Position numbers and translations under genes: made by a program. The notes under the pieces were generated by a model. It made no database searches and had not been told where the DNA came from. It saw only the letters and a program-made list of their open reading frames with translations. Shown piece by piece: positions 1-64,000 of a DNA stretch of 64,000 bases. This DNA comes from Microbacteriaceae bacterium PS02068 (GTDB taxonomy: Bacteria; Actinomycetota; Actinomycetes; Actinomycetales; Microbacteriaceae), in contig JASCPF010000002.1 in assembly GCA_029959325.1 (NCBI GenBank), positions 1-64,000 of the forward strand, in the 5' to 3' direction. Position 1 is the stretch's first letter. Each line of letters opens with the position of its first letter.

Positions 1-2
1 AC

Positions 3-875
3 GCCAGTCATCGCGCCGCTCGCGCGGCTCGTCCGGCGTCGCTCGCGCCGGCGCCGCTGGTCGAGCCGGTGCCCGCGCCGGCCGACGAGGCGGATGCCTC
101 GGCATCCCCCGGCATCGGTGTGCGCGAGGTCTGGGCGGCCGCTCGCGCGCGCCGAAAGGCGCTGCGCGCCGAGGTGCGCCGCTTCACCGCGCGGCAGCGC
201 CGCCGTCGCATGGTGTGGATCGCCGCCGTCGGTGCGCTCGCGCTGCTCGTGCTCGGCAGCATCGGTGCGGCCTACAGCCCGCTGTTCGCGGTCGAGAAGG
301 TCAGCGTCGTCGGCACGAGCGGTCTCGACGCCGCCGTGGTCGAACAGGCGCTGTCGGGGCAGCTCGGCACCCCGCTGCCGCGCGTCGATTCGTCGGCGGT
401 GAAGGCCGCTCTCGTGCAGTTCCCCCTGGTCGAGTCGTACACGCTCGAGGCTCGGCCCCCGCACGAGCTGGTCGTGCGCATCGTCGAGCGCACGCCCATA
501 GGCGTGATCGAGTCCGACGCCGGCTTCACCCTGGTGGATGCCGCGGGTGTCGTCCTCTCGACGACCCCGAAGGCGCCGCCGGGGCAGCCCGTCATCACCG
601 CCACCGGCGGAGTGGGGTCGCCCGCGTTCGACTCCATCGGCACGGTGTTCCGGAGTCTGCCCACCGACATCCGCGCACAGATCACCGCGATGTCGGCCAC
701 GAGCGCCAACGACGTGACGCTCACCCTCGGCGGCACGGGCACGCAGGTCGTCTGGGGCAACGCCGACGACTCTCCGAAGAAGGCGCAGATCCTCGCGTCG
801 GCCATGGTTGCTCGCCCCCCGGATGGCGTGTACAGCTACGACGTGTCCGCACCCGGGGCCGTCGTCATCCGCTGA
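3..875 (+). CDS. ftsQ: Cell division protein FtsQ (5' end cut by window edge)
   Basis: FtsQ is a bitopic divisome protein that links early and late division proteins at the septum. The reading frame is open from base 3. A GTG at 69 is a possible start but has no ribosome binding site, and the Pro/Ala-rich codons before it look like the usual FtsQ cytoplasmic tail, so I treat the gene as 5'-truncated. A basic stretch (RQRRRR) precedes one transmembrane helix encoded at about 210-278. A POTRA-type segment follows (KVSVVGTSGLDAAVVEQAL, then FPLVESYTLEARPPHELVVRI), and after it the beta domain. Lying directly before ftsZ supports the call. Confidence 0.9.
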   Translation, partial: ASHRAARAARPASLAPAPLVEPVPAPADEADASASPGIGVREVWAAARARRKALRAEVRRFTARQRRRRMVWIAAVGALALLVLGSIGAAYSPLFAVEKVSVVGTSGLDAAVVEQALSGQLGTPLPRVDSSAVKAALVQFPLVESYTLEARPPHELVVRIVERTPIGVIESDAGFTLVDAAGVVLSTTPKAPPGQPVITATGGVGSPAFDSIGTVFRSLPTDIRAQITAMSATSANDVTLTLGGTGTQVVWGNADDSPKKAQILASAMVARPPDGVYSYDVSAPGAVVIR

Positions 876-990
876 CGGCGCGGTCCGCTGCGCCGGAGAC
901 GAACTTTCGCGCGACACGCCCACGGCCTGGGCGGTCGAGGCCCTGCGCCCGCTTACCTTCAATCAAGGAATTGCATACTCGGCAATTCTT

Positions 991-1018
991 TAAACCTCAA
1001 CTTGAGGTTCAAGGTTTA
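991..1018. promoter_or_regulatory. Nested palindrome in the ftsZ leader
   Basis: An 8-base perfect inverted repeat, AACCTCAA (993-1000) and TTGAGGTT (1002-1009), has a single-base centre. A third copy of the half-site follows as AAGGTTTA (1011-1018), which can also pair with TAAACCT at 991-997. It lies 35-60 bases before the ftsZ ATG in the 177-base ftsQ-ftsZ gap. It could be an operator with three half-sites or an RNA hairpin with two alternative pairings. The sequence alone does not decide. Confidence 0.55.
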
Positions 1019-1052
1019 CACAATTCGGGTTCGGGACAAGATGGAGGCCGGC

Positions 1053-2195
1053 ATGAGCCAGAACCAGAACTACCTCGCGGTGATCAAAGTCGTGGGTGTG
1101 GGTGGCGGCGGCGTCAACGCCGTCAATCGGATGATCGAACTCGGGCTGCGAGGTGTCGAGTTCATCGCGGTGAACACCGACGCCCAGGCGCTGCTCATGA
1201 GCGACGCCGACGTCAAGCTCGACGTCGGACGCGAGCTCACGCGCGGGCTCGGCGCGGGCGCCGACCCCGAGGTGGGTCGACGCGCTGCCGAAGACCACGC
1301 CGAAGAGATCGAAGAGGCCCTCGCCGGTGCCGACATGGTGTTCGTCACCGCCGGTGAAGGCGGCGGCACGGGCACCGGTGGTGCGCCGGTCGTCGCGCGC
1401 ATCGCGAAGTCGATCGGCGCCCTCACGATCGGTGTCGTGACGCGCCCGTTCTCGTTCGAGGGTCGTCGTCGGCAGAGCCAGGCGGATGCCGGGGTCACAA
1501 AGCTCAAGGAAGAGGTCGACACCCTCATCGTGGTGCCGAACGACCGCCTGCTCGAGATCAGCGACCGCGGCATCTCGATGATCGAGGCGTTCGCCACGGC
1601 CGACCAGGTGCTCCTCGCCGGTGTGCAGGGCATCACCGACCTCATCACGACGCCGGGCCTCATCAACCTCGACTTCGCCGACGTCAAGTCGGTCATGCAG
1701 GGTGCGGGTTCTGCCCTCATGGGCATCGGCTCGGCGCGCGGTGCCGACCGCGCGATCAAGGCGGCCGAGCTCGCCGTCGAGTCGCCCCTGCTCGAGGCAT
1801 CCATCGAGGGCGCGCACGGCGTGCTGCTGTCGATCCAGGGCGGGTCGAACCTCGGCATCTTCGAGATCAACGACGCCGCACAGCTGGTCAAGGAAGCGGC
1901 GCACCCCGAGGCGAACATCATCTTCGGAACGGTCATCGACGACACCCTCGGCGACGAGGTGCGGGTCACGGTCATCGCCGCAGGTTTCGACGGCGGCGAG
2001 CCTCAGGCGCGCATCGAGCCGATCACGGCCCAGCGCCCGCTGACCGCGCCCGTCGTCCCCGCAGTGCCGGCCGACGAGGCCGCACGCGAGATCGCGGATG
2101 CCGGCGAGCGCGAGTCCGTCTCGGTGACGGCAGGGTCTGACTACGACTCGGTCTACGGCGCCGACGACCTGGACATCCCCGACTTCCTGAAGTGA
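1053..2195 (+). CDS. ftsZ: Cell division GTPase FtsZ
   Basis: FtsZ is the tubulin-like GTPase that polymerises into the cytokinetic Z ring. The product is 380 residues, normal for the family. [15 protein letters not shown] near residue 13 begins the nucleotide-binding fold, and the tubulin signature GGGTGTGG is at residues 103-110. The C-terminal peptide ends [10 protein letters not shown], the tail that binds SepF and other partners in related bacteria. I chose the ATG at 1053 because GGAGG lies just before it. An in-frame TTG at 1002 falls inside a palindrome and would add 17 unfamiliar residues. The stop overlaps the GTG of yggS. Confidence 0.98.
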
Positions 2196-2917
2196 CCCTT
2201 CGTCCTTGGACAGGCTCAGGAACCGATCAGGGACCGGTTCTGGGCACACGGCTCGCCGACCTCGACGCGCGCATCAGCGACGCGGCGAGGTCGGCGGGCC
2301 GTGACCCGTCTGAGCTCACGCGGATCGTCGTGACGAAATTCCATCCCGCGGCGCTGATCGAAGACCTGGCCTCGCTCGGAGTGCGCGACGTGGGCGAGAG
2401 CCGTCAGCAGGAGATCACGGCCAAGCGCGGTGAGCTCGTGGACCTCGACGGCGTGCGCTGGCACTTCATCGGGCAGATCCAGACCAAGAAGGCGCGCGCG
2501 GTGCGCGCGGCGGCCGACGTCGTCCACTCGGTCGATCGGGACCGACTCGCCGACGCGCTGCACGCCGCCGACCCGGGCGGCGCGCCGCTCGACGTGTTCC
2601 TGCAGGTCAACCTCACCGATGACCCCGGTCGCGGAGGGGTGGCGCCGACCGAGGTGGAACGCCTCGCCGAGCATGTGGCCGCCGCATGCGCATCGTTGCG
2701 GATCCGCGGTGTCATGGCCGTCGCCCCGCTCACCGATGCTCCCGCGGCCGCATTCGAGCGACTGTCTGCGGCGTCGGACGCCGTGCGACGCGTTGTGCCG
2801 GATGCCACGTGGATCTCGGCCGGGATGTCGGGCGATTTCGCCGAGGCGATCGCCGCAGGCGCGACACACCTGCGGATCGGCACGGCAATCACCGGCCCGC
2901 GGCCCCTGCACGGTTAA
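2192..2917 (+). CDS. yggS: PLP-binding homeostasis protein (YggS/PLPBP family)
   Basis: PLPBP proteins bind pyridoxal 5'-phosphate in the cytosol and help control vitamin B6 and amino-acid pools; they have no confirmed enzyme activity. The product is 241 residues. [16 protein letters not shown] carries the PLP lysine region, and [17 protein letters not shown] and [14 protein letters not shown] are family landmarks. The gene overlaps ftsZ (GTGA) and lies in the usual actinobacterial division cluster. I find no other start codon before the conserved region, so GTG 2192 is taken. The first residues ([12 protein letters not shown]) are encoded by a repeat-like sequence at 2204-2240, which is unusual. 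Confidence 0.93.
2204..2240. repeat. Repeat-like palindromic sequence inside the yggS 5' end
   Basis: The segment contains CCTTGGACAGGCTCAGG and then GAACCG (2220-2225) with its complement CGGTTC (2235-2240). From memory, the words CTTCGACAGGCTCAGG recur at gene ends in Microbacteriaceae genomes. A related CCTTCGACAGG lies at the foot of the rpsA terminator near 35899 in this window. Here it is translated as the N-terminus of the YggS-family protein. The repeat-family assignment is inference. Confidence 0.4.
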
Positions 2918-2948
2918 CCTCGACACAGACGAGCAAACGGAGGATGCG

Positions 2949-3419
2949 ATGTCGAACCCGCTCAAGAAGACCATGGTGTACCTGGGCCTCGCCGATGAGG
3001 AAGAGATCTACGACGAGCCCGTCGCGGAGGCGCCGGTGCGCCGCGAGCGCTCTTCCGAGCGCACCGTCGAGAAGGCCGCCCCGGTGACCCCGCTGCACCG
3101 TCCCGCCGTCGTGCGTCAGCCGACGACCGTGGGCACGGTGAGCGAGATCCTCACGGTGCACCCCAAGCAGTACCGTGACGCACAGCTGATCGCCGAGAAC
3201 TTCCGCGACGGCATCCCCGTCATCATCAATCTTTCGCAGATGAGCGATGCCGACGCGCGGCGACTCATCGACTTCGCGAGCGGACTCTCGCTCGGCCTCT
3301 ACGGGCGCATCGAGCGGGTCACCAGCAAGGTGTTCCTGCTGTCGCCCGAGAACGTTGCGATCTCGGGCGACGGCACACTGGCGCCGGCCGACCCCGAGGC
3401 GGCACCCTTCACGCCGTAG
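2949..3419 (+). CDS. sepF: Cell division protein SepF
   Basis: SepF tethers FtsZ to the membrane and stands in for FtsA, which actinobacteria lack. The product is 156 residues. An N-terminal amphipathic stretch [19 protein letters not shown] (membrane-binding in the family) is followed by a linker and then the DUF552/SepF core from [20 protein letters not shown] to [12 protein letters not shown]. The start is preceded by GGAGG. It lies after yggS and two bases before yggT, the standard order. Confidence 0.97.
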
Positions 3420-3421
3420 TC

Positions 3422-3724
3422 GTGCAGATCGTGAGCGTGGCGGCATCCGTCGTCAACAATCTCCTCTTCCTCTATCTGCTCGTCCTGCTCGCGCGCCTCG
3501 TACTCGAGTACATTCCGGTGTTCAACCGTGAGTGGCGGCCGAAGGGGTTCGGCCTCGTGCTCGCCGAGATCGTCTACACGATCACGGATCCTCCGCTCCG
3601 CATGTTCCGTCGATTGATCCCACCCCTGCGGATCGGCCCCGTCGCGCTCGATCTCGGGTTTCCGCTCACGATGATCGTCATCGCCGTCCTGCTGTCGATC
3701 ACCGGAGTGATTGCACGTCTGTAA
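3422..3724 (+). CDS. YggT family membrane protein
   Basis: A 100-residue protein of the YggT family with two hydrophobic helices (about residues 8-30 and 78-97), separated by a loop containing DPPLRMFRRLIPPLRIG, the typical family segment. Members sit in division/PLPBP operons and are linked to membrane or osmotic functions, but the molecular role is not settled. It starts with GTG two bases after the sepF stop, so it is surely co-transcribed and probably translationally coupled. Confidence 0.9.
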   Translation: MQIVSVAASVVNNLLFLYLLVLLARLVLEYIPVFNREWRPKGFGLVLAEIVYTITDPPLRMFRRLIPPLRIGPVALDLGFPLTMIVIAVLLSITGVIARL

Positions 3725-3755
3725 CTCCCTTCTCGCACGTCACACGCACGCGGGC

Positions 3756-3761
3756 TATGCT
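3756..3761 (+). promoter_or_regulatory. Putative -10 box for divIVA
   Basis: TATGCT in the gap after yggT, 74 bases before the divIVA ATG. It suggests divIVA has its own promoter and a leader carrying the AAAGAGG ribosome binding site. No clear -35 was identified. Confidence 0.4.
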
Positions 3762-3835
3762 GAGTCACAACCGGCCCGCCGACGGCGAGCCACCCCTGAT
3801 CGGCCCGCGTCGTCAGCTCCGAAAGAGGTAACACC

Positions 3836-4507
3836 ATGGCTTTGACCCCCGAAGACGTCGTCACCAAGCAGTTCCAGCACGTCCGCTTCAAGGAGGGCTT
3901 CGACCCCGATGAGGTCGACGACTTCCTCGACGAGATCGTCGTCGAGTGGCGCAAGACGATCGCCGAGAACGACGAGCTGAAGGCTCGCGTCGCGCAGGGC
4001 GGCGAGGGTGGCGAGGTCGTCGCCGCCGCCGACTCCAGCGAGGAACTGCAGGCGCGCGACGCCGAGATCGCCGAGCTCAAGGCGCGCATCGCCGAGCTCG
4101 AGGCGGCGGCACAGGCTCAGCCCGCTGCCGAGGTCGTCGTCGATGAGACGCCCGCACCCGTCTCCGCCGTGGCCCCGGTCGCGGGCGGCGCCGCTGCGTC
4201 GGCCGGCATCATCGAGCTCGCCCAGCGTCTGCACGACGAGCACGTCGCCGAAGGCCAGGCCCAGCGTGACAAGCTCGTCTCCGAGGCGCAGGCACAGGCC
4301 GCGGCGATCCTGGCGGATGCCGAGGCGAAGGGGCGCGACGAAATCGCCCGCCTCGACGCCGAGCGCGCCACCCTCGAGACCCGCATCAGCGAACTGCGTC
4401 AGTTCGAGCGCGACTACCGCTCGCAGCTGCGCGGCTTCATCGAAGAGAAGCTCCACGACCTCGACGTCGCTGGCGCCACCGCGGGTTCGCCCGTGTCGGC
4501 TTCCTGA
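3836..4507 (+). CDS. divIVA: DivIVA/Wag31 polar growth protein
   Basis: DivIVA (Wag31) is the coiled-coil protein that marks curved membrane at poles and septa and directs apical wall growth in actinobacteria. The product is 223 residues. The lipid-binding N-domain is MALTPEDVVTKQFQHVRFKE, then GFDPDEVDDFLDEI. Long heptad-rich coiled coils follow (about residues 60-90 and 120-210), joined by an Ala/Pro/Val linker. A clear AAAGAGG binding site precedes the ATG. It follows yggT and precedes lspA, as in other Micrococcales. Confidence 0.97.
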   Translation: MALTPEDVVTKQFQHVRFKEGFDPDEVDDFLDEIVVEWRKTIAENDELKARVAQGGEGGEVVAAADSSEELQARDAEIAELKARIAELEAAAQAQPAAEVVVDETPAPVSAVAPVAGGAAASAGIIELAQRLHDEHVAEGQAQRDKLVSEAQAQAAAILADAEAKGRDEIARLDAERATLETRISELRQFERDYRSQLRGFIEEKLHDLDVAGATAGSPVSAS

Positions 4508-4515
4508 GCAGGCCG

Positions 4516-5259
4516 GTGACCGACCGCAGCCAACTGCGTCCTGCGACGGCCGGCACCCTCATCGCGATTCTCGCGGTGGTGGTGCTGGCCGTCGATCAGT
4601 TCACGAAGCATCTCGCGCTGCAGAATCTGCCCTACCAGAAGGCCGTGGCCGTCTGGGGCGACTTCCTGCAGCTGTATCTGACTCGCAACCCCGGTGCCGC
4701 CTTCTCGCTCGGCGAGGGGGTCACGTGGGTCTTCACGATCGTGTTGGCGTTGGCCGCCCTGTTCATCGTGTTCCTGGCGGTGACGCGGGCGCGCGGCCGC
4801 TGGTGGGCGGTCGTGCTCGGGCTGCTGCTGGGCGGCATCCTCGGCAACCTCACCGATCGGCTGGTCCGTGAGCCCGGCTTCGGTGTCGGGCACGTCGTCG
4901 ACTTCATCTACACCCCGTGGATGATGCCCGCGATCTACAACGTCGCCGACATGTTCATCGTCACGATGATGATCGCGGTGGCCCTTCTCGTTCTGTTGGG
5001 AGTGCACATGAACGGACATCGCGAAAGCGGCCGTGACGACAGCCAGGAGGACACCCTCCTCGGCGCTGAGGGCGACGAGTTCCCGCCGGCCGGCGGTGTG
5101 GCCGGCGGCTTCGACTCGGAGTTCCCGGTCGCCGATGCCGACGCCGGCATTCCCGTCGATGAGCTGGGCTTGCCTCCGCTCATGGCGGAACAGCAGGAGC
5201 AGGTCGCGCGCGAGGCCGACCGCTTCGCCGAGAGCCCCGACGCGCGCCGCGACCTCTGA
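4516..5259 (+). CDS. lspA: Lipoprotein signal peptidase LspA with long acidic C-terminal tail
   Basis: LspA is the integral-membrane aspartyl protease that removes signal peptides from diacylglyceryl-modified prolipoproteins. Four hydrophobic helices are visible. The catalytic aspartates lie in GNLTDR (Asp114) and YNVADMF (Asp145), and the RNPGAAFSL segment (from about residue 57) is conserved. The product is 247 residues against about 160-200 for most relatives. The extra 80 or so residues after the last helix are acidic and look disordered, ending in a charged helix. It starts GTG 8 bases after divIVA and ends 1 base before the next ATG. Confidence 0.94.
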
Positions 5260-5260
5260 C

Positions 5261-6178
5261 ATGCCGTCACGGCTGCTGCCCGTCCCCGACGGGCTCGACG
5301 GCGCGCGTGTGGATGCCGCGCTGGCGAAGATGCTCGGATTCTCGCGGACGTTCGCGGCCGAGATCGCCGAGGCCGGGGGTGTGCACGTCGACGGCCGGCC
5401 GATGGGCAAGTCCGATCGTGTTCCGGGCGGATCGATGATCGAGGTCGAGTGGACCGAGAAGCGCGAACCCGAGATCGTGCCCATCGCCGTGCCGGATCTC
5501 GGGATCGCCTACGACGACGACGACATCGTCGTGGTCGACAAACCTGCCGGCGTCGCCGCGCATCCCTCCGTGGGGTGGGAGGGCCCGACCGTCCTCGGTG
5601 CGCTCGCGGCGGCGGGTTTCCGGATCGCCACCACGGGCGCCGCTGAGCGCCAGGGCGTCGTGCACCGGCTCGACGTCGGGACGAGCGGGCTCATGGTGGT
5701 CGCCAAGAGTGAGCGCGCGTACACGGCTCTCAAGCGCGCGTTCAAAGAGCGCGAGGTCGAGAAGATCTATCACGCGGTCGTCCAGGGCCACCCCGATCCG
5801 CTGGCCGGCACGATCGACGCGCCGATCGGGCGCCACCCGTCGCACTCGTGGAAGTTCGCTGTCGTCCCCGACGGCAAAGACTCGGTCACGCATTACGAGA
5901 CGATCGAGGCGTTCCCCGCGGCATCCCTGCTCGAGATCCATCTCGAGACCGGCCGCACGCACCAGATCCGCGTGCATATGGCGGCGCATCGGCATCCGTG
6001 CGTCGGCGACCCGCTCTACGGCGCCGACCCGACGCTGTCGGCGCGGCTGGGGCTGTCGCGTCAGTGGCTGCACGCGCACGAGCTCTCGTTCACGCATCCG
6101 GTGACGACCGAGTGGGTGACGTTCACGTCGGACTATCCGGCCGATCTCGCGCACGCGCTCGACGTGCTGCGCGGCTGA
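5261..6178 (+). CDS. RluA/RluD family rRNA pseudouridine synthase
   Basis: Isomerises specific uridines in RNA, most likely 23S rRNA as for RluD. The product is 305 residues: an N-terminal S4-like RNA-binding domain (about residues 5-65), then the catalytic domain with [19 protein letters not shown], where the Asp of RLD is the catalytic residue, and the later [13 protein letters not shown] motif. The ATG begins one base after the lspA stop; lspA and an rluD-like gene are commonly paired. The exact target base cannot be read from sequence. Confidence 0.95.
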
Positions 6179-6241
6179 GCGTTCGGCGCGAGATCGTCGC
6201 GCATGCCGTGGCGGGCACCCGCACGTGCCTACGCTGAGGGG

Positions 6242-7942
6242 GTGAATGCTCTCGCCTCCCGCCCGTGGCTCGCCGCCTATGCAGAGGGGGTCCCTGCAGA
6301 GATCGAGCCCGTCACGCAGACTCTCGTCGACATGCTCGAGGACGCCGCCGCTCGGTTCCCGAAGCGCCCGGCCCTCGAGTTCTTCGGGGCGGTCACGACG
6401 TATCGTGAGCTCGCGGAGCAGGTCGACCGCGTCGCGGGCGCCCTGTATCGCGGCGGCGTGCGAGCGGGGGACCGGGTCGCGCTCGTCCTGCCGAACTGCC
6501 CGCAGCACGTCGTGGCGTTCTACGCCGCGCAGCGGCTCGGCGCGATCGTCGTCGAGCACAATCCGCGGTACACGGCACCTGAGCTTCGCCACCTGTTCGA
6601 GGTGCACCACGCGACGGTGGCCATCGTGTGGGACGCCGTCGCCGACACGATCGCCGAGTTTCCCTCTGACATCCGTCCGCAGCACATCGTCGCGGTGAGC
6701 CTGCCCGATGCCATGCCGCGCCGGCTGCGGATGCTGCTGCGCCTGCCCGTGCGCTCGGCGCGCGAGAAGCGTGCCGCCCTGGGCGCGACCCCCCAGGCGA
6801 AAGGCATCCTCCGCTGGTCCGCGTTCATCGACGGCCGTCGGGCGCCGCGTTCCGCTCCCCGGCCGACCCTCGACGACATCGCGGCCCTGCAGTTCACGAG
6901 CGGCACGACGGGTCGCCCGAAGGCGGCCGTGCTGACGCATCGGAACCTTCGCTCGAACGCCGCCCAATCGGCCGCCTGGGTGCCCGACCTCCGCCACGGC
7001 GATGAGGTGTTCTACGCCGTCCTCCCGCTCTTCCACGCGTACGGCCTGACGCTGTGCATGACGACGGCGATCTCGGCGGGCGCGCGCATCGTCCTCTTCC
7101 CCACCTTCGAGGTCGGCATGGTGATGGATGCCATCCGCCGCACCCCGCCCACGTTCTTGCCCGCGGTCCCGCCGATCTACGACGCGCTCGCGCGTGCGAC
7201 GTCGCGCGCGGGCATCGATCTCTCGAGCCTGCGCAATGCCATCTCGGGCGCCATGGCGCTGCCGGCGGCGACCGTGTTGCGCTGGGAGCAGGCGACGGGC
7301 GGAATCCTCGTCGAGGGGTACGGCATGACGGAGTCCTCGCCGATCAGCCTCGGCAACCCGATGGGTCCGCGGCGGCGCGTGGGCACGGTCGGGGTTCCCT
7401 TCCCGAGCACCGAGATCCGCGTCGTCGACCCCGACGACCCGGCGACCGATCGAGCGCTGGGCGAGCCCGGCGAACTGCTCGTGCGCGGACCGCAGGTGTT
7501 CTCGGGCTACTGGAAGCAGCCCGAAGAGACGGCACGCACCCTGATGACCGGGGGATGGCTGCGCACGGGCGACATCGTCACGGCCGACGCCGACGGCTTC
7601 GTGACGGTCGTCGACCGGCTCAAAGAGCTGATCATCACCGGCGGGTTCAACATCAGCCCGAGTGAGGTCGAGGATGCCCTGCTGCTCGACCCCGACATCG
7701 CCGATGCCGCGGTCGTCGGCATCCCGCGCAGCGACGGCGGCGAGTCGGTCGCCGCGGCCGTCGTGATGCGCGAGGGTGCGGTGTTCGACGCCGAGCGGAT
7801 CCGCGAGGCCACCCGCGCGCACCTGGCGGCCTACAAGGTGCCGCGTTCGGTCGCGCAGCTCGACACCCTGCCCCGGTCGATGGTGGGCAAGGTGCTGCGC
7901 CGCGAGGTGCGCGAAGAGCTCATGCGGCGTCGGCAACGCTGA
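6242..7942 (+). CDS. Long-chain acyl-CoA ligase (AMP-forming)
   Basis: Member of the acyl-adenylate-forming superfamily; it would activate a fatty acid with ATP and CoA. The product is 566 residues. Core motifs: LQFTSGTTGRPKAAVLTHRN (phosphate loop), EGYGMTESSP, GWLRTGDI, KELIITGGFNISPSEVE, and the C-terminal catalytic Lys in SMVGKVLRREV. The chain length preferred is unknown. The GTG at 6242 lies 6 bases after a TACGCT box (6230-6235), suggesting a leaderless transcript; GAGGG also overlaps this gap. Its stop overlaps the next start (TGATG). Confidence 0.92.
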   Translation: MNALASRPWLAAYAEGVPAEIEPVTQTLVDMLEDAAARFPKRPALEFFGAVTTYRELAEQVDRVAGALYRGGVRAGDRVALVLPNCPQHVVAFYAAQRLGAIVVEHNPRYTAPELRHLFEVHHATVAIVWDAVADTIAEFPSDIRPQHIVAVSLPDAMPRRLRMLLRLPVRSAREKRAALGATPQAKGILRWSAFIDGRRAPRSAPRPTLDDIAALQFTSGTTGRPKAAVLTHRNLRSNAAQSAAWVPDLRHGDEVFYAVLPLFHAYGLTLCMTTAISAGARIVLFPTFEVGMVMDAIRRTPPTFLPAVPPIYDALARATSRAGIDLSSLRNAISGAMALPAATVLRWEQATGGILVEGYGMTESSPISLGNPMGPRRRVGTVGVPFPSTEIRVVDPDDPATDRALGEPGELLVRGPQVFSGYWKQPEETARTLMTGGWLRTGDIVTADADGFVTVVDRLKELIITGGFNISPSEVEDALLLDPDIADAAVVGIPRSDGGESVAAAVVMREGAVFDAERIREATRAHLAAYKVPRSVAQLDTLPRSMVGKVLRREVREELMRRRQR

Positions 7943-8856
7943 TGCCGACGACAACTCGACGCGCCATGCTGCTCGGAGCAGGCGCCCTCATGCTCGCGGC
8001 ACTCGCCGGCTGCGCGTCGCCGGAATCGACGGCGGGTGGCGCAGGGGTGCAGGTCTCCGCTTCGGGGAGTGTGGCGGCCTCCCCACCGCCGCCACCGCCA
8101 CCACCGTCCCCGACGCGCGCTCCGGTCGCCACGCCCAGTCCGACACCGAGCCCGACCGTCGACCCCGCGGCCGTCGCCGCGCGTTACGCGGGCGCGACGC
8201 CGACGGCGTGGGGGGTCGATCTCCCGGGCATCCAGACGTCGTTGCCTGCCGCGGCAACGCCCCGCGTGGTGCTCACCTTCGACGCGTGCGGCGGACGGCG
8301 TGGTTCGCAGGTCGACACGCGGCTGCTCGACACACTGCGGCGCGAGAGTGTGCCGGCGACGCTGTTCCTGAACTCGCGGTGGATCGAGGCGAACACCGCG
8401 CTGGCGGCCGAGCTGATCGCCGATCCGCTCTTCGTGATCGCCAATCACGGCACGCGGCACGTGCCGCTCTCGGTGACGGGGCAGGCGGCATATGGCATCC
8501 CGGGCACCGCTTCGGCTGCGGAGGCAGTCGACGAGGTCTGGCAGAACCAGCTCGTGCTGACCGGGATGATCGGCACGGCGCCGCAGTTCTTCCGCCCGGG
8601 CACGGCGCACTACGACGACATCGGGCTCGAGATCGTGCACGATCTCGGCGTCCACGCCATCGGCTTCGCGGTCAACGGCGACGGCGGCGCGACGTTCTCA
8701 CCCGCGACCGTGCGGCACGAGGTGGGCACGGCCCCCGACGGCGCGATCATCCTCTGCCACATGAACCAGCCTGCGGGCGGCACGGCGCAGGGCGTCGAGG
8801 GTGCGATCGCCGACCTGCGGGCGCGCGGCATGTCGTTCTCTCACGTCGAGGTCTGA
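7942..8856 (+). CDS. Polysaccharide deacetylase-family lipoprotein
   Basis: A 304-residue predicted lipoprotein: N-terminal TRR then a hydrophobic helix ending in lipobox LAGC (Cys near 26), a low-complexity Pro/Ser/Thr linker (about residues 45-70), and a NodB-homology domain. The domain keeps the metal-binding HGTRH (H-x3-H) and the FFRPGTAHYDD segment, but motif 1 reads TFDACGG rather than TFDDG. It would sit outside the membrane and act on cell-wall or capsular sugars, substrate unknown. The motif change may mean altered metal binding or loss of activity. Start overlaps the ligase stop. Confidence 0.82.
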   Translation: MPTTTRRAMLLGAGALMLAALAGCASPESTAGGAGVQVSASGSVAASPPPPPPPPSPTRAPVATPSPTPSPTVDPAAVAARYAGATPTAWGVDLPGIQTSLPAAATPRVVLTFDACGGRRGSQVDTRLLDTLRRESVPATLFLNSRWIEANTALAAELIADPLFVIANHGTRHVPLSVTGQAAYGIPGTASAAEAVDEVWQNQLVLTGMIGTAPQFFRPGTAHYDDIGLEIVHDLGVHAIGFAVNGDGGATFSPATVRHEVGTAPDGAIILCHMNQPAGGTAQGVEGAIADLRARGMSFSHVEV

Positions 8857-8861
8857 GCGTC

Positions 8862-8945
8862 GCTGAGAACGGGTGAACTCGCCAGAACAGGCCAACTCGT
8901 GCGCCGTTCGTCCTGTGCTCGCCGGATCGCCTGTTCTCGGCAAGC
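8862..8945. repeat. Intergenic imperfect repeat/hairpin
   Basis: Two imperfect direct copies (12 of 15 matching), GAACGGGTGAACTCG at 8867-8881 and GAACAGGCCAACTCG at 8885-8899, are followed by their partial complements GCCTGTTC (8929-8936) and GTTCTC (8933-8938). The whole can fold into an extended hairpin. It lies between the deacetylase gene and the stronger hairpin before dnaE. Possibly a dispersed repeat; copy number cannot be checked here. Confidence 0.4.
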
Positions 8946-8955
8946 CGGCCGCGCT

Positions 8956-8982
8956 GCTTCACCCTCTCGTTGAGGGTGAAGC
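8956..8982 (+). terminator. Hairpin terminator candidate before dnaE
   Basis: Perfect 10-base arms GCTTCACCCT (8956-8965) and AGGGTGAAGC (8973-8982) with a 7-base loop. No T-run follows, so if it is a terminator it is of the U-poor type common in high-GC actinobacteria. It would end the acyl-CoA ligase/deacetylase transcript. Confidence 0.6.
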
Positions 8983-9045
8983 GAGACCGTTCATGATCGG
9001 GCGGGCCGCCGCCGCGGTGTCGGCGGGCTTTCGTAGACTCGTCAG

Positions 9046-12000
9046 GTGGCATCCGACTCCTTCGTTCACCTGCACGTGCACAGCGAGTACTCGATGCTCG
9101 ACGGGGCAGCTCGCATCAAGCCGATGGTCGAAGAGGCGGTGCGGCTCGGCATGCCGGCGATCGCCGTCACCGATCACGGCAACACGTTCGCGGCCTTCGA
9201 GTTCTACAAGGCGGCGAACGAGGCCGGCATCAAGCCGATCATCGGGATCGAGGCGTACGTCACCCCCGGAACCCATCGTTCCGACAAGTCGCGCGTGCGC
9301 TGGGGAACCCCCGAGCAGAACCGCGACGATGTGTCGGGCTCGGGCGCCTACACGCACATGACGCTCCTGTCGGAGACATCCAAGGGCATGCACAACCTCT
9401 TCCGGCTGTCGTCGCGTTCGAGCATGGAGGGCTACTACTTCAAGCCGCGCATGGACCGCGAGCTGCTGCAGTCGTACAGCAAGGGCATCATCGCGACGAC
9501 AGGATGCCCCTCGGGCGAGATCCAGACCCGGTTGAGGCTCGGCCAGTACGACGCGGCGCGCGCGGCCGCCGCCGAGTTCCAGGACATCTTCGGCAAAGAG
9601 AACTATTTCGCCGAGATCATGGATCACGGCCTCGAGATCGAGCGCCGGGTCACCGGCGATCTGCTGAAGATCGCGAAAGACCTGGGCATCCCGCTCGTCG
9701 GCACCAACGACCTGCACTACACGCATCAGCACGACGCGACCTCGCACGCGGCGCTGCTGTGCGTGCAGTCGGGGTCGACGCTCGACGATCCGAACCGCTT
9801 CAAGTTCGACGGCGACGGGTACTACGTCAAGTCCGCCGCCGAGATGCGTCAGGTGTTCCGCGACAACGCCGAGGCGTGCGACAACACGCTGCTCATCGCC
9901 GAGCGGTGCAATGTCGAGTTCAACACGAGCGCCAACTACATGCCGCGGTATCCCGTCCCCGACGGCGAGACCGAAGAAAGCTGGTTCGTCAAAGAGGTCG
10001 AGGTGGGCCTCGCGTACCGCTACCCCGGGGGCATCCCCGATGCCGTGCGGAAGCAGGCCGAGTACGAGACCGGCGTCATCGTGCAGATGGGTTTCCCGGG
10101 CTACTTCCTCGTGGTCGCCGACTTCATCAACTGGGCCAAGGACCACGGGATCCGCGTGGGTCCGGGTCGCGGCTCGGGTGCCGGGTCGATGGCCGCCTAC
10201 GCCATGCGCATCACGGATCTCGACCCCCTGCAGCACGGACTCATCTTCGAGCGGTTCCTCAACCCCGATCGCGTGTCCATGCCCGACTTCGACGTCGACT
10301 TCGACGACCGGCGCCGCGGCGAGGTCATCCAGTACGTGACCGAGAAGTACGGCGACGAGCGCGTCGCTCAGATCGTCACCTACGGCACGATCAAGGCGAA
10401 GCAGGCGCTGAAGGATGCCGGGCGCGTGCTCGGCTTCCCGTTCAGCATGGGCGAGAAGCTCACGAAGGCCATGCCGCCCGCGGTCATGGGCAAGGACATG
10501 CCGCTGGAGGGGATGTTCAACCCCGAGCACGATCGGTACAAGGAGGCGAGCGAGTTCCGCGCCGTCATCGAGAGCGACCCCGAAGCGAAGACCGTCTTCG
10601 ACACGGCGCTCGGGCTCGAGAATCTGAAGCGCCAGTGGGGCGTGCACGCCGCGGGCGTGATCATGTCCTCCGAGCCGCTGATCGACATCATCCCGATCAT
10701 GAAGCGCGAGCAGGACGGCCAGATCGTCACGCAGTTCGACTATCCGTCGTGCGAGTCGCTCGGGCTCATCAAGATGGACTTCCTCGGGCTGCGCAACCTC
10801 ACGATCATCGACGACGCCCTCGACAACATCGCCGCCAACCGCGGCGAGAAGCTCGTCCTCGAGGACCTGACGCTCGACGACACGGCCGCCTACGAGCTGC
10901 TCTCGCGGGGAGACACGCTGGGCGTCTTCCAACTCGACGGCGGCCCGATGCGGTCTCTGCTGCGCCTCCTGAAGCCCGACAACTTCGAGGACATCTCCGC
11001 CGTCATCGCGCTGTACCGTCCCGGCCCCATGGGTGCGAACTCGCACACGAACTACGCGCTGCGCAAGAACGGGGTGCAGGACATCACCCCGATCCACCCC
11101 GAGTTCGCCGAGTCGCTCTCTGAGATCCTCGATACCAGCTACGGCCTGATCATCTATCAGGAGCAGGTCATGGCCATCGCCCAGAAGGTCGCCGGGTTCA
11201 GCCTCGGTCAGGCCGACATCCTGCGGCGCGCGATGGGCAAGAAGAAGAAGTCCGAGCTCGACAAGCAGTTCGAGGGCTTCGAGGCCGGGATGCACGCGAA
11301 CGGCTACTCCGACGGCGCGGTGCAGACGCTGTGGGAGATCCTGCTCCCGTTCTCGGACTATGCCTTCAACAAGGCGCACTCCGCCGCGTACGGACTCGTC
11401 TCGTACTGGACGGCGTACCTCAAGGCGCACTACCCGGCCGAATACATGGCGGCGCTGCTCACGAGCGTCGGCGATTCGAAGGACAAGATGGCGGTGTACC
11501 TCAACGAGTGCCGCCGCATGGGCATCAAGGTGCTGCCGCCCGACGTCGGCGAGTCGATCCGCTACTTCGCCGCCGTCGGCGAAGACATCCGCTTCGGCCT
11601 CGGCGCCGTCCGCAACGTCGGTGCGAACGTGGTCGAGGGCATCGTCGCGGCGCGCGCGGATGCCCCGTACACCTCGTTCCACGACTTCCTCGGCAAGGTG
11701 CCGGCGCACGTCGCCAACAAGCGCACGATCGAGTCGCTCATCAAGGCGGGGGCGTTCGACTCGCTGGGATCGACGCGCCGTGCGCTGATGGAGATCCATG
11801 AGGATGCCACCGAGCAGGCCGTCCTCGACAAGCGCCGCGAGGCCAACGGCGAGGTGGGCTTCGACTTCGACAGCCTGTGGGGCGACGACGAACCGCAGCA
11901 GGTCCAGAAGGTTCCCGAACGCCCCGAGTGGACCAAGAAGGACAAGCTCGCCTTCGAGCGCGAGATGCTCGGCCTGTACGTGTCGGATCACCCGCTCGCC

Positions 12001-12564
12001 GGCCTCGAGATCCCGCTCGCGAAGCATGCCTCGACCTCGATCCACGACCTCCTCGCCGACGAAGACGTCTCCGATGGCGACATCGTCACCGTCGCCGGTC
12101 TCGTGACGAGTGTGCAGCACCGCGTCGCCAAGCAGAGCGGCAACCCCTACGGCATGATCACCGTCGAGGACTTCGACGGTGAGGTCACCGTGATGTTCAT
12201 GGGCAAGACCTATACCGAGTTCTCCTCGATGCTCGTCGCCGACTCGATCCTCGTGGTGCGCGGGCGGGTCTCGCGCCGCGACGACGGGCTCAACCTGCAC
12301 GGACAGTCGGCGTTCTCGCCGGATCTCGGCTCGCTCGAGGCATCCGGTGCGCTCGTGCTGCTGATGCCCGAGCATCGCGCCACCGAGGCGACGGTGGGCG
12401 AGCTGGCGCAGGTGTTCCAGCGGCACCCGGGCAGTACCGAGGTCACTCTGAAACTGCACAAGGGCGGCAGCGCGAAGGTGTTCGAGGTGCCTGCGCGCGT
12501 GGGGATCTCTGTGGATCTGTATGGGGAACTCAAAGGTCTCCTCGGGCCGCAGTGCCTGGGGTGA
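9046..12564 (+). CDS. dnaE: DNA polymerase III alpha subunit DnaE
   Basis: Replicative polymerase catalytic subunit, 1172 residues, typical of DnaE1. The N-terminal PHP domain begins HLHVHSEYSMLDG, with GIEAYV and DLHYTH blocks that bind metals in proofreading PHP domains. The C-family polymerase palm carries PDFDVDFDD, with catalytic Asp416 and Asp418. A helix-hairpin-helix region and a C-terminal OB fold (TVAGLVTSVQHRVAKQ) follow. The GTG start lies 6 bases after TAGACT (9034-9039) with no ribosome binding site, so the message is probably leaderless. Confidence 0.98.
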   Translation: MASDSFVHLHVHSEYSMLDGAARIKPMVEEAVRLGMPAIAVTDHGNTFAAFEFYKAANEAGIKPIIGIEAYVTPGTHRSDKSRVRWGTPEQNRDDVSGSGAYTHMTLLSETSKGMHNLFRLSSRSSMEGYYFKPRMDRELLQSYSKGIIATTGCPSGEIQTRLRLGQYDAARAAAAEFQDIFGKENYFAEIMDHGLEIERRVTGDLLKIAKDLGIPLVGTNDLHYTHQHDATSHAALLCVQSGSTLDDPNRFKFDGDGYYVKSAAEMRQVFRDNAEACDNTLLIAERCNVEFNTSANYMPRYPVPDGETEESWFVKEVEVGLAYRYPGGIPDAVRKQAEYETGVIVQMGFPGYFLVVADFINWAKDHGIRVGPGRGSGAGSMAAYAMRITDLDPLQHGLIFERFLNPDRVSMPDFDVDFDDRRRGEVIQYVTEKYGDERVAQIVTYGTIKAKQALKDAGRVLGFPFSMGEKLTKAMPPAVMGKDMPLEGMFNPEHDRYKEASEFRAVIESDPEAKTVFDTALGLENLKRQWGVHAAGVIMSSEPLIDIIPIMKREQDGQIVTQFDYPSCESLGLIKMDFLGLRNLTIIDDALDNIAANRGEKLVLEDLTLDDTAAYELLSRGDTLGVFQLDGGPMRSLLRLLKPDNFEDISAVIALYRPGPMGANSHTNYALRKNGVQDITPIHPEFAESLSEILDTSYGLIIYQEQVMAIAQKVAGFSLGQADILRRAMGKKKKSELDKQFEGFEAGMHANGYSDGAVQTLWEILLPFSDYAFNKAHSAAYGLVSYWTAYLKAHYPAEYMAALLTSVGDSKDKMAVYLNECRRMGIKVLPPDVGESIRYFAAVGEDIRFGLGAVRNVGANVVEGIVAARADAPYTSFHDFLGKVPAHVANKRTIESLIKAGAFDSLGSTRRALMEIHEDATEQAVLDKRREANGEVGFDFDSLWGDDEPQQVQKVPERPEWTKKDKLAFEREMLGLYVSDHPLAGLEIPLAKHASTSIHDLLADEDVSDGDIVTVAGLVTSVQHRVAKQSGNPYGMITVEDFDGEVTVMFMGKTYTEFSSMLVADSILVVRGRVSRRDDGLNLHGQSAFSPDLGSLEASGALVLLMPEHRATEATVGELAQVFQRHPGSTEVTLKLHKGGSAKVFEVPARVGISVDLYGELKGLLGPQCLG

Positions 12565-12580
12565 CGAGAGCCCGTGCGGG

Positions 12581-12586
12581 TAGAAT
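12581..12586 (+). promoter_or_regulatory. Putative -10 box after dnaE
   Basis: TAGAAT, 35 bases before the GTG at 12622 of the following membrane protein gene. It sits just after the dnaE stop and favours the downstream GTG over the in-frame GTG at 12574, which would lie upstream of the transcript start. Confidence 0.45.
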
Positions 12587-12621
12587 CTGAGGCGACACCC
12601 GCTGTGGAAGGATCGATCCCC

Positions 12622-13641
12622 GTGACCGATGAGAAGAACATCACCGAACCCGTCGAGCCCTGGGAAGCGCCGGCAGAGGCTTCTGCCGAGGCGGCGGAAG
12701 ACCGGTCCGTTCCCACGGAATCGGCCGATCCCGACGTCACCTACGACTCCGTCGGCGAGGCTTTCGCCGCGATCACCGACGGTCCGGATGCCGTCGACGA
12801 GGGCGCGCCCCCGCAGTACGGTCTCGGCCCGCTGTCGGTCCGTGAGGTCGCGCTCGCAGGCGTCTGGCTGGTCGCGTTCCTGGTGTCGTTCTTCCCGATC
12901 TACAACATCGGCTTCGGTGGCTCGGTGTGGACGTCGGGCATCGACTGGGTGCTGACGATCGGCGTCCCGACGGTCGCCGTCTTCCTCGTGATCCTGCGCC
13001 GGTTCTCGCCGCAGGGCATCCGTCGGGTGGGGTCGCTCGGCATCGACCAGTTCGCCTCGGTGGCGTTCTCGGTGGCGACCATGATCTGGCTCGGCATCCT
13101 CTGGGCGTCGTTCGTCTCGCTCGCGGGTCAGCGTGGCTTCTATGCCTCCTGGGTCGTCTGGGTGGAGTTCATCCTCATGCTCGCAGGCGTCCTGCTGACC
13201 GTGTTCGCGCCGCTCTTCCCGACGATCGGCGACGACTTCCGCCACCGCCCCGAGGTTCCCGCGCACCGCTTCGCGAGCCCGGCACGACCGATCGTCGCCC
13301 GCCCGCACGTCGAGCGTCCCGTGGCGGCCACTGTCGCCCCGGCCACCGGAGAGTCGGCGACGACCGAGGCCACGCCGTACGCAGCACCGGAGACCGCCTA
13401 CGCCGCCGAGCCCGCCGCGGAGCCCGCGGTCGAGACGGTCGCGCCGGCTGCGTCGCAGGCTTTCTGGGCGCTCGCACCGGTCGAGCGCGATGTCGTCGAT
13501 GAGACCGGCGTGCCGATCTTCGCCATCGGGCCGACGGCGTGGGCCCTGGTGATCGAAGACCGCGGCGACAGCTTCGTCGTGCGTCACGAAGACGGCCGCA
13601 TCGGCTACCTGACCGACGTGTCGGGCGTCACGCGCGGCTGA
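12622..13641 (+). CDS. Uncharacterised four-helix membrane protein
   Basis: I do not recognise a named family. The product is 339 residues: an acidic N-terminal region of about 70 residues, four hydrophobic helices (about residues 80-100, 110-130, 145-170, 180-200), then a Pro/Ala/Glu-rich tail. A short conserved-looking C-terminal block (VPIFAIGPTAWALVIEDRGD, ending in YLTDVSGVTRG) could be a small ligand or signal module. Start GTG 12622 has GGAAGG upstream, and a TAGAAT box at 12581 fits it; GTG 12574 is the alternative. It lies alone between dnaE and hisD. Function unknown. Confidence 0.75.
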   Translation: MTDEKNITEPVEPWEAPAEASAEAAEDRSVPTESADPDVTYDSVGEAFAAITDGPDAVDEGAPPQYGLGPLSVREVALAGVWLVAFLVSFFPIYNIGFGGSVWTSGIDWVLTIGVPTVAVFLVILRRFSPQGIRRVGSLGIDQFASVAFSVATMIWLGILWASFVSLAGQRGFYASWVVWVEFILMLAGVLLTVFAPLFPTIGDDFRHRPEVPAHRFASPARPIVARPHVERPVAATVAPATGESATTEATPYAAPETAYAAEPAAEPAVETVAPAASQAFWALAPVERDVVDETGVPIFAIGPTAWALVIEDRGDSFVVRHEDGRIGYLTDVSGVTRG

Positions 13642-13671
13642 GTGCGCTCGTCGTCGCGTTACCCTGGACGG

Positions 13672-15003
13672 ATGCTCCGCACCATCGACCTGCGTGGTCG
13701 AGACCTCACCACGGCCGATCTTCTCGACGCCGTTCCGCGCGCCGGAGCGGCACGCGCTGAGGCGCTCTCTGCCGCGGCCGACATCGTCGTCGACGTGCGC
13801 GATCGTGGCGAAGCCGCGCTTCGCGAGCAGGCCGCGCGCTTCGACGGGGTGACCGATCACGCGATCCGCGTGCCGGCCGCACACCTCGACGAGGCGCTGG
13901 ACGCGCTCGATCCCGCGGTGCGCGGCGCGCTCGAAGAGGCGATCCGGCGGGTGCGCATCGCGTCAGCCGCGCAGGTGCCGCCAGCCGTCGTGACCGATCT
14001 CGGCCCCGGCGCGCGCGTCGAGCAGCGCTGGCAGCCCGTCCGTCGCGCGGGGGTCTATGTCCCCGGCGGCAAGGCCGTGTATCCCTCGAGCGTCGTCATG
14101 AACGTGGTGCCGGCGCAGGTCGCGGGGGTCGGCGAGGTCGCCCTGGCCTCGCCGCCGCAAGCGGCGTTCGACGGACGCGTGCACCCCGACATCCTGGCCG
14201 CGGCGCGCCTGCTGGGTGTCACCGAGGTCTACGCGATGGGCGGCGCCGGCGCCATCGCGGCCTACGCGTACGGCGTGCCGAGCCTCGGGCTCGATCCGGT
14301 CGATGTCGTCACGGGGCCGGGCAACAACTTCGTCGCGGCTGCGAAGCGCGCCGTGGCCGGCGTCGTCGGCACCGATTCCGAGGCGGGCGCCACCGAGATT
14401 CTCATCGTCGCCGACGAGGGGGCCGATGCCGCGCTGGTCGCCGTCGACCTCATCAGCCAGGCGGAGCACGACGAACAGGCATCCGCGGTCCTCGTCACGT
14501 GGTCCGAGGAGTTCGGCGACCTGGTGCGCGCCGAGGTCGAGCGCCGCGTCGACGCGACGGCCAACGGCGTGCGCGCGCGCACCGCGCTCGAGGGAGACCA
14601 GTCCGCGATCGTCCTCGTCGACGATCGGGGCGCGGCCACGGACTTCAGCAACGCGTACGCGCCCGAGCACCTCGAGCTTCACCTGCGCGATCCGCGACCG
14701 GAAGATTTCGTGAACGCGGGCGCCGTCTTCGTGGGCGATCATTCACCGGTGAGTCTCGGCGACTACCTCGCGGGCAGCAACCACGTGCTGCCGACCGGTG
14801 GGCAGGCGCGGTACGCGTCGGGCCTGTCGGCGTCGACGTTCCTGCGGCCCCAGCAGGTCATCACGTATGACCGCGAGGCCCTGCGTGCCGTGCACGAGGG
14901 CATCGTCGCGCTGGCGGATGCCGAGGCCCTGCCCGCTCACGGCGAGGCCGTGACCGCTCGCTTCGCGAGCGACCGCGCCGACACCGAATCCGCAGAGGAC
15001 TGA
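13672..15003 (+). CDS. hisD: Histidinol dehydrogenase
   Basis: Catalyses the last two oxidations of histidine synthesis, histidinol to histidine, with NAD and zinc. The product is 443 residues. Signatures: [37 protein letters not shown] (metal/catalytic) and [19 protein letters not shown]. The ATG is 6 bases after TACCCT (13660-13665), so it is likely leaderless. No other his genes are in the window. It ends 4 bases before nrdR. Confidence 0.97.
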
Positions 15004-15007
15004 CTCG

Positions 15008-15484
15008 ATGCATTGCCCGTTCTGCCGACACGCCGACTCACGCGTCATCGATTCGCGGACGAGCGACGACGGCCTCAGCATCCGCCGCAGACGCCAGTGC
15101 CCCGAGTGCGGGGGACGCTTCTCGACGATCGAGACGGCGAGCCTCAACGTGATCAAGCGATCGGGCGTGATCGAGCCGTTCAGCCGCGAGAAGGTCATGT
15201 CGGGTGCGCGCAAGGCCTGCCAGGGGCGGCCGGTCACCGAGGCCGACCTCGCGGTGCTGGCGCAGGCCGTGGAAGAGTCGGTGCGTCAGACCGGATCGTC
15301 GCAGATCGACACGAACGAGATCGGTCTGGCGATCCTGGGGCCGCTGCGGAGCCTCGACGAAGTCGCCTACCTGCGGTTCGCGAGCGTGTACCAGGCGTTC
15401 GACTCGCTCGAGGACTTCGAGGCATCCATCGCCCTGCTGCGCGCCGACCGGGCCGAGCACGCCGCGCGCGAGAGCGCCGAGTAG
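15008..15484 (+). CDS. nrdR: Transcriptional repressor NrdR
   Basis: NrdR is a zinc-ribbon/ATP-cone repressor that senses ATP/dATP and controls ribonucleotide reductase genes. The product is 158 residues, the normal length. The zinc ribbon is complete: Cys3 and Cys6 in CPFC, Cys31 and Cys34 in CPEC. The ATP-cone spans about residues 46-136 ([16 protein letters not shown] onward). It follows hisD by 4 bases, so the two are probably co-transcribed. No ribonucleotide reductase gene lies in the window, so its targets are elsewhere. Confidence 0.97.
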
Positions 15485-15557
15485 CGACGGGTCGTCGTCG
15501 AGTTGTCACGGCGCGGGCGTGCGTGTCGCTCCGCCGCGGGGTCTTAGGCTGAACGCG

Positions 15558-16583
15558 ATGTATCCCTTCATCTTCCGCACGTTCTTCGCGCGCATGGATC
15601 CCGAGCGCGCGCATCACCTCGTCATTCCCGTTATCCGTGTTCTCGGGGTGTGGCCCTTCGCGCCGATTGCACGCGCGCTGACGCGGCCCGACCCTCGGCT
15701 GCAGACCCGGGCACTGGGGCTCGTGTTCGATTCGCCGTTCGGCGTCGCCGCCGGCTTCGACAAGAACGCCGTGATGACCGAGGGGCTGTACTCCCTCGGA
15801 TTCGGCCACGTCGAGGTCGGCACCGTCACCGCGATCGCGCAGGACGGCAACCCGCGTCCGCGGCTCTACCGCCTGATCGAGGATCGCGCCCTGATCAACC
15901 GGATGGGCTTCAACAACGCCGGTGCCGCCGCCGCGGCCCGGCGCCTCGCGCGCGCCCGTCGGCGACCGCGCCGCACGGTTCTGGGCGCCAACATCGGCAA
16001 GAGCCGCGTCGTCGATGTCGAACAGGCGACCGCCGACTACGTCACGAGCACGACGCTCGTCGCACCCGAGGCCGACTTCCTCGTGGTGAACGTCTCGTCG
16101 CCGAACACCCCCGGGCTGCGGGGCCTGCAGGCCGTCGAGACGCTCCGTCCGCTGCTGAGCGCGGTGCGGGATGCCGCGGGGGCGACCCCCGTGCTCGTGA
16201 AGATCGCACCCGACCTTCCCGACGACGAGATCGAGGCGATCGCCCGCCTCGCCGTCGAGCTCGGCCTCGCGGGCCTGGTCGCCACGAACACCACGATCGC
16301 GCGCGAGCCCCTGCAGGCCGATGCGGCAACGGTCGAGGCCATGGGCGCCGGCGGACTCTCGGGAGCACCGCTGAAACAGCGCGCTCTCGAGGTGCTGCGC
16401 ACCGTGCGCGCCGTCGTCCCGGCGGAGTTCTGCGTGATCTCGGCCGGGGGAGTGGAGACCACCGCCGACGTGCAGGAGCGTCTCGCCGCCGGCGCCGACC
16501 TCGTGCAGGGCTACACCGCGTTCGTCTACCGCGGGCCGCTGTGGGCACGACAGATCAACCGCGGACTCGCCGCCGCGCTCTGA
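15558..16583 (+). CDS. pyrD: Dihydroorotate dehydrogenase (quinone), class 2
   Basis: Oxidises dihydroorotate to orotate in pyrimidine synthesis, passing electrons to membrane quinone. The product is 341 residues. The N-terminal amphipathic extension (MYPFIFRTFFARMDPERAHH) is the class 2 quinone and membrane site. GVAAGFDKNAVMTEGL and NVSSPNTPGLRGLQ hold the FMN and catalytic Ser regions. The ATG is 7 bases after TAGGCT (15545-15550), a leaderless arrangement. It converges with the DUF3043 gene, 12 bases away. Confidence 0.97.
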   Translation: MYPFIFRTFFARMDPERAHHLVIPVIRVLGVWPFAPIARALTRPDPRLQTRALGLVFDSPFGVAAGFDKNAVMTEGLYSLGFGHVEVGTVTAIAQDGNPRPRLYRLIEDRALINRMGFNNAGAAAAARRLARARRRPRRTVLGANIGKSRVVDVEQATADYVTSTTLVAPEADFLVVNVSSPNTPGLRGLQAVETLRPLLSAVRDAAGATPVLVKIAPDLPDDEIEAIARLAVELGLAGLVATNTTIAREPLQADAATVEAMGAGGLSGAPLKQRALEVLRTVRAVVPAEFCVISAGGVETTADVQERLAAGADLVQGYTAFVYRGPLWARQINRGLAAAL

Positions 16584-16595
16584 GCCTGCGCGGGG

Positions 16596-17168
16596 TCAGC
16601 GCGAACCCGCGGGGCGGCCCCCGCGCTTGACCTGGGGCTTCGGCAGCCGCATGAAGCGCATCTGGATGGTGCGCATGGCGCCGTACCAGCCCAGACCCTT
16701 CTCGGTGCGGTCGCCGAACGTCGCCCGGGCGAGCTTCTTGATGCGCGCGCTCGTGAGGATCATGTCGCCCACGGTCAACACGATGAACAGCCACAGGCCC
16801 GCGAACGCGTAGGCGGCGATCGCCTGGTTCGGCACGACGGTGACCAAGAGGATCACGAGCAGCATCAGCGGCATGAGCAGCTCGCCCGCGTGCCAGCCCG
16901 CATCGACGAGGTCGCGCACGAACTTGCGCTGCGGCCCCTTGTCGCGCACCGGCAGGTACTTGTCGTCACCGGCCGCCATGCCGATGCGTGCCTTCTCGCG
17001 CTGCGCGGCCAGATCGGCCTTGGCGCGGGCGCGCGCTTCCTTCGTGTCGGGCACGAGCGGGCGCTTGCGGGCCGCCTCCTGCTCCGCGCGCGACGGGGTC
17101 GGGCGGTTCTTGCCGGGGCCCGCCTCTGCGTCGGGTGCGGTCTCGGGAGCGGGCGGGGTCTTGGCCAC
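16596..17168 (-). CDS. DUF3043 family membrane protein
   Basis: A 190-residue actinobacterial protein of the DUF3043 family, role unknown. Residues 1-95 are charged and probably cytosolic (KNRPTPSRAEQEAARKRPLV, and later DKGPQRKFVRDLVDAGWHAG). Two hydrophobic helices follow at about 97-115 and 118-140, then a basic tail. Start is GTG with GAGGA upstream. It is divergent from the dipeptidase gene and convergent with pyrD. Confidence 0.85.
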   Translation of the reverse strand: MAKTPPAPETAPDAEAGPGKNRPTPSRAEQEAARKRPLVPDTKEARARAKADLAAQREKARIGMAAGDDKYLPVRDKGPQRKFVRDLVDAGWHAGELLMPLMLLVILLVTVVPNQAIAAYAFAGLWLFIVLTVGDMILTSARIKKLARATFGDRTEKGLGWYGAMRTIQMRFMRLPKPQVKRGGRPAGSR

Positions 17169-17245
17169 GGGAAGGTCCTCGATGTGTAGGCGGCCCGAGT
17201 TCTGGTTCGGGGTGCGCGCGAAACGTGCCCCTTAAGATTACCCGC

Positions 17246-18658
17246 ATGACCCCCGAGCCGTCTGGATCCCCGTCGTCGTCCCGCTCTGCCGCCGTCCGTG
17301 AGGCCGCGCTCGGCGTCGTTCCCGCGGCTCTCGCCGATCTCGGCGCGCTCGTGCGCATCCCTTCGGTGGCGTTCCCCGGCTTCGAGCGCCCCGAAGTCGA
17401 GCGCAGCGCCGCGGCCGTGAAGGCCCTGCTCGATGACCTCGGCATCTTCGACCGCGTCGAGATCAAGACCGCGATCATTCCCGAGACAGGTGCCGAGGGG
17501 ATGCCTGCGGTGCTGGCATCCCGCGCCGCGCGGAACGGTCGCCCGACGATCCTGCTGTACGCGCACCACGACGTGCAGCCGGTCGGCGACGACGCGCTGT
17601 GGGAGTCGTCGCCGTTCGAGCCGACGGTCCGCGACGGACGCCTCTATGGCCGCGGCGCCGCGGATGACAAGGCCGGCGTCATGGCGCACGTGGGGGCGCT
17701 GCGCGCGTTCGTCGAGGCGCTCGGCGACGATTTCGATCTCGGCGTGAACCTCTTCATCGAAGGTGAGGAAGAGGCCGGCTCGGCATCCTTCGCCGCCTTC
17801 CTGCACGAGAACGCCGACGCGCTGCGGGCCGACGTCATCGTGGTCGCCGACTCGGGGAACTGGGATGCCACGACCCCCGCGCTCACCGTCTCGCTGCGCG
17901 GCAACGCCCGGTTCACGCTGCGCATCAAGACCCTCGAGCACGCCTCGCACTCGGGCATGTTCGGCGGCGCCGTGCCCGACGCGATGATGGCGGCGGTCAC
18001 GCTGCTCGCGACCATGTGGAACCAGGACGGTGCGGTCGCGGTGGCGGGAGTGACCGAGCGGGATGCCCCGACGCCCGAGTACACCGAGGCCACGCTCCGC
18101 GACGAGGCAGGCCTTCCCGCCGGCGTGAGCCCGATCGGGCGCGGCACGATCCTCAGCCGCATCTGGAACAAGCCGTCGATCACGATCACCGGCATCGACG
18201 CGCCGACCGTGCGGAACGCCTCGAACACCCTCTCGCCCGAGGTGTCGGTCGTCATCAGCATGCGGGTCGCGCCGGGGCAGGACGCCCGCGAAGCGTTCGA
18301 AGCTCTCGAAGCCCACCTTCGCGCCCACGCCCCGTTCGGCGCCGAGCTGACCTTCACCGACATCGACACGGGCAACGCGTTCCTCGTCGACACCAGCGGC
18401 ACCGCCGTCGCGCACGCGCGGGCGGCGCTCGAAGAGGGGTACGGCGTCGCCCCGGTCGACATCGGCGTGGGCGGGTCGATCCCGTTCATCGCCGACCTCG
18501 TACGCGAGTTCCCCGGCGCCGAGATCCTCGTGACGGGCGTCGAAGACCCGCACGCCCGCGCGCACAGCCCCAACGAGTCGCTGCACCTCGACACGTTCCG
18601 CCACGCGCTCGTCTCCGAGGCGCTGCTGCTCGAACGACTCGACGCGTCGACGCTCTGA
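17246..18658 (+). CDS. M20 family dipeptidase/peptidase
   Basis: Zinc metallopeptidase of the M20 family, 470 residues, most like dipeptidases that cleave short peptides in the cytosol. Motifs: ILLYAHHDVQPVGDD (first metal His/Asp), LYGRGAADDKAGV (bridging Asp), EGEEEAGS (catalytic Glu and ligand) and VADSGNWD. The substrate cannot be told. ATG 17246 lies 7 bases after TAAGAT (17233-17238) and has no ribosome binding site, pointing to leaderless translation; longer in-frame starts would run through the divergent promoter region. Confidence 0.9.
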   Translation: MTPEPSGSPSSSRSAAVREAALGVVPAALADLGALVRIPSVAFPGFERPEVERSAAAVKALLDDLGIFDRVEIKTAIIPETGAEGMPAVLASRAARNGRPTILLYAHHDVQPVGDDALWESSPFEPTVRDGRLYGRGAADDKAGVMAHVGALRAFVEALGDDFDLGVNLFIEGEEEAGSASFAAFLHENADALRADVIVVADSGNWDATTPALTVSLRGNARFTLRIKTLEHASHSGMFGGAVPDAMMAAVTLLATMWNQDGAVAVAGVTERDAPTPEYTEATLRDEAGLPAGVSPIGRGTILSRIWNKPSITITGIDAPTVRNASNTLSPEVSVVISMRVAPGQDAREAFEALEAHLRAHAPFGAELTFTDIDTGNAFLVDTSGTAVAHARAALEEGYGVAPVDIGVGGSIPFIADLVREFPGAEILVTGVEDPHARAHSPNESLHLDTFRHALVSEALLLERLDASTL

Positions 18659-18703
18659 CCCCCTCATGCCCCGGCCCCACGCCCCGTGGCACGCGTGAGC
18701 GCG

Positions 18704-18709
18704 TAGAAT
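18704..18709 (+). promoter_or_regulatory. Putative -10 box for the A-type Fe-S carrier gene
   Basis: TAGAAT, 48 bases before the ATG at 18758. The leader carries the GGGGAG ribosome binding site at about 18747-18752. Confidence 0.45.
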
Positions 18710-18757
18710 CGTGGCATCCAGCCGGATGACACCGGCCCGACGATTCGGGGAGTTCTC

Positions 18758-19141
18758 ATGACCGACACCGCCATCTCGACCGCCGCCGCCGACGCCCAGA
18801 CCGCTGAGGCCAAGGCCCACGGTGTGGGCCTCACCGCCGCTGCCGCCGACAAGGTCAAGAGCCTGCTCGGCCAAGAGGGTCGCGACGACCTGCGTCTGCG
18901 CGTGGCCGTGCAGCCCGGCGGCTGCTCGGGCCTGATCTACCAGCTCTACTTCGACGAGCGCTTCCTCGACGGCGACCAGGCGGTCGACTTCGACGGCGTC
19001 GAGGTCATCGTCGACGACATGTCGGTGCCCTACCTCGACGGTGCCACGATCGACTTCAAGGACACCATCTCCGAGCAGGGTTTCACGATCGACAACCCCA
19101 ACGCGGCGGGCAGCTGCGCCTGCGGCGACAGCTTCCACTGA
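18758..19141 (+). CDS. erpA: A-type iron-sulfur carrier (ErpA/HesB-IscA family)
   Basis: Binds an Fe-S cluster and delivers it to apoproteins. The product is 127 residues with an extra N-terminal 25 or so. The three ligand cysteines are present: GGCSGL near residue 52 and CACG near 121-123. ErpA versus IscA cannot be settled from sequence; erpA is used because actinobacteria with the SUF system usually carry one such protein. It lies just before the oxidase/bcc region, whose Rieske protein needs an Fe-S cluster. Confidence 0.9.
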   Translation: MTDTAISTAAADAQTAEAKAHGVGLTAAAADKVKSLLGQEGRDDLRLRVAVQPGGCSGLIYQLYFDERFLDGDQAVDFDGVEVIVDDMSVPYLDGATIDFKDTISEQGFTIDNPNAAGSCACGDSFH

Positions 19142-19224
19142 GACCCGGCGGCAGACGCGGGCACACCCCTCCGATAGTGGTCAACATCCTGGACGGATGG
19201 CCTGAATCGCGTGGGAGGTTGCCC

Positions 19225-19230
19225 TAGACT
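19225..19230 (+). promoter_or_regulatory. Putative -10 box for ctaC
   Basis: TAGACT, 5 bases before an in-frame GTG at 19236 and 38 bases before the GTG at 19269 that has a GAAAGG binding site. It likely starts the ctaC-ctaD-ctaF-phosphatase transcript. Confidence 0.45.
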
Positions 19231-19268
19231 GAACGGTGTTCGACCTTCATGACCCCGAAAGGTGCACC

Positions 19269-20168
19269 GTGCGAGTCACACGTCGCGTCCGCTGGGCCAT
19301 CATCCCGATCGGGATCGCTGTCGCGGTCACGCTCGCGGGCTGTACGACCAGCCAGCTGAACGGCTTCTTGCCGGGATTCACCGATGACGGCACCCAGGCC
19401 ACGAACCACACCGAGATGATCTCGGGCCTGTGGGTCAACTCCTGGATCGTGCTCCTCGCCGTCGGCGTCATCACCTGGGCCCTGATGGGCTGGGCGGCCA
19501 TCGCCTACCGGCGTCGCAAGGGCCAGCGCGGCCTGCCGGTGCAGCTGCGCTACAACATGCCGATCGAGATCTTCTACACGATCGTGCCGCTGATCCTGGT
19601 GCTCGGGTTCTTCGCCTTCACGGCGCGAGACCAGGCCACGATCGAGACCCAGTACGACAACCCCGACGTGTGCATCACGTCGATCGGCAAGCAGTGGGCG
19701 TGGGACTTCCAGTACGCGAAGCAAGACTGCGACGACGCGAGCGATGCCGTCTGGACGATGGGCGTCCAGGCGCAGACCGACGCGAAGGGCAACATCACCA
19801 GCGACCTGCCGACGCTCTACCTGCCGGTGGATGCCAAGGTGAAGATCAAGCTCACCTCGCGCGATGTCATCCACTCGTTCTGGATCATCGACTTCCTGTA
19901 CAAGAAGGACATGTACATCGGCAAGGACAACTACATGTCCTTCGAGCCGACCCGCATCGGCGAGTACGACGGCAAGTGCGCGGAACTGTGCGGCCAGTAT
20001 CACTCGATGATGCTCTTCAAGGTGAAGGTCGTCTCGCAGGCCGACTACGACGCCTACCTTGACACGCTGCGCGCCGCCGGCCAGACCGGTGACATCAACG
20101 AGGCCTACGACCGCCTGCAGAATCTGCCGGGCACGGGCGCGACACCCACTTCCGAGGGAGACGACTGA
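19269..20168 (+). CDS. ctaC: Cytochrome c oxidase subunit II (aa3 type)
   Basis: Subunit II takes electrons from cytochrome c (here the bcc complex) through its CuA centre. The product is 299 residues: signal peptide with lipobox LAGC (Cys near 23), two transmembrane helices (about residues 45-75 and 95-118), then the external cupredoxin domain. QWAWDFQY and the CuA loop [14 protein letters not shown] are intact. Start GTG 19269 has GAAAGG six bases upstream; GTG 19236 is the alternative. The stop overlaps ctaD's ATG (TGATG). Confidence 0.97.
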
Positions 20169-21931
20169 TGGCGACCACGCTTCCGCTCCAGGGCGAGGCT
20201 CCACAGCGCCCCACGACCCTGCCGCCGCGACAGGCCGCGCTGATCAGCTCCTCGCGCGTCGAGGAGAAGGGCAACATCATCGTCAAGTGGATCACCTCCA
20301 CTGACCACAAGACGATCGGGTACATGTACCTGATCTCGTCGGTGCTGTTCTTCCTCCTCGGTGGCGTGATGGCGCTGATCATCCGCGCCGAGCTCTTCGA
20401 GCCCGGCATGCAGATCCTGCCGACGAAAGAGCAGTACAACCAGCTGTTCACGATGCACGGCACGATCATGCTGCTGATGTTCGCGACGCCGCTGTTCGCC
20501 GGCTTCGCCAACGCGATCCTGCCGCTGCAGATCGGTGCGCCCGACGTCGCGTTCCCGCGTCTGAACGCCTTCGCGTTCTGGCTGTTCCTCTTCGGCTCCA
20601 CGATCGCCGTCGCGGGCTTCCTGACCCCGCAGGGCGCGGCCGCGTTCGGATGGTTCGCGTATCAGCCCCTGGCAGGAGCGACCTTCTCGCCCGGCGCCGG
20701 CGGCAACTTGTGGATGCTCGGCCTCGGCATGAGCGGTTTCGGCACGATCCTCGGCGCCGTCAACTTCATCACGACGATCATCACGATGCGCGCGCCCGGG
20801 ATGACGATGTGGCGCATGCCGATCTTCTCGTGGAACACGCTCGTCACGAGCATCCTGATCCTCATGGCGTTCCCCGTGCTCGCCGCCGCGATCCTCGCCG
20901 CCGGCGCAGACCGCGTGCTCGGTGCGCACATCTACGACCCCGCCAACGGCGGGGTCCTGCTCTGGCAGCACCTGTTCTGGTTCTTCGGTCACCCCGAGGT
21001 GTACATCATCGCGCTGCCGTTCTTCGGCATCGTCTCCGAGATCCTTCCGGTGTTCAGCCGCAAGCCGATCTTCGGGTACAAGACCCTCGTCTACGCGACG
21101 ATCGCGATCGCCGCACTCTCGGTGTCGGTGTGGGCTCACCACATGTACGTCACGGGCGCCGTGCTGCTGCCGTTCTTCGCACTGATGACGATGCTCATCG
21201 CTGTGCCGACGGGCGTGAAGATCTTCAACTGGATCGGCACGATGTGGCGAGGGTCGGTGACCTTCGAGACGCCGATGGTGTTCACCCTCGGCTTCCTGGT
21301 GTCGTTCGTCTTCGGTGGTCTGACCGGTGTGATCCTGGCATCGCCGCCGCTCGACTTCCACCTGTCCGACTCGTACTTCATCGTCGCGCACTTCCACTAC
21401 GTCGTCTTCGGCACCGTCGTGTTCGCGATGTTCGCCGGGTTCTACTTCTGGTGGCCGAAGTGGACGGGCCGCATGCTCAACGAGCGACTCGGCATGGTGC
21501 ACTTCTGGCTGTTGTTCGTCGGGTTCCACATGACGTTCCTCATCCAGCACTGGCTGGGTGTCGAAGGCATGGTGCGTCGCTACGCGGACTACTCGCAGGC
21601 CGATGGATTCACGTGGCAGAACCAGGTCTCGACGATCGGCGCGATGATCCTCGGTGCCTCGATGATCCCGTTCTTCCTGAACGTCTGGATCACCGCGCGC
21701 ACGGCGCCGAAGGTCACGGTCAACGACCCGTGGGGCTACGGTGGATCGCTCGAGTGGGCGACCAGCTGCCCGCCGCCGCGACACAACTTCACGTCGATTC
21801 CGCGCATCCGCAGTGAGCGGCCCGCGTTCGACCTGAACCACCCCGAAGCCGCCGTGCCGGTGGGCGTGGGGCCGGCGAAGGATGCGCCCGATGCCCCGGT
21901 CGTCGATCTGGCCGACGGAGAGGTGAAGTAA
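20168..21931 (+). CDS. ctaD: Cytochrome c oxidase subunit I (aa3 type)
   Basis: Catalytic haem-copper subunit that reduces oxygen and pumps protons. The product is 587 residues with 12 predicted helices. LFTMHGTIM holds a haem a ligand. [15 protein letters not shown] carries the CuB His and the cross-linked Tyr with the K/D-channel Glu region. [10 protein letters not shown] gives the next CuB histidines, and AHFHYVVFG the haem ligands. Overlaps ctaC and is immediately followed by ctaF. Confidence 0.98.
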
Positions 21932-22366
21932 GTGAAGACAAACACCAACCTCTGGTGGATCCTGGCAGGCTTCTTCTTCCTGTGCTTCGCGCTGTACACG
22001 GGCTGGAACATCATCGAGCACTCCAACCTGCCGTGGTATCACGCCACCGAGTGGGTCGGCTCTGTGGCGCTGCTGTTCACCGTGTTCATGGCCGCGATGA
22101 TCGCGTTCTACGTGGGCCGTGTGCACAATGCGCAGGGCGGCGAGCTGCCCGAAGACTCCCTGACGGCCGACATCGACGACGGTGACCCCGAGCAGGGCGA
22201 GTTCAGCCCGTGGTCGTGGTGGCCGCTCGTGCTCGCCTTCTCGGCGGCGCTCGCGATCCTGGGCCTCGCGGTGGGGACGTTCCTGCTGCCGATCGGCGTC
22301 GGCGTGTTCGTCGTGGCGATCGTGGGCTGGGTCTACGAGTACTACCGCGGATACTTCGCGCGCTGA
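21932..22366 (+). CDS. ctaF: Cytochrome c oxidase subunit IV, actinobacterial type
   Basis: Small structural subunit found in actinobacterial bcc-aa3 supercomplexes. The product is 144 residues with four hydrophobic helices (about 5-25, 38-60, 90-110, 112-132), and TNLWWILAGFFFLC opens the first. The GTG start directly follows the ctaD stop TAA. Confidence 0.93.
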   Translation: MKTNTNLWWILAGFFFLCFALYTGWNIIEHSNLPWYHATEWVGSVALLFTVFMAAMIAFYVGRVHNAQGGELPEDSLTADIDDGDPEQGEFSPWSWWPLVLAFSAALAILGLAVGTFLLPIGVGVFVVAIVGWVYEYYRGYFAR

Positions 22367-22379
22367 TCCCCGGCACCTC

Positions 22380-23165
22380 ATGAGCCTGTCTCTGCGGGCC
22401 GGTGTCGTGAGCGACGTCGGAAATCACCGCGCCGTGAACCAGGATGCCGCGTTCGTGGCATCCTGGGCCGTCGGCGTGGCCGACGGCGTCGGCGGGGGAC
22501 CAGCCGGCGATCTCGCCTCGGCCGCTCTGCTGCACCGGCTGACGGCCGGTGGACGACGCGTGACGGATGCCGACGGGCTCGCCGTGCGCATCCGCTCGGC
22601 GAACTGGGATCTGGGCGCCCACGTGCGCCGAGATCCGGCGCTGGCGGGCATGGCGACGACGTTCACCGCGGTGTGGTTCACCGACTCGGGTGCGCTGCTG
22701 CTGGCCCACACCGGCGACTCGCGCGCCTATCTCCTGCGGCACGGCACCCTCATCCGCCAGACCCGCGACGACTCGTATGTGCAGGCGCTCGTCGATGGGG
22801 GGATCGTCCGCGAAGAGGATGCCATGTCGCATCCGCGACGCAACATCATCACGGCATCCCTCAGCGGCGAGCCCTCCGACCTCGTCCGCGTGATCGAGCG
22901 CGTTCCCGTGTCGGGTGACCGGTGGATGATCTGCAGCGACGGCGTGACCGACTATCTGCCCGATGACGCCGTGGCGGGCGTGCTGCGCAGTGTCGAGGAT
23001 GCCACCGAGGCTGCACACGCGCTCGTCGAGCTCTCGCTGGCCGCCGGCTCACGCGACAACGTCACGGCGGTCGTCGCCGATGTCGTCCCCGGCGCCCGGG
23101 GCACCGAACGTGCGCGCTACGCCGGCGCCGCCGCGGCGCGCTTCACCGAGGAACTCGCCGTCTGA
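22380..23165 (+). CDS. PP2C-family serine/threonine phosphatase
   Basis: Metal-dependent protein phosphatase (PPM/PP2C), 261 residues, predicted cytosolic with no membrane helix. Metal-binding motifs are complete: NQDAAFV then VADGVGGGPAGD, HTGDSRAYLL, ICSDGVTDYLPDD and SRDNVTAVVADV. It begins 13 bases after ctaF, so it is likely the last gene of the oxidase transcript. The cognate kinase is not in the window. A link to respiration is inferred from position only; relatives often act with PknA/PknB-type kinases. Confidence 0.9.
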   Translation: MSLSLRAGVVSDVGNHRAVNQDAAFVASWAVGVADGVGGGPAGDLASAALLHRLTAGGRRVTDADGLAVRIRSANWDLGAHVRRDPALAGMATTFTAVWFTDSGALLLAHTGDSRAYLLRHGTLIRQTRDDSYVQALVDGGIVREEDAMSHPRRNIITASLSGEPSDLVRVIERVPVSGDRWMICSDGVTDYLPDDAVAGVLRSVEDATEAAHALVELSLAAGSRDNVTAVVADVVPGARGTERARYAGAAAARFTEELAV

Positions 23166-23179
23166 GCCTCTCCTCACGC

Positions 23180-23245
23180 GAGACCCGCTGCAGACGCCGA
23201 GACCCGTCGTTCGGACGCGGGGTCTCGGCGCCCAGAGGCGGTCTC
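23180..23245. terminator. Bidirectional hairpin between the phosphatase and rhodanese genes
   Basis: Core arms CGCCGAGACCC (23195-23205) and GGGTCTCGGCG (23220-23230) are perfect. Outer arms GAGACC (23180-23185) and GGTCTC (23240-23245) extend the fold. It sits between convergent genes, so it can end both transcripts. No T-run. Confidence 0.65.
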
Positions 23246-23263
23246 ATCGGGATCGGGGCGCGC

Positions 23264-23671
23264 TCAGCGCACGTGCATCACGAGCGGGTCGAAGATGCGG
23301 GGGAGCGGACCGTCGGCACCCTCGACGGGAAGGCCTTCGCGCGCCCAGTACTCGTAGCCGCCGATCATCTCGCGCACGGCGAACCCGAGCTTCGCGAACT
23401 CGACGGCGCCCTTCGCGCCCGCGTTGCAGCCCGGGCTCCAGCAGTACACGACGACGGGCACCGCGGCATCCAGCTCGCTCGGCGCCCGCCGGGCGATGTC
23501 GCGATACGGGATGTGCACGGCCCCCGCGGCGTGACCCTGGTTCCAGGCATCCACACTGCGCACATCGATGAGCGTGAACGCCTCGCCCGCCTTCTGCGCG
23601 GCGTAGACGTCGGATGGGTCGGTCTCGTGCGCGAGCTTGGCGGTGAAGTACGCGAGGGCATCGGTGGTCAT
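23264..23671 (-). CDS. Rhodanese-domain protein
   Basis: Single-domain rhodanese of 135 residues, presumably a cytosolic sulfurtransferase or persulfide carrier. FTLIDVRSVDAWNQGHAAGA is the first rhodanese block. The active loop reads VVYCWSPGCNAGAKGA with a likely catalytic Cys. FAVREMIGGYEYWAREG is a typical end block. The ATG at 23671 is 7 bases downstream of TAGCGT (23684-23679 on the minus strand), so it is probably leaderless; a GTG at 23680 overlaps that box and is less likely. Confidence 0.87.
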   Translation of the reverse strand: MTTDALAYFTAKLAHETDPSDVYAAQKAGEAFTLIDVRSVDAWNQGHAAGAVHIPYRDIARRAPSELDAAVPVVVYCWSPGCNAGAKGAVEFAKLGFAVREMIGGYEYWAREGLPVEGADGPLPRIFDPLVMHVR

Positions 23672-23694
23672 GGATGCCACGCTAGGCGAACGCC

Positions 23695-23736
23695 GAAGCG
23701 GCGAGGATGACCTCGTCGGTCAATCCTCGCCGCTTC
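23695..23736 (-). terminator. Hairpin after qcrB, ending the bcc operon
   Basis: Perfect 14-base arms GAAGCGGCGAGGAT (23695-23708) and ATCCTCGCCGCTTC (23723-23736) with a 14-base loop, 15 bases past the qcrB stop on the minus strand. It ends close to the rhodanese -10 box (23679-23684), so terminator and next promoter adjoin. Confidence 0.7.
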
Positions 23737-23750
23737 ACTGCCAGGTGCGG

Positions 23751-25562
23751 TCAGCTCTTCTTCGGGTCATCGTCCGGGACGATGATGTTCGACGGGCGAT
23801 TCGCCGTCTCGGGGTTGTGTCCGTCATCGATCGGGTGGTGCGGGGCATCCGGCACGCCGGCGCGCTCGTGCATGCCCTGCAGCTCGGCGTCCTCTTCCTC
23901 GTCGATGTGCGCCAGCTCGTGGTGCGCGTGCGCCTCGGCGGCTTCGATCTCGGACTGCGTGACGGGGACGAGACGGTCTTCGAAGAACCAGCGCGACAGC
24001 GAGGCCCGCAGGTTCTCGGTCCACGGGATGCGGCCCTGGTCGTCGGGTCGCACGACGAGCGGCGCGCTCGTCTCGAAGTCGATCAGCTTGATGCGCTCGT
24101 ACGCGTCGACGGGCTGGTGCACCTCGATGAACTCGCCGCCGGGAAGGCGGACGATGCGTCCCGACTCGTAGCCGTGCAGCGCGATCTCGCGATCCTTCTT
24201 CTGCAGCGCGATGGCGATGCGCTTCGAGATGAAGTACCCGACCACCGGGCCGATGATCAGCAGGGCCTGCAGCGAGTGGATCACGCCTTCCATCGTGAGG
24301 TGGAAGTGGGTAGCGATGATGTCGGACGATGCCGCCGCCCACAGCACCGCGTAGAACGTGACGCCGGCGACGCCGATGGCGGTGCGCGTCGGCGCGTGCC
24401 GCGGGCGCTGCGCGATGTGGTGCTCGCGCTTGTCGCCGGTGACCCAGGCCTCGATGAACGGGTAGATCAGCACCAAGACGATGAAGATGCCGATCACGCC
24501 GAGCGGGATCAGGATGTTGAACGACCAGGTGCGGTCCCACAGCACGAACTCGAGGTGCGGCGGCACGAGGCGCAGCGCGCCGTCGGCGAAGCCGATGTAC
24601 CAGTCGGGCTGGGTGCCGGCCGAGACCGGTGAGGGGTCGTAGGGGCCGTAGTTCCAGATCGGGTTGATCGTGAACAGCGAGGCGATCAGCACGATCACAC
24701 CGAAGGTGATGAAGAAGAAGCCGCCCATCTTCGACATGTAGACCGGCATCATCGGGTAGCCCACGACGTTGCTGTTCGTGCGGCCGGGACCCGCGAACTG
24801 CGTGTGCTTGTTGACGATCATCAGCATGAGGTGCACGGCCAGCAGAGCGACGAGGATCGCCGGCAGCAGCAGGATGTGCAGCGTGTAGAGGCGTCCGACG
24901 ATCTGCGATCCGGGGAACTCGCCGCCGAACAGCAGGAACGAGATCCAGGTGCCGACCAGCGGGATGCCCTTGACCATGCCGTCGATGATGCGCAGACCGT
25001 TGCCCGAGAGCAGGTCGTCGGGAAGCGAGTAGCCCGTGAAGCCCTCGGCCATCGCGAGGATGAACAGGATGAAGCCGATCACCCAGTTCAGCTCGCGCGG
25101 CTTGCGGAACGCGCCGGTGAAGAACACGCGCAGCATGTGCACGCCGATGCCGGCGACGAACACGAGCGCCGCCCAGTGGTGGATCTGGCGCACGAGCAGG
25201 CCGCCGCGGATGTCGAACGACAGTCGCAGCGTGGAATCGAGCGCGGCAGACATCTCGACACCGCGCAGGGGCAGGAACGCGCCCGCGTAGTGGGTCGGGA
25301 CCATGGATGCCTGGAAGAAGAACGTCAGGAACGTGCCCGAGAGCAGCACCGCGACGAAGCTCCACAGCGCGATCTCGCCGAGCATGAACGACCAGTGGTC
25401 GGGGAAGATCTTGCGACCGAGCTCTTTGACGAGACCCGAGATGCTGGTGCGCTCGTCGATGTAGTTCGCCGCGCCGGCGACGAAACGTCCGCCGAGCGGC
25501 TTGTCGTCGGTCTTCGCGGGCTGAGACTCGACGGGGGTCTCAGTGACGGTCGCGGTGCTCAA
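23751..25562 (-). CDS. qcrB: Cytochrome bc complex cytochrome b subunit
   Basis: Membrane subunit of the actinobacterial menaquinol:cytochrome c reductase; binds two b haems and the quinol sites. The product is 603 residues, longer than mitochondrial cytochrome b, with an added C-terminal cytosolic tail as usual in actinobacteria. Helices carry the haem histidines (LLVRQIHHWAALVFVAGIGV, VHMLRVFFTGAFRKPRELNW), and FSYL-region blocks follow. TTG at 25562 overlaps the qcrA stop (TTGA), giving MSTATVTETPVES. Last gene of ctaE-qcrC-qcrA-qcrB. Confidence 0.96.
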   Translation of the reverse strand: MSTATVTETPVESQPAKTDDKPLGGRFVAGAANYIDERTSISGLVKELGRKIFPDHWSFMLGEIALWSFVAVLLSGTFLTFFFQASMVPTHYAGAFLPLRGVEMSAALDSTLRLSFDIRGGLLVRQIHHWAALVFVAGIGVHMLRVFFTGAFRKPRELNWVIGFILFILAMAEGFTGYSLPDDLLSGNGLRIIDGMVKGIPLVGTWISFLLFGGEFPGSQIVGRLYTLHILLLPAILVALLAVHLMLMIVNKHTQFAGPGRTNSNVVGYPMMPVYMSKMGGFFFITFGVIVLIASLFTINPIWNYGPYDPSPVSAGTQPDWYIGFADGALRLVPPHLEFVLWDRTWSFNILIPLGVIGIFIVLVLIYPFIEAWVTGDKREHHIAQRPRHAPTRTAIGVAGVTFYAVLWAAASSDIIATHFHLTMEGVIHSLQALLIIGPVVGYFISKRIAIALQKKDREIALHGYESGRIVRLPGGEFIEVHQPVDAYERIKLIDFETSAPLVVRPDDQGRIPWTENLRASLSRWFFEDRLVPVTQSEIEAAEAHAHHELAHIDEEEDAELQGMHERAGVPDAPHHPIDDGHNPETANRPSNIIVPDDDPKKS

Positions 25563-26638
25563 TGGCGCTCCCAGAAGCTCGGGCCGACGGGCTCGGTGAA
25601 GTCGCTCTGCGCGATGAGGTAGCCCTCGTCGTCGACGGTGATCGGCAGCTGCGGCAGGGGACGGGCCGCCGGGCCGAAGATGACGGCCGCCGAACGCGAG
25701 ACGTCGAACTGCGACTGGTGGCAGGGGCACAGCAGATGGTGCGTCTGCTGCTCGTAGAGGGCGACGGGGCATCCGACGTGCGTGCACACCTTCGAGTACG
25801 CGACGATGCCGTTGTACGACCAGTCCAGGTTGTTCTGGTCGGCCGGCAGCTGCTCGGGAAGCAGACGCATGAGCAGGACGATGGCCTTGGCCTTCTGCTC
25901 GAGGTAGCCGTCGTGGTGGCTGAGCTCGGCCAGCTCCTCGGGGATCACGTGCACCGCCGAGCCGAGGGTCAGGTCGGCGGCGCGGATCGGCTCGCCGCTC
26001 GGGTCGTGCGCGAGGCGCATCCCCTTCTTCCACATCGTGTGGCTGAGGAGCGCCACCGGGTCGCCGGCGATCGGGTTCTTCGGGCTGTTCTCGGGAGCGA
26101 GGCCGCGGAAGAGGGTGATGCCGGGGAGGATCGAGGCGACGAGAGCGGCGATGAGCGACCCGCGGATCGCCGTGCGGCGGCCGAAGCCCGACTCTTCGTT
26201 GGCGGCGCGGAACACCTCGACCGCGCCCTCGCGGGTCGTGTCGCGACCGCGGGTGGCGTGGCGGGGCTCGATGAACTCCTTGTCGCTCATCACGGCCTTC
26301 GACCAGTGGATCGCGCCGATGCCGATGGCCAGCAGGGCGAGGGCGATGCCGAGGCCGATGAAGAGGTTGTTGTTGCGGATGTCGAGCATCCGTCCGCTCT
26401 CGATCGGGAAGAGCATGTAGGCGGCGATCGCCCAGATGCTGCCCGCGAGCGAGAGGTAGAAGAGGGTGTAGACCGTGCGGACGGCGCGCTTCATGGCGGC
26501 CGGATCCTTGTCGGTGATGCGCTCGCGGTGCGGCGGCAGACCGGGGTTCTGCAGGGGGTCGGGAACCACGACGGCGAGCCCGGCGGAGGGCTTCCAGGAG
26601 GCCCTCTCGTGCTCGAGCGCGTCTTCCTCGTGTGCCAT
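25559..26638 (-). CDS. qcrA: Cytochrome bc complex Rieske iron-sulfur subunit
   Basis: Carries the 2Fe-2S centre that takes electrons from quinol. The product is 359 residues: cytosolic N-terminus, two membrane helices near residues 60-120 and a third near 170-195 (the three-helix actinobacterial form), then the Rieske fold with both ligand loops, CTHVGC and CPCHQSQFD. ATG 26638 is chosen for the AGGAAACGG binding site upstream; an ATG at 26680 would add 14 residues and has no binding site. Overlaps qcrB. Confidence 0.95.
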   Translation of the reverse strand: MAHEEDALEHERASWKPSAGLAVVVPDPLQNPGLPPHRERITDKDPAAMKRAVRTVYTLFYLSLAGSIWAIAAYMLFPIESGRMLDIRNNNLFIGLGIALALLAIGIGAIHWSKAVMSDKEFIEPRHATRGRDTTREGAVEVFRAANEESGFGRRTAIRGSLIAALVASILPGITLFRGLAPENSPKNPIAGDPVALLSHTMWKKGMRLAHDPSGEPIRAADLTLGSAVHVIPEELAELSHHDGYLEQKAKAIVLLMRLLPEQLPADQNNLDWSYNGIVAYSKVCTHVGCPVALYEQQTHHLLCPCHQSQFDVSRSAAVIFGPAARPLPQLPITVDDEGYLIAQSDFTEPVGPSFWERH

Positions 26639-26683
26639 GTCTTTTCCGTTTCCTACGTCAGTTCCGAAGTCCTCGGTCATCGA

Positions 26684-27484
26684 TCAGTTCGACTTCGCGG
26701 TGATCCACACGGTCAGGCCGATGAGGCTGCCGATGCCGAAGATCCAGATGAACAGGCCCTCTGACACGGGGCCGAGCGAGCCGAGCGACCATCCGCCGGG
26801 CGACTCGTTCTCTTGCAGGTAGAGCAGGGCCGAGATGATGTCGCGCTTCTCGTCGGTCGTCAGCGTCATGTTGTTGAACACGGGCATGTTCTGCGGGCCC
26901 GTGACCATGGCGGCGTACATGTGCAGTGCGCTTGTGCTCGTGAGGGCGGGAGCGTACTTGCCTTCGGTCAGCGCACCACCGGCGGCTGCGACGTTGTGGC
27001 ACATCGCGCAGTTCACGCGGAACAGCTCGGCACCGTTGGCCACGTCGCCCTTGCCGTCGAGGATCTCATCCGAGGGGAACTCGGGGCCGGGCGAGGTCGA
27101 CTGCACCCACTTCGCGATCGCGAGGATCTGGTCTTCCGTGAACTGGGCCGGCTTCTGCGGCGCCTGCGGTCCCTGCATCTGCAGGGGCATGCGGCCGGTC
27201 GACATCTGGAACTCGACCGCGAGCTCGCCGACGCCGTACAGCGACGGGCCGTCGGGCGTGCCCGCGAGGTTCAGGCCGTGGCACGTGGCGCAGTTCGCCT
27301 GGAACAGCTTCTTGCCGTCTTCGACGGTGAGAGTGGTGGATGCCGAGGACGGCTCGGTCGCGGCCATCGCGGCCGACGCGCCGGCGTAGATGCCGCCGGT
27401 GACGAGAAGGCCGATGCCGATGAGCGCGGCCGCGGCCCACTTGCTGCGACGGCCGGTCTTCTGGCGTGGGGTCTGGGAAGACAT
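26684..27484 (-). CDS. qcrC: Cytochrome bc complex dihaem cytochrome c subunit
   Basis: Dihaem c-type cytochrome that passes electrons straight to the aa3 oxidase in actinobacterial supercomplexes. The product is 266 residues: N-terminal signal/anchor helix (about 17-43), two haem-binding motifs CATCH and CAMCH in two cytochrome c domains, and a C-terminal membrane helix (GLFIWIFGIGSLIGLTVWI). It lies 20 bases after ctaE and 45 before qcrA. Confidence 0.96.
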   Translation of the reverse strand: MSSQTPRQKTGRRSKWAAAALIGIGLLVTGGIYAGASAAMAATEPSSASTTLTVEDGKKLFQANCATCHGLNLAGTPDGPSLYGVGELAVEFQMSTGRMPLQMQGPQAPQKPAQFTEDQILAIAKWVQSTSPGPEFPSDEILDGKGDVANGAELFRVNCAMCHNVAAAGGALTEGKYAPALTSTSALHMYAAMVTGPQNMPVFNNMTLTTDEKRDIISALLYLQENESPGGWSLGSLGPVSEGLFIWIFGIGSLIGLTVWITAKSN

Positions 27485-27504
27485 GGGAGTGATCGGCTCC
27501 GCTC

Positions 27505-28140
27505 TCACTTGACGACGTAGATGACGAAGAACAGGACGATCCACACGACGTCGACGAAGTGCCAGTAGTACGACACGACGATCGCCGAGGTCATCTCCTT
27601 GCGGCCGAAGTTCTTCACGGCGAAGGCGCGACCGATGACGAGCAGGAACGCGATGAGGCCGCCCGTGACGTGCAGGGCGTGGAAGCCGGTGGTCAGGTAG
27701 AACGCCGAGGCGTACGAGTTCGCGCTGATCGGCAGACCCTCGGCGACGAGCGTGGCGTACTCCCACACCTGGCCGGAGACGAAGACGGCGCCCATCAGGA
27801 ACGACAGGAAGAACCACTCGACCATGCCCCACTGGCGGAACTGCCAGAACGAGCCCTTGCGGTACGGCTGGAACCGCTCGGCGGCGAAGACGCCCGCCTG
27901 TGCGGTGAACGACGAGAGCACGAGGATCACGGTGTTGACGGCGGCGAACGGCACGTTCAGGTCGCCCGTGTTCTCGGCCCACAGATCGGGCGAGGCGTTG
28001 CGCAGTGTGAAGTAGATCGCGAACAGACCCGCGAAGAACATGACCTCGCTGCCGAGCCACACGATGGTGCCCACAGCGACCGGATCCGGTCGCTTGACGG
28101 ATCGCAAGGCCTGGGAATAGGTAGCGGGAGTGGTCGTCAC
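27505..28140 (-). CDS. ctaE: Cytochrome c oxidase subunit III
   Basis: Subunit III of the aa3 oxidase, 211 residues with five predicted helices ([20 protein letters not shown] is the first). It heads the bcc operon rather than joining ctaCD, the usual actinobacterial layout. Start: the GTG at 28140 lies 7 bases after CATAAT (28153-28148, minus strand), the leaderless spacing seen at many genes here. The ATG at 28149 lies partly inside that box. If transcription starts elsewhere, 28149 or 28179 is possible. Confidence 0.93.
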
Positions 28141-28281
28141 GCTCCCCATTATGGCGGATTCGGCGCTCAGTTTTCGCATCCCTGAAGGTGTCTTCGCACT
28201 TCACCGGACTTTCGGGGGCATCGGAGCGCGCTCGGAGCCGCCCGCGAGTGTGCTGACAGTCTGCCGATAGGATCGACGCTC

Positions 28282-29343
28282 ATGGCGGAGCTTTATTCTT
28301 GGCCCGAAATTCTCACCGCGCTGCTCGATCGACGGGATCTCAGCGTCTCGGAATCGACGTGGGCGATGCGTCAGGTGATGAGCGGGCACGCGACCCCGGC
28401 GCAACTCGGCGGATTCCTGATCGCGCTGCGCGCCAAGGGTGAGACGGTCGATGAGATCGTCGGGTTCCGCGATGCGATCCTCGAGGCCGCGCTGCCGCTG
28501 CCGGTACCCGCAGAGGTGCTCGACATCGTCGGCACGGGCGGGGATCGGTTCGGCACCGTGAACGTCTCGACGATGTCGGCGATCGTGGCGGCAGCCACGG
28601 GCATCCCGGTCGTCAAACACGGCAACCGCGCCGCCAGCTCCGCGTCAGGCTCGTCGGACGTGCTCGGTGCGCTCGGCATCGACCTGACGCTGTCGCCGGA
28701 GCGCGTCTCGGAGGTGCTCGCCGAGGTCGGCATCACCTTCGCCTTCGCCTCGGCGTTCCACCCGGGATTCCGCCACGCGGGACCGACGCGCTCCGAACTC
28801 GGCGTTCCGACGGTGTTCAACTTCCTGGGGCCGCTGTGCAACCCGGCCCGCGCCGAGGCGAACGCGGTCGGGGTGGCGAGCCTCGATCGGGTCCCTCTCA
28901 TCACGGGGGTGTTCCAGACGCGGGGCGCGACGGCGCTCGTGTTCCGCGGCGACGACGGCCTCGACGAGCTCACGACGACCGGTCACAGCCGCGTGTGGGA
29001 GGTCAGCCGCGGGGACGTGCACGAGCACGACCTGGATCCGCGCGACCTCGGCATCCCGCTCGCCGACATCGACGATCTGCTCGGGGGCGACGCCGCGCAC
29101 AATGCCGGCGTGGTCCACCGCCTGCTCGACGGCGACCTCGGACCGGTGCGCGACATCGTGCTGCTGAACGCGGCCGCGGGCATCGTGGCGTACGAGCTGT
29201 TCCAGGATGCCACGCAGGTGCAGTACCCGATCGTGGAGCGCCTGGCGCGCGCGCAGGCCGCCGCCGCCGCGGCGGTCGACAGCGGGGCAGCGGCCGGCAC
29301 GCTGCAACGGTGGATCGAGGCGACGCAGTCGCCTGTGGTCTGA
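28282..29343 (+). CDS. trpD: Anthranilate phosphoribosyltransferase
   Basis: Joins anthranilate to PRPP in tryptophan synthesis. The product is 353 residues. VGTGGDRFGTVNVSTMSA is the PRPP-binding loop, KHGNRAASSASGSSDVL the anthranilate/PRPP block, and PTVFNFLGPLCNPA the conserved core. No other trp gene is in the window, and here it stands alone next to the divergent ctaE. ATG 8 bases after TAGGAT (28268-28273). Confidence 0.97.
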   Translation: MAELYSWPEILTALLDRRDLSVSESTWAMRQVMSGHATPAQLGGFLIALRAKGETVDEIVGFRDAILEAALPLPVPAEVLDIVGTGGDRFGTVNVSTMSAIVAAATGIPVVKHGNRAASSASGSSDVLGALGIDLTLSPERVSEVLAEVGITFAFASAFHPGFRHAGPTRSELGVPTVFNFLGPLCNPARAEANAVGVASLDRVPLITGVFQTRGATALVFRGDDGLDELTTTGHSRVWEVSRGDVHEHDLDPRDLGIPLADIDDLLGGDAAHNAGVVHRLLDGDLGPVRDIVLLNAAAGIVAYELFQDATQVQYPIVERLARAQAAAAAAVDSGAAAGTLQRWIEATQSPVV

Positions 29344-29460
29344 CCTCTCGCCTTTTTCACGGGACGGGGCCTGTTGTCGCGGCTTGCCCCGGCGGTACCG
29401 TGAGAAATGCACCCGCGGACGAATCGTCCGCAACGGCCCACCGGAGAGGAAAGGCCCCCC

Positions 29461-29964
29461 ATGTCAGAAGCAGTTTCCGCAGCAGTCACGACGGTCGACA
29501 CCGTGGAACTGCCGCAGAAGAAAGTCGGCATCGTCAAGATCGCCGGTGTCCTCGGCATCCTCGGCGGCATCGCCCTCATCGTCGTCGGGCTCGTCGTGTG
29601 GATCATGGTGTCGAGCCAGCTCCGCGCCGAGAACATCACGGTCCCCGATGACGCGATGGCGTTCCAGGGGCAGACCGTCGCGGGGCCGTTCACGGCCTTC
29701 GTGCAGGCCGACATCATTCAGCACCACGCGCTGAAGATCTCGGGTGGCAAGACCTACGCCGAGCTCGCGCAAGACGACCCGGTGCGGACGACCATGATGA
29801 ACGCGTCGTTCCTCCGGACCTCGCTGTTCACCTCGGTCGTGTCGTTCGGCGTCGCCGCGTTCGCGATGGGCATCGGCATCCTGTCGATCCTCTTCGGCGC
29901 CGCGCTGATGCGGTTGGCGTCGGTGCCGGTCATCGTCCGGCGGTCGGCGGTCACGAAGGTCTGA
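29461..29964 (+). CDS. Uncharacterised two-helix membrane protein
   Basis: A 167-residue protein I cannot assign. A helix at about residues 22-47 (IVKIAGVLGILGGIALIVVG), an external-looking middle of about 70 residues (VPDDAMAFQGQTVAGPFTAF, later KISGGKTYAELAQDDPVRTT), and a second helix at about 120-150. The pattern resembles small actinobacterial proteins sometimes misnamed ring-opening dioxygenase. ATG 29461 follows GAGAGGAAAGG. A TACCGT box at 29396-29401 places an alternative leaderless ATG at 29407 in the same frame. Followed by a strong hairpin. Confidence 0.75.
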   Translation: MSEAVSAAVTTVDTVELPQKKVGIVKIAGVLGILGGIALIVVGLVVWIMVSSQLRAENITVPDDAMAFQGQTVAGPFTAFVQADIIQHHALKISGGKTYAELAQDDPVRTTMMNASFLRTSLFTSVVSFGVAAFAMGIGILSILFGAALMRLASVPVIVRRSAVTKV

Positions 29965-29986
29965 TCGCTCACCGTCCGATCGCTCT

Positions 29987-30022
29987 CAGACAGGGCCCGC
30001 GCGCGAGCGCGGGCCCTGTCTG
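29987..30022 (+). terminator. Strong hairpin terminator candidate
   Basis: Perfect 15-base arms CAGACAGGGCCCGCG (29987-30001) and CGCGGGCCCTGTCTG (30008-30022) with a 6-base loop, 22 bases after the preceding stop and just before the PHP gene promoter. GC-rich stem, no T-run. Confidence 0.7.
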
Positions 30023-30045
30023 CATTCCGCCGTACCCTGTGGTCC

Positions 30046-31038
30046 ATGGACCCCGTCGACGCGCTGACCGAGATCGCGGCGCTGCTCGAGCGTGAGCGCG
30101 CCTCGCGCTACCGCTCGAAGGCGTTCCGCACGGCGGCGTCGGCGATCTCGGATCTCAGTGCCGAGCAGCTGGCGGATGCCGCGGGCCTGCGCCGCCGCGC
30201 GGGAATCGGCGACTCGTCGTTCGCCGTGATCCAAGAGGCGCTCGCGGGCGGCGTGCCGCAGTACCTTGCCGAGCTGCGCGCGCGGTACGCCCCGGCCGTG
30301 TCGACGCTGCGGGGATCGTTGCGCGGCGACCTGCACTGCCACTCGAACTGGTCGGACGGCACCACCTCGATCGACGAGATGGCCTCGGCGGCGCGCGCCT
30401 TGGGGCACGAGTACCTCGCCCTGACCGATCACTCGCCTCGGCTGCGCGTCGCGAACGGGCTGTCGCCCGAGCGGCTGCGCGAGCAGGTCGCGGTGGTCGC
30501 GGGGCTGAGTGGTGACGGCTTCACGCTGCTCAGCGGGATCGAGGTCGACATCCTCGACGACGGGTCGCTCGACCAAGAAGACGCGCTGCTGGGCGAGCTG
30601 GACGTCGTCGTCGCATCAGCCCATTCGAAGCTGAGGATGGAGGCGCGGGCGATGACGAGACGACTCGTGGCCGCGGCATCCCACCCGCGCGTCGACGTGC
30701 TCGGTCACGTCACCGGCCGGCTCATCACGGGGGAGCGGGGAACTCGTCCGCCGTCGGAGTTCGACGCGCGCGCCGTGTTCGACGCGTGCGCCGCGCACGG
30801 CGTCGCGGTCGAGATCAACTCGCGGCCCGAGCGCGAGGACCCGCCCGACGACCTCATCGCGCTGGCGCTCGACGCCGGATGCCTCTTCTCGATCGACTCC
30901 GACGCGCACGCGCCCGGGCAGCTCGGACTTCTCGACGAGGGCGCCGCCCGCGCGGAACGCGCCGGAGTGCCTGCCGAGCGGATCGTCACGACCTGGCCAC
31001 TCGACCGCCTGCGCGAGTGGACGTCCCGCGCGAGATGA
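30046..31038 (+). CDS. PHP-domain protein resembling the C-terminal part of PolX
   Basis: A 330-residue protein whose C-terminal two thirds is a PHP metal-dependent phosphoesterase domain: DLHCHSNWSDG, ALTDHSPRL, later ASAHSK and SIDSDAHAP hold the expected His/Asp ligands. The first 85 residues (RYRSKAFRTAASAISDLSAEQ, then a short helix-hairpin-helix-like RRAGIGDSS) resemble the DNA-binding end of PolX, but no polymerase palm lies between. It may be a nuclease or phosphatase in DNA repair, or a histidinol-phosphatase-like enzyme. ATG 7 bases after TACCCT (30033-30038). Confidence 0.8.
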   Translation: MDPVDALTEIAALLERERASRYRSKAFRTAASAISDLSAEQLADAAGLRRRAGIGDSSFAVIQEALAGGVPQYLAELRARYAPAVSTLRGSLRGDLHCHSNWSDGTTSIDEMASAARALGHEYLALTDHSPRLRVANGLSPERLREQVAVVAGLSGDGFTLLSGIEVDILDDGSLDQEDALLGELDVVVASAHSKLRMEARAMTRRLVAAASHPRVDVLGHVTGRLITGERGTRPPSEFDARAVFDACAAHGVAVEINSRPEREDPPDDLIALALDAGCLFSIDSDAHAPGQLGLLDEGAARAERAGVPAERIVTTWPLDRLREWTSRAR

Positions 31039-31049
31039 TGCGTGGGTGG

Positions 31050-31967
31050 TCACGCCCGCGCGGTCAGTGCCGCGGCCGCGCGATCGAGCGACGAGCCGAG
31101 GTTCCACGCGGCCCCGAGAGCGGCGAGCGTCGACGCGTCCGGTGACTGCAGGCGCGCATCGATGGCGGGAAGGTCGAGGGTGCGCACGACCTCGACGACG
31201 GTCGGGGCGACGTCGAGGTAGTCGGCGGCGGCGAGGACCTTCGACTGGATGCCGGCGGTCATGCCTGTGCCGGCCGCCGCGGCCGCGCGGATACCCGCGA
31301 GGTCGCCGTGGGCGGCGAGGAGCGTCGCGGCGGTCTTCTCGCCGATGCCCGCGACGCCGGGCAGGCCATCTGAGGCATCGCCCCGCATGACGGCGTAGTC
31401 GGCATATTGCGACGGCAGCACGGAGTATTTCGTGACGACCGTGGCTTCGTCGAGGATTTCGAGGTTGCTCATGCCGCGACCGGTATAGATGACGCGAATG
31501 CTGCGCGCGTCGTCGACGAGCTGGAACAGGTCGCGGTCGCCGGTGACGACGTCGACCGCGATGGCGGACTGCGACGCGAAGCTCGCGATGACGTCGTCGG
31601 CCTCGTGCTCGGGGACGCCGACGATCGGGATGCCGAGGGCCTCGAGCTCGGCCCGGATGACCGGAATCTGAATCTCCAGCGGGTCGGGGACCTCTTCGAC
31701 GTCGGGGCCGACCTCTATGGCTTCCGCGACGCGATGCGCCTTGTAGCTGGGGATGAGGTCGACCCGCCACTGCGGCCGCCAGTCGTCGTCCCAGCAGGCG
31801 ATGAGGTGAGTGGGCTCGTAGGTCGTCACGAGCTTGGCGATCATGTCGAGCAGCCCCCGCGCGGCGTTGACCGGGCGGCCATCCGGGGCCTTCACGGTGT
31901 CAGGCACGCCGTAGAAGGCGCGAAAGTAGAGGCTCGCGGTGTCGAGAAGCATGAGGCGATCGGTCAC
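31050..31967 (-). CDS. Stand-alone 5'-3' exonuclease (Pol I N-domain type)
   Basis: A 305-residue flap/5'-3' exonuclease homologous to the N-terminal domain of DNA polymerase I, without a polymerase part. Motifs: LMLLDTASLYFRAFYG, SYKAHR, EHEADDVIAS, VVTGDRDLFQLV, and the helix-3-turn-helix DASDGLPGVAGIGEKTAATLL. It likely removes flaps or RNA primers. Start GTG 31967 lies 6 bases after CAGGAT (31979-31974), a leaderless arrangement. Its stop faces the PHP gene 11 bases away. Confidence 0.93.
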   Translation of the reverse strand: MTDRLMLLDTASLYFRAFYGVPDTVKAPDGRPVNAARGLLDMIAKLVTTYEPTHLIACWDDDWRPQWRVDLIPSYKAHRVAEAIEVGPDVEEVPDPLEIQIPVIRAELEALGIPIVGVPEHEADDVIASFASQSAIAVDVVTGDRDLFQLVDDARSIRVIYTGRGMSNLEILDEATVVTKYSVLPSQYADYAVMRGDASDGLPGVAGIGEKTAATLLAAHGDLAGIRAAAAAGTGMTAGIQSKVLAAADYLDVAPTVVEVVRTLDLPAIDARLQSPDASTLAALGAAWNLGSSLDRAAAALTARA

Positions 31968-32003
31968 GCGCTCATCCTGACATGGCGCTGCTCCGGGTGT
32001 TGC

Positions 32004-32786
32004 TCAGCAGCCGGGGCCGGCGGGGTTCTCGAGGCAGGTCTGGTCGACCAAGGCTGTGCGCACTTCGAGCACCTGGATCGTGGTCGCCGACGTCGGGATT
32101 TCGAGCAGCCCGTCGATGGGATTCCAGCCCGTGCCGAGGTTGAACTCGGCCGAGTAGCGGATGATCGCGCTCGGCGAGTAGGTGCCGCGCGCGGGGTAGG
32201 CGTGGCTCGTCGACGTCGCGCTGAACTGCGGAAGCCCGAGCTGCGCCCAGGTTCGGCCGCCGCCCGGTGCCGTGCGAGTCGTGCCGTCGCCGTGAACGAA
32301 GACGACGGATGCCGGCGTGAACCGCACCGAGATCGGCAGACCGAACAGTTGACCCGCTTGTTCGTGCACCGCCGGTGTCACGACGAAGTTCATCGGCATG
32401 CCGACCACGCCGACCCCGTCGGGTTCATCGAGGAGGGAAAGGGATGCCGGGGCGAACGATGCCACGTCGTTCAACGTCGGCCGGATCACGCCGACGGAGT
32501 ACTGGCCCCGCCCGCGAGTGCACTCGAAGTCGATTGCGGCGCACGGGGCCTGAGGTGTGGCGTCGGGCGAAGTGTCGCCGTCGCGATCGCGATCGCCGGT
32601 CCCGCCTCCGCCACGCGGTGCCCCCGAGTCGGAGCCGCCGGGTTGGGTCCCGCCGATTTCGATGGAGGTCCCGGTGTTCTCGACGGTGCAGTTGCTCGTA
32701 GCCCAATCGCAAGGCGCGGCCGCCGCCGGTGACCCTCCGGTCAGCGCGGGCACGACAACCGCCACCGCCAGCACTAGCCCGAACAT
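32004..32786 (-). CDS. Secreted PKD-like protein, partner of the upstream lipoprotein
   Basis: A 260-residue secreted protein. MFGLVLAVAVVVPALTGGSP then AAAA is a classical signal peptide. A Gly/Asp/Arg-rich linker (about residues 40-75) and a C-terminal PKD-like beta domain follow; the segment VVFVHGDGTTRTAPGGG and TSHAYPARGTYSPSAII match the PKD pattern of a turn followed by H-Y. Four or five cysteines could form disulfides. Start ATG 32786 overlaps the upstream lipoprotein gene by 13 bases; a clear binding site is lacking, so coupled translation is inferred. Function unknown. Confidence 0.75.
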   Translation of the reverse strand: MFGLVLAVAVVVPALTGGSPAAAAPCDWATSNCTVENTGTSIEIGGTQPGGSDSGAPRGGGGTGDRDRDGDTSPDATPQAPCAAIDFECTRGRGQYSVGVIRPTLNDVASFAPASLSLLDEPDGVGVVGMPMNFVVTPAVHEQAGQLFGLPISVRFTPASVVFVHGDGTTRTAPGGGRTWAQLGLPQFSATSTSHAYPARGTYSPSAIIRYSAEFNLGTGWNPIDGLLEIPTSATTIQVLEVRTALVDQTCLENPAGPGC

Positions 32787-33307
32787 GCGTTGGTCCCATC
32801 GGAGCCAGCAATCGATGACACGAGAAGTCGGCCTGCCAGGTCGTCGAATGAGAACGTAAGGCTCTGCTGCGCGGGGCGGTCGTCGTCGACGATTGAGGCA
32901 CCGGAGGCATCCATCACGTCGACATCGGACACATCGAGGCAGGCCAACAGCGTCGTTGTCCCATCGGCGGGTAGCCACTCGCCACGCTGGACTGCCGTTA
33001 CTAGTGTTGTGCCGCTGACTGAGTAGTCGTCTGCGTGATACTGCGCCAGCCGCTTCTTGTCGAATGACTTTTGATCGCCCGTTGTCAAGGCGAGTAGCGG
33101 CTCAAATGTGACGGGGTCCTCGATCTTGATCGAGTTCGTGGCCTCGACGTACGCACGCAGGGTCGCCTCGGCGGCGGCGAAGGCCTCTTCCTCTGACGCG
33201 AAGCCGGTGGGCGTGGGCGTCGGGGCGGGTTCGGGGGTGCAGGCGGCGAGCGCGAGGGACAGCAGCGCGGCGATGAGAGCCGCGGTGCGTCGCTGCGCTC
33301 CGGTCAT
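32774..33307 (-). CDS. DUF6318-like lipoprotein
   Basis: A 177-residue predicted lipoprotein: signal helix ending LALAAC (lipobox Cys near 21), Pro/Thr spacer, then a compact domain beginning EEEAFAAAEATLRAYVEATN and continuing SIKIEDPVTFEPLLALTTGD. This matches, from memory, the DUF6318 lipoproteins of Micrococcales, role unknown. ATG 33307 lies 7 bases after TACCGT (33320-33315). The 3' half (about 32990-33110) has visibly lower GC than neighbours. Overlaps the PKD-like gene, with which it forms a two-gene export unit. Confidence 0.8.
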   Translation of the reverse strand: MTGAQRRTAALIAALLSLALAACTPEPAPTPTPTGFASEEEAFAAAEATLRAYVEATNSIKIEDPVTFEPLLALTTGDQKSFDKKRLAQYHADDYSVSGTTLVTAVQRGEWLPADGTTTLLACLDVSDVDVMDASGASIVDDDRPAQQSLTFSFDDLAGRLLVSSIAGSDGTNACSG

Positions 33308-33374
33308 GGTCCCTACGGTAGTCACTGGCATCCGATCGGTCCGTCCGTTATCCACAGCCGCGTACGCTCGACGC

Positions 33375-33785
33375 ATGAGTTTCGGAGCCGCCGTCCGCGC
33401 TCGCCCGCTCGCCGCGGATGCGCCGTGCCCGTGCGGCGGTGGTCTCTTCGGCGCGTGTTGCGGCCCGGCGCTCGCCGGAGCCCCCGCACCCACGCCGGCG
33501 GCTCTCATGCGGTCGCGGTACACGGCGTTCGCACTCGGCGACGCGCGGTACCTCCTGCAGACGTGGCATCCCACGACGGCCCCGACGACGCTCGATCTCG
33601 ACGACGCGCTCCGCTGGGAGCGACTCGAGATCGTACGGGTCGAGGCCGGCGAAGCCGACGACCGTCGGGGCATCGTCGAGTTCCGCGCGCACTGGCGCGA
33701 CACGCGATCGGGCGAGCGCGGTGCGCTGCACGAGGTCAGCCGGTTCCGCCGAGCGGCCGGACGGTGGTTCTACCTCGACGGCTGA
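33375..33785 (+). CDS. YchJ-like SEC-C motif protein (UPF0225 family)
   Basis: A 136-residue protein of the YchJ/UPF0225 family. The SEC-C-type zinc motif is CPCGGG...CC near residues 18-31. RSRYTAFALGDARYLLQTWHP and GIVEFRAHWRD are the family core (an NTF2-like fold). Function unproven; SEC-C modules bind zinc and often contact ribosomes or SecA partners. ATG 6 bases after TACGCT (33363-33368). Divergent from the DUF6318-like gene. Confidence 0.88.
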   Translation: MSFGAAVRARPLAADAPCPCGGGLFGACCGPALAGAPAPTPAALMRSRYTAFALGDARYLLQTWHPTTAPTTLDLDDALRWERLEIVRVEAGEADDRRGIVEFRAHWRDTRSGERGALHEVSRFRRAAGRWFYLDG

Positions 33786-33787
33786 GC

Positions 33788-34153
33788 TCATCGCGCGCCG
33801 AACCGCTCGAGCGGCTGAAGCACTACGAGCACGATCCCGAGGGGGAGATGACACACCAGCGCCGACACCGACATCCAGAACGTCACGCGGCGTCGTCGCC
33901 GCCATGCGTACACCATCGTTGCGGCGCTCACGAGCCCCACGATCACCGCAGGCCAGAAACTGGCGAACGCGCAGACGGCGAGCAGGAGTGCGAGGTCGGG
34001 ATAGGCCAGGGCAGCCATCCCCAGGAGGCAGAAGCCTTGGCCACCGGCTGAGCTCAGCCATAACGCAAGGGTCGCGATGACGAACGATGTCCTGCCCTGG
34101 TATGTCGTGAGAGTCGGCGAAGGGGTGGTCGAGTCAGAGGCGAGGGCGGTCAT
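33788..34153 (-). CDS. Small uncharacterised membrane protein
   Basis: A 121-residue protein with three or four hydrophobic helices (about residues 25-45, 47-70, 72-85, 95-115), interrupted by a basic loop YAWRRRRRVTFW. Not recognised; it resembles small DUF4190-type proteins in general shape only. ATG 34153 has GAGGG 10 bases upstream. It converges with the YchJ-like gene (2 bases apart) and is divergent from rpsA. Confidence 0.65.
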   Translation of the reverse strand: MTALASDSTTPSPTLTTYQGRTSFVIATLALWLSSAGGQGFCLLGMAALAYPDLALLLAVCAFASFWPAVIVGLVSAATMVYAWRRRRRVTFWMSVSALVCHLPLGIVLVVLQPLERFGAR

Positions 34154-34285
34154 TCGGACACCCTCGCGCATACCGCGTCTCCGCAAGCGCTCGCGGAGCG
34201 ATCTGTGGACGGATCGCGGAAAACGACATGTGGGGAGGAGCCGATGCGCACGCCCCCAGCCCCGAACACCCACCCGATGCTTCTG

Positions 34286-34291
34286 ATAGCA
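34286..34291 (+). promoter_or_regulatory. Putative rpsA -10 box and long leader
   Basis: TAGCAT preceded by TGA lies 145 bases before the rpsA ATG. The 282-base gap 34154-34435 holds this box, a locally lower-GC stretch, and the AAGGA binding site at 34420-34424. A leader of about 140 bases would fit feedback control of S1, as known in other bacteria. No specific structure was found by eye. Confidence 0.4.
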
Positions 34292-34435
34292 TGAAATGTC
34301 ACGCGTGTGGTGTTTTGGCATGCGCGCATGGCATCGTACGAACAATCCAACTGCTTCAGCCCCTGGCATCCGTTCGCCCCTGTGCGTTCGGTTGGGACTG
34401 GGCCCGATACCCACCATCCAAGGACAACCCACTAC

Positions 34436-35887
34436 ATGACTACCGCAACGACCGCCCCGGCCACCAAGCAGGTCGCCATCAATGACATCGGATCTGCTGA
34501 AGACTTTCTGGCCGCGGTCGAACTGACCCTCAAGTTCTTCAACGACGGCGACCTCATCGAAGGAACCGTCGTGAAGATCGACCGCGACGAGGTCCTCCTC
34601 GACGTCGGCTACAAGACCGAGGGTGTCATCCCCTCGCGCGAGCTCTCGATCAAGCACGACGTCGACCCCAACGAGGTCGTCAAGGTCGGCGACGCTGTCG
34701 AGGCCCTCGTTCTCCAGAAGGAGGACAAGGAAGGCCGCCTCATCCTGTCCAAGAAGCGCGCGCAGTACGAGCGTGCGTGGGGCGACGTGGAGAAGATCAA
34801 GGAGAACGACGGTGTCGTCACCGGTTCCGTGATCGAGGTCGTCAAGGGTGGCCTCATCGTCGACATCGGCCTGCGCGGCTTCCTGCCGGCATCGCTCATC
34901 GAGCTGCGTCGCGTCCGCGACCTCACGCCGTACCTCGGTCAGGAGATCGAGGCCAAGATCCTCGAGCTCGACAAGAACCGCAACAACGTCGTGCTCAGCC
35001 GCCGCGCTCTGCTCGAGCAGACGCAGTCCGAGTCGCGCACCACGTTCCTGAACAACCTGCACAAGGGTCAGGTCCGCAAGGGTGTCGTCTCGTCGATCGT
35101 CAACTTCGGTGCGTTCGTCGACCTGGGCGGCGTGGACGGCCTCGTGCACGTCTCCGAGCTGTCCTGGAAGCACATCGAGCACGCGTCCGAGGTCGTCGAG
35201 GTGGGCCAGGAGGTCACCGTCGAGATCCTCGAGGTCGACCTCGACCGCGAGCGCGTCTCGCTGTCGCTCAAGGCGACGCAGGAAGACCCGTGGCAGGTGT
35301 TCGCCCGCACGCACGCGATCGGTCAGGTCGCGCCGGGCAAGGTCACCAAGCTCGTTCCGTTCGGTGCGTTCGTGCGCGTCGCAGACGGCATCGAGGGCCT
35401 CGTGCACATCTCGGAGCTCTCGGGCAAGCACGTCGAGCTGGCCGAGCAGGTCGTGTCGGTCGGCGAAGAGGTCTTCGTCAAGATCATCGACATCGACCTC
35501 GAGCGTCGTCGTATCTCGCTGTCGCTCAAGCAGGCCAACGAGTCGGTCGACCCCAGCGGCACCGAGTTCGACCCGGCGCTGTACGGCATGGCGACCGAGT
35601 ACGACGAGAACGGCGAGTACAAGTACCCCGAGGGCTTCGACGCCGAGTCGGGTGCCTGGCTCGAGGGCTTCGACGCGCAGCGCGAGAAGTGGGAGCAGGA
35701 GTACGCGGCTGCCCAGGCTCGCTGGGAGGCGCACAAGGTCGCCGTCGCGAAGTCGCTCGAGGCCGAGGCGAACGCCCCGACCGAGTCGTCGACCTCGTCG
35801 TCGTCCTTCACGTCCGACCTGGGCGGCGGCACGCTCGCCGACGACGAGGCGCTCGCGGCACTGCGCGAGAAGCTCTCGGGTCGCTGA
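34436..35887 (+). CDS. rpsA: 30S ribosomal protein S1
   Basis: S1 binds mRNA on the small subunit. The product is 483 residues with four S1 OB-fold repeats (starts near residues 38, 122, 210, 295), each with the G-F-V-D-I/L-G pattern, e.g. KGGLIVDIGLRGFLPASL and NFGAFVDLGGVDGLVHVSEL. This is the actinobacterial four-repeat form. Its C-terminal tail is acidic and Ser-rich. ATG 34436 follows AAGGA; longer in-frame starts to 34307 lie in the leader. Ends in a strong terminator. Confidence 0.98.
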   Translation: MTTATTAPATKQVAINDIGSAEDFLAAVELTLKFFNDGDLIEGTVVKIDRDEVLLDVGYKTEGVIPSRELSIKHDVDPNEVVKVGDAVEALVLQKEDKEGRLILSKKRAQYERAWGDVEKIKENDGVVTGSVIEVVKGGLIVDIGLRGFLPASLIELRRVRDLTPYLGQEIEAKILELDKNRNNVVLSRRALLEQTQSESRTTFLNNLHKGQVRKGVVSSIVNFGAFVDLGGVDGLVHVSELSWKHIEHASEVVEVGQEVTVEILEVDLDRERVSLSLKATQEDPWQVFARTHAIGQVAPGKVTKLVPFGAFVRVADGIEGLVHISELSGKHVELAEQVVSVGEEVFVKIIDIDLERRRISLSLKQANESVDPSGTEFDPALYGMATEYDENGEYKYPEGFDAESGAWLEGFDAQREKWEQEYAAAQARWEAHKVAVAKSLEAEANAPTESSTSSSSFTSDLGGGTLADDEALAALREKLSGR

Positions 35888-35904
35888 TCCGCTGAACCCT
35901 TCGA

Positions 35905-35936
35905 CAGGGGCCGAGACCTTCGGGTCTCGGCCCCTG
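35905..35936 (+). terminator. rpsA terminator
   Basis: Perfect 14-base arms CAGGGGCCGAGACC (35905-35918) and GGTCTCGGCCCCTG (35923-35936) closed by a TTCG tetraloop and followed by TTCTGTT. It begins 18 bases after the rpsA stop. Confidence 0.85.
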
Positions 35937-36000
35937 TTCTGTTGCGCGCCGTGTCCTCGGCGGGCCCGGTGCGCGGTAGCGTCGATGGGGGAGGTGAGGC

Positions 36001-37665
36001 ATGGCACGGATGGCGTCGGCGGGTGCGACAGTGGCCGCCCTGCGTGAGCGGGCCCGCTTGTCGCTGCGCTTCGATGACCGCGATCGCCTGGCCGCGGGAA
36101 GCCAGCTGGTGCTCAGCGGCACCGTTGCCGTGCTCTTCGTCGCCGGCGTTGCGACCGGCATACTCGCCCGCCCTGGACTGTTCGCGATCGGTGCATTGGG
36201 TGTCGTGCTCGGCGGCATCGCCGCGCTTGCCGTGCCGTGGTCACGCGTCTCGCCCGGGTGGGTCATGGTCATCCCGATCATCGACATCCTCTCCATCGGC
36301 GTGCTGCGTCTGGCCGACCCCGAGCGCGGGCTCGGACTGCTGTGGGCATTTCCCGCGATGTGGCTGGCGACGATCGGAACGATCGGGTTCGTCGTCGCCT
36401 GCACCGCCATCCCTGCGCTCTACTGGGTGATCGTGGCTCTCGGGCCGTCGCCCACGTTCAGCTTCGCGACGCTCCTGCTGCCGCTCGTGATCATCGCGAT
36501 CAGCAGCGCGGGATACTCCTCGGCCCGCCGGTTCGCCGCCCAGCGCCACCTGCTCGACGCGCAGGCCGCCCGTCTCGCCTTCGCGCGCTCGGCCGCGGTG
36601 CGACAGGAGCAGCTCGTCACCGAGGTGCTCGACACCGTCGACTTCGGTGTGGTGCGGCTCGCCGTGGGCGGCGACGTCGTCTACGAGAACGACGCGATCG
36701 GGCGCCTCAGCAGTTCCATCCCCGGCCTGCACGTCGCGGTCCCGACGGTCAGTCTGTTCGAAGAAGACGGTGAAACGGGGCTCTCGGCTGCGAATCACCC
36801 GGTCGCCCGCGCGCGGCGGGGCGAGACGTTCGAAGACGAGGTCGTATGGTCGACGGATGCCGAGGGGCGGCGGACGGCGCTCACGTTCACCGCCCGCCGA
36901 CTGATCGACCATCGCGGTGCGGATTCCGGTGCCGTGCTGGTCGTGCGCGATGTGACGACCGAGCGCGAGGCGCTCCGGGCGCGCGACGATCTCGTCGCGT
37001 CGGTGTCGCACGAGCTGCGGACGCCCCTCACCTCGGTCCTCGGGTACCTCGAACTCGCCCTCGACGAAGACGACATCCCCCCGCGTGCGCGGCGCTATGT
37101 CGACACCGCTCTCGGCAGCGGTGAGCGACTGCTCACGATCGTCGCCGACATCCTCACCGCGACCCGTAAATCACGCCAATCGGTCGAGATCACGGTGCAC
37201 CCGCGCGAGGTCGATGTCGTCGAGGTCGTTCGCGCCTCGATCATCGCCATCCGTCCCTTCGCCGACGAGCGGGTCGTCAGGATCACCGTGAGCGGTGAGC
37301 GGCGAGCGATCGCGATCGCCGATCCCGGCCGTCTGCGCCAGGTGATCGACAACCTGCTCAGCAACGCGATCAAGTTCAATCGTGATGGCGGCACGGTCGA
37401 GATCACCGTGCACACCGATGGCGAGACGACCTCGATCGAGGTGCACGACACCGGGATCGGCATCGACGCCTCCGATCGGGAGCACGTGTTCGAACGCTTC
37501 TACCGGGCGTCGGACGCGGCGCCCGGGAACGGGCTCGGGCTCGCCATCAGCAGCGACATCATCCGGGCGCACGACGGTCGACTGACCGTGTCATCGGAGG
37601 TGGGCGTCGGCTCGACGTTCACCGTGACGCTGCCCGCCACCTCAGATGCGCGGGTGCCGCGATGA
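36001..37665 (+). CDS. Membrane sensor histidine kinase (no adjacent response regulator)
   Basis: A 554-residue kinase. Four to six hydrophobic helices lie in the first 180 residues. A PAS-like region (about 200-320) contains DFGVVRLAVGGDVVYENDAI. The HisKA box SVSHELRTPLTSVLGYLEL has phospho-acceptor His337. The HATPase_c domain has NLLSNAIKFNRDGG (N box), DTGIGI (G1) and NGLGLAIS (G2), all intact, so it should be active. GGGGGAGG precedes the ATG. It overlaps the next gene by 4 bases (ATGA). No receiver-domain gene is in the window. The signal is unknown. Confidence 0.92.
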   Translation: MARMASAGATVAALRERARLSLRFDDRDRLAAGSQLVLSGTVAVLFVAGVATGILARPGLFAIGALGVVLGGIAALAVPWSRVSPGWVMVIPIIDILSIGVLRLADPERGLGLLWAFPAMWLATIGTIGFVVACTAIPALYWVIVALGPSPTFSFATLLLPLVIIAISSAGYSSARRFAAQRHLLDAQAARLAFARSAAVRQEQLVTEVLDTVDFGVVRLAVGGDVVYENDAIGRLSSSIPGLHVAVPTVSLFEEDGETGLSAANHPVARARRGETFEDEVVWSTDAEGRRTALTFTARRLIDHRGADSGAVLVVRDVTTEREALRARDDLVASVSHELRTPLTSVLGYLELALDEDDIPPRARRYVDTALGSGERLLTIVADILTATRKSRQSVEITVHPREVDVVEVVRASIIAIRPFADERVVRITVSGERRAIAIADPGRLRQVIDNLLSNAIKFNRDGGTVEITVHTDGETTSIEVHDTGIGIDASDREHVFERFYRASDAAPGNGLGLAISSDIIRAHDGRLTVSSEVGVGSTFTVTLPATSDARVPR

Positions 37666-38837
37666 CCCTCGATCCGTTCACTGTCACGGTGCTGACCGCG
37701 CTCGTGGCATCCGTCGCCAGCGTCACGTTCATCCTCGAAACGGTGATCCGGCGTGACACCGGACCGGGGCGGCTGTGGGCGGTCAGCTTCTTCTGCGGCC
37801 TCACCACCACGGTCGCCTACATGGCGTGGTCGGCCGGTGTCGGCGGTACGGCCTCGATCGCGGTCGGCAACGCGCTGTTCGTCATGGTGCCCGGATTCAT
37901 GTGGCTCGGCGCGCGACGATTCAACGACCGGCCGGTGAGATTCGCGCTGGGCATCGTCGCCGTCGCCGCAGCGGCGACATTCTTCGCGGCCCTGTTCGCC
38001 GCGCCGTCGCCCGGCGGATGGGGCGGCTGGACGACCATGGCCGTGAGCCTCGTGGTGCTGTTCGTCGTCGGTGGCCTCGAGTGCGTCCGGGCGCCGATGG
38101 GGCGCATCCGCACCTCGTGGGCGCTGTCGGGGGTGCTGCTCTTCGCGGCGGCGTTCTACGCCGTCCGGTTCGTGATCTTCGTGGTGAGCGGGCCCGACAG
38201 TGTGCTCTTCGCGGAGTGGTTCGGCTCGGTGAGCGCGAGTTTCTTCACCATCGTGCTCACGATGGTCGCGGCGATCGTGACGTCGGTGCTGCGCTCGCAC
38301 CGCACGGCCGAGCGGCGCTACGAATGGCTCACCGAGGGCGGTGTGGCCGCCGACGGAGTGATGCTCGAGCGCACTTTCACCGCCGCGAGTGCCGACATCG
38401 TCGAGCGGGCGTCATGGCGAGGCGAAGGTGTGGCCCTGATCGTCATCCGGGTCGAGGGACTGAGCGAGATCCGCACGGCATTCGGGCAGGATGCCGGCGA
38501 CGCCATCGGTGGCGCATGCCGACAGGCGGTGCGCCGCTACGCACCGGCATCGGCCATCGTCGGCGAGGCAGGAGGAGATCGGCTCGCCGTCTGCGCGCTC
38601 GCGCGCACGGCGGCCGACGCGCGCCGGCTCGGCGCGATCATCTACCGCGGCTGCACGGAAGAGCTGGCCCTCGTGCAGTCGGGACTCTTCCCGTTCGTCG
38701 GCGTAGGCGTCGCCTTCACCGAAGATGTCGGCTATGAGCTGGAGCGTCTGCAGGAGGGTGCCCGCGCTGCCGCCCTGCGCGCCACCGAGACGCCGGGCGC
38801 GTCGGTGCTGCTCGACGCACCCGCGTCGCCGTCGTGA
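37662..38837 (+). CDS. 7-TM protein with degenerate GGDEF domain
   Basis: A 391-residue protein with seven hydrophobic helices (to about residue 215), then a GGDEF-like domain from FTAASADIVERASWRGE. The signature reads GGDR at residues 304-307 instead of GG(D/E)EF, and the residues around it (EAGGDRLAVCA) lack the catalytic pattern, so diguanylate cyclase activity is unlikely. It could bind GTP or c-di-GMP or act as a scaffold. It starts inside the kinase stop codon (ATGA), so the pair is translationally coupled and probably functionally linked. Confidence 0.8.
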   Translation: MTLDPFTVTVLTALVASVASVTFILETVIRRDTGPGRLWAVSFFCGLTTTVAYMAWSAGVGGTASIAVGNALFVMVPGFMWLGARRFNDRPVRFALGIVAVAAAATFFAALFAAPSPGGWGGWTTMAVSLVVLFVVGGLECVRAPMGRIRTSWALSGVLLFAAAFYAVRFVIFVVSGPDSVLFAEWFGSVSASFFTIVLTMVAAIVTSVLRSHRTAERRYEWLTEGGVAADGVMLERTFTAASADIVERASWRGEGVALIVIRVEGLSEIRTAFGQDAGDAIGGACRQAVRRYAPASAIVGEAGGDRLAVCALARTAADARRLGAIIYRGCTEELALVQSGLFPFVGVGVAFTEDVGYELERLQEGARAAALRATETPGASVLLDAPASPS

Positions 38838-38849
38838 CAGGCTGAGTGC

Positions 38850-39452
38850 ATGCCTCTCGTCGCGCTCACCGGTGGAATCGCCTCCGGAAAGTCCACGATC
38901 GCACGCCGCCTGGCGGCTCGCGGCGCCGTGATCGTCGATGCCGACGCGATCGTCCGCGAGGTGCAGCAGCCCGGTTCACCGGTACTGGATGCCATCGCCG
39001 CCGCCTTCGGCGCCGACGTGATCGACGACACCGGTGCCCTCGACCGTGCGGCGCTCGGAGCCCGCGTGTTCGGCAACGCCGAGGCGCTGGCACGTCTGAA
39101 TGCGATCGTGCACCCCGCAGTGCGGGCCGAATCGGCGCGGCGCTTCGCCGCTGCCGTCGCTGCAGATCCTGGCGCCGTCATCGTCTACGACGTGCCGCTC
39201 CTGGTCGAAGCCCGCGCCGACGACCCGTGGGACCTCATCGTGGTCGCTGATGCGCCGGCCGCCGTCCGTGCCCGTCGGCTGATCGAGTTGCGCGGGCTGA
39301 GCGAGGCCGAGGCATCCGCCCGCATCGCCTCGCAGGTCAGTGACGAACGTCGCCGCGCGATCGCGGATGTCGTCGTCGACACCTCCGGCACGCTCGAGGA
39401 CACCCTCGCGGCTGCCGATGCGCTGTGGGAGCGGATTCAGGCCGGGGTCTGA
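38850..39452 (+). CDS. coaE: Dephospho-CoA kinase
   Basis: Phosphorylates dephospho-CoA at the last step of CoA synthesis. The product is 200 residues. The P-loop GGIASGKST is at the start, with DADAIVREVQQPGSPV and VYDVPLLVEAR as family motifs, and SQVSDERRRAIADVVVDTSG near the end. ATG 6 bases after CAGGCT (38838-38843). coaE usually follows rpsA in actinobacteria; here two signalling genes lie between. Its 3' end overlaps the convergent DUF4126 gene by 16 bases. Confidence 0.96.
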   Translation: MPLVALTGGIASGKSTIARRLAARGAVIVDADAIVREVQQPGSPVLDAIAAAFGADVIDDTGALDRAALGARVFGNAEALARLNAIVHPAVRAESARRFAAAVAADPGAVIVYDVPLLVEARADDPWDLIVVADAPAAVRARRLIELRGLSEAEASARIASQVSDERRRAIADVVVDTSGTLEDTLAAADALWERIQAGV

Positions 39453-40027
39453 GCCTCGACGCGCCGTCGTCGCCGCCGCGTCAGCAGCACGACGATCGCG
39501 ACGATCAGACCGAGCAGCAGGATGCCTGCGAGCACCGGCACCACGATCGCGGTGATCGCGAGGGCGAACGACGACACGTCTTCCGCCGTCGAGAGCGCGG
39601 GTGCAGCGAGCCCCGCGGTCGCGACGTTGGCGACGGGGCGGATGGTCGCCTTGGCCGCGTGCACCGCGAGGGCGATCAGCACACCGATCACGATCGGCAC
39701 CCACGCGTTGTTCTGCAGGAGCTGCGAGGGATCGGTCACCGCCTCAGCGCTCGCACCGGCGCCGAACGCGATTCCCCCCGACGCGGGCCGCACCACCGTG
39801 TGCACGACATCGTTCAGTGAGTCGATGGCGGGAATCTTGTCGGCGACGACCTCGATCAGCAGCAGGATGCCGATGATCCACAGCGCCACGTCGCCGGAAA
39901 GCCATGACCAGCCGCCCGGCAGATCGAATCCGGGCAGAAAGCGATCGAGCATTCCGAGGACGAACAGGGGAATCCACGCATTCAGCCCGGCCGCAGCGGC
40001 GAGGCTCGATCCGACGAGGAATTCCAT
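39437..40027 (-). CDS. DUF4126 family membrane protein
   Basis: A 196-residue hydrophobic protein of the DUF4126 type, with about five membrane segments. SSLAAAAGLNAWIPLFVLGM opens it, and VADKIPAIDSLNDVVHTVVRP is the typical loop. The C-terminus is a long helix followed by RRRRRRVEAQ. Function unknown. ATG 40027 lies 6 bases after TACGCT (40039-40034), so it is probably leaderless. It overlaps the end of coaE. Confidence 0.85.
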   Translation of the reverse strand: MEFLVGSSLAAAAGLNAWIPLFVLGMLDRFLPGFDLPGGWSWLSGDVALWIIGILLLIEVVADKIPAIDSLNDVVHTVVRPASGGIAFGAGASAEAVTDPSQLLQNNAWVPIVIGVLIALAVHAAKATIRPVANVATAGLAAPALSTAEDVSSFALAITAIVVPVLAGILLLGLIVAIVVLLTRRRRRRVEAQTPA

Positions 40028-40145
40028 CACCCCAGCGTAGGGACATCGCCGCGATATGCGCGTGCAACGGCTGGTTAATCTGCGGCCGCTAGCCTCACGG
40101 CATGACCTGAGCTCCACCGACGCTCCACCGACGATCGGAGACACC

Positions 40146-40247
40146 ATGCCCTCCTCATCCTCTGCAGCGTGGCGGTCCGACCCCGATTTCGAGTGGGACG
40201 ATTTCGCGACCGGCGATTTCGAATCGGGCGACGACGACGAGGCCTGA
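40146..40247 (+). CDS. Possible 33-residue acidic small protein
   Basis: A 33-residue [18 protein letters not shown] then a strongly acidic stretch ending SGDDDEA. A clean GGAG lies 5 bases before the ATG, and it ends 68 bases before uvrB. Upstream, TAGCCT (40090-40095) lies 6 bases before ATG-ACC-TGA (40102-40110), which would be a two-codon leaderless ORF in the leader. Whether the small protein is made is unproven; conservation would settle it. Confidence 0.4.
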
Positions 40248-40315
40248 GCAGGCGCGGGCGAGCGCCGAGCGCGAACACCCGACCCGATGTCGCAGGCCAC
40301 GCCTACGCTGGAAAG

Positions 40316-42397
40316 ATGCAAGCCACGAGATCCGTCCGCCCGTTCGAGGTGATCAGCGACTACGAGCCGAGCGGTGACCAGCCGCAGGCGATCGCCGAGC
40401 TCGCAGCCCGTGTCAACGCGGGTGAAACCGACGTCGTGCTGCTCGGCGCGACCGGCACCGGCAAATCGGCGACGACGGCCTGGCTCATCGAGCAGGTGCA
40501 GCGCCCGACGCTCGTGCTCGCCCACAACAAGACCCTGGCGGCGCAACTCGCGAACGAGTTCCGCGCTCTCATGCCGAACAACGCGGTCGAGTACTTCGTC
40601 AGCTACTACGACTACTACCAGCCCGAGGCCTACGTGCCGCAGACCGATACCTTCATCGAGAAGGACTCGTCGATCAACGCCGAGGTCGAGCGCCTGCGCC
40701 ACTCGACAACCAACTCGCTCCTCAGTCGCCGCGACGTCGTCGTGGTGAGCACCGTGTCGTGCATCTACGGGCTCGGCGCTCCCGAAGAGTACCTGCGCGC
40801 CATGGTCGCGCTGCAGGTGGGGGAGCGGTACGACCGCGATGCCCTGATCCGCAAGTTCATCAACATGCAGTACAACCGCAACGACGTCGACTTCTCGCGC
40901 GGCAACTTCCGCGTGCGCGGCGACACGATCGAGATCATCCCGGTGTACGAGGAGTACGCGATCCGCATCGAGCTGTTCGGTGACGAGATCGAAGCGCTCT
41001 ACATGCTGCATCCGCTCACCGGCGATGTCGTGCAGCGCCTCGAGAGCGTGCCGATCTTCCCGGCATCCCACTACGTCGCCGGCACCGACACGGTGCACCG
41101 CGCGATCGGGACGATCGAGACCGAGCTCGCCGGGCGGCTGAAAGAGCTGGAGGGCCAGGGAAAGCTGCTCGAGGCGCAGCGCCTGCGCATGCGCACGACG
41201 TTCGACCTCGAGATGCTGCAGCAGCTCGGATTCTGCTCGGGCATCGAGAACTACTCGCGCCACCTCGACGGCCGCCAGCCCGGTGAAGCGCCGCACACGC
41301 TGCTCGACTTCTTCCCCGACGACTTCCTGATGGTCATCGACGAGTCGCACGTGACGGTGCCGCAGATCGGCGCGATGTACGAGGGGGATGCCTCGCGCAA
41401 GCGCACCCTCGTCGACCACGGCTTCCGCCTGCCGTCCGCGATGGACAACCGCCCGCTGCGCTTCGACGAGTTCAAGCAGCGCGTCGGGCAGACGGTCTAC
41501 CTCTCGGCGACCCCGGGCCGCTACGAGATGGGCATCGCCGACGGTGTGGTCGAGCAGATCATCCGCCCGACGGGGCTCGTCGATCCGCAGATCGTCGTGA
41601 AGCCGTCGAAGGGGCAGATCGACGACCTGCTCGAAGAGATCCGCGTGCGCGTCGAGCGCGACGAGCGCGTGCTCGTCACGACCCTCACGAAGAAGATGGC
41701 CGAAGAGCTCACCGACTTCCTCGGCGAGCACGGCGTGCGCGTGCGCTACCTGCACTCCGACGTCGACACGCTGCGGCGCGTCGAGCTGCTGACCGAACTG
41801 CGGCAGGGCGTCTACGACGTGCTGGTGGGGATCAACCTGCTGCGCGAAGGCCTCGACCTGCCCGAGGTGTCGCTTGTCGCCATCCTCGATGCCGACAAGG
41901 AGGGGTTCCTCCGTAGCGGCACCTCGCTGATCCAGACGATCGGCCGCGCGGCGCGCAACGTCTCGGGCGAAGTGCACATGTACGCCGACAACATGACCGA
42001 CTCGATGCGCACGGCCATCGACGAGACCGACCGCCGCCGCGAGATGCAGATCGCCTACAACGTCGCGAACGGCATCGACCCGCAGCCCCTGCGCAAGAAG
42101 ATCGCCGACATCACCGACGCGCTCGCGCGCGAGGCATCCGACACTCAGGCGATGATGAGCGGTCGCGCGACAGCGAAGAACAAGTCCGGGAAGGGCAAGT
42201 CGCCGACACCGCAGCTGCGGCGCGAAGGGATCGCCGCGGAAGGCGCGATGCAGCTCGAGGCGACCATCCAGGACCTGTCGAACCAGATGCTCGCCGCGGC
42301 CGCCGAGCTCAAGTTCGAGCTCGCCGGGCGGCTGCGCGACGAGGTGCAGGACCTCAAGAAGGAACTGCGCGCCATGGAGACAGCCGGGCACGCCTGA
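40316..42397 (+). CDS. uvrB: Excinuclease ABC subunit B
   Basis: Damage-verifying helicase-like subunit of nucleotide excision repair. The product is 693 residues. Walker [15 protein letters not shown] is near residue 44. The beta-hairpin [18 protein letters not shown] clamps DNA, DESHVT is the Walker B region, and [13 protein letters not shown]-like and TIGRAARN are helicase motifs. The C-terminal UVR motif is at about residues 655-690. The ATG lies 6 bases after TACGCT (40304-40309); GGAAAG fills that gap. Confidence 0.98.
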
Positions 42398-42406
42398 CCT
42401 GCGTCG

Positions 42407-42643
42407 TCAGGGGCAGTGCATCAGGGGCTTCGGTCCCGAGCGGTCGAACGTGTGGGCGGACATGGGCTGGCCGCACAGCGGGCAGGCGCGCTCGGTGCGC
42501 ACCGGCTCGGGCTCGGTGTCGTAGGGGCCGACCGACGCCGGCCCCGCGAAGCGAATCAGTCGGCTGTTCAGGTAGGCGTACCAGCCGCCCGACTCGCGCA
42601 CCCGTTCGCGCAGCGGGCGTCGAGGTTCTTCGCGTTCGTCCAT
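42407..42643 (-). CDS. Small zinc-ribbon-like protein divergent from the MarR gene
   Basis: A 78-residue protein: charged N-terminus MDEREEPRRPLRERVRESGG, a middle WYAYLNSRLIRF, and a C-terminal half with CPLC...H...HCP that could bind one zinc. Not assigned to a family. Start at 42643 lies 7 bases after TACACT (42656-42651), the local leaderless spacing; ATG 42649 overlaps the operator-like palindrome. It shares the intergenic control region with the OhrR-like regulator, so joint control is likely. Confidence 0.65.
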   Translation of the reverse strand: MDEREEPRRPLRERVRESGGWYAYLNSRLIRFAGPASVGPYDTEPEPVRTERACPLCGQPMSAHTFDRSGPKPLMHCP

Positions 42644-42648
42644 ATTCA

Positions 42649-42660
42649 TTAGTGTACTAA
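42649..42660. promoter_or_regulatory. Palindrome between the zinc-ribbon and MarR genes, likely operator
   Basis: TTAGTGTACTAA: perfect 5-base half-sites TTAGT/ACTAA around GT. It covers the -10 box (TACACT, 42656-42651) of the minus-strand gene and lies just upstream of the marR -10 (TAGAGT, 42669-42674). A regulator bound here could block both promoters. Confidence 0.5.
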
Positions 42661-42681
42661 GTAATTGGTAGAGTGGATGCC

Positions 42682-43128
42682 GTGACCCGCACAGATCCAC
42701 GCGATGACCTGCTGAAGCTCGACAACCAGCTCTGCTTCGCGCTGGTCACCGCTGCGCGCAACGTCGTCGCGATCTATCGTCCGATCCTCGAGCCGCTGGG
42801 GCTCACGCATCCGCAGTACCTCGTCATGCTGGCGCTCTGGGAGCGCTCGCCGCGCGCTCTCGGCGAGCTGGCGGGCGACCTTGCAATGGAGTCGGCGACG
42901 CTGTCGCCGCTCGTGAAGCGCCTCGAGGCGCAGGGGCTCGTCACCCGAGGCCGCAGCGCGGCGGACGAACGCGTGCTCGAGCTCGGCCTGACCGCCGCCG
43001 GCGCGGAGCTGCGCGAGCGTGCCCTCGACGTGCCCGGTCAGGTGCTGGAGGCGACCGGCATGTCGGTCGCGCAGGTCACCGCCGTCCGCGACGGCCTCGC
43101 GCCGTTCGCGGGGCGGCGCGCGACCTGA
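42682..43128 (+). CDS. OhrR-like MarR family regulator
   Basis: A 148-residue winged-helix regulator of the MarR family. The N-terminal LDNQLCFAL and PLGLTHPQYLVMLALWE closely match OhrR peroxide sensors; Cys18 aligns with the reactive Cys15 of B. subtilis OhrR and Tyr32 with its Tyr29, but the Tyr19 equivalent is Val22. Recognition helix region: ESATLSPLVKRLEAQGLVTR. A GTG 7 bases after TAGAGT (42669-42674) gives the start; GTG 42673 lies inside that box. No ohr gene is adjacent, so the inducer and target are open. Confidence 0.88.
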   Translation: MTRTDPRDDLLKLDNQLCFALVTAARNVVAIYRPILEPLGLTHPQYLVMLALWERSPRALGELAGDLAMESATLSPLVKRLEAQGLVTRGRSAADERVLELGLTAAGAELRERALDVPGQVLEATGMSVAQVTAVRDGLAPFAGRRAT

Positions 43129-43146
43129 CGGCGAGGCATCCCTTCT

Positions 43147-43209
43147 GCGGAGATCTGCACACTCGCGGATGCCTGCGCCGCCGACCTCCGCGACTGTGCA
43201 GATCTCCGC
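43147..43209. repeat. Long intergenic palindrome between marR and VOC genes
   Basis: Arms of 23 bases at 43147-43169 and 43187-43209: GCGGAGATCTGCACA pairs perfectly with TGTGCAGATCTCCGC, then one C-C mismatch, then TCGCGGA with TCCGCGA. The loop is 17 bases. It lies between convergent genes, so it can serve as a two-way terminator, but its length and lack of a T-run also fit a dispersed palindromic repeat. Confidence 0.65.
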
Positions 43210-43261
43210 GGTTGTGAGGCTCGCGAGCCTTCGGGCACGTGACCGCCCGACCTCCTGACCG

Positions 43262-43741
43262 TCAGCCCCCCGCGACAGCCGCCTCGATCGCCGCGATGTC
43301 GATCTTGCGCATCGTCATCATCGCCGCGAACGCGCGTTCGGCGGCCCCTCCGCCGCTTTCCATCGCGACCGAGAGTGCCCGCGGAGTGATCTGCCAGTTC
43401 AGGCCCCAGGCATCCCGGCACCAGCCGCACATGCTCTCCTCGCCGCCGTTTCCCACGATGGCATCCCAGAGTCGGTCGGTCTCGTCCTGATCGTCGGTCG
43501 CGATCTGGAAGGAGAACGCCTCGGATTGCGGGAACTGCGGCCCACCGTTGAGGCCGATGCACGGGATGCCGCAGACGGTGAACTCGACGGTCAGGACATC
43601 GCCTTCCGACCCGTCGGGGAAGTCGGCGGGCGCCCGGCGCACGGCGCCGACCTCGCTGTCGGGGAAGGTCTCGGCATAGAACCGCGCGGCGTCTTCGGCG
43701 CCGCCGTTGTACCAGAGGCAGATCGTGTTCTTCGGGGTCAT
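43262..43741 (-). CDS. VOC superfamily protein (PhnB/3-demethylubiquinone methyltransferase-like)
   Basis: A 159-residue member of the VOC fold in the PhnB-like branch, often annotated as 3-demethylubiquinone-9 methyltransferase but without methyltransferase motifs. Typical segments: ICLWYNGGAEDAARFYAETF, VCGIPCIGLNGGPQF, CGWCRDAWGLNWQITPRAL. The last 30 residues (AAERAFAAMMTMRKIDIAAI) match the family end. Strong AAGGAG precedes ATG 43741. Reaction unknown. Confidence 0.87.
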   Translation of the reverse strand: MTPKNTICLWYNGGAEDAARFYAETFPDSEVGAVRRAPADFPDGSEGDVLTVEFTVCGIPCIGLNGGPQFPQSEAFSFQIATDDQDETDRLWDAIVGNGGEESMCGWCRDAWGLNWQITPRALSVAMESGGGAAERAFAAMMTMRKIDIAAIEAAVAGG

Positions 43742-43891
43742 GGTGCGCTCCTTCATCGGTGCCTTCGCTGGTGTCTTCGCTTGCCTTCCGGCGCCACGGT
43801 AGTCGCGCGCCGCGGGTGTGGATAGGGGGTCGCACCTGCGCCGGCGGCGTACGTCGAGCCCGGTGTCCGAGGCCCCGCCTAGACTTGACCG

Positions 43892-46786
<2,895 letters not shown>

Positions 46787-46787
46787 C

Positions 46788-48704
46788 ATGGCGAACGCTC
46801 TTCCCTACAAGCCGAAGCCGGGGGAGATCCCGACCCAGCCCGGCGTCTACCGATTCCGTGACGCCGACGGGCGCGTGCTCTACGTCGGCAAGGCGAAGAA
46901 CCTGCGCGCACGGCTCTCGAACTACTTCGCCCCGCTGCACACCCTGCACGAGCGCACGCGTCGGATGGTCACCACCGCGACGAGCGTCGAGTGGACCGTC
47001 GTGGCGAGCGACGTCGAGTCGCTGCAGCTCGAGTACATGTGGATCCAGGAGTTCTCGCCGCCGTTCAACGTGCGGTACAAGGACGACAAGTCGTACCCGT
47101 ACATGGCGATCACCCTCGCCGACGAGGCGCCGCGCGTGATCGTGACGCGCAACCGGCGCATCCCGGGCGCGCGCTACTTCGGGCCGTACCCGAAGATCTG
47201 GGCCGTGCACGACACGATCGACCTGATGATCAAGGTCTTCCCGATCCGCACGTGTTCGGATGCCTCGTACAAGAAGGCCATGGCCACCGGCCGGCCGTGC
47301 TTCCCCGGCCAGATCGGGCGCTGTGGCGGGCCGTGCTCGATGAAGGTCACGATCGAGGAGCACCGCGCGATCGTCGACGACTTCATCGCCTTCATGGGCG
47401 GCGGCGATGCGCGCTTCACGCGCGAACTCACGGCGCGGATGCGCGAGGCATCCGCCGCCATGGACTACGAGTCCGCCGCCGTCTACCGCGACCGGCTGCA
47501 GGCGATCGACGCCGTCCTGAGCCGCAGCTCGCTCGTGCTCGCCGACGACACCGATGCCGACCTGTTCGGCATCGCCGAGGACGAGCTGTCGGCTGCCGTG
47601 CAGCACTTCGTCGTGCGCGGCGGACGCGTACGCGGCGTGCGCGCGACGACGATCGACAAGGAACTCGACATCTCGGGCGCCGACCTCGTCGACCAGGTGC
47701 TGCAGCGCACGTACGGGTCGGCGAGTCCGGCGGAGATCCCGCGCCAGGTCCTGGTGCCGGTGCTGCCCGACGATGCCGCCGAGCTCGAGCAGTGGCTGCA
47801 GGAGAAGCGTGGCAAGCGGGTCTCGCTGCAGGTGGCCCAGCGCGGACGCAAGGCCGACCTGCTGCGCACGGCGACGCTCAACGCGCAGCAGGCGCTCATC
47901 CTGCACAAGACCCGCCGCACGTCCGACTACGCGGCACGCACGAAGGCGCTGACCGACCTGCAGCTCGCCTTGGGTCTCGACGAGGCGCCGCTGCGGATCG
48001 AGTGCTACGACGTGTCGCACCTGTCGGGCACGAATGTCGTGGCATCCATGGTCGTGTTCGAAGACGGCCTGCCGCGGAAAGACCAGTACCGCTCCTTCGG
48101 CGTGCCCGAGACGACCGACGACACCGATTCGATGTACCAGGTGCTCATGCGGCGGCTCGCGCACGTCGATCGCGACGAGGCGACGGCGGATGCCGAGAAC
48201 GCCGCCGCGGCGGCCGCGGCTCTCGATCCCGACGCTCCCGTCGTCACCGAACGCAAGCGCCCGCGGTTCGCGTACCGCCCGCAGCTGCTCGTCGTCGACG
48301 GCGGCGCGCCGCAGGTCGCCGCCGCGGCGCGCGCGCTCGAAGACGCGGGTCACCCCGAGATCGCGCTGTGCGGCATCGCGAAGCGCCTCGAGGAGATCTG
48401 GCTGCCGGGGGAGGAGTACCCCGTCATCCTGCCGCGCACATCCGAGGCGCTGTACCTCCTGCAGCGCCTGCGCGATGAGGCGCACCGCTTCGCGATCACA
48501 CATCAGCGGAGGCGCCGGAAGCGTGACATCACGACCGTGCTCGGCGAAGTGCCCGGGCTCGGCGAGGCGCGGATCAAGGCGCTGCTGAAGCACTTCGGTT
48601 CGGTCGCGGCGCTCGGGCGGGCGAGTGCCGACGAGATCACCGAGCTGCCCGGCATCGGGCCCAAGCTCGCCGCCTCGATCGAACGCACGCTCGCAAACCG
48701 CTGA
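46788..48704 (+). CDS. uvrC: Excinuclease ABC subunit C
   Basis: Dual-incision nuclease of excision repair, 638 residues. N-terminal GIY-YIG nuclease ([20 protein letters not shown]), UVR motif for UvrB (about residues 205-240), RNase H-like endonuclease domain ([21 protein letters not shown]), and a C-terminal double helix-hairpin-helix ([28 protein letters not shown]). Starts one base after uvrA, so the two are co-transcribed. Confidence 0.98.
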
Positions 48705-48712
48705 AGGGCGCT

Positions 48713-48744
48713 GACCGGTGCCGCGCGACATAGCGGCGCCGGTC
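48713..48744 (+). terminator. Hairpin after uvrC
   Basis: Arms GACCGGTGCCGC (48713-48724) and GCGGCGCCGGTC (48733-48744), one G-T wobble, 8-base loop, 8 bases past the uvrC stop. The rapZ -10 box (TAGGCT, 48750-48755) follows at once, so terminator and promoter are nearly fused. Confidence 0.55.
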
Positions 48745-48749
48745 GTCTG

Positions 48750-48755
48750 TAGGCT
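48750..48755 (+). promoter_or_regulatory. Putative -10 box for rapZ
   Basis: TAGGCT, 24 bases before the rapZ GTG, whose leader carries the GGGGGAGG binding site. Confidence 0.45.
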
Positions 48756-48779
48756 GGAAGCGAGCCTGGGGGAGGACCC

Positions 48780-49700
48780 GTGACAGATGTTCCAGAGGCG
48801 GCGGCTCCCGACGCGCCGGTTCCCGACTCGCGGGGTCAGGAGCCCGGCGAGATCCTGATCGTGACCGGGATGTCCGGCGCAGGACGCACGACCGCGGCGA
48901 ACGCGCTGGAAGACCTCGGCTGGTACGTCGTCGACAACCTGCCGCCGCAGATGCTGCGTCCGCTTCTCGAACTCAGCGGCCTCGCGGCGGGGGCGCTGCC
49001 GAAGATCGCCGCCGTCGTCGATGTGCGGGGTCGCGAGCTCTTCAGCGAGCTGCCCGCGATCACCCGATCGCTCCGAGACGGCAGGCAGCTGCGCGTGCTG
49101 TTCCTGGATGCCTCGGACGAAGTGCTGGTGCGCCGCTTCGAGTCGGTGCGACGCCCCCACCCGCTGCAAGGCGACGGGACGATCCTCGATGGCATCCACC
49201 GCGAACGCGAGCGTGTCGCGGTCATCCGCGAGGGCGCTGACCTGCTGGTCGACACCAGCAGCCTCAACATCCACCAGCTCGCCACCCGCATCGTGGAACT
49301 CTTCAGCGAGGAGGGCGAGGCCCGGCACACGGTCACCGTCATGAGCTTCGGGTTCAAGTACGGCCTGCCGACCGACGTCGACCTCGTCGCCGACATGCGG
49401 TTCCTGCCGAACCCCTTCTGGATCCCCGCGCTCAAGGGGCTGACGGGGGAGCAGGAGCGGGTCCGAGAATTCGTGCTGTCGCAGGAGGGTGCCCGCGAGT
49501 TCATCGATGCGTATGCGCTCGCTCTGCATCCCGTGCTCGAGGGCTACCAGCGCGAGAACAAGCGCCACTCCGTCGTCGCGATCGGCTGCACGGGGGGCAA
49601 GCATCGCTCGGTCGTGACGGCGATCGAGCTCGCCGAACGGCTGGCCGCAGTGCCTGGTGTGGCCGTGCGGGTGAAGCATCGCGACCTCGGACGCGAGTAG
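48780..49700 (+). CDS. rapZ: RapZ/YvcJ-family nucleotide-binding protein
   Basis: A 306-residue P-loop protein of the RapZ family (RNase adapter in E. coli; nucleotide-binding YvcJ in Gram-positives). The Walker A is [11 protein letters not shown], with Arg where most P-loops have Lys; I recall this as normal for actinobacterial members. [15 protein letters not shown] and the C-terminal [19 protein letters not shown] are diagnostic. In actinobacteria its role is not fixed. Followed by whiA, the conserved order. Confidence 0.93.
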
Positions 49701-49703
49701 GCT
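49698..49703 (+). promoter_or_regulatory. Putative -10 box for whiA overlapping the rapZ stop
   Basis: TAGGCT; its first three bases are the rapZ stop codon. It lies 35 bases before the whiA GTG, which has GAAGGA upstream (49728-49733). It would give whiA its own transcript in addition to read-through. Confidence 0.4.
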
Positions 49704-49738
49704 GGACGCTCCCCCACTCGCAATACCGAAGGACTGCT

Positions 49739-50716
49739 GTGTCGCCCACCACTGACGTGAAGGCCGAGCTGGCCGCGATCCGCGACCCTCGTCCCACGGC
49801 TCGAGTGGCAGAGCTCACGGCGATCCTGCGCTTCTCGGGTGGCCTGCACTCCATCGCCGGCCGCGTCGCGGTCGAGGCCGAGCTGGAGTCCGACCTTCTC
49901 GCGCGTCGCGTCGCGCGCGACATCATGGAGATCTACGGCGTGCGCCCCGAGCTCCACCGCGTGCAGGCCTCCGGCGGACGCACCGGCGGGTCTTTCGCGG
50001 TGCGAGTGATCGAGGGCGGCGAGACCCTCGCTCGTCAGACGGGACTGCTCGACCAGCGTCGCCGCCCGGTGCGCGGTCTGCCCAACAAGCTCACGACCGG
50101 CGCCCGCCCCGATCTCGCCGCCGTGTGGCGTGGTGCCTTCCTGGCTGCGGGGTCGCTGTCCGACCCCGGTCGTTCTGCGGCGCTCGAGATCGCCTGCCCC
50201 TCGGGCGAGGCCGCGATGGCGCTCGTCGGCGCGGCGCACCGGCTCGGCATCGCCGCCAAGGCCCGCGAGGTGCGCGGTGTGCCCCGTGTCGTCGTGCGCG
50301 ACGGCGAGGCGATCCGCGTCGCTCTTGCCGAGATGGGTGCTGCACGCACCGCGCACGCGTGGGAAGAGATGCGTCAACGGCGCGAAGTGCGTGCCGGCGT
50401 GAACCGCCTGGTGAACTTCGACGACGCCAACCTGCGTCGCTCGGCGCAGGCCGCCGTGGCCGCGTGTGCCCGCGTCGAGCGCGCGCTCGAGATCCTCGGC
50501 GACGAGGTGCCCGAGCACCTTCGTGAGGCAGGCGCGCTGCGTCTCGCACACCGTGACGCGAGCCTTGACGAGCTCGGTCACCACGCCGATCCGCCCATGA
50601 CCAAGGATGCCGTGGCGGGGCGCATCCGGCGCCTGCTCGCCATGGCCGACAAGAAGGCCACCGCCGATGGCATCCCGGGCACCGAATCCGCCGTGCCCGA
50701 GGGCTTCGAAGACTGA
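49739..50716 (+). CDS. whiA: Sporulation/division regulator WhiA family
   Basis: WhiA is a DNA-binding protein with a degenerate LAGLIDADG homing-endonuclease fold and a helix-turn-helix. It controls sporulation septation in Streptomyces and is widespread in non-sporulating Gram-positives. The product is 325 residues. [19 protein letters not shown] and [17 protein letters not shown] are in the N-domain; the C-terminal HTH is around [23 protein letters not shown] start with GAAGGA upstream. Confidence 0.96.
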
Positions 50717-50783
50717 CGACCCGCCCGGCGGTACACGTCGTCACGCGAGGGAACAACCCCCTGACGCACGCGTTGGACCTCAA

Positions 50784-50789
50784 TAGGAT
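50784..50789 (+). promoter_or_regulatory. Putative -10 box for sodA
   Basis: TAGGAT in the whiA-sodA gap, 53 bases before the sodA ATG, which has a GGAAGAAGAGAAG leader end acting as binding site. Confidence 0.4.
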
Positions 50790-50842
50790 GAGATCGTCCC
50801 CTCGCCGCGCCCGGCGCGCGGCGCGAACAGGAAGAAGAGAAG

Positions 50843-51469
50843 ATGGCGAAGTACACACTCCCGGACCTCCCGTACGACTTTGCGGCGCTCGAGCCGCACA
50901 TCAGCGGCAAGATCATGCAGCTGCACCATGACAAGCACCACCAGGCCTACGTCACGGGTGCGAACACCGCCCTCGAGCAGCTGGCCGAAGCGCGCGAGTC
51001 GGGCAACCTGGCGAACGTCAACAAGCTCGAGAAGGACCTCGCGTTCAACCTCGGCGGCCACGTCAACCACTCGATCTTCTGGACGAACCTCGCGCCGGCC
51101 ACCGACGGCGGCGGCGGGCAGCCCGAGGGTGAGCTGAAGGCGGCGATCGACGAGTTCTTCGGCGGCTTCGAGAAGTTCCAGGCGCACTTCACGGCGGCGG
51201 CGACCGGCATCCAGGGCTCGGGCTGGGCGGTGCTGAGCTGGGACGTCCTCGGCCAGCAGCTGATCATCCAGCAGCTCTTCGACCAGCAGTCGAACACGGC
51301 GCAGGGCACGATCCCCGTGTTCCAGCTCGACATGTGGGAGCACGCCTTCTACCTCGACTACCTCAACGTCAAGGCCGACTACGTCAAGGCGGTCTGGAAC
51401 ATCGCGAACTGGGCGAACGTCGCCGAGCGTTTTTCGACGGCGCGCGACAAGACGGCGGGTCTCGTCTAG
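50843..51469 (+). CDS. sodA: Superoxide dismutase (Mn/Fe family)
   Basis: Converts superoxide to peroxide and oxygen in the cytosol. The product is 208 residues, with no signal peptide. Metal ligands are visible: His28 in QLHHDKHHQAYV, His in NLGGHVNHSIFW, and the Asp and His in DMWEHAFYLDY. The DMWEHA block and Gly/Gln positions fit a Mn-type enzyme but do not prove it. It lies between whiA and gapA, an insertion in an otherwise conserved order, with its own promoter and terminator. Confidence 0.96.
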   Translation: MAKYTLPDLPYDFAALEPHISGKIMQLHHDKHHQAYVTGANTALEQLAEARESGNLANVNKLEKDLAFNLGGHVNHSIFWTNLAPATDGGGGQPEGELKAAIDEFFGGFEKFQAHFTAAATGIQGSGWAVLSWDVLGQQLIIQQLFDQQSNTAQGTIPVFQLDMWEHAFYLDYLNVKADYVKAVWNIANWANVAERFSTARDKTAGLV

Positions 51470-51490
51470 TAGTAGTGTCATGACCAGGTG

Positions 51491-51536
51491 AGGATGCCGG
51501 GTTCCCGCCCGGCGACGGGGGGAAACCCGGCATCCT
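51491..51536 (+). terminator. sodA rho-independent terminator
   Basis: Perfect 13-base arms AGGATGCCGGGTT (51491-51503) and AACCCGGCATCCT (51524-51536), further inner GC pairing, followed by TTTC. Best intrinsic terminator in the window. Both arms contain the heptamer GGATGCC/GGCATCC. Confidence 0.88.
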
Positions 51537-51553
51537 TTTCTCACATCAGACGA

Positions 51554-52622
<1,069 letters not shown>

Positions 52623-52631
52623 GAGAACCTC

Positions 52632-53849
52632 ATGGCTCTGCGCACCCTCGATTCCCTGGGTTCGCTGGCCGGTAAGCGCGTCATCGTCCGTGTTGACTTC
52701 AATGTCCCTCTGAAAGAGGGCGTCATCACGGACGATGGCCGTATCCGGGCGGCACTTCCGACCCTCAACCATCTGATCAACCAGGGTGCGCGCGTCGTCG
52801 CGTGCTCTCACCTCGGCCGTCCTGACGGCGCTCCCGACGCGAAGTACAGCCTCGAACCGGTCGCCCAGCGGCTGTCCGAACTGCTGGGCAAGCCGGTCGC
52901 GTTCGCGCGTGACACGGTCGGCGAATCCGCGGCTGAGGCGGTCGCCGCGCTCGAAGACGGAGACGTCGCCGTCATCGAGAACCTGCGGTTCAACCCGGGT
53001 GAGACGGCGAAGGATGCCGGGGAGCGCCGCGCGTTCGCCGAGCAGCTCGCCGCGCTCGGCGACGCCCTCGTGTCCGACGGCTTCGGTGTCGTGCACCGCA
53101 AGCAGGCCTCGGTGTATGAGCTCGCCGAGATCCTGCCCTCGGCCGCCGGGTTCCTCATCGAGAAGGAGGTCGACGTGCTCGACCGCCTCACCGAGAACCC
53201 CGAGCGTCCGTATGCGGTCGTGCTCGGCGGATCGAAGGTCAGCGACAAGCTGGGCGTCATCGAGCACCTGCTGCCGCGCGCCGACAAGATCCTGGTCGGC
53301 GGCGGCATGCTGTTCACCTTCCTCGCGGCGCAGGGGCTGAAGGTCGGCAAGAGCCTGCTCGAGGCCGACCAGCTCGACACCGTCAAGGGCTACATGGAAC
53401 AGGCCGCCGAGCGCGGGGTCGAGCTGATCCTGCCGGTGGATGCCGTCATGGCATCCGGCTTCGCCGCCGACGCCGACCACGTCGTCGCCGCCGCGGATGC
53501 GCTGGAAGACACCGCCTTCGGTGCCGACGGCATGGGCCTCGACATCGGACCCGAGACGGCGAAGATCTTCGCCGAGGCGATCCGGACGTCGAAGACGGTG
53601 TTCTGGAACGGTCCGATGGGCGTGTTCGAGATGCCTGCGTTCGCGCCCGGCACGAAGGCCGTCGCGCAGGCGCTGACCGAGGTCGACGGCCTGTCGGTCG
53701 TGGGCGGCGGTGACTCGGCCGCGGCCGTGCGCCAGCTCGGCTTCGCCGACGACCAGTTCGGCCATATCTCCACCGGCGGTGGAGCGAGTCTGGAATTCCT
53801 GGAGGGCAAGAAGCTCCCCGGGCTGGAGATCCTGGGATGGGACAGCTGA
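52632..53849 (+). CDS. pgk: Phosphoglycerate kinase
   Basis: Transfers phosphate from 1,3-bisphosphoglycerate to ADP, 405 residues. [35 protein letters not shown] and [15 protein letters not shown] are diagnostic. It begins 9 bases after gapA, with GAGA upstream, and its stop overlaps the tpiA ATG (TGATG). Confidence 0.98.
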
Positions 53850-54631
53850 TGGCACGCACACCACTGATCGCCGGCAACTGGAAGATGAACCTCGACCACC
53901 TGCAGGCGGTCGCGTTCGTCCAGAAGCTGCACTGGACGCTCAAGGATGCCGCGCACGAAGACGGCTCCGTCGAGGTGGCGGTCTTCCCGCCGTTCACCGA
54001 CATCCGCACCGTGCAGACGCTGCTCGATGCCGACAAGATCCCGTTCGCCCTCGGTGCGCAGGATATCTCGGCGAAGGATTCGGGCGCGTACACCGGCGAG
54101 ATCTCCGGCGTCTTCCTGAACAAGCTCGCGTGCAGCTACGTGATCATCGGTCACTCCGAGCGGCGCGAGTACCACCACGAAACCGATGCGGTCGTCGCCG
54201 AGAAGGTGCAGGCGGCGCTGCGCAACGGGCTCGTCCCGGTGATCTGTGTCGGCGAGACCCTCGAGCAGCGTGAGGAGTCCGGCCCGACCGCGATCTCGGT
54301 CGCGCAGCTGCAGGTCGCCCTCGAGGGCGTGCCGGCAGATGCCGACATCGTCGTGGCCTACGAGCCCGTGTGGGCCATCGGCACCGGTCAGGTCGCCTCG
54401 CCCGAGCAGGCGCAGGAGGTCTGCGCGGCGCTTCGCGCCGTCGTCGCCGAGAAGCTCGGTGAGGATGCCGCGGCACGCACGCGCATCCTCTACGGCGGAT
54501 CGGTGAAGTCGGGCAACATCGCCAGCTTCATGCGCGAGCCCGACGTCGATGGTGCTCTCGTGGGTGGCGCGAGCCTGGTCGCCGACGAGTTCGCCGCGAT
54601 CATCCGCTACCAGAAGCACGTCGGCGTCTGA
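53849..54631 (+). CDS. tpiA: Triosephosphate isomerase
   Basis: Interconverts DHAP and glyceraldehyde-3-phosphate, 260 residues. IAGNWKMN holds the catalytic Lys, IGHSERR the His, [11 protein letters not shown] the catalytic Glu, and YGGSVKSGN the phosphate loop. ATG 53849 sits in the pgk stop codon; an in-frame ATG at 53837 inside pgk would add MGQL and is less likely. Confidence 0.97.
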
Positions 54632-54659
54632 CGCGTTTCGCGTTTCGCGTTTCGCGTTT
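54632..54659 (+). repeat. Four tandem copies of CGCGTTT
   Basis: Exact 7-base tandem repeat, four copies, starting immediately after the tpiA stop. The same word recurs as CTGCGTTTCGACTCG in the neighbouring palindrome, so it may have grown by slippage at the edge of that element. Confidence 0.8.
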
Positions 54660-54664
54660 CGACT

Positions 54665-54764
54665 CTGCGTTTCGACTCGCTTCGCTCGCTCAACGACCGG
54701 TCTCGGGGTCACCCCCAGACCGGTCGTTGAGTGAGGGAGCGCCAGCGACCGAGTCGAAACGCAG
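54665..54764. repeat. REP-like palindromic intergenic element
   Basis: Outer arms CTGCGTTTCGACTCG (54665-54679) and CGAGTCGAAACGCAG (54750-54764) are perfect. Inner arms CTCAACGACCGGTCT (54689-54703) and AGACCGGTCGTTGAG (54717-54731) are perfect. The centre GGGGTcACCCC pairs again. The middles differ, so it is a compound hairpin. From memory, GGTCGTTGAGCGAGCGAAGCG-type words are dispersed in Microbacteriaceae genomes. It may also terminate tpiA. Confidence 0.75.
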
Positions 54765-54771
54765 AAACGCA

Positions 54772-54777
54772 TATACT
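54772..54777 (+). promoter_or_regulatory. Putative -10 box for secG
   Basis: TATACT, the best -10 match in the area, 48 bases before the secG GTG and only 7 bases after the palindromic element, which therefore supplies the -35 region sequence. Confidence 0.55.
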
Positions 54778-54825
54778 TGATCTTTGTGCGCCCCTCGGCG
54801 GGCGCCGCGAAAGGCTTCTTCGACT

Positions 54826-55074
54826 GTGGACATCCTCGAGTTCGTGCTGCAGGTGCTGCTGGGCATCACCAGCCTGCTGCTGACGTTGCTGATCCTCCTG
54901 CACAAGGGCCGCGGTGGCGGCCTGTCCGACATGTTCGGCGGCGGCATGAGCTCTGCCATGGGTTCGTCCGGCCTCGCTGAGCGCAACCTCAACCGCTTCA
55001 CCGTGGTGCTCGCGCTCACGTGGTTCGTCGCGATCGTCGCCCTCGGCCTGATCACGAAGTTCCAGGGCATCTGA
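54826..55074 (+). CDS. secG: Preprotein translocase subunit SecG
   Basis: Small SecYEG channel subunit, 82 residues, two membrane helices (about 3-22 and 58-76) joined by the conserved GGLSDMFGGG loop. GTG 54826 has AAAGG 10 bases upstream; a TTG further upstream would add 14 unlike residues. Stop overlaps the rbpA ATG (TGATG). Confidence 0.94.
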   Translation: MDILEFVLQVLLGITSLLLTLLILLHKGRGGGLSDMFGGGMSSAMGSSGLAERNLNRFTVVLALTWFVAIVALGLITKFQGI

Positions 55075-55430
55075 TGGCTACCGGAGGAAACGCGATCCGC
55101 GGCACCCGTGTCGGTGCCGGCCCCATGGGTGAGCAGGACCACGGTCATCACGCCGACCGCGTCGCCGTGTCGTATTGGGATGCCCTGGGCAACGAGACCG
55201 TGCGCTACTTCGCGGCCGGGATCGCCGAAGAGGAGATCCCCGAGGTCATCGATTCGCCGCACTCGGGGCTTCCCGCGGGGCGCGACAAAGAGAACCCGCC
55301 GGCGGTCGCCAAGAGCGAGCCCTACAAGACGCACCTCGCGTACGTGAAGGAACGCCGCACCGAGGAAGAAGCGGAAGCTCTTCTCGGCGATGCACTGCAC
55401 CAGCTGCGCGAGCGCCGCGGTCAGGCCTGA
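55074..55430 (+). CDS. rbpA: RNA polymerase-binding protein RbpA, cysteine-free
   Basis: RbpA binds RNA polymerase and group 1 sigma factors and stabilises the open promoter complex in actinobacteria. The product is 118 residues. The core domain (AVSYWDALGNETVRYFAAGI) is followed by the sigma-interaction domain (YKTHLAYVKERRTEEEAEAL). In Streptomyces RbpA three cysteines bind zinc; here those positions read Asp, Ser, Ser and the protein has no cysteine. Starts inside the secG stop. Confidence 0.92.
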   Translation: MATGGNAIRGTRVGAGPMGEQDHGHHADRVAVSYWDALGNETVRYFAAGIAEEEIPEVIDSPHSGLPAGRDKENPPAVAKSEPYKTHLAYVKERRTEEEAEALLGDALHQLRERRGQA

Positions 55431-55435
55431 TCGAC

Positions 55436-55456
55436 TCTGACGCGGACCGCGTCAGA
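55436..55456. terminator. Shared hairpin between rbpA and pgl
   Basis: Perfect arms TCTGACGCG (55436-55444) and CGCGTCAGA (55448-55456) with a 3-base loop, overlapping the last codons of the convergent pgl gene. Short stem, likely two-way terminator. Confidence 0.55.
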
Positions 55457-56231
55457 ATTCCTGATCGATGAGTTCGCTCGGTACGTTCGCCGCGGCATCC
55501 TGATCGACGAAGAACACCGTGCGCTTGCGTCCTTTTGCTCCTGCCGCAGGGACCGTCTCGTAACTCGCGCCGGCGAGAGCCAGCCCGAGGGCTGCCGCTT
55601 TGTCGACACCCGAGACGACGAGCCACACGCACCGCGACGAGTTGAGCACTGGCCGGGTGAGCGTCAGGCGGTCGCTGGGCGGCTTCGGAGAGTCTCGCAC
55701 CGGCAGCACGGAGTTCTCGGTGTCTTGAATCTCGCCGCGATCGGGGAAGAGCGAGGCGATGTGACCGTCGGGTCCGACGCCGAGGAAGCACACGAAGAAG
55801 GCCGGCCACGGCTGATCCTTGTTGCCGAAGCGGGCCAGCTCGGCCGCGTAGGCCGCCGCGGCGGCATCCATGTCGGAGACCTCGTCGGAACCGGCCATCG
55901 CGTGGACGTTCGCGGTCGGAATGTCGATGTGATCGATCAGCGCGCGGCGCGCCCCCGTGTCGTTGCGCTCGGCGTGACCGGCGGGAAGGAAGCGCTCGTC
56001 GCCCCACCAGAGGTGCACAGCCGACCAATCGACGTCGCCTCTGCGTGGGTGAGATCCCGCGGCGCGCAGCACGGCGGTGCCGATCGCACCGCCGGTGAGG
56101 ACCAGGTGGGATGTCTTGCCTGACGCAGTGCGGCGGATAAGTCGATCGAGAAGCCGCTTCGCCACATCAGAGGCCAGTCCGGCGGCATCGCGGCTGACCA
56201 CGACCCGCTTCTCGGTCCACAATTGCGTCAT
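55452..56231 (-). CDS. pgl: 6-phosphogluconolactonase
   Basis: Hydrolyses 6-phosphogluconolactone in the oxidative pentose phosphate pathway. The product is 259 residues. LVLTGGAIGTAVLRA, HLWWGDERFLPAGHAERN and CFLGVGPDGHIASLFPD are the family signatures. ATG 56231 is 8 bases after opcA, with TAGGAGTT before it. Last gene of the minus-strand operon. Confidence 0.96.
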   Translation of the reverse strand: MTQLWTEKRVVVSRDAAGLASDVAKRLLDRLIRRTASGKTSHLVLTGGAIGTAVLRAAGSHPRRGDVDWSAVHLWWGDERFLPAGHAERNDTGARRALIDHIDIPTANVHAMAGSDEVSDMDAAAAAYAAELARFGNKDQPWPAFFVCFLGVGPDGHIASLFPDRGEIQDTENSVLPVRDSPKPPSDRLTLTRPVLNSSRCVWLVVSGVDKAAALGLALAGASYETVPAAGAKGRKRTVFFVDQDAAANVPSELIDQEF

Positions 56232-56239
56232 CGGAACTC

Positions 56240-57181
56240 CTAGGACTCGGGCGAAGTCGGGGGCCCGAGCAGGTCCCAACCCTCCGTGATGACTCGACCA
56301 TACAGGAGGTCCGGGTCGAGCCTGCGGAGCTCCTCGGCGAGGCACTCGCGCAGGGTGCGCCGCGGCAGCACGATGTCGTGCGAGGGCTGCCCGGGCTGCG
56401 TGAGCGTCGCGTCGATGTCGTTGCTGCGCTCGAGCACGATGTCGCCGTTGGCGCGTGTGAGGCGCACGCGCTGGATGCCGTGCTCCCACTCCTCCCGCGG
56501 CGAATAGCGCCACGTGACGGGAACATCGAGCTTCAGTCGCAGCCAGGCGGCCAGCAGGCCCGTCGACGGCGAGCTGCCTGCTCCGACGACCTCGACCGCC
56601 GTCACTGCCTCATACGGCGGCTGGTCGAGCACGGCGGCGAGCTGCTCGCGCCAGTGCGTGAGTCGGGTCCAGGCGAGGTCGGTGTCACCGGGGGCGTACG
56701 CGGGCCCGAGCTGCGAGAGCCGATCCTTCGCGAACGGCTTCGTCGAGGCATCCGTGATGCGGCGCTGCGCCATGCGCCCCACGTCGGAGGTCGACGGGTG
56801 CGCCGGAGGAAAGTCGGGCCACCAGGCGACGACGGGAGCATCGGGCAGCAGCAGGCCCGTGATCAGGCCCTCCTGGTTGGCACCGGCGTCGCCCGTGGCG
56901 CGCAGCACGACGACCTCGCTCGCGCCGGCGTCGCCGCCGACGCGGATCTGCGCATCGAGCTTCGCGTCGCCCTCGGGGTCGACGATCAGCACGATGACGC
57001 GCATCGGGTGCTCGCGCGACGCGTCGTTGGCGGCTTCGATCGCCTCTTCCTGCAGGCCATGCGTCGTCACGATGACGAGCGTCAGCACGCGGCCAAGCGC
57101 GACGGCTCCGCCTTCTTCGCGCACGCTGACGAGCGAGCGGGCGATCTTCGACACGGTGGTGTCGGGCAGGTCGACGATCAC
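56240..57181 (-). CDS. opcA: OpcA, glucose-6-phosphate dehydrogenase assembly protein
   Basis: OpcA activates or assembles G6PDH in actinobacteria and cyanobacteria. The product is 313 residues. MRVIVLIVDPEGDAKLDAQI, VVAWWPDFPPAHPS and PFAKDRLSQLG match the family. GTG 57181 overlaps the zwf stop (GTGA), marking translational coupling; an ATG at 57241 would reach 60 bases into zwf and is not used. Confidence 0.94.
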   Translation of the reverse strand: MIVDLPDTTVSKIARSLVSVREEGGAVALGRVLTLVIVTTHGLQEEAIEAANDASREHPMRVIVLIVDPEGDAKLDAQIRVGGDAGASEVVVLRATGDAGANQEGLITGLLLPDAPVVAWWPDFPPAHPSTSDVGRMAQRRITDASTKPFAKDRLSQLGPAYAPGDTDLAWTRLTHWREQLAAVLDQPPYEAVTAVEVVGAGSSPSTGLLAAWLRLKLDVPVTWRYSPREEWEHGIQRVRLTRANGDIVLERSNDIDATLTQPGQPSHDIVLPRRTLRECLAEELRRLDPDLLYGRVITEGWDLLGPPTSPES

Positions 57182-58728
57182 GGGCGCCTCCAGACGCGGC
57201 CATCGCGGGCCAAGAGTTCGTCGGCTGAGGGAGGACCCCACGAGCCGGGGGAGTACTGCTCGAGCGGGCCGCCCAGCTGCGCCCAGTACTCCTCGACCGG
57301 GTCGAGGATCTTCCAGGACAGCTCGACCTCTTCGTGTCGCGGGAACAGCGGCGGGTCGCCCAGCAGCACATCGAGGATGAGGCGTTCGTATGCTTCGGGG
57401 CTCGACTCGGTGAACGCGTGGCCGTAGCCGAAGTCCATCGTGACGTCGCGCACCTCATTGGCGGCGCCGGGCACCTTCGAGCCGAAGCGGATCGTGACGC
57501 CCTCATCGGGCTGCACGCGGATCACGAGAGCGTTCTGGCCGAGCTCGAGGGTCTGGTTGCGCTGGAACAGGTGCTGCGGCGCGCGTTTGAAGACGACCGC
57601 GATCTCGGTGACCCGGCGCCCAAGGCGCTTCCCGGTGCGCAGGTAGAACGGCACGCCGGCCCACCGCCGGGTGGCGATCTCGAGCTTGACCGCGGCGTAG
57701 GTCTCGGTCGTCGATTCGGGGTTCATGCCGTCTTCGTCGAGGAACCCGGTCACCTCTTCGCCGCCCTGCCAGCCGCCGCCGTACTGTCCGCGCGCGCTGG
57801 CGGTGGAGAGATCTGCCGGCAGACGCACCGCTGCGAGCACCTTCTCCTTCTCGCTGCGGAGGTCCGTCGCGTCCATCGAGATGGGCTCTTCCATCGCGGT
57901 CAGAGCGAGCAGCTGCAGCAGATGGTTCTGGATGACGTCGCGCGCCGCGCCGATGCCGTCGTAGTAGCCCGCACGGCCGCCCACGCCGATGTCCTCGGCC
58001 ATGGTGATCTGCACGTGATCGACGTAGTTGGCGTTCCAGATCGGTTCGTACAGCTCGTTCGCGAAGCGCAACGCGAGGATGTTCTGCACCGTCTCCTTGC
58101 CGAGGTAGTGGTCGATCCGGAAGATCGAGTCGGCGGGGAAGGCCACTTCGAGGGCGGCGTTCAGCTCGCGCGCGGTCTGCAGGTCAGAGCCGAAGGGCTT
58201 CTCGATGACGACGCGCCGCCAGGCATCCGGATTCGTCGACTTGTCGTCGACGAGGCCCGACTCTTTCAGCTGGCGGGCCACGATCGGGAAGTCGCGCGGC
58301 GGGATCGACAGGTAGAACGCGTGGTTGCCCATCGTGCCGCGCTCGACGTCGAGCTTCTCGACCGTCTCGCGCAGGCGCCGGAACGCATCGGGGTCGCCGA
58401 ACTCGCCGGAGACGAAGCGGATGCCTTGCAGCAGCTGCTTCCAGGTCTCTTCGCGGAACGGCGTGCGTGCGTGCTGACGCACGGCGTCGTGCACGACGTT
58501 CGCGAAGTCCTGATCCTCCCAATCGCGACGCGCGAAGCCGACGAGCGCGAAGCCCGGCGGAAGCAGGCCGCGGTTGGCCAGGTCGTAGACGGCGGGCATG
58601 AGCTTCTTGCGCGACAGGTCTCCCGTCACGCCGAAGATCACCAGCGCGCTCGGACCGGCGATGCGGTTCAGGCGGCGGTCATCGTCGTCGCGCAGGGGAT
58701 TGTGCCCGCGCGTGATCTCGACAGTCAT
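57178..58728 (-). CDS. zwf: Glucose-6-phosphate 1-dehydrogenase
   Basis: First enzyme of the oxidative pentose phosphate pathway, making NADPH. The product is 516 residues. FGVTGDLSRKKLMPAVYDLA is the coenzyme site, RIDHYLGKETVQN the active-site block with catalytic His, and PVEEYWAQLGG near the end. Lies 13 bases after pgi and overlaps opcA. Confidence 0.98.
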   Translation of the reverse strand: MTVEITRGHNPLRDDDDRRLNRIAGPSALVIFGVTGDLSRKKLMPAVYDLANRGLLPPGFALVGFARRDWEDQDFANVVHDAVRQHARTPFREETWKQLLQGIRFVSGEFGDPDAFRRLRETVEKLDVERGTMGNHAFYLSIPPRDFPIVARQLKESGLVDDKSTNPDAWRRVVIEKPFGSDLQTARELNAALEVAFPADSIFRIDHYLGKETVQNILALRFANELYEPIWNANYVDHVQITMAEDIGVGGRAGYYDGIGAARDVIQNHLLQLLALTAMEEPISMDATDLRSEKEKVLAAVRLPADLSTASARGQYGGGWQGGEEVTGFLDEDGMNPESTTETYAAVKLEIATRRWAGVPFYLRTGKRLGRRVTEIAVVFKRAPQHLFQRNQTLELGQNALVIRVQPDEGVTIRFGSKVPGAANEVRDVTMDFGYGHAFTESSPEAYERLILDVLLGDPPLFPRHEEVELSWKILDPVEEYWAQLGGPLEQYSPGSWGPPSADELLARDGRVWRRP

Positions 58729-58741
58729 CGTGAGGGAACTC

Positions 58742-60370
58742 CTACTGCGCCGCTTCGAACAGCGCGAGCACGTCGGTTTGGGGGTCGGTCAGGGTGAGGG
58801 TGACGACGGGCCTGCCGTGCGCCACGAGCACGGCAGCGTCGCCAGCCGCCTGCGCCGCGATGAGCTGACCGAAGGTGAACGGGCGACCCGGGATCTCGAG
58901 GTCGACGTCGCCCGAACCCAGGATCTGCAGGAACACACCCTCGGCGGGGCCGCCCTTGTGATACTGCCCCGTCGAGTGCAGGAAGCGGGGTCCCCATCCG
59001 AACGTCGTGGGGCGACCACTGTCGGCGGCGACGAGTTCGCGCAGCCCCGCGAGCTGCGGCACAGCGGTTCGGTCGACATATGCCTGAATCGACACATAGC
59101 CGGTGGGGGAGAGCTGCGCCCAGAGCGCGTCGAGCACGCCGGCGACGGTGCCCGAGGCGGCGAGCGCCGGGTCTGAGACGCGGACCTCGACATCGCCTGT
59201 CACGAACGCCGGCGGTGTGGCATCGGGTCGGCCGTCGAGGAGACCGCGGGCGGCCTCTTTGGCGGATTCGACGTCGGGCTGGTCGAACGGGTTGATGCCG
59301 AGGATCTGGCCCGCGATGGCTGTCGCGTACTCCCAGACGATCAGCTGCGCGCCCAGCGAGCCGCTGATGAGCACCTCATCCGGGTTCTGCTCGAGGATGC
59401 GGAAGTGCACGGCGTCGTCGACGAGCCGCACGATCTGCAGGTCGGCGGGTGTCTGGTCCACTTCTGGTGAGACGGGCAGCAGAACGACGGGCAGGATGCC
59501 CGTGCCGTTCTTGCCCGTCGACTCGGCGACGAGCTGCTCGATCCAGTCGGGCAGGCCCACGATGTGAGTGCCGTCGGTCACGAGCCCGAGCTTGTCGCGG
59601 CGCGGCGCATCGGCGGTGCGCCCGGCGATGGCCGCGGCGAGCACGAGAGCCGGGTTGCGATGGTCGTCGATGGCGACTTCCAGCAGCGTGGCTTCGGCTT
59701 CGTCGAGAAGCTCGGACACATCGACGCCGGCGAGCCCCGTGGGAACGAGCCCGAACGCCGTGAGCGCCGAGTAGCGACCGCCGACGTTCGGATCGGCCGT
59801 GAACACGCGATACCCGGCCTCGCGCGCCGAGGCATCCAGCGGCGATCCGGGGTCGGTCACGACGACGATGCGCCCGGCGGGATCGATGCCGAGGTCGCTC
59901 CAGGCGGCCTCGAAGGCGCGGCGCGCCGAATCGGTTTCGATGGTCGAGCCCGATTTCGACGCGACGACGAGCACGGTCTGCTCGAGGCCCCCCGCCTCGG
60001 CGTCGCCGTCGATCGCGGCGAGCACCTGGCCGGGATCGGTCGAATCGAGGACGACGAGCGGCACGCCGGCCGTCGCCGCGATGACTTCGGGAGCGAGCGA
60101 CGAACCGCCCATCCCCGCGAGGACCACACGGGTGATGCCCCGGGCGGTCAGGTCGGCGCGGAGCGCCTCGATCTCGGCGACGAGCGGTCGCGAGACGCTG
60201 ACCGCGTCGACCCAGCCGAGGCGACGGGATGCCTCCGCGGCCGCGTCGGGACCCCAGAGGTCCGCGTCGCCGGCCGTGATGCCGCTCGCGATGAGCGAAT
60301 CGACGAGGCCCGGCAGTGTCTGCTCGACCACGTCCTTCGCGTGGCCGGAGACGTGGATCTCGAAGCTCAC
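58742..60370 (-). CDS. pgi: Glucose-6-phosphate isomerase, actinobacterial type
   Basis: Interconverts glucose-6-phosphate and fructose-6-phosphate, 542 residues. It belongs to a divergent bacterial branch with two sugar isomerase domains: [32 protein letters not shown], and the late [11 protein letters not shown] block. GTG 60370 overlaps the tal stop (GTGA). Its place inside the pentose phosphate operon lets fructose-6-phosphate from tal/tkt re-enter zwf. Confidence 0.95.
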
Positions 60371-61488
60371 CGGGCGATCTCCGGAGCGTCCGCGAGTGCG
60401 GTGCGGACGGTGTTCTTGAGGTCTAGCCAGGAGGCGATGAACTTCTCGACGCCCTCGTCTTCGAGCAGCTGGGTGACGTCGGCGATGTCGATGCCGGCCG
60501 CAGCAAGCTGGTCGAAGACCTCGTGCGCGTCGGCGTAGGCGCCCGTGATCGTGTCACCCGTGACAACACCGTGGTCGAAGGTGGCCTCGAGGGTCTTCTC
60601 GGGCATCGTGTTCACGGTGCCGGGCGCGACGAGCTCGGTCACGTAGAGCGTGTCCGGCAGGGCAGGATCCTTGACGCCCGTGGACGCCCACAGGGGGCGC
60701 TGCACGTTGCCGCCCGCCGCGACGAGCTCCTGGGCACCGGGCTCCGCGAAGCGCTGCTCGAACAGCTCGTAGGCGAGGCGCGCGTTCGCGAGCCCGGCCT
60801 TCGACTTCAACGCGACCGCGTCACCACCGAGGGCGGTGAGGCGCTTGTCGACCTCGGTGTCCACGCGGGACACGAAGAACGACGCCACCGAGTGGATGCC
60901 CGCAAGGTCATGACCGTTCGCCTTCGCCTGCTCGAGGCCGGCGAGGTACGCGTCGATGACCTCGGCGTAGCGCTCGAGCGAGAAGATCAGGGTCACATTG
61001 ACCGAGATCCCCGCCGCAAGGGTCGCGGTGATCGCGGGAAGGCCCGCCTTCGTCGCGGGGATCTTGATGAGCGCGTTGGGGCGGTCGACCTTCGCCCACA
61101 GCTTCTGCGCCTCCGCGATCGTCGCGTCGGTGTCGTGCGCGAGATCGGGGGACACCTCGATCGACACCCGCCCATCCACGCCGCTGGTCGCGTCATAGAC
61201 GGGGCGGAAGATGTCGGAGGCATCCCGCACATCGGTCGTCGTGATCTCGAAGATCGCCGCGTCGACATCCGCACCCGCGGCCGCGAGAGCGGCGAGGGGC
61301 GCGTCGTACGAATCGTCGTTCTTGTTGCCGATCGCGGCCTGGAAGATCGACGGATTCGTCGTCACGCCGACCACGTTCCGCGTCTCGATGAGTTCGGCGA
61401 GATTGCCCGAATCGATGCGCGAACGCGACAGGTCATCCAGCCAGATGCTGACGCCGGCGGCGGACAGGTCTTCAGTGGGGGTGCTCAT
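60367..61488 (-). CDS. tal: Transaldolase
   Basis: Transfers dihydroxyacetone units between sugar phosphates. The product is 373 residues, the long actinobacterial/cyanobacterial type. [30 protein letters not shown] (Schiff-base Lys region) and [11 protein letters not shown] are present. ATG 61488 overlaps the tkt stop (ATGA). Confidence 0.97.
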
Positions 61489-63572
61489 GCGTTCTCCTTG
61501 ACAGTGGCGCGCGCCGCTTCGACGACGTGGTCGGCGGTGATGCCGAACTTCTCGAACAGGGTCTTGTAGTCGGCAGACGCGCCGAAGTGGTCGATGCCGA
61601 CCGAGCGGCCGGTGTCGCCGACGATCGTCCGCCAGAGCGGGGTAGAGCCGGCCTCGACCGAGACGCGCGCCTTCACCGCGGCGGGCAGCACGCTCTCGCG
61701 GTAGGCGGCATCCTGCTCGGCGAACCATTCCAGCGACGGCGCCGAGACGACGCGCGCCTGGATGCCCTCGGCCGCGAGAGTCTCGCGAGCGGCGACGGCG
61801 AGCTGCACTTCCGAGCCCGTCGCGACGAGGATCACATCGGGGTCGCCCTCGCTGTCGATCAGGACGTACGCGCCCTTGGCGACGCCATCGGTGGTCGCGA
61901 AGCCGTCTTCGCCGCGCGGGAACGTCGGGACGTTCTGGCGGGTCAGGGCGATGCCGACCGGGCCACCGCTCGTGCGGCGGACGATCTCGAGCCACGCGGC
62001 GCTGGTCTCGTTGGCGTCGGCGGGGCGCACGACCGTCATGTTCGGAATGAGGCGCAGGGTCGAGATCTGCTCGACGGGCTGGTGAGTGGGGCCGTCTTCG
62101 CCGAGGGCGACCGAGTCGTGCGTCCAGACGAAGATCGACGGGATGTCCATGAGGGCGGCCAGACGCACCGGGGGGCGCATGTAGTCGCTGAAGATCAGGA
62201 ATGTGCCGCCGAACGGGCGGGTCGGGCCGTGCAGCTTGATGCCGTTGACGATCGCGCCCATCGCGTGCTCGCGGATGCCGAAGTGCAGCACGCGCCCGTA
62301 CGGGTCGCCCGACCACTCGTGGGTCGACCACTCGCTCGGGATGAAGCTCTTGGCATCCTTGATCGTCGTCAGGTTCGACTCGGCCAGGTCGGCCGAACCA
62401 CCCCACAGCTCGGGCAGCTGAGCCGCGAGAGCGTTGATGACAGTGCCGGATGCGGCGCGGGTGGAGACATCCTTGCCTGCGGCGAACGACGGCGCCGACA
62501 GGTCGGCCGGCAGCTCGCCCGCCTCGAGGCGAGCGAGCAACGCAGCCCGCTCGGGGTTCGCGGCGGCCCACGCGTCGAAGTCGCTCTGCCACGCCGCACG
62601 GGCCGTCTTGGCGCGGTCGCCGAGTTCGCGCGTGTGCGCGATGACGTCGTCTGCGACGACGAAGCTCTTCTCGGGGTCGAAGCCGAGCACCTTCTTGGTC
62701 GCGGCGAGCTCGTCGGCACCGAGGGCTGAGCCGTGGATCTTGCCGCTGTTCTGCTTGCCGGGGCTCGGCCAGCCGATGATCGTCTTCACGATGATCAGCG
62801 ACGGCTTGTCGGTGACGCCCTGCGCGGCCTGCACCGCGGCGTACAGCTCGGCGACGTCTTCGACGTACTCGCCGGTCTTCTTCCAGTCGACCGTCTGCAC
62901 GTGCCAGCCGTAGGAGTCATAGCGCTTCGCGACGTCCTCGGTGAACGCGACGTTGGTGTCGTCTTCGATGGAGATCTGGTTCGAGTCGTAGAACGCGATC
63001 AGGTTGCCGAGGTTCTGGTGGCCCGCGAGGCTGGATGCCTCGGACGTGACACCCTCCTGCAGGTCGCCGTCACCCGCGATCACGTACACGTAGTGGTCGA
63101 ACGGGCTCGTGCCCGCGGCCGCCTCGGGGTCGAACAGGCCGCGCTCGTAGCGCGCCGCGTAGGCGAAGCCCACGGCCGAGGCCAGACCTTGGCCCAGCGG
63201 CCCGGTCGTGATCTCGACGCCCTTGGTGTGGCCGTATTCGGGATGCCCCGGGGTCAGCGACCCCCAGGTGCGCAGCTCTTCGAGGTCTTTCAGTTCGAGG
63301 CCGAAACCGCCGAGGTAGAGCTGCACGTACTGCGTCAGGGACGAGTGACCCGCAGACAGGATGAAACGGTCGCGGCCAAGCCAGTGCGTGTCGGCCGGGT
63401 CGTGGCGCAGCACCCGCTGGTAGAGCAGGTAGGCGAGCGGCGCGAGGCTCATCGCGGTGCCGGGGTGGCCGTTGCCCACCTTCTCGACGGCGTCGGCCGC
63501 CAGCACGCGCGCGGTGTCCACCGCGCGCCGATCGATCTCATCCCAGCTCAAATCGGAGGTCAGCTCGGGCAC
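61485..63572 (-). CDS. tkt: Transketolase
   Basis: Thiamine-diphosphate enzyme that moves two-carbon units between sugar phosphates. The product is 695 residues. [32 protein letters not shown], the ThDP motif around [20 protein letters not shown], and [15 protein letters not shown] are intact. GTG 63572 is preferred because GAAAGG lies 8 bases upstream; an in-frame ATG at 63599 would add nine residues. First gene of the operon, divergent from ctaB. Confidence 0.97.
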
Positions 63573-63750
63573 GCGGTCGCCTTTCTGCAAGAGCGCCACG
63601 ACAGCCAGTCCGGTCCTTGGAGAAAAGGAAGAGTGGGGATCGGCGCGGGCGCGCGGATTGTGTTCTCAGCATATCGAAGCGGTATGCCGCACAGGCGATG
63701 TGTGTCACCGTGGGAAACTCAATCGGCCCGGTCGGCCAAAGGCGATGCCG

Positions 63751-63756
63751 TAGACT
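63751..63756 (+). promoter_or_regulatory. Putative -10 box for ctaB
   Basis: TAGACT in the 215-base tkt-ctaB gap, 31 bases before the ctaB ATG, with AGGGGCG as binding site. I saw no other clear element in the gap. Confidence 0.45.
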
Positions 63757-63787
63757 GTCAGCGACTTTCCAGACAGTGGCAGGGGCG

Positions 63788-64000
63788 ATGGACATCACGA
63801 CGACGCGCGGGATCGAGCACGTCTCGAGCCGACCCGGCTTCGGTCGCACCCTGAAGGCGTACGTCTCGCTGACGAAGCCGCGCGTGCTCGAGTTGCTGCT
63901 CGTCACCACGGTGCCGGTCATGATCCTGGCCCAGGGCGGCATGCCGAGCCTGGGGCTCGTGCTCGCGACCGTGATCGGCGGCGCGCTGTCGGCGGGGTCG
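63788..64000 (+). CDS. ctaB: Haem O synthase (protoheme IX farnesyltransferase), 3' end beyond window
   Basis: First 71 residues of a UbiA-family prenyltransferase. [20 protein letters not shown] then [20 protein letters not shown] is the typical CtaB start, where the first helix follows SLTKPR. The enzyme farnesylates haem b to haem O for the aa3 oxidase encoded at 19.3-28.1 kb. The adjacent divergent tkt is a common actinobacterial arrangement. The frame is open to the window edge. Confidence 0.93.

Follow-up and report, generated by a model that had tools for sequence, protein, structure and literature searches.

The window, that is the whole stretch of 64,000 nucleotides that was analysed, belongs to a Microbacterium genome and carries, between rpsA and coaE, a pair of genes which we call HK1 and GG1. 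The genes and features of the locus are the following:

34436..35887, + strand: rpsA, flanking gene, with four S1 stretches (Pfam)
36001..37665, + strand: HK1, sensor histidine kinase of 554 aa (HisKA and HATPase_c in Pfam, AlphaFold2 model, catalytic boxes)
37009..37011, + strand: codon of the phospho-acceptor His337, in HELRTP, invariant in the 34 aligned kinases and in all 113 kinases of a larger alignment
37111..37122, + strand: DHp alpha-2 residues 371-374, L-G-S-G in the HK1 of the window (kinase alignment)
37662..37665, + strand: ATGA stop/start overlap by which HK1 is joined to GG1 (sequence; 65 of the 82 other called copies also overlap by 4 bases)
37662..38837, + strand: GG1, 7-TM protein of 391 aa with a degenerate GGDEF-fold domain (Pfam, AlphaFold2, Foldseek)
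37674..38321, + strand: predicted 7-TM input domain of GG1, residues 5-220 (model; related domains on other proteins)
38367..38813, + strand: degenerate GGDEF-fold domain of GG1, residues 236-384 (Pfam, model, alignment)
38571..38582, + strand: GGDR at the GG(D/E)EF position, residues 304-307 (sequence; not conserved)
38850..39452, + strand: coaE, flanking gene (Pfam), whose start lies 12 bases past the GG1 stop codon

Both open reading frames of the pair, the four-base overlap that joins them and their location between rpsA and coaE are as a sequence-only reading of this DNA had described them. That reading also held that the pair has no adjacent response regulator (RR), and indeed no receiver gene lies beside HK1-GG1 in the window, where coaE comes directly after GG1. 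The start of coaE stands at the place where a convergent receiver gene sits in most relatives. The named-species relatives of GG1 are M. paulum (74%) and M. hominis (61%); no match was found in plasmids, and no published account of an HK1/GG1/RR system was found in the open-licence literature.

HK1 exceeds the cut-offs of two Pfam families, HisKA (63.7 versus 26.9 bits) and HATPase_c (107.6 versus 26.4 bits), and has the H, N and G boxes of a HisKA sensor kinase. His337, Asn451/Asn455, Asp483-Gly485-Gly487 and Gly509-Gly511-Gly513 are invariant across 34 aligned kinases, which is consistent with the earlier view that the kinase looks active. In the AlphaFold2 model (pLDDT 84; the models of both proteins were built on alignments of relatives' proteins), about six N-terminal transmembrane helices are followed by a long signalling helix, a PAS-like fold (residues 215-317), the DHp (319-390) and the CA domain (402-545); the putative PAS-like fold is our reading of the model only, Pfam reporting no PAS domain. 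The kinase is not kept intact everywhere, since it looks split or short in three loci that do have the receiver gene (L076, L100 and L105).

The match of GG1 to the GGDEF family of Pfam is barely over the cut-off (24.0 versus 23.8 bits, residues 247-376). Its AlphaFold2 model (pLDDT 86) has seven long helices, the first at residues 5-30 and the last at 189-220, ahead of a GGDEF-type fold; the best Foldseek matches to the model are GGDEF structures, so that GG1 is predicted to have the GGDEF fold. The 7-TM half of GG1 obtains no family name from Pfam or NCBIfam. Five proteins (L253-L257) carry a related domain joined to a SpoIIE phosphatase domain, while L258 has no family, and in L261 such a domain is joined to an intact GGDEF domain; because it recurs on such domains we take the 7-TM half to be an input module.

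The positions of the GGDEF domain were mapped using three intact GGDEF references, from loci L228, L247 and L261, and the roles given to the metal-ligand Asp, to the GTP-contact Asn and to the I-site are those known from PleD. None of 83 aligned GG1 rows has the GG(D/E)EF signature, nor has any of the 29 kinase-adjacent GG proteins of other genera. The metal-ligand Asp is replaced by Arg in 70 of the 83 rows (Arg263 in the window), the position of the GTP-contact Asn is mostly Ser or Ala (Arg271 in the window), and the RxxD of the I-site is lost, its Arg being Pro in 77/83 and its Asp Ala in 66/83 rows (Pro295 and Ala298 in the window). GG1 therefore lacks the signature, the metal Asp and the GTP-contact Asn of a diguanylate cyclase, and the RxxD of an I-site receptor of c-di-GMP. 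The sequence-only reading, which had described a partner with seven helices that is unlikely to make c-di-GMP, is borne out by the model and, at the level of sequence, by these replacements. It had named catalytic orthologues, with a recent loss in this genome, as a finding that would speak against it; we reject a recent loss since all 83 GG1 rows, and likewise all 29 kinase-adjacent homologues of other genera, show the degeneration, and the loss of the catalytic residues in the GG1 family thus proves, as judged from the alignment, to be ancient. We also considered GGDR as a meaningful variant motif and rejected it, since in the closest relatives the same place is taken by GADR or by EDR, EHR and DTE endings.

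GG1 occurs in 88 of 149 genomes of the genus, or in 86 without two weak, GG2-like matches (G058 and G072; the GG2-like L111 and L112 are excluded from all GG1 counts). We fetched 78 loci (L033-L110) at about 8-16 kb, in which 82 GG1 copies were called. HK1 lies directly upstream of GG1 in 82/82 other called copies, with only a piece of it in L100 and L105, and in five genomes (G136, G079, G035, G054 and G105) the pair is doubled in tandem, the RR being absent. GG1 is thus co-inherited with the kinase as the accessory gene of a three-component system would be, and the tight coupling that had been proposed from the overlap is confirmed. In other genera of the family, matches to A1 are found in 72 of 249 genomes and 32 of 85 genera; the kinase comes directly before GG in 29 of the 40 loci that were read, and a receiver protein of RR1 type lies within the stretch in 22 of these 29. 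At the level of the order, 59 of 297 genomes match, from several families, this figure being one of genome matches alone.

A receiver gene resembling what we call RR1 is present at 62 of the 78 Microbacterium loci and missing at 16 (L033-L047 and L049); the 78 loci leave out the GG1-bearing genomes G046, G132, G030, G100, G091, G055 and G044. The gene caller has RR1 as the neighbouring gene in 60 loci, convergent in 60/60, and the tblastn matches in L107 and L109 are on the same strand (the RR of L109 is seen by tblastn only, and the HK and GG of L107 were missed by the gene caller and seen by tblastn). Of the called RR1 proteins, 38 are longer than 160 aa and 22 have 160 aa or less. Pfam reports a receiver and Trans_reg_C in L070, L084 and L095, the latter domain being barely over its cut-off in L095 (27.1 versus 26.2 bits), and a receiver alone in L098. 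The short forms belong to three clades of the kinase tree; in one of these the two-domain L095 and L096 are placed as well.

The RR-less kinases, including that of the window, form one 21-tip clade of the kinase tree (support 0.81). This tree left out kinases shorter than 480 aa in the genus, or outside 400-640 aa elsewhere, so that L044, which is short, and a few others are unplaced. That the RR-less kinases fall in one clade makes a single loss of the RR the simplest account, and the absence of the RR in the window is accordingly derived and clade-specific. The complete two-component arrangement, with an RR gene adjacent to the kinase, is wanting in the window and present at those 62 of the 78 loci. 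The sequence-only reading was right about the local absence of an RR gene, but its picture was incomplete: it had not seen that an RR adjoins the pair in most relatives, a finding which it had itself named as one that would speak against it.

We consider it probable, with some reserve, that HK1 and GG1 form a single membrane sensor, left over from a three-gene system which has lost its RR and borrows its output. The pairing and the loss of the RR are well supported, and we infer the co-sensing and the rewiring. HK1 and GG1 would be two obligate subunits of the sensor; the seven-helix domain of GG1 may receive or shape the signal, and the dead GGDEF-fold domain may be a protein-protein or dimerisation domain which sets the kinase/phosphatase state of HK1. 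Synteny shows that the three-gene system consisted of HK, 7-TM pseudo-GGDEF protein and receiver/OmpR-type RR, and tree and synteny together that the RR was lost in the clade of the window, most simply once. It is possible, as had been suggested before, that HK1 signals through a distant regulator; since all catalytic residues are kept, a remote RR would be the most likely recipient of its phosphate.

Receiver-domain matches in the genome of the window number 27. The best match to RR1 (L070 as query) is RR2, with 52% identity and an E-value of 1.5e-66; the next by E-value has 38% (8.4e-34), and the highest other identity among long matches is 40%. RR2 belongs to a complete paralogous triad, HK2-GG2-RR2, on contig C121 (G000:C121, L159), in which HK2 is 37% identical to HK1, and GG2 28% identical to GG1 over 142 residues. 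The search for an orphan RR that the sequence-only reading had proposed thus turned up none of the RR1 family in this genome, its single member being part of that triad. For the same reason a relocation of RR1 within the genome is not supported. The place of RR2 in trees is unstable: it is among fast-evolving RR1 forms in a FastTree tree of all RRs, and outside RR1 and RR-long (described below) in an IQ-TREE tree of two-domain RRs. The best candidate partner of HK1 in this genome may be RR2, a suggestion that we make tentatively and would not yet rely on; two sensor modules would then converge on one regulator. That HK1 signals to a less related RR encoded elsewhere in the genome seems unlikely to us. 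Many of the receivers have no HisKA-type kinase detected beside them (the kinase model misses other kinase classes), which would leave room for such a partner, but the motifs TTLDV and FR(P/A)RE, common to RR1 and RR-long, occur only in RR2 among 21 aligned RRs of this genome (6 of the 27 matches were not aligned), and the others do not exceed 40% identity except over short stretches.

RR-long proteins (L179-L194) have 330 aa, with a receiver, a long linker and a winged helix. Of the 16 RR1-less relatives that were scored, 15 carry them, only G080 being without; G046, which is outside the loci scored for RR1, carries them too. These counts cover the RR1-less relatives. Together with the RRs of L111 and L112 they form a clade of their own (bootstrap 99, IQ-TREE, two-domain RRs). 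With RR-long of G081 as query, RR2 alone comes up as a close match in the genome of the window (60% over the receiver), so that RR-long is absent there. In G136, G035, G054 and G079, HK1-GG1 is doubled and neither HK2 nor GG2 lies beside RR-long; no strong GG2 match was found in these four genomes, and a single weak one in G136 (E 9.6e-12). These genomes hold orphan kinases and an orphan RR together, and in the RR1-less relatives that carry it RR-long is as good a candidate partner as RR2.

G080, which is 99% complete, has the pair but no close RR of the family (45% at best, over the receiver only, with an E-value of 1.4e-22), and because of this genome no single RR can serve the whole RR-less clade. 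The same genome could be taken to mean that HK1 acts without any RR, for instance by directly modulating HK2-GG2 or GG1. The 22 receiver-only RR1 proteins among the 60 called loci point in the same direction, since a DNA-binding output is then not always needed. We find this explanation rather improbable, given that HK1 keeps His337, the HELRT motif and the boxes of the ATP site, and that a receiver lies beside the pair in most relatives.

The DHp alpha-2 helix lies in the interface with the RR. Its residues E-R-N-A are kept in 34, 36, 36 and 35, respectively, of 36 HK1 proteins that have a two-domain RR; they are L-G-S-G in the window, and LSSS, LGSG, LSSG and LGSG in the four nearest relatives (L033-L036), three of whose genomes carry RR2 (G138, G037 and G048, not G018). 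The rest of the RR-less clade keeps R-N, and upstream tandem copies keep E-R-N, so that the change marks the group of the window rather than the loss of RR1 itself. Being a single event on the tree, it is only suggestive of rewiring. No shift of alpha-1 of HK1 towards HK2 was seen; T344 and G348 are identical in both and do not discriminate. The RR-less clade also shows faster divergence of HK1 and GG1: where loci are matched for CoaE identity, the identities of the two proteins are 0.54 and 0.54 there versus 0.67 and 0.65 in RR-bearing loci, in a comparison of 12 RR-less and 13 RR-bearing hand-chosen loci which used the last copy of tandems and whose pairs are non-independent. Such divergence fits altered partners as well as relaxed constraint. 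One might go further and suppose, from the faster divergence and the loss of conserved alpha-2 residues, that the pair has had no output since the RR disappeared and is decaying; we regard this as improbable, because the catalytic boxes are kept, because the RR-less loci show one unbroken kinase match per copy by tblastn (that of L044 runs into a contig end), and because five such genomes hold tandem pairs.

As for c-di-GMP, GG1 is the sole GGDEF match of its own genome, in which no EAL match was found (both searched at E<=0.001). Strong GGDEF matches (E<1e-15) occur in 36 of 148 genomes of the genus (GG1 was surveyed in 149), 25 of the 36 being among the 86 GG1-bearing genomes, and within the RR1-less clade only in G079. 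Since most GG1-bearing genomes have no strong GGDEF match, GG1 persists without a recognisable cyclase. In two other genera intact GGDEF-EAL genes adjoin the pair (L228 and L247), which counts against a complete break of the pair with c-di-GMP. The suggestion that the GGDEF remnant binds nucleotide is weakened by the replaced metal-ligand, GTP-contact and I-site residues and by the lack of any other GGDEF or EAL match in the genome; that GG1 is a receptor for c-di-GMP or GTP which feeds nucleotide status to the kinase is, despite the retained fold and the GGDEF-EAL neighbours, very unlikely in view of the same replacements and of the scarcity of strong GGDEF matches.

Returning to HK1-GG1 as one sensor, several known systems can be compared with it. 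LiaFSR, GraXSR, CovRS-RocA and QseG-QseE are two-component systems with an accessory protein that acts on the kinase. HK1-GG1 would be like them in that a third protein alters the output of the kinase, as we suppose for GG1; it differs in that the third protein is a 7-TM pseudo-GGDEF protein encoded directly downstream of the kinase, and in that the part lost is the RR and not the accessory protein. Closer to hand, the HK2-GG2-RR2 triad and the 62 RR1-bearing loci have the same architecture and the same kinase/7-TM pairing, with a receiver gene that is not found beside the pair of the window. HK1-GG1 is a real, derived gene arrangement whose kind is known but whose third component is unusual, and no new class of orphan kinase.

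GdpS of staphylococci retains a GGDEF motif and is not known to be encoded with a kinase. According to one study, no other GGDEF protein exists in its genome, it acts on the ica operon independently of c-di-GMP synthesis, mutation of the GGDEF domain does not abolish this effect, and the effect is credited at least partly to the RNA (PMC9714401). GG1 is like GdpS in being the sole GGDEF protein of its genome, and unlike GdpS in having no GGDEF motif and in being paired with a kinase; with the NCBIfam model of GdpS, NF047872, GG1 reaches 18.1 bits, where the cut-off is 400. LapD and FimX are degenerate GGDEF receptors or regulators that also carry an EAL domain. YfgF (PMC3718329) is a further regulatory protein with an inactive GGDEF-fold domain. 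All three have in common with GG1 an inactive GGDEF fold in a regulatory protein; GG1 is without the EAL domain which the others have.

More broadly, these loci may represent a conserved three-gene system of the Microbacteriaceae, made of a kinase, an obligate 7-TM pseudo-cyclase co-sensor with relatives in neighbouring families, and an OmpR-type RR. The RR would be dispensable: three clades would have cut it down to a receiver alone, and a fourth would have lost it and rewired the pair to a paralogous RR, two modules feeding one regulator in the present genome. Taken as a whole this is a speculative proposal, which we put forward with considerable doubt. A kinase and its RR are usually seen as an inseparable unit; here the inseparable unit is a kinase and a membrane pseudo-enzyme, and it is the RR that is trimmed or lost. 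The genus offers a natural series (two-domain RR, receiver only, none) for testing how rewiring follows the loss of a partner, and it suggests that a GGDEF fold has a role independent of c-di-GMP in genomes that mostly have no strong cyclase match.

Last, the neighbourhood of the RR suggests, by itself, an output at the cell surface or matrix. Eleven loci have, after RR1 and on the same strand as it, genes for a SipW-like signal peptidase (in L084, which was the one tested, TIGR02228 is over its cut-off) and for small exported proteins, and in four of these 11 RR1 overlaps its neighbour by 4-10 bases. In another genus, at the tested locus L232, the RR has a family-2 glycosyltransferase on one side and a GH6 hydrolase on the other, and genes of both kinds are also found near RR-long in L180 and L187.

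The 7-TM domain of GG1, the membrane partner of the kinase HK1, is also found in other proteins. Its fusion partner is a SpoIIE-type phosphatase domain in L253-L257 and an intact GGDEF domain in L261. Over the 7-TM part, none of the curated families scored above its cut-off. In two other genera, a GGDEF-EAL gene adjoins the kinase–7-TM pair.

L261:6037-7137, 7-TM domain as in GG1, joined to intact GGDEF domain
L228:3534-5855, GGDEF-EAL protein, motifs intact
L247:8760-10847, GGDEF-EAL protein, motifs intact (second genus)

Five loci (L043, L045, L046, L047, L049) contain two tandem HK1-GG1 copies without any response regulator. The upstream HK1 copies retain E-R-N at DHp residues 371-373, while the E is not retained in the downstream copies.

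The organism's own genome (G000) encodes a complete paralogous triad of kinase, 7-TM protein and response regulator.

G000:C121 (L159:2914-6511), HK2-GG2-RR2
G037:C5:5619-6326 (a relative's genome), GG2 match with two in-frame TGA codons

One flank of the HK2-GG2-RR2 triad presumably carries pseudouridine-synthase-like (truA-like) and exonuclease-like genes, and the opposite flank presumably carries ribosomal-protein genes like rplM and rpsI. The GG2 of G037 looks broken, given the two stop codons within the match.

RR1 is the receiver gene adjoining HK1-GG1 in most Microbacterium relatives. In L048, L072, L077, L078, L084, L085, L088, L089, L091, L093 and L107, it is followed on the same strand by genes that encode a SipW-like signal peptidase as well as small exported proteins, the latter TasA-like in appearance, with no family over cut-off. 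In three RR1-bearing loci (L076, L100, L105), HK1 is apparently shortened, split between two frames, or broken up by other genes.

Orphan regulators with a long linker and a winged helix (RR-long) lie close to a glycosyltransferase-like gene in L187, L190, L193 and L194, neither HK2 nor GG2 being found within the fetched stretch around them. In L187, the glycosyltransferase is confirmed as family 2, and a GH6 hydrolase is also present.
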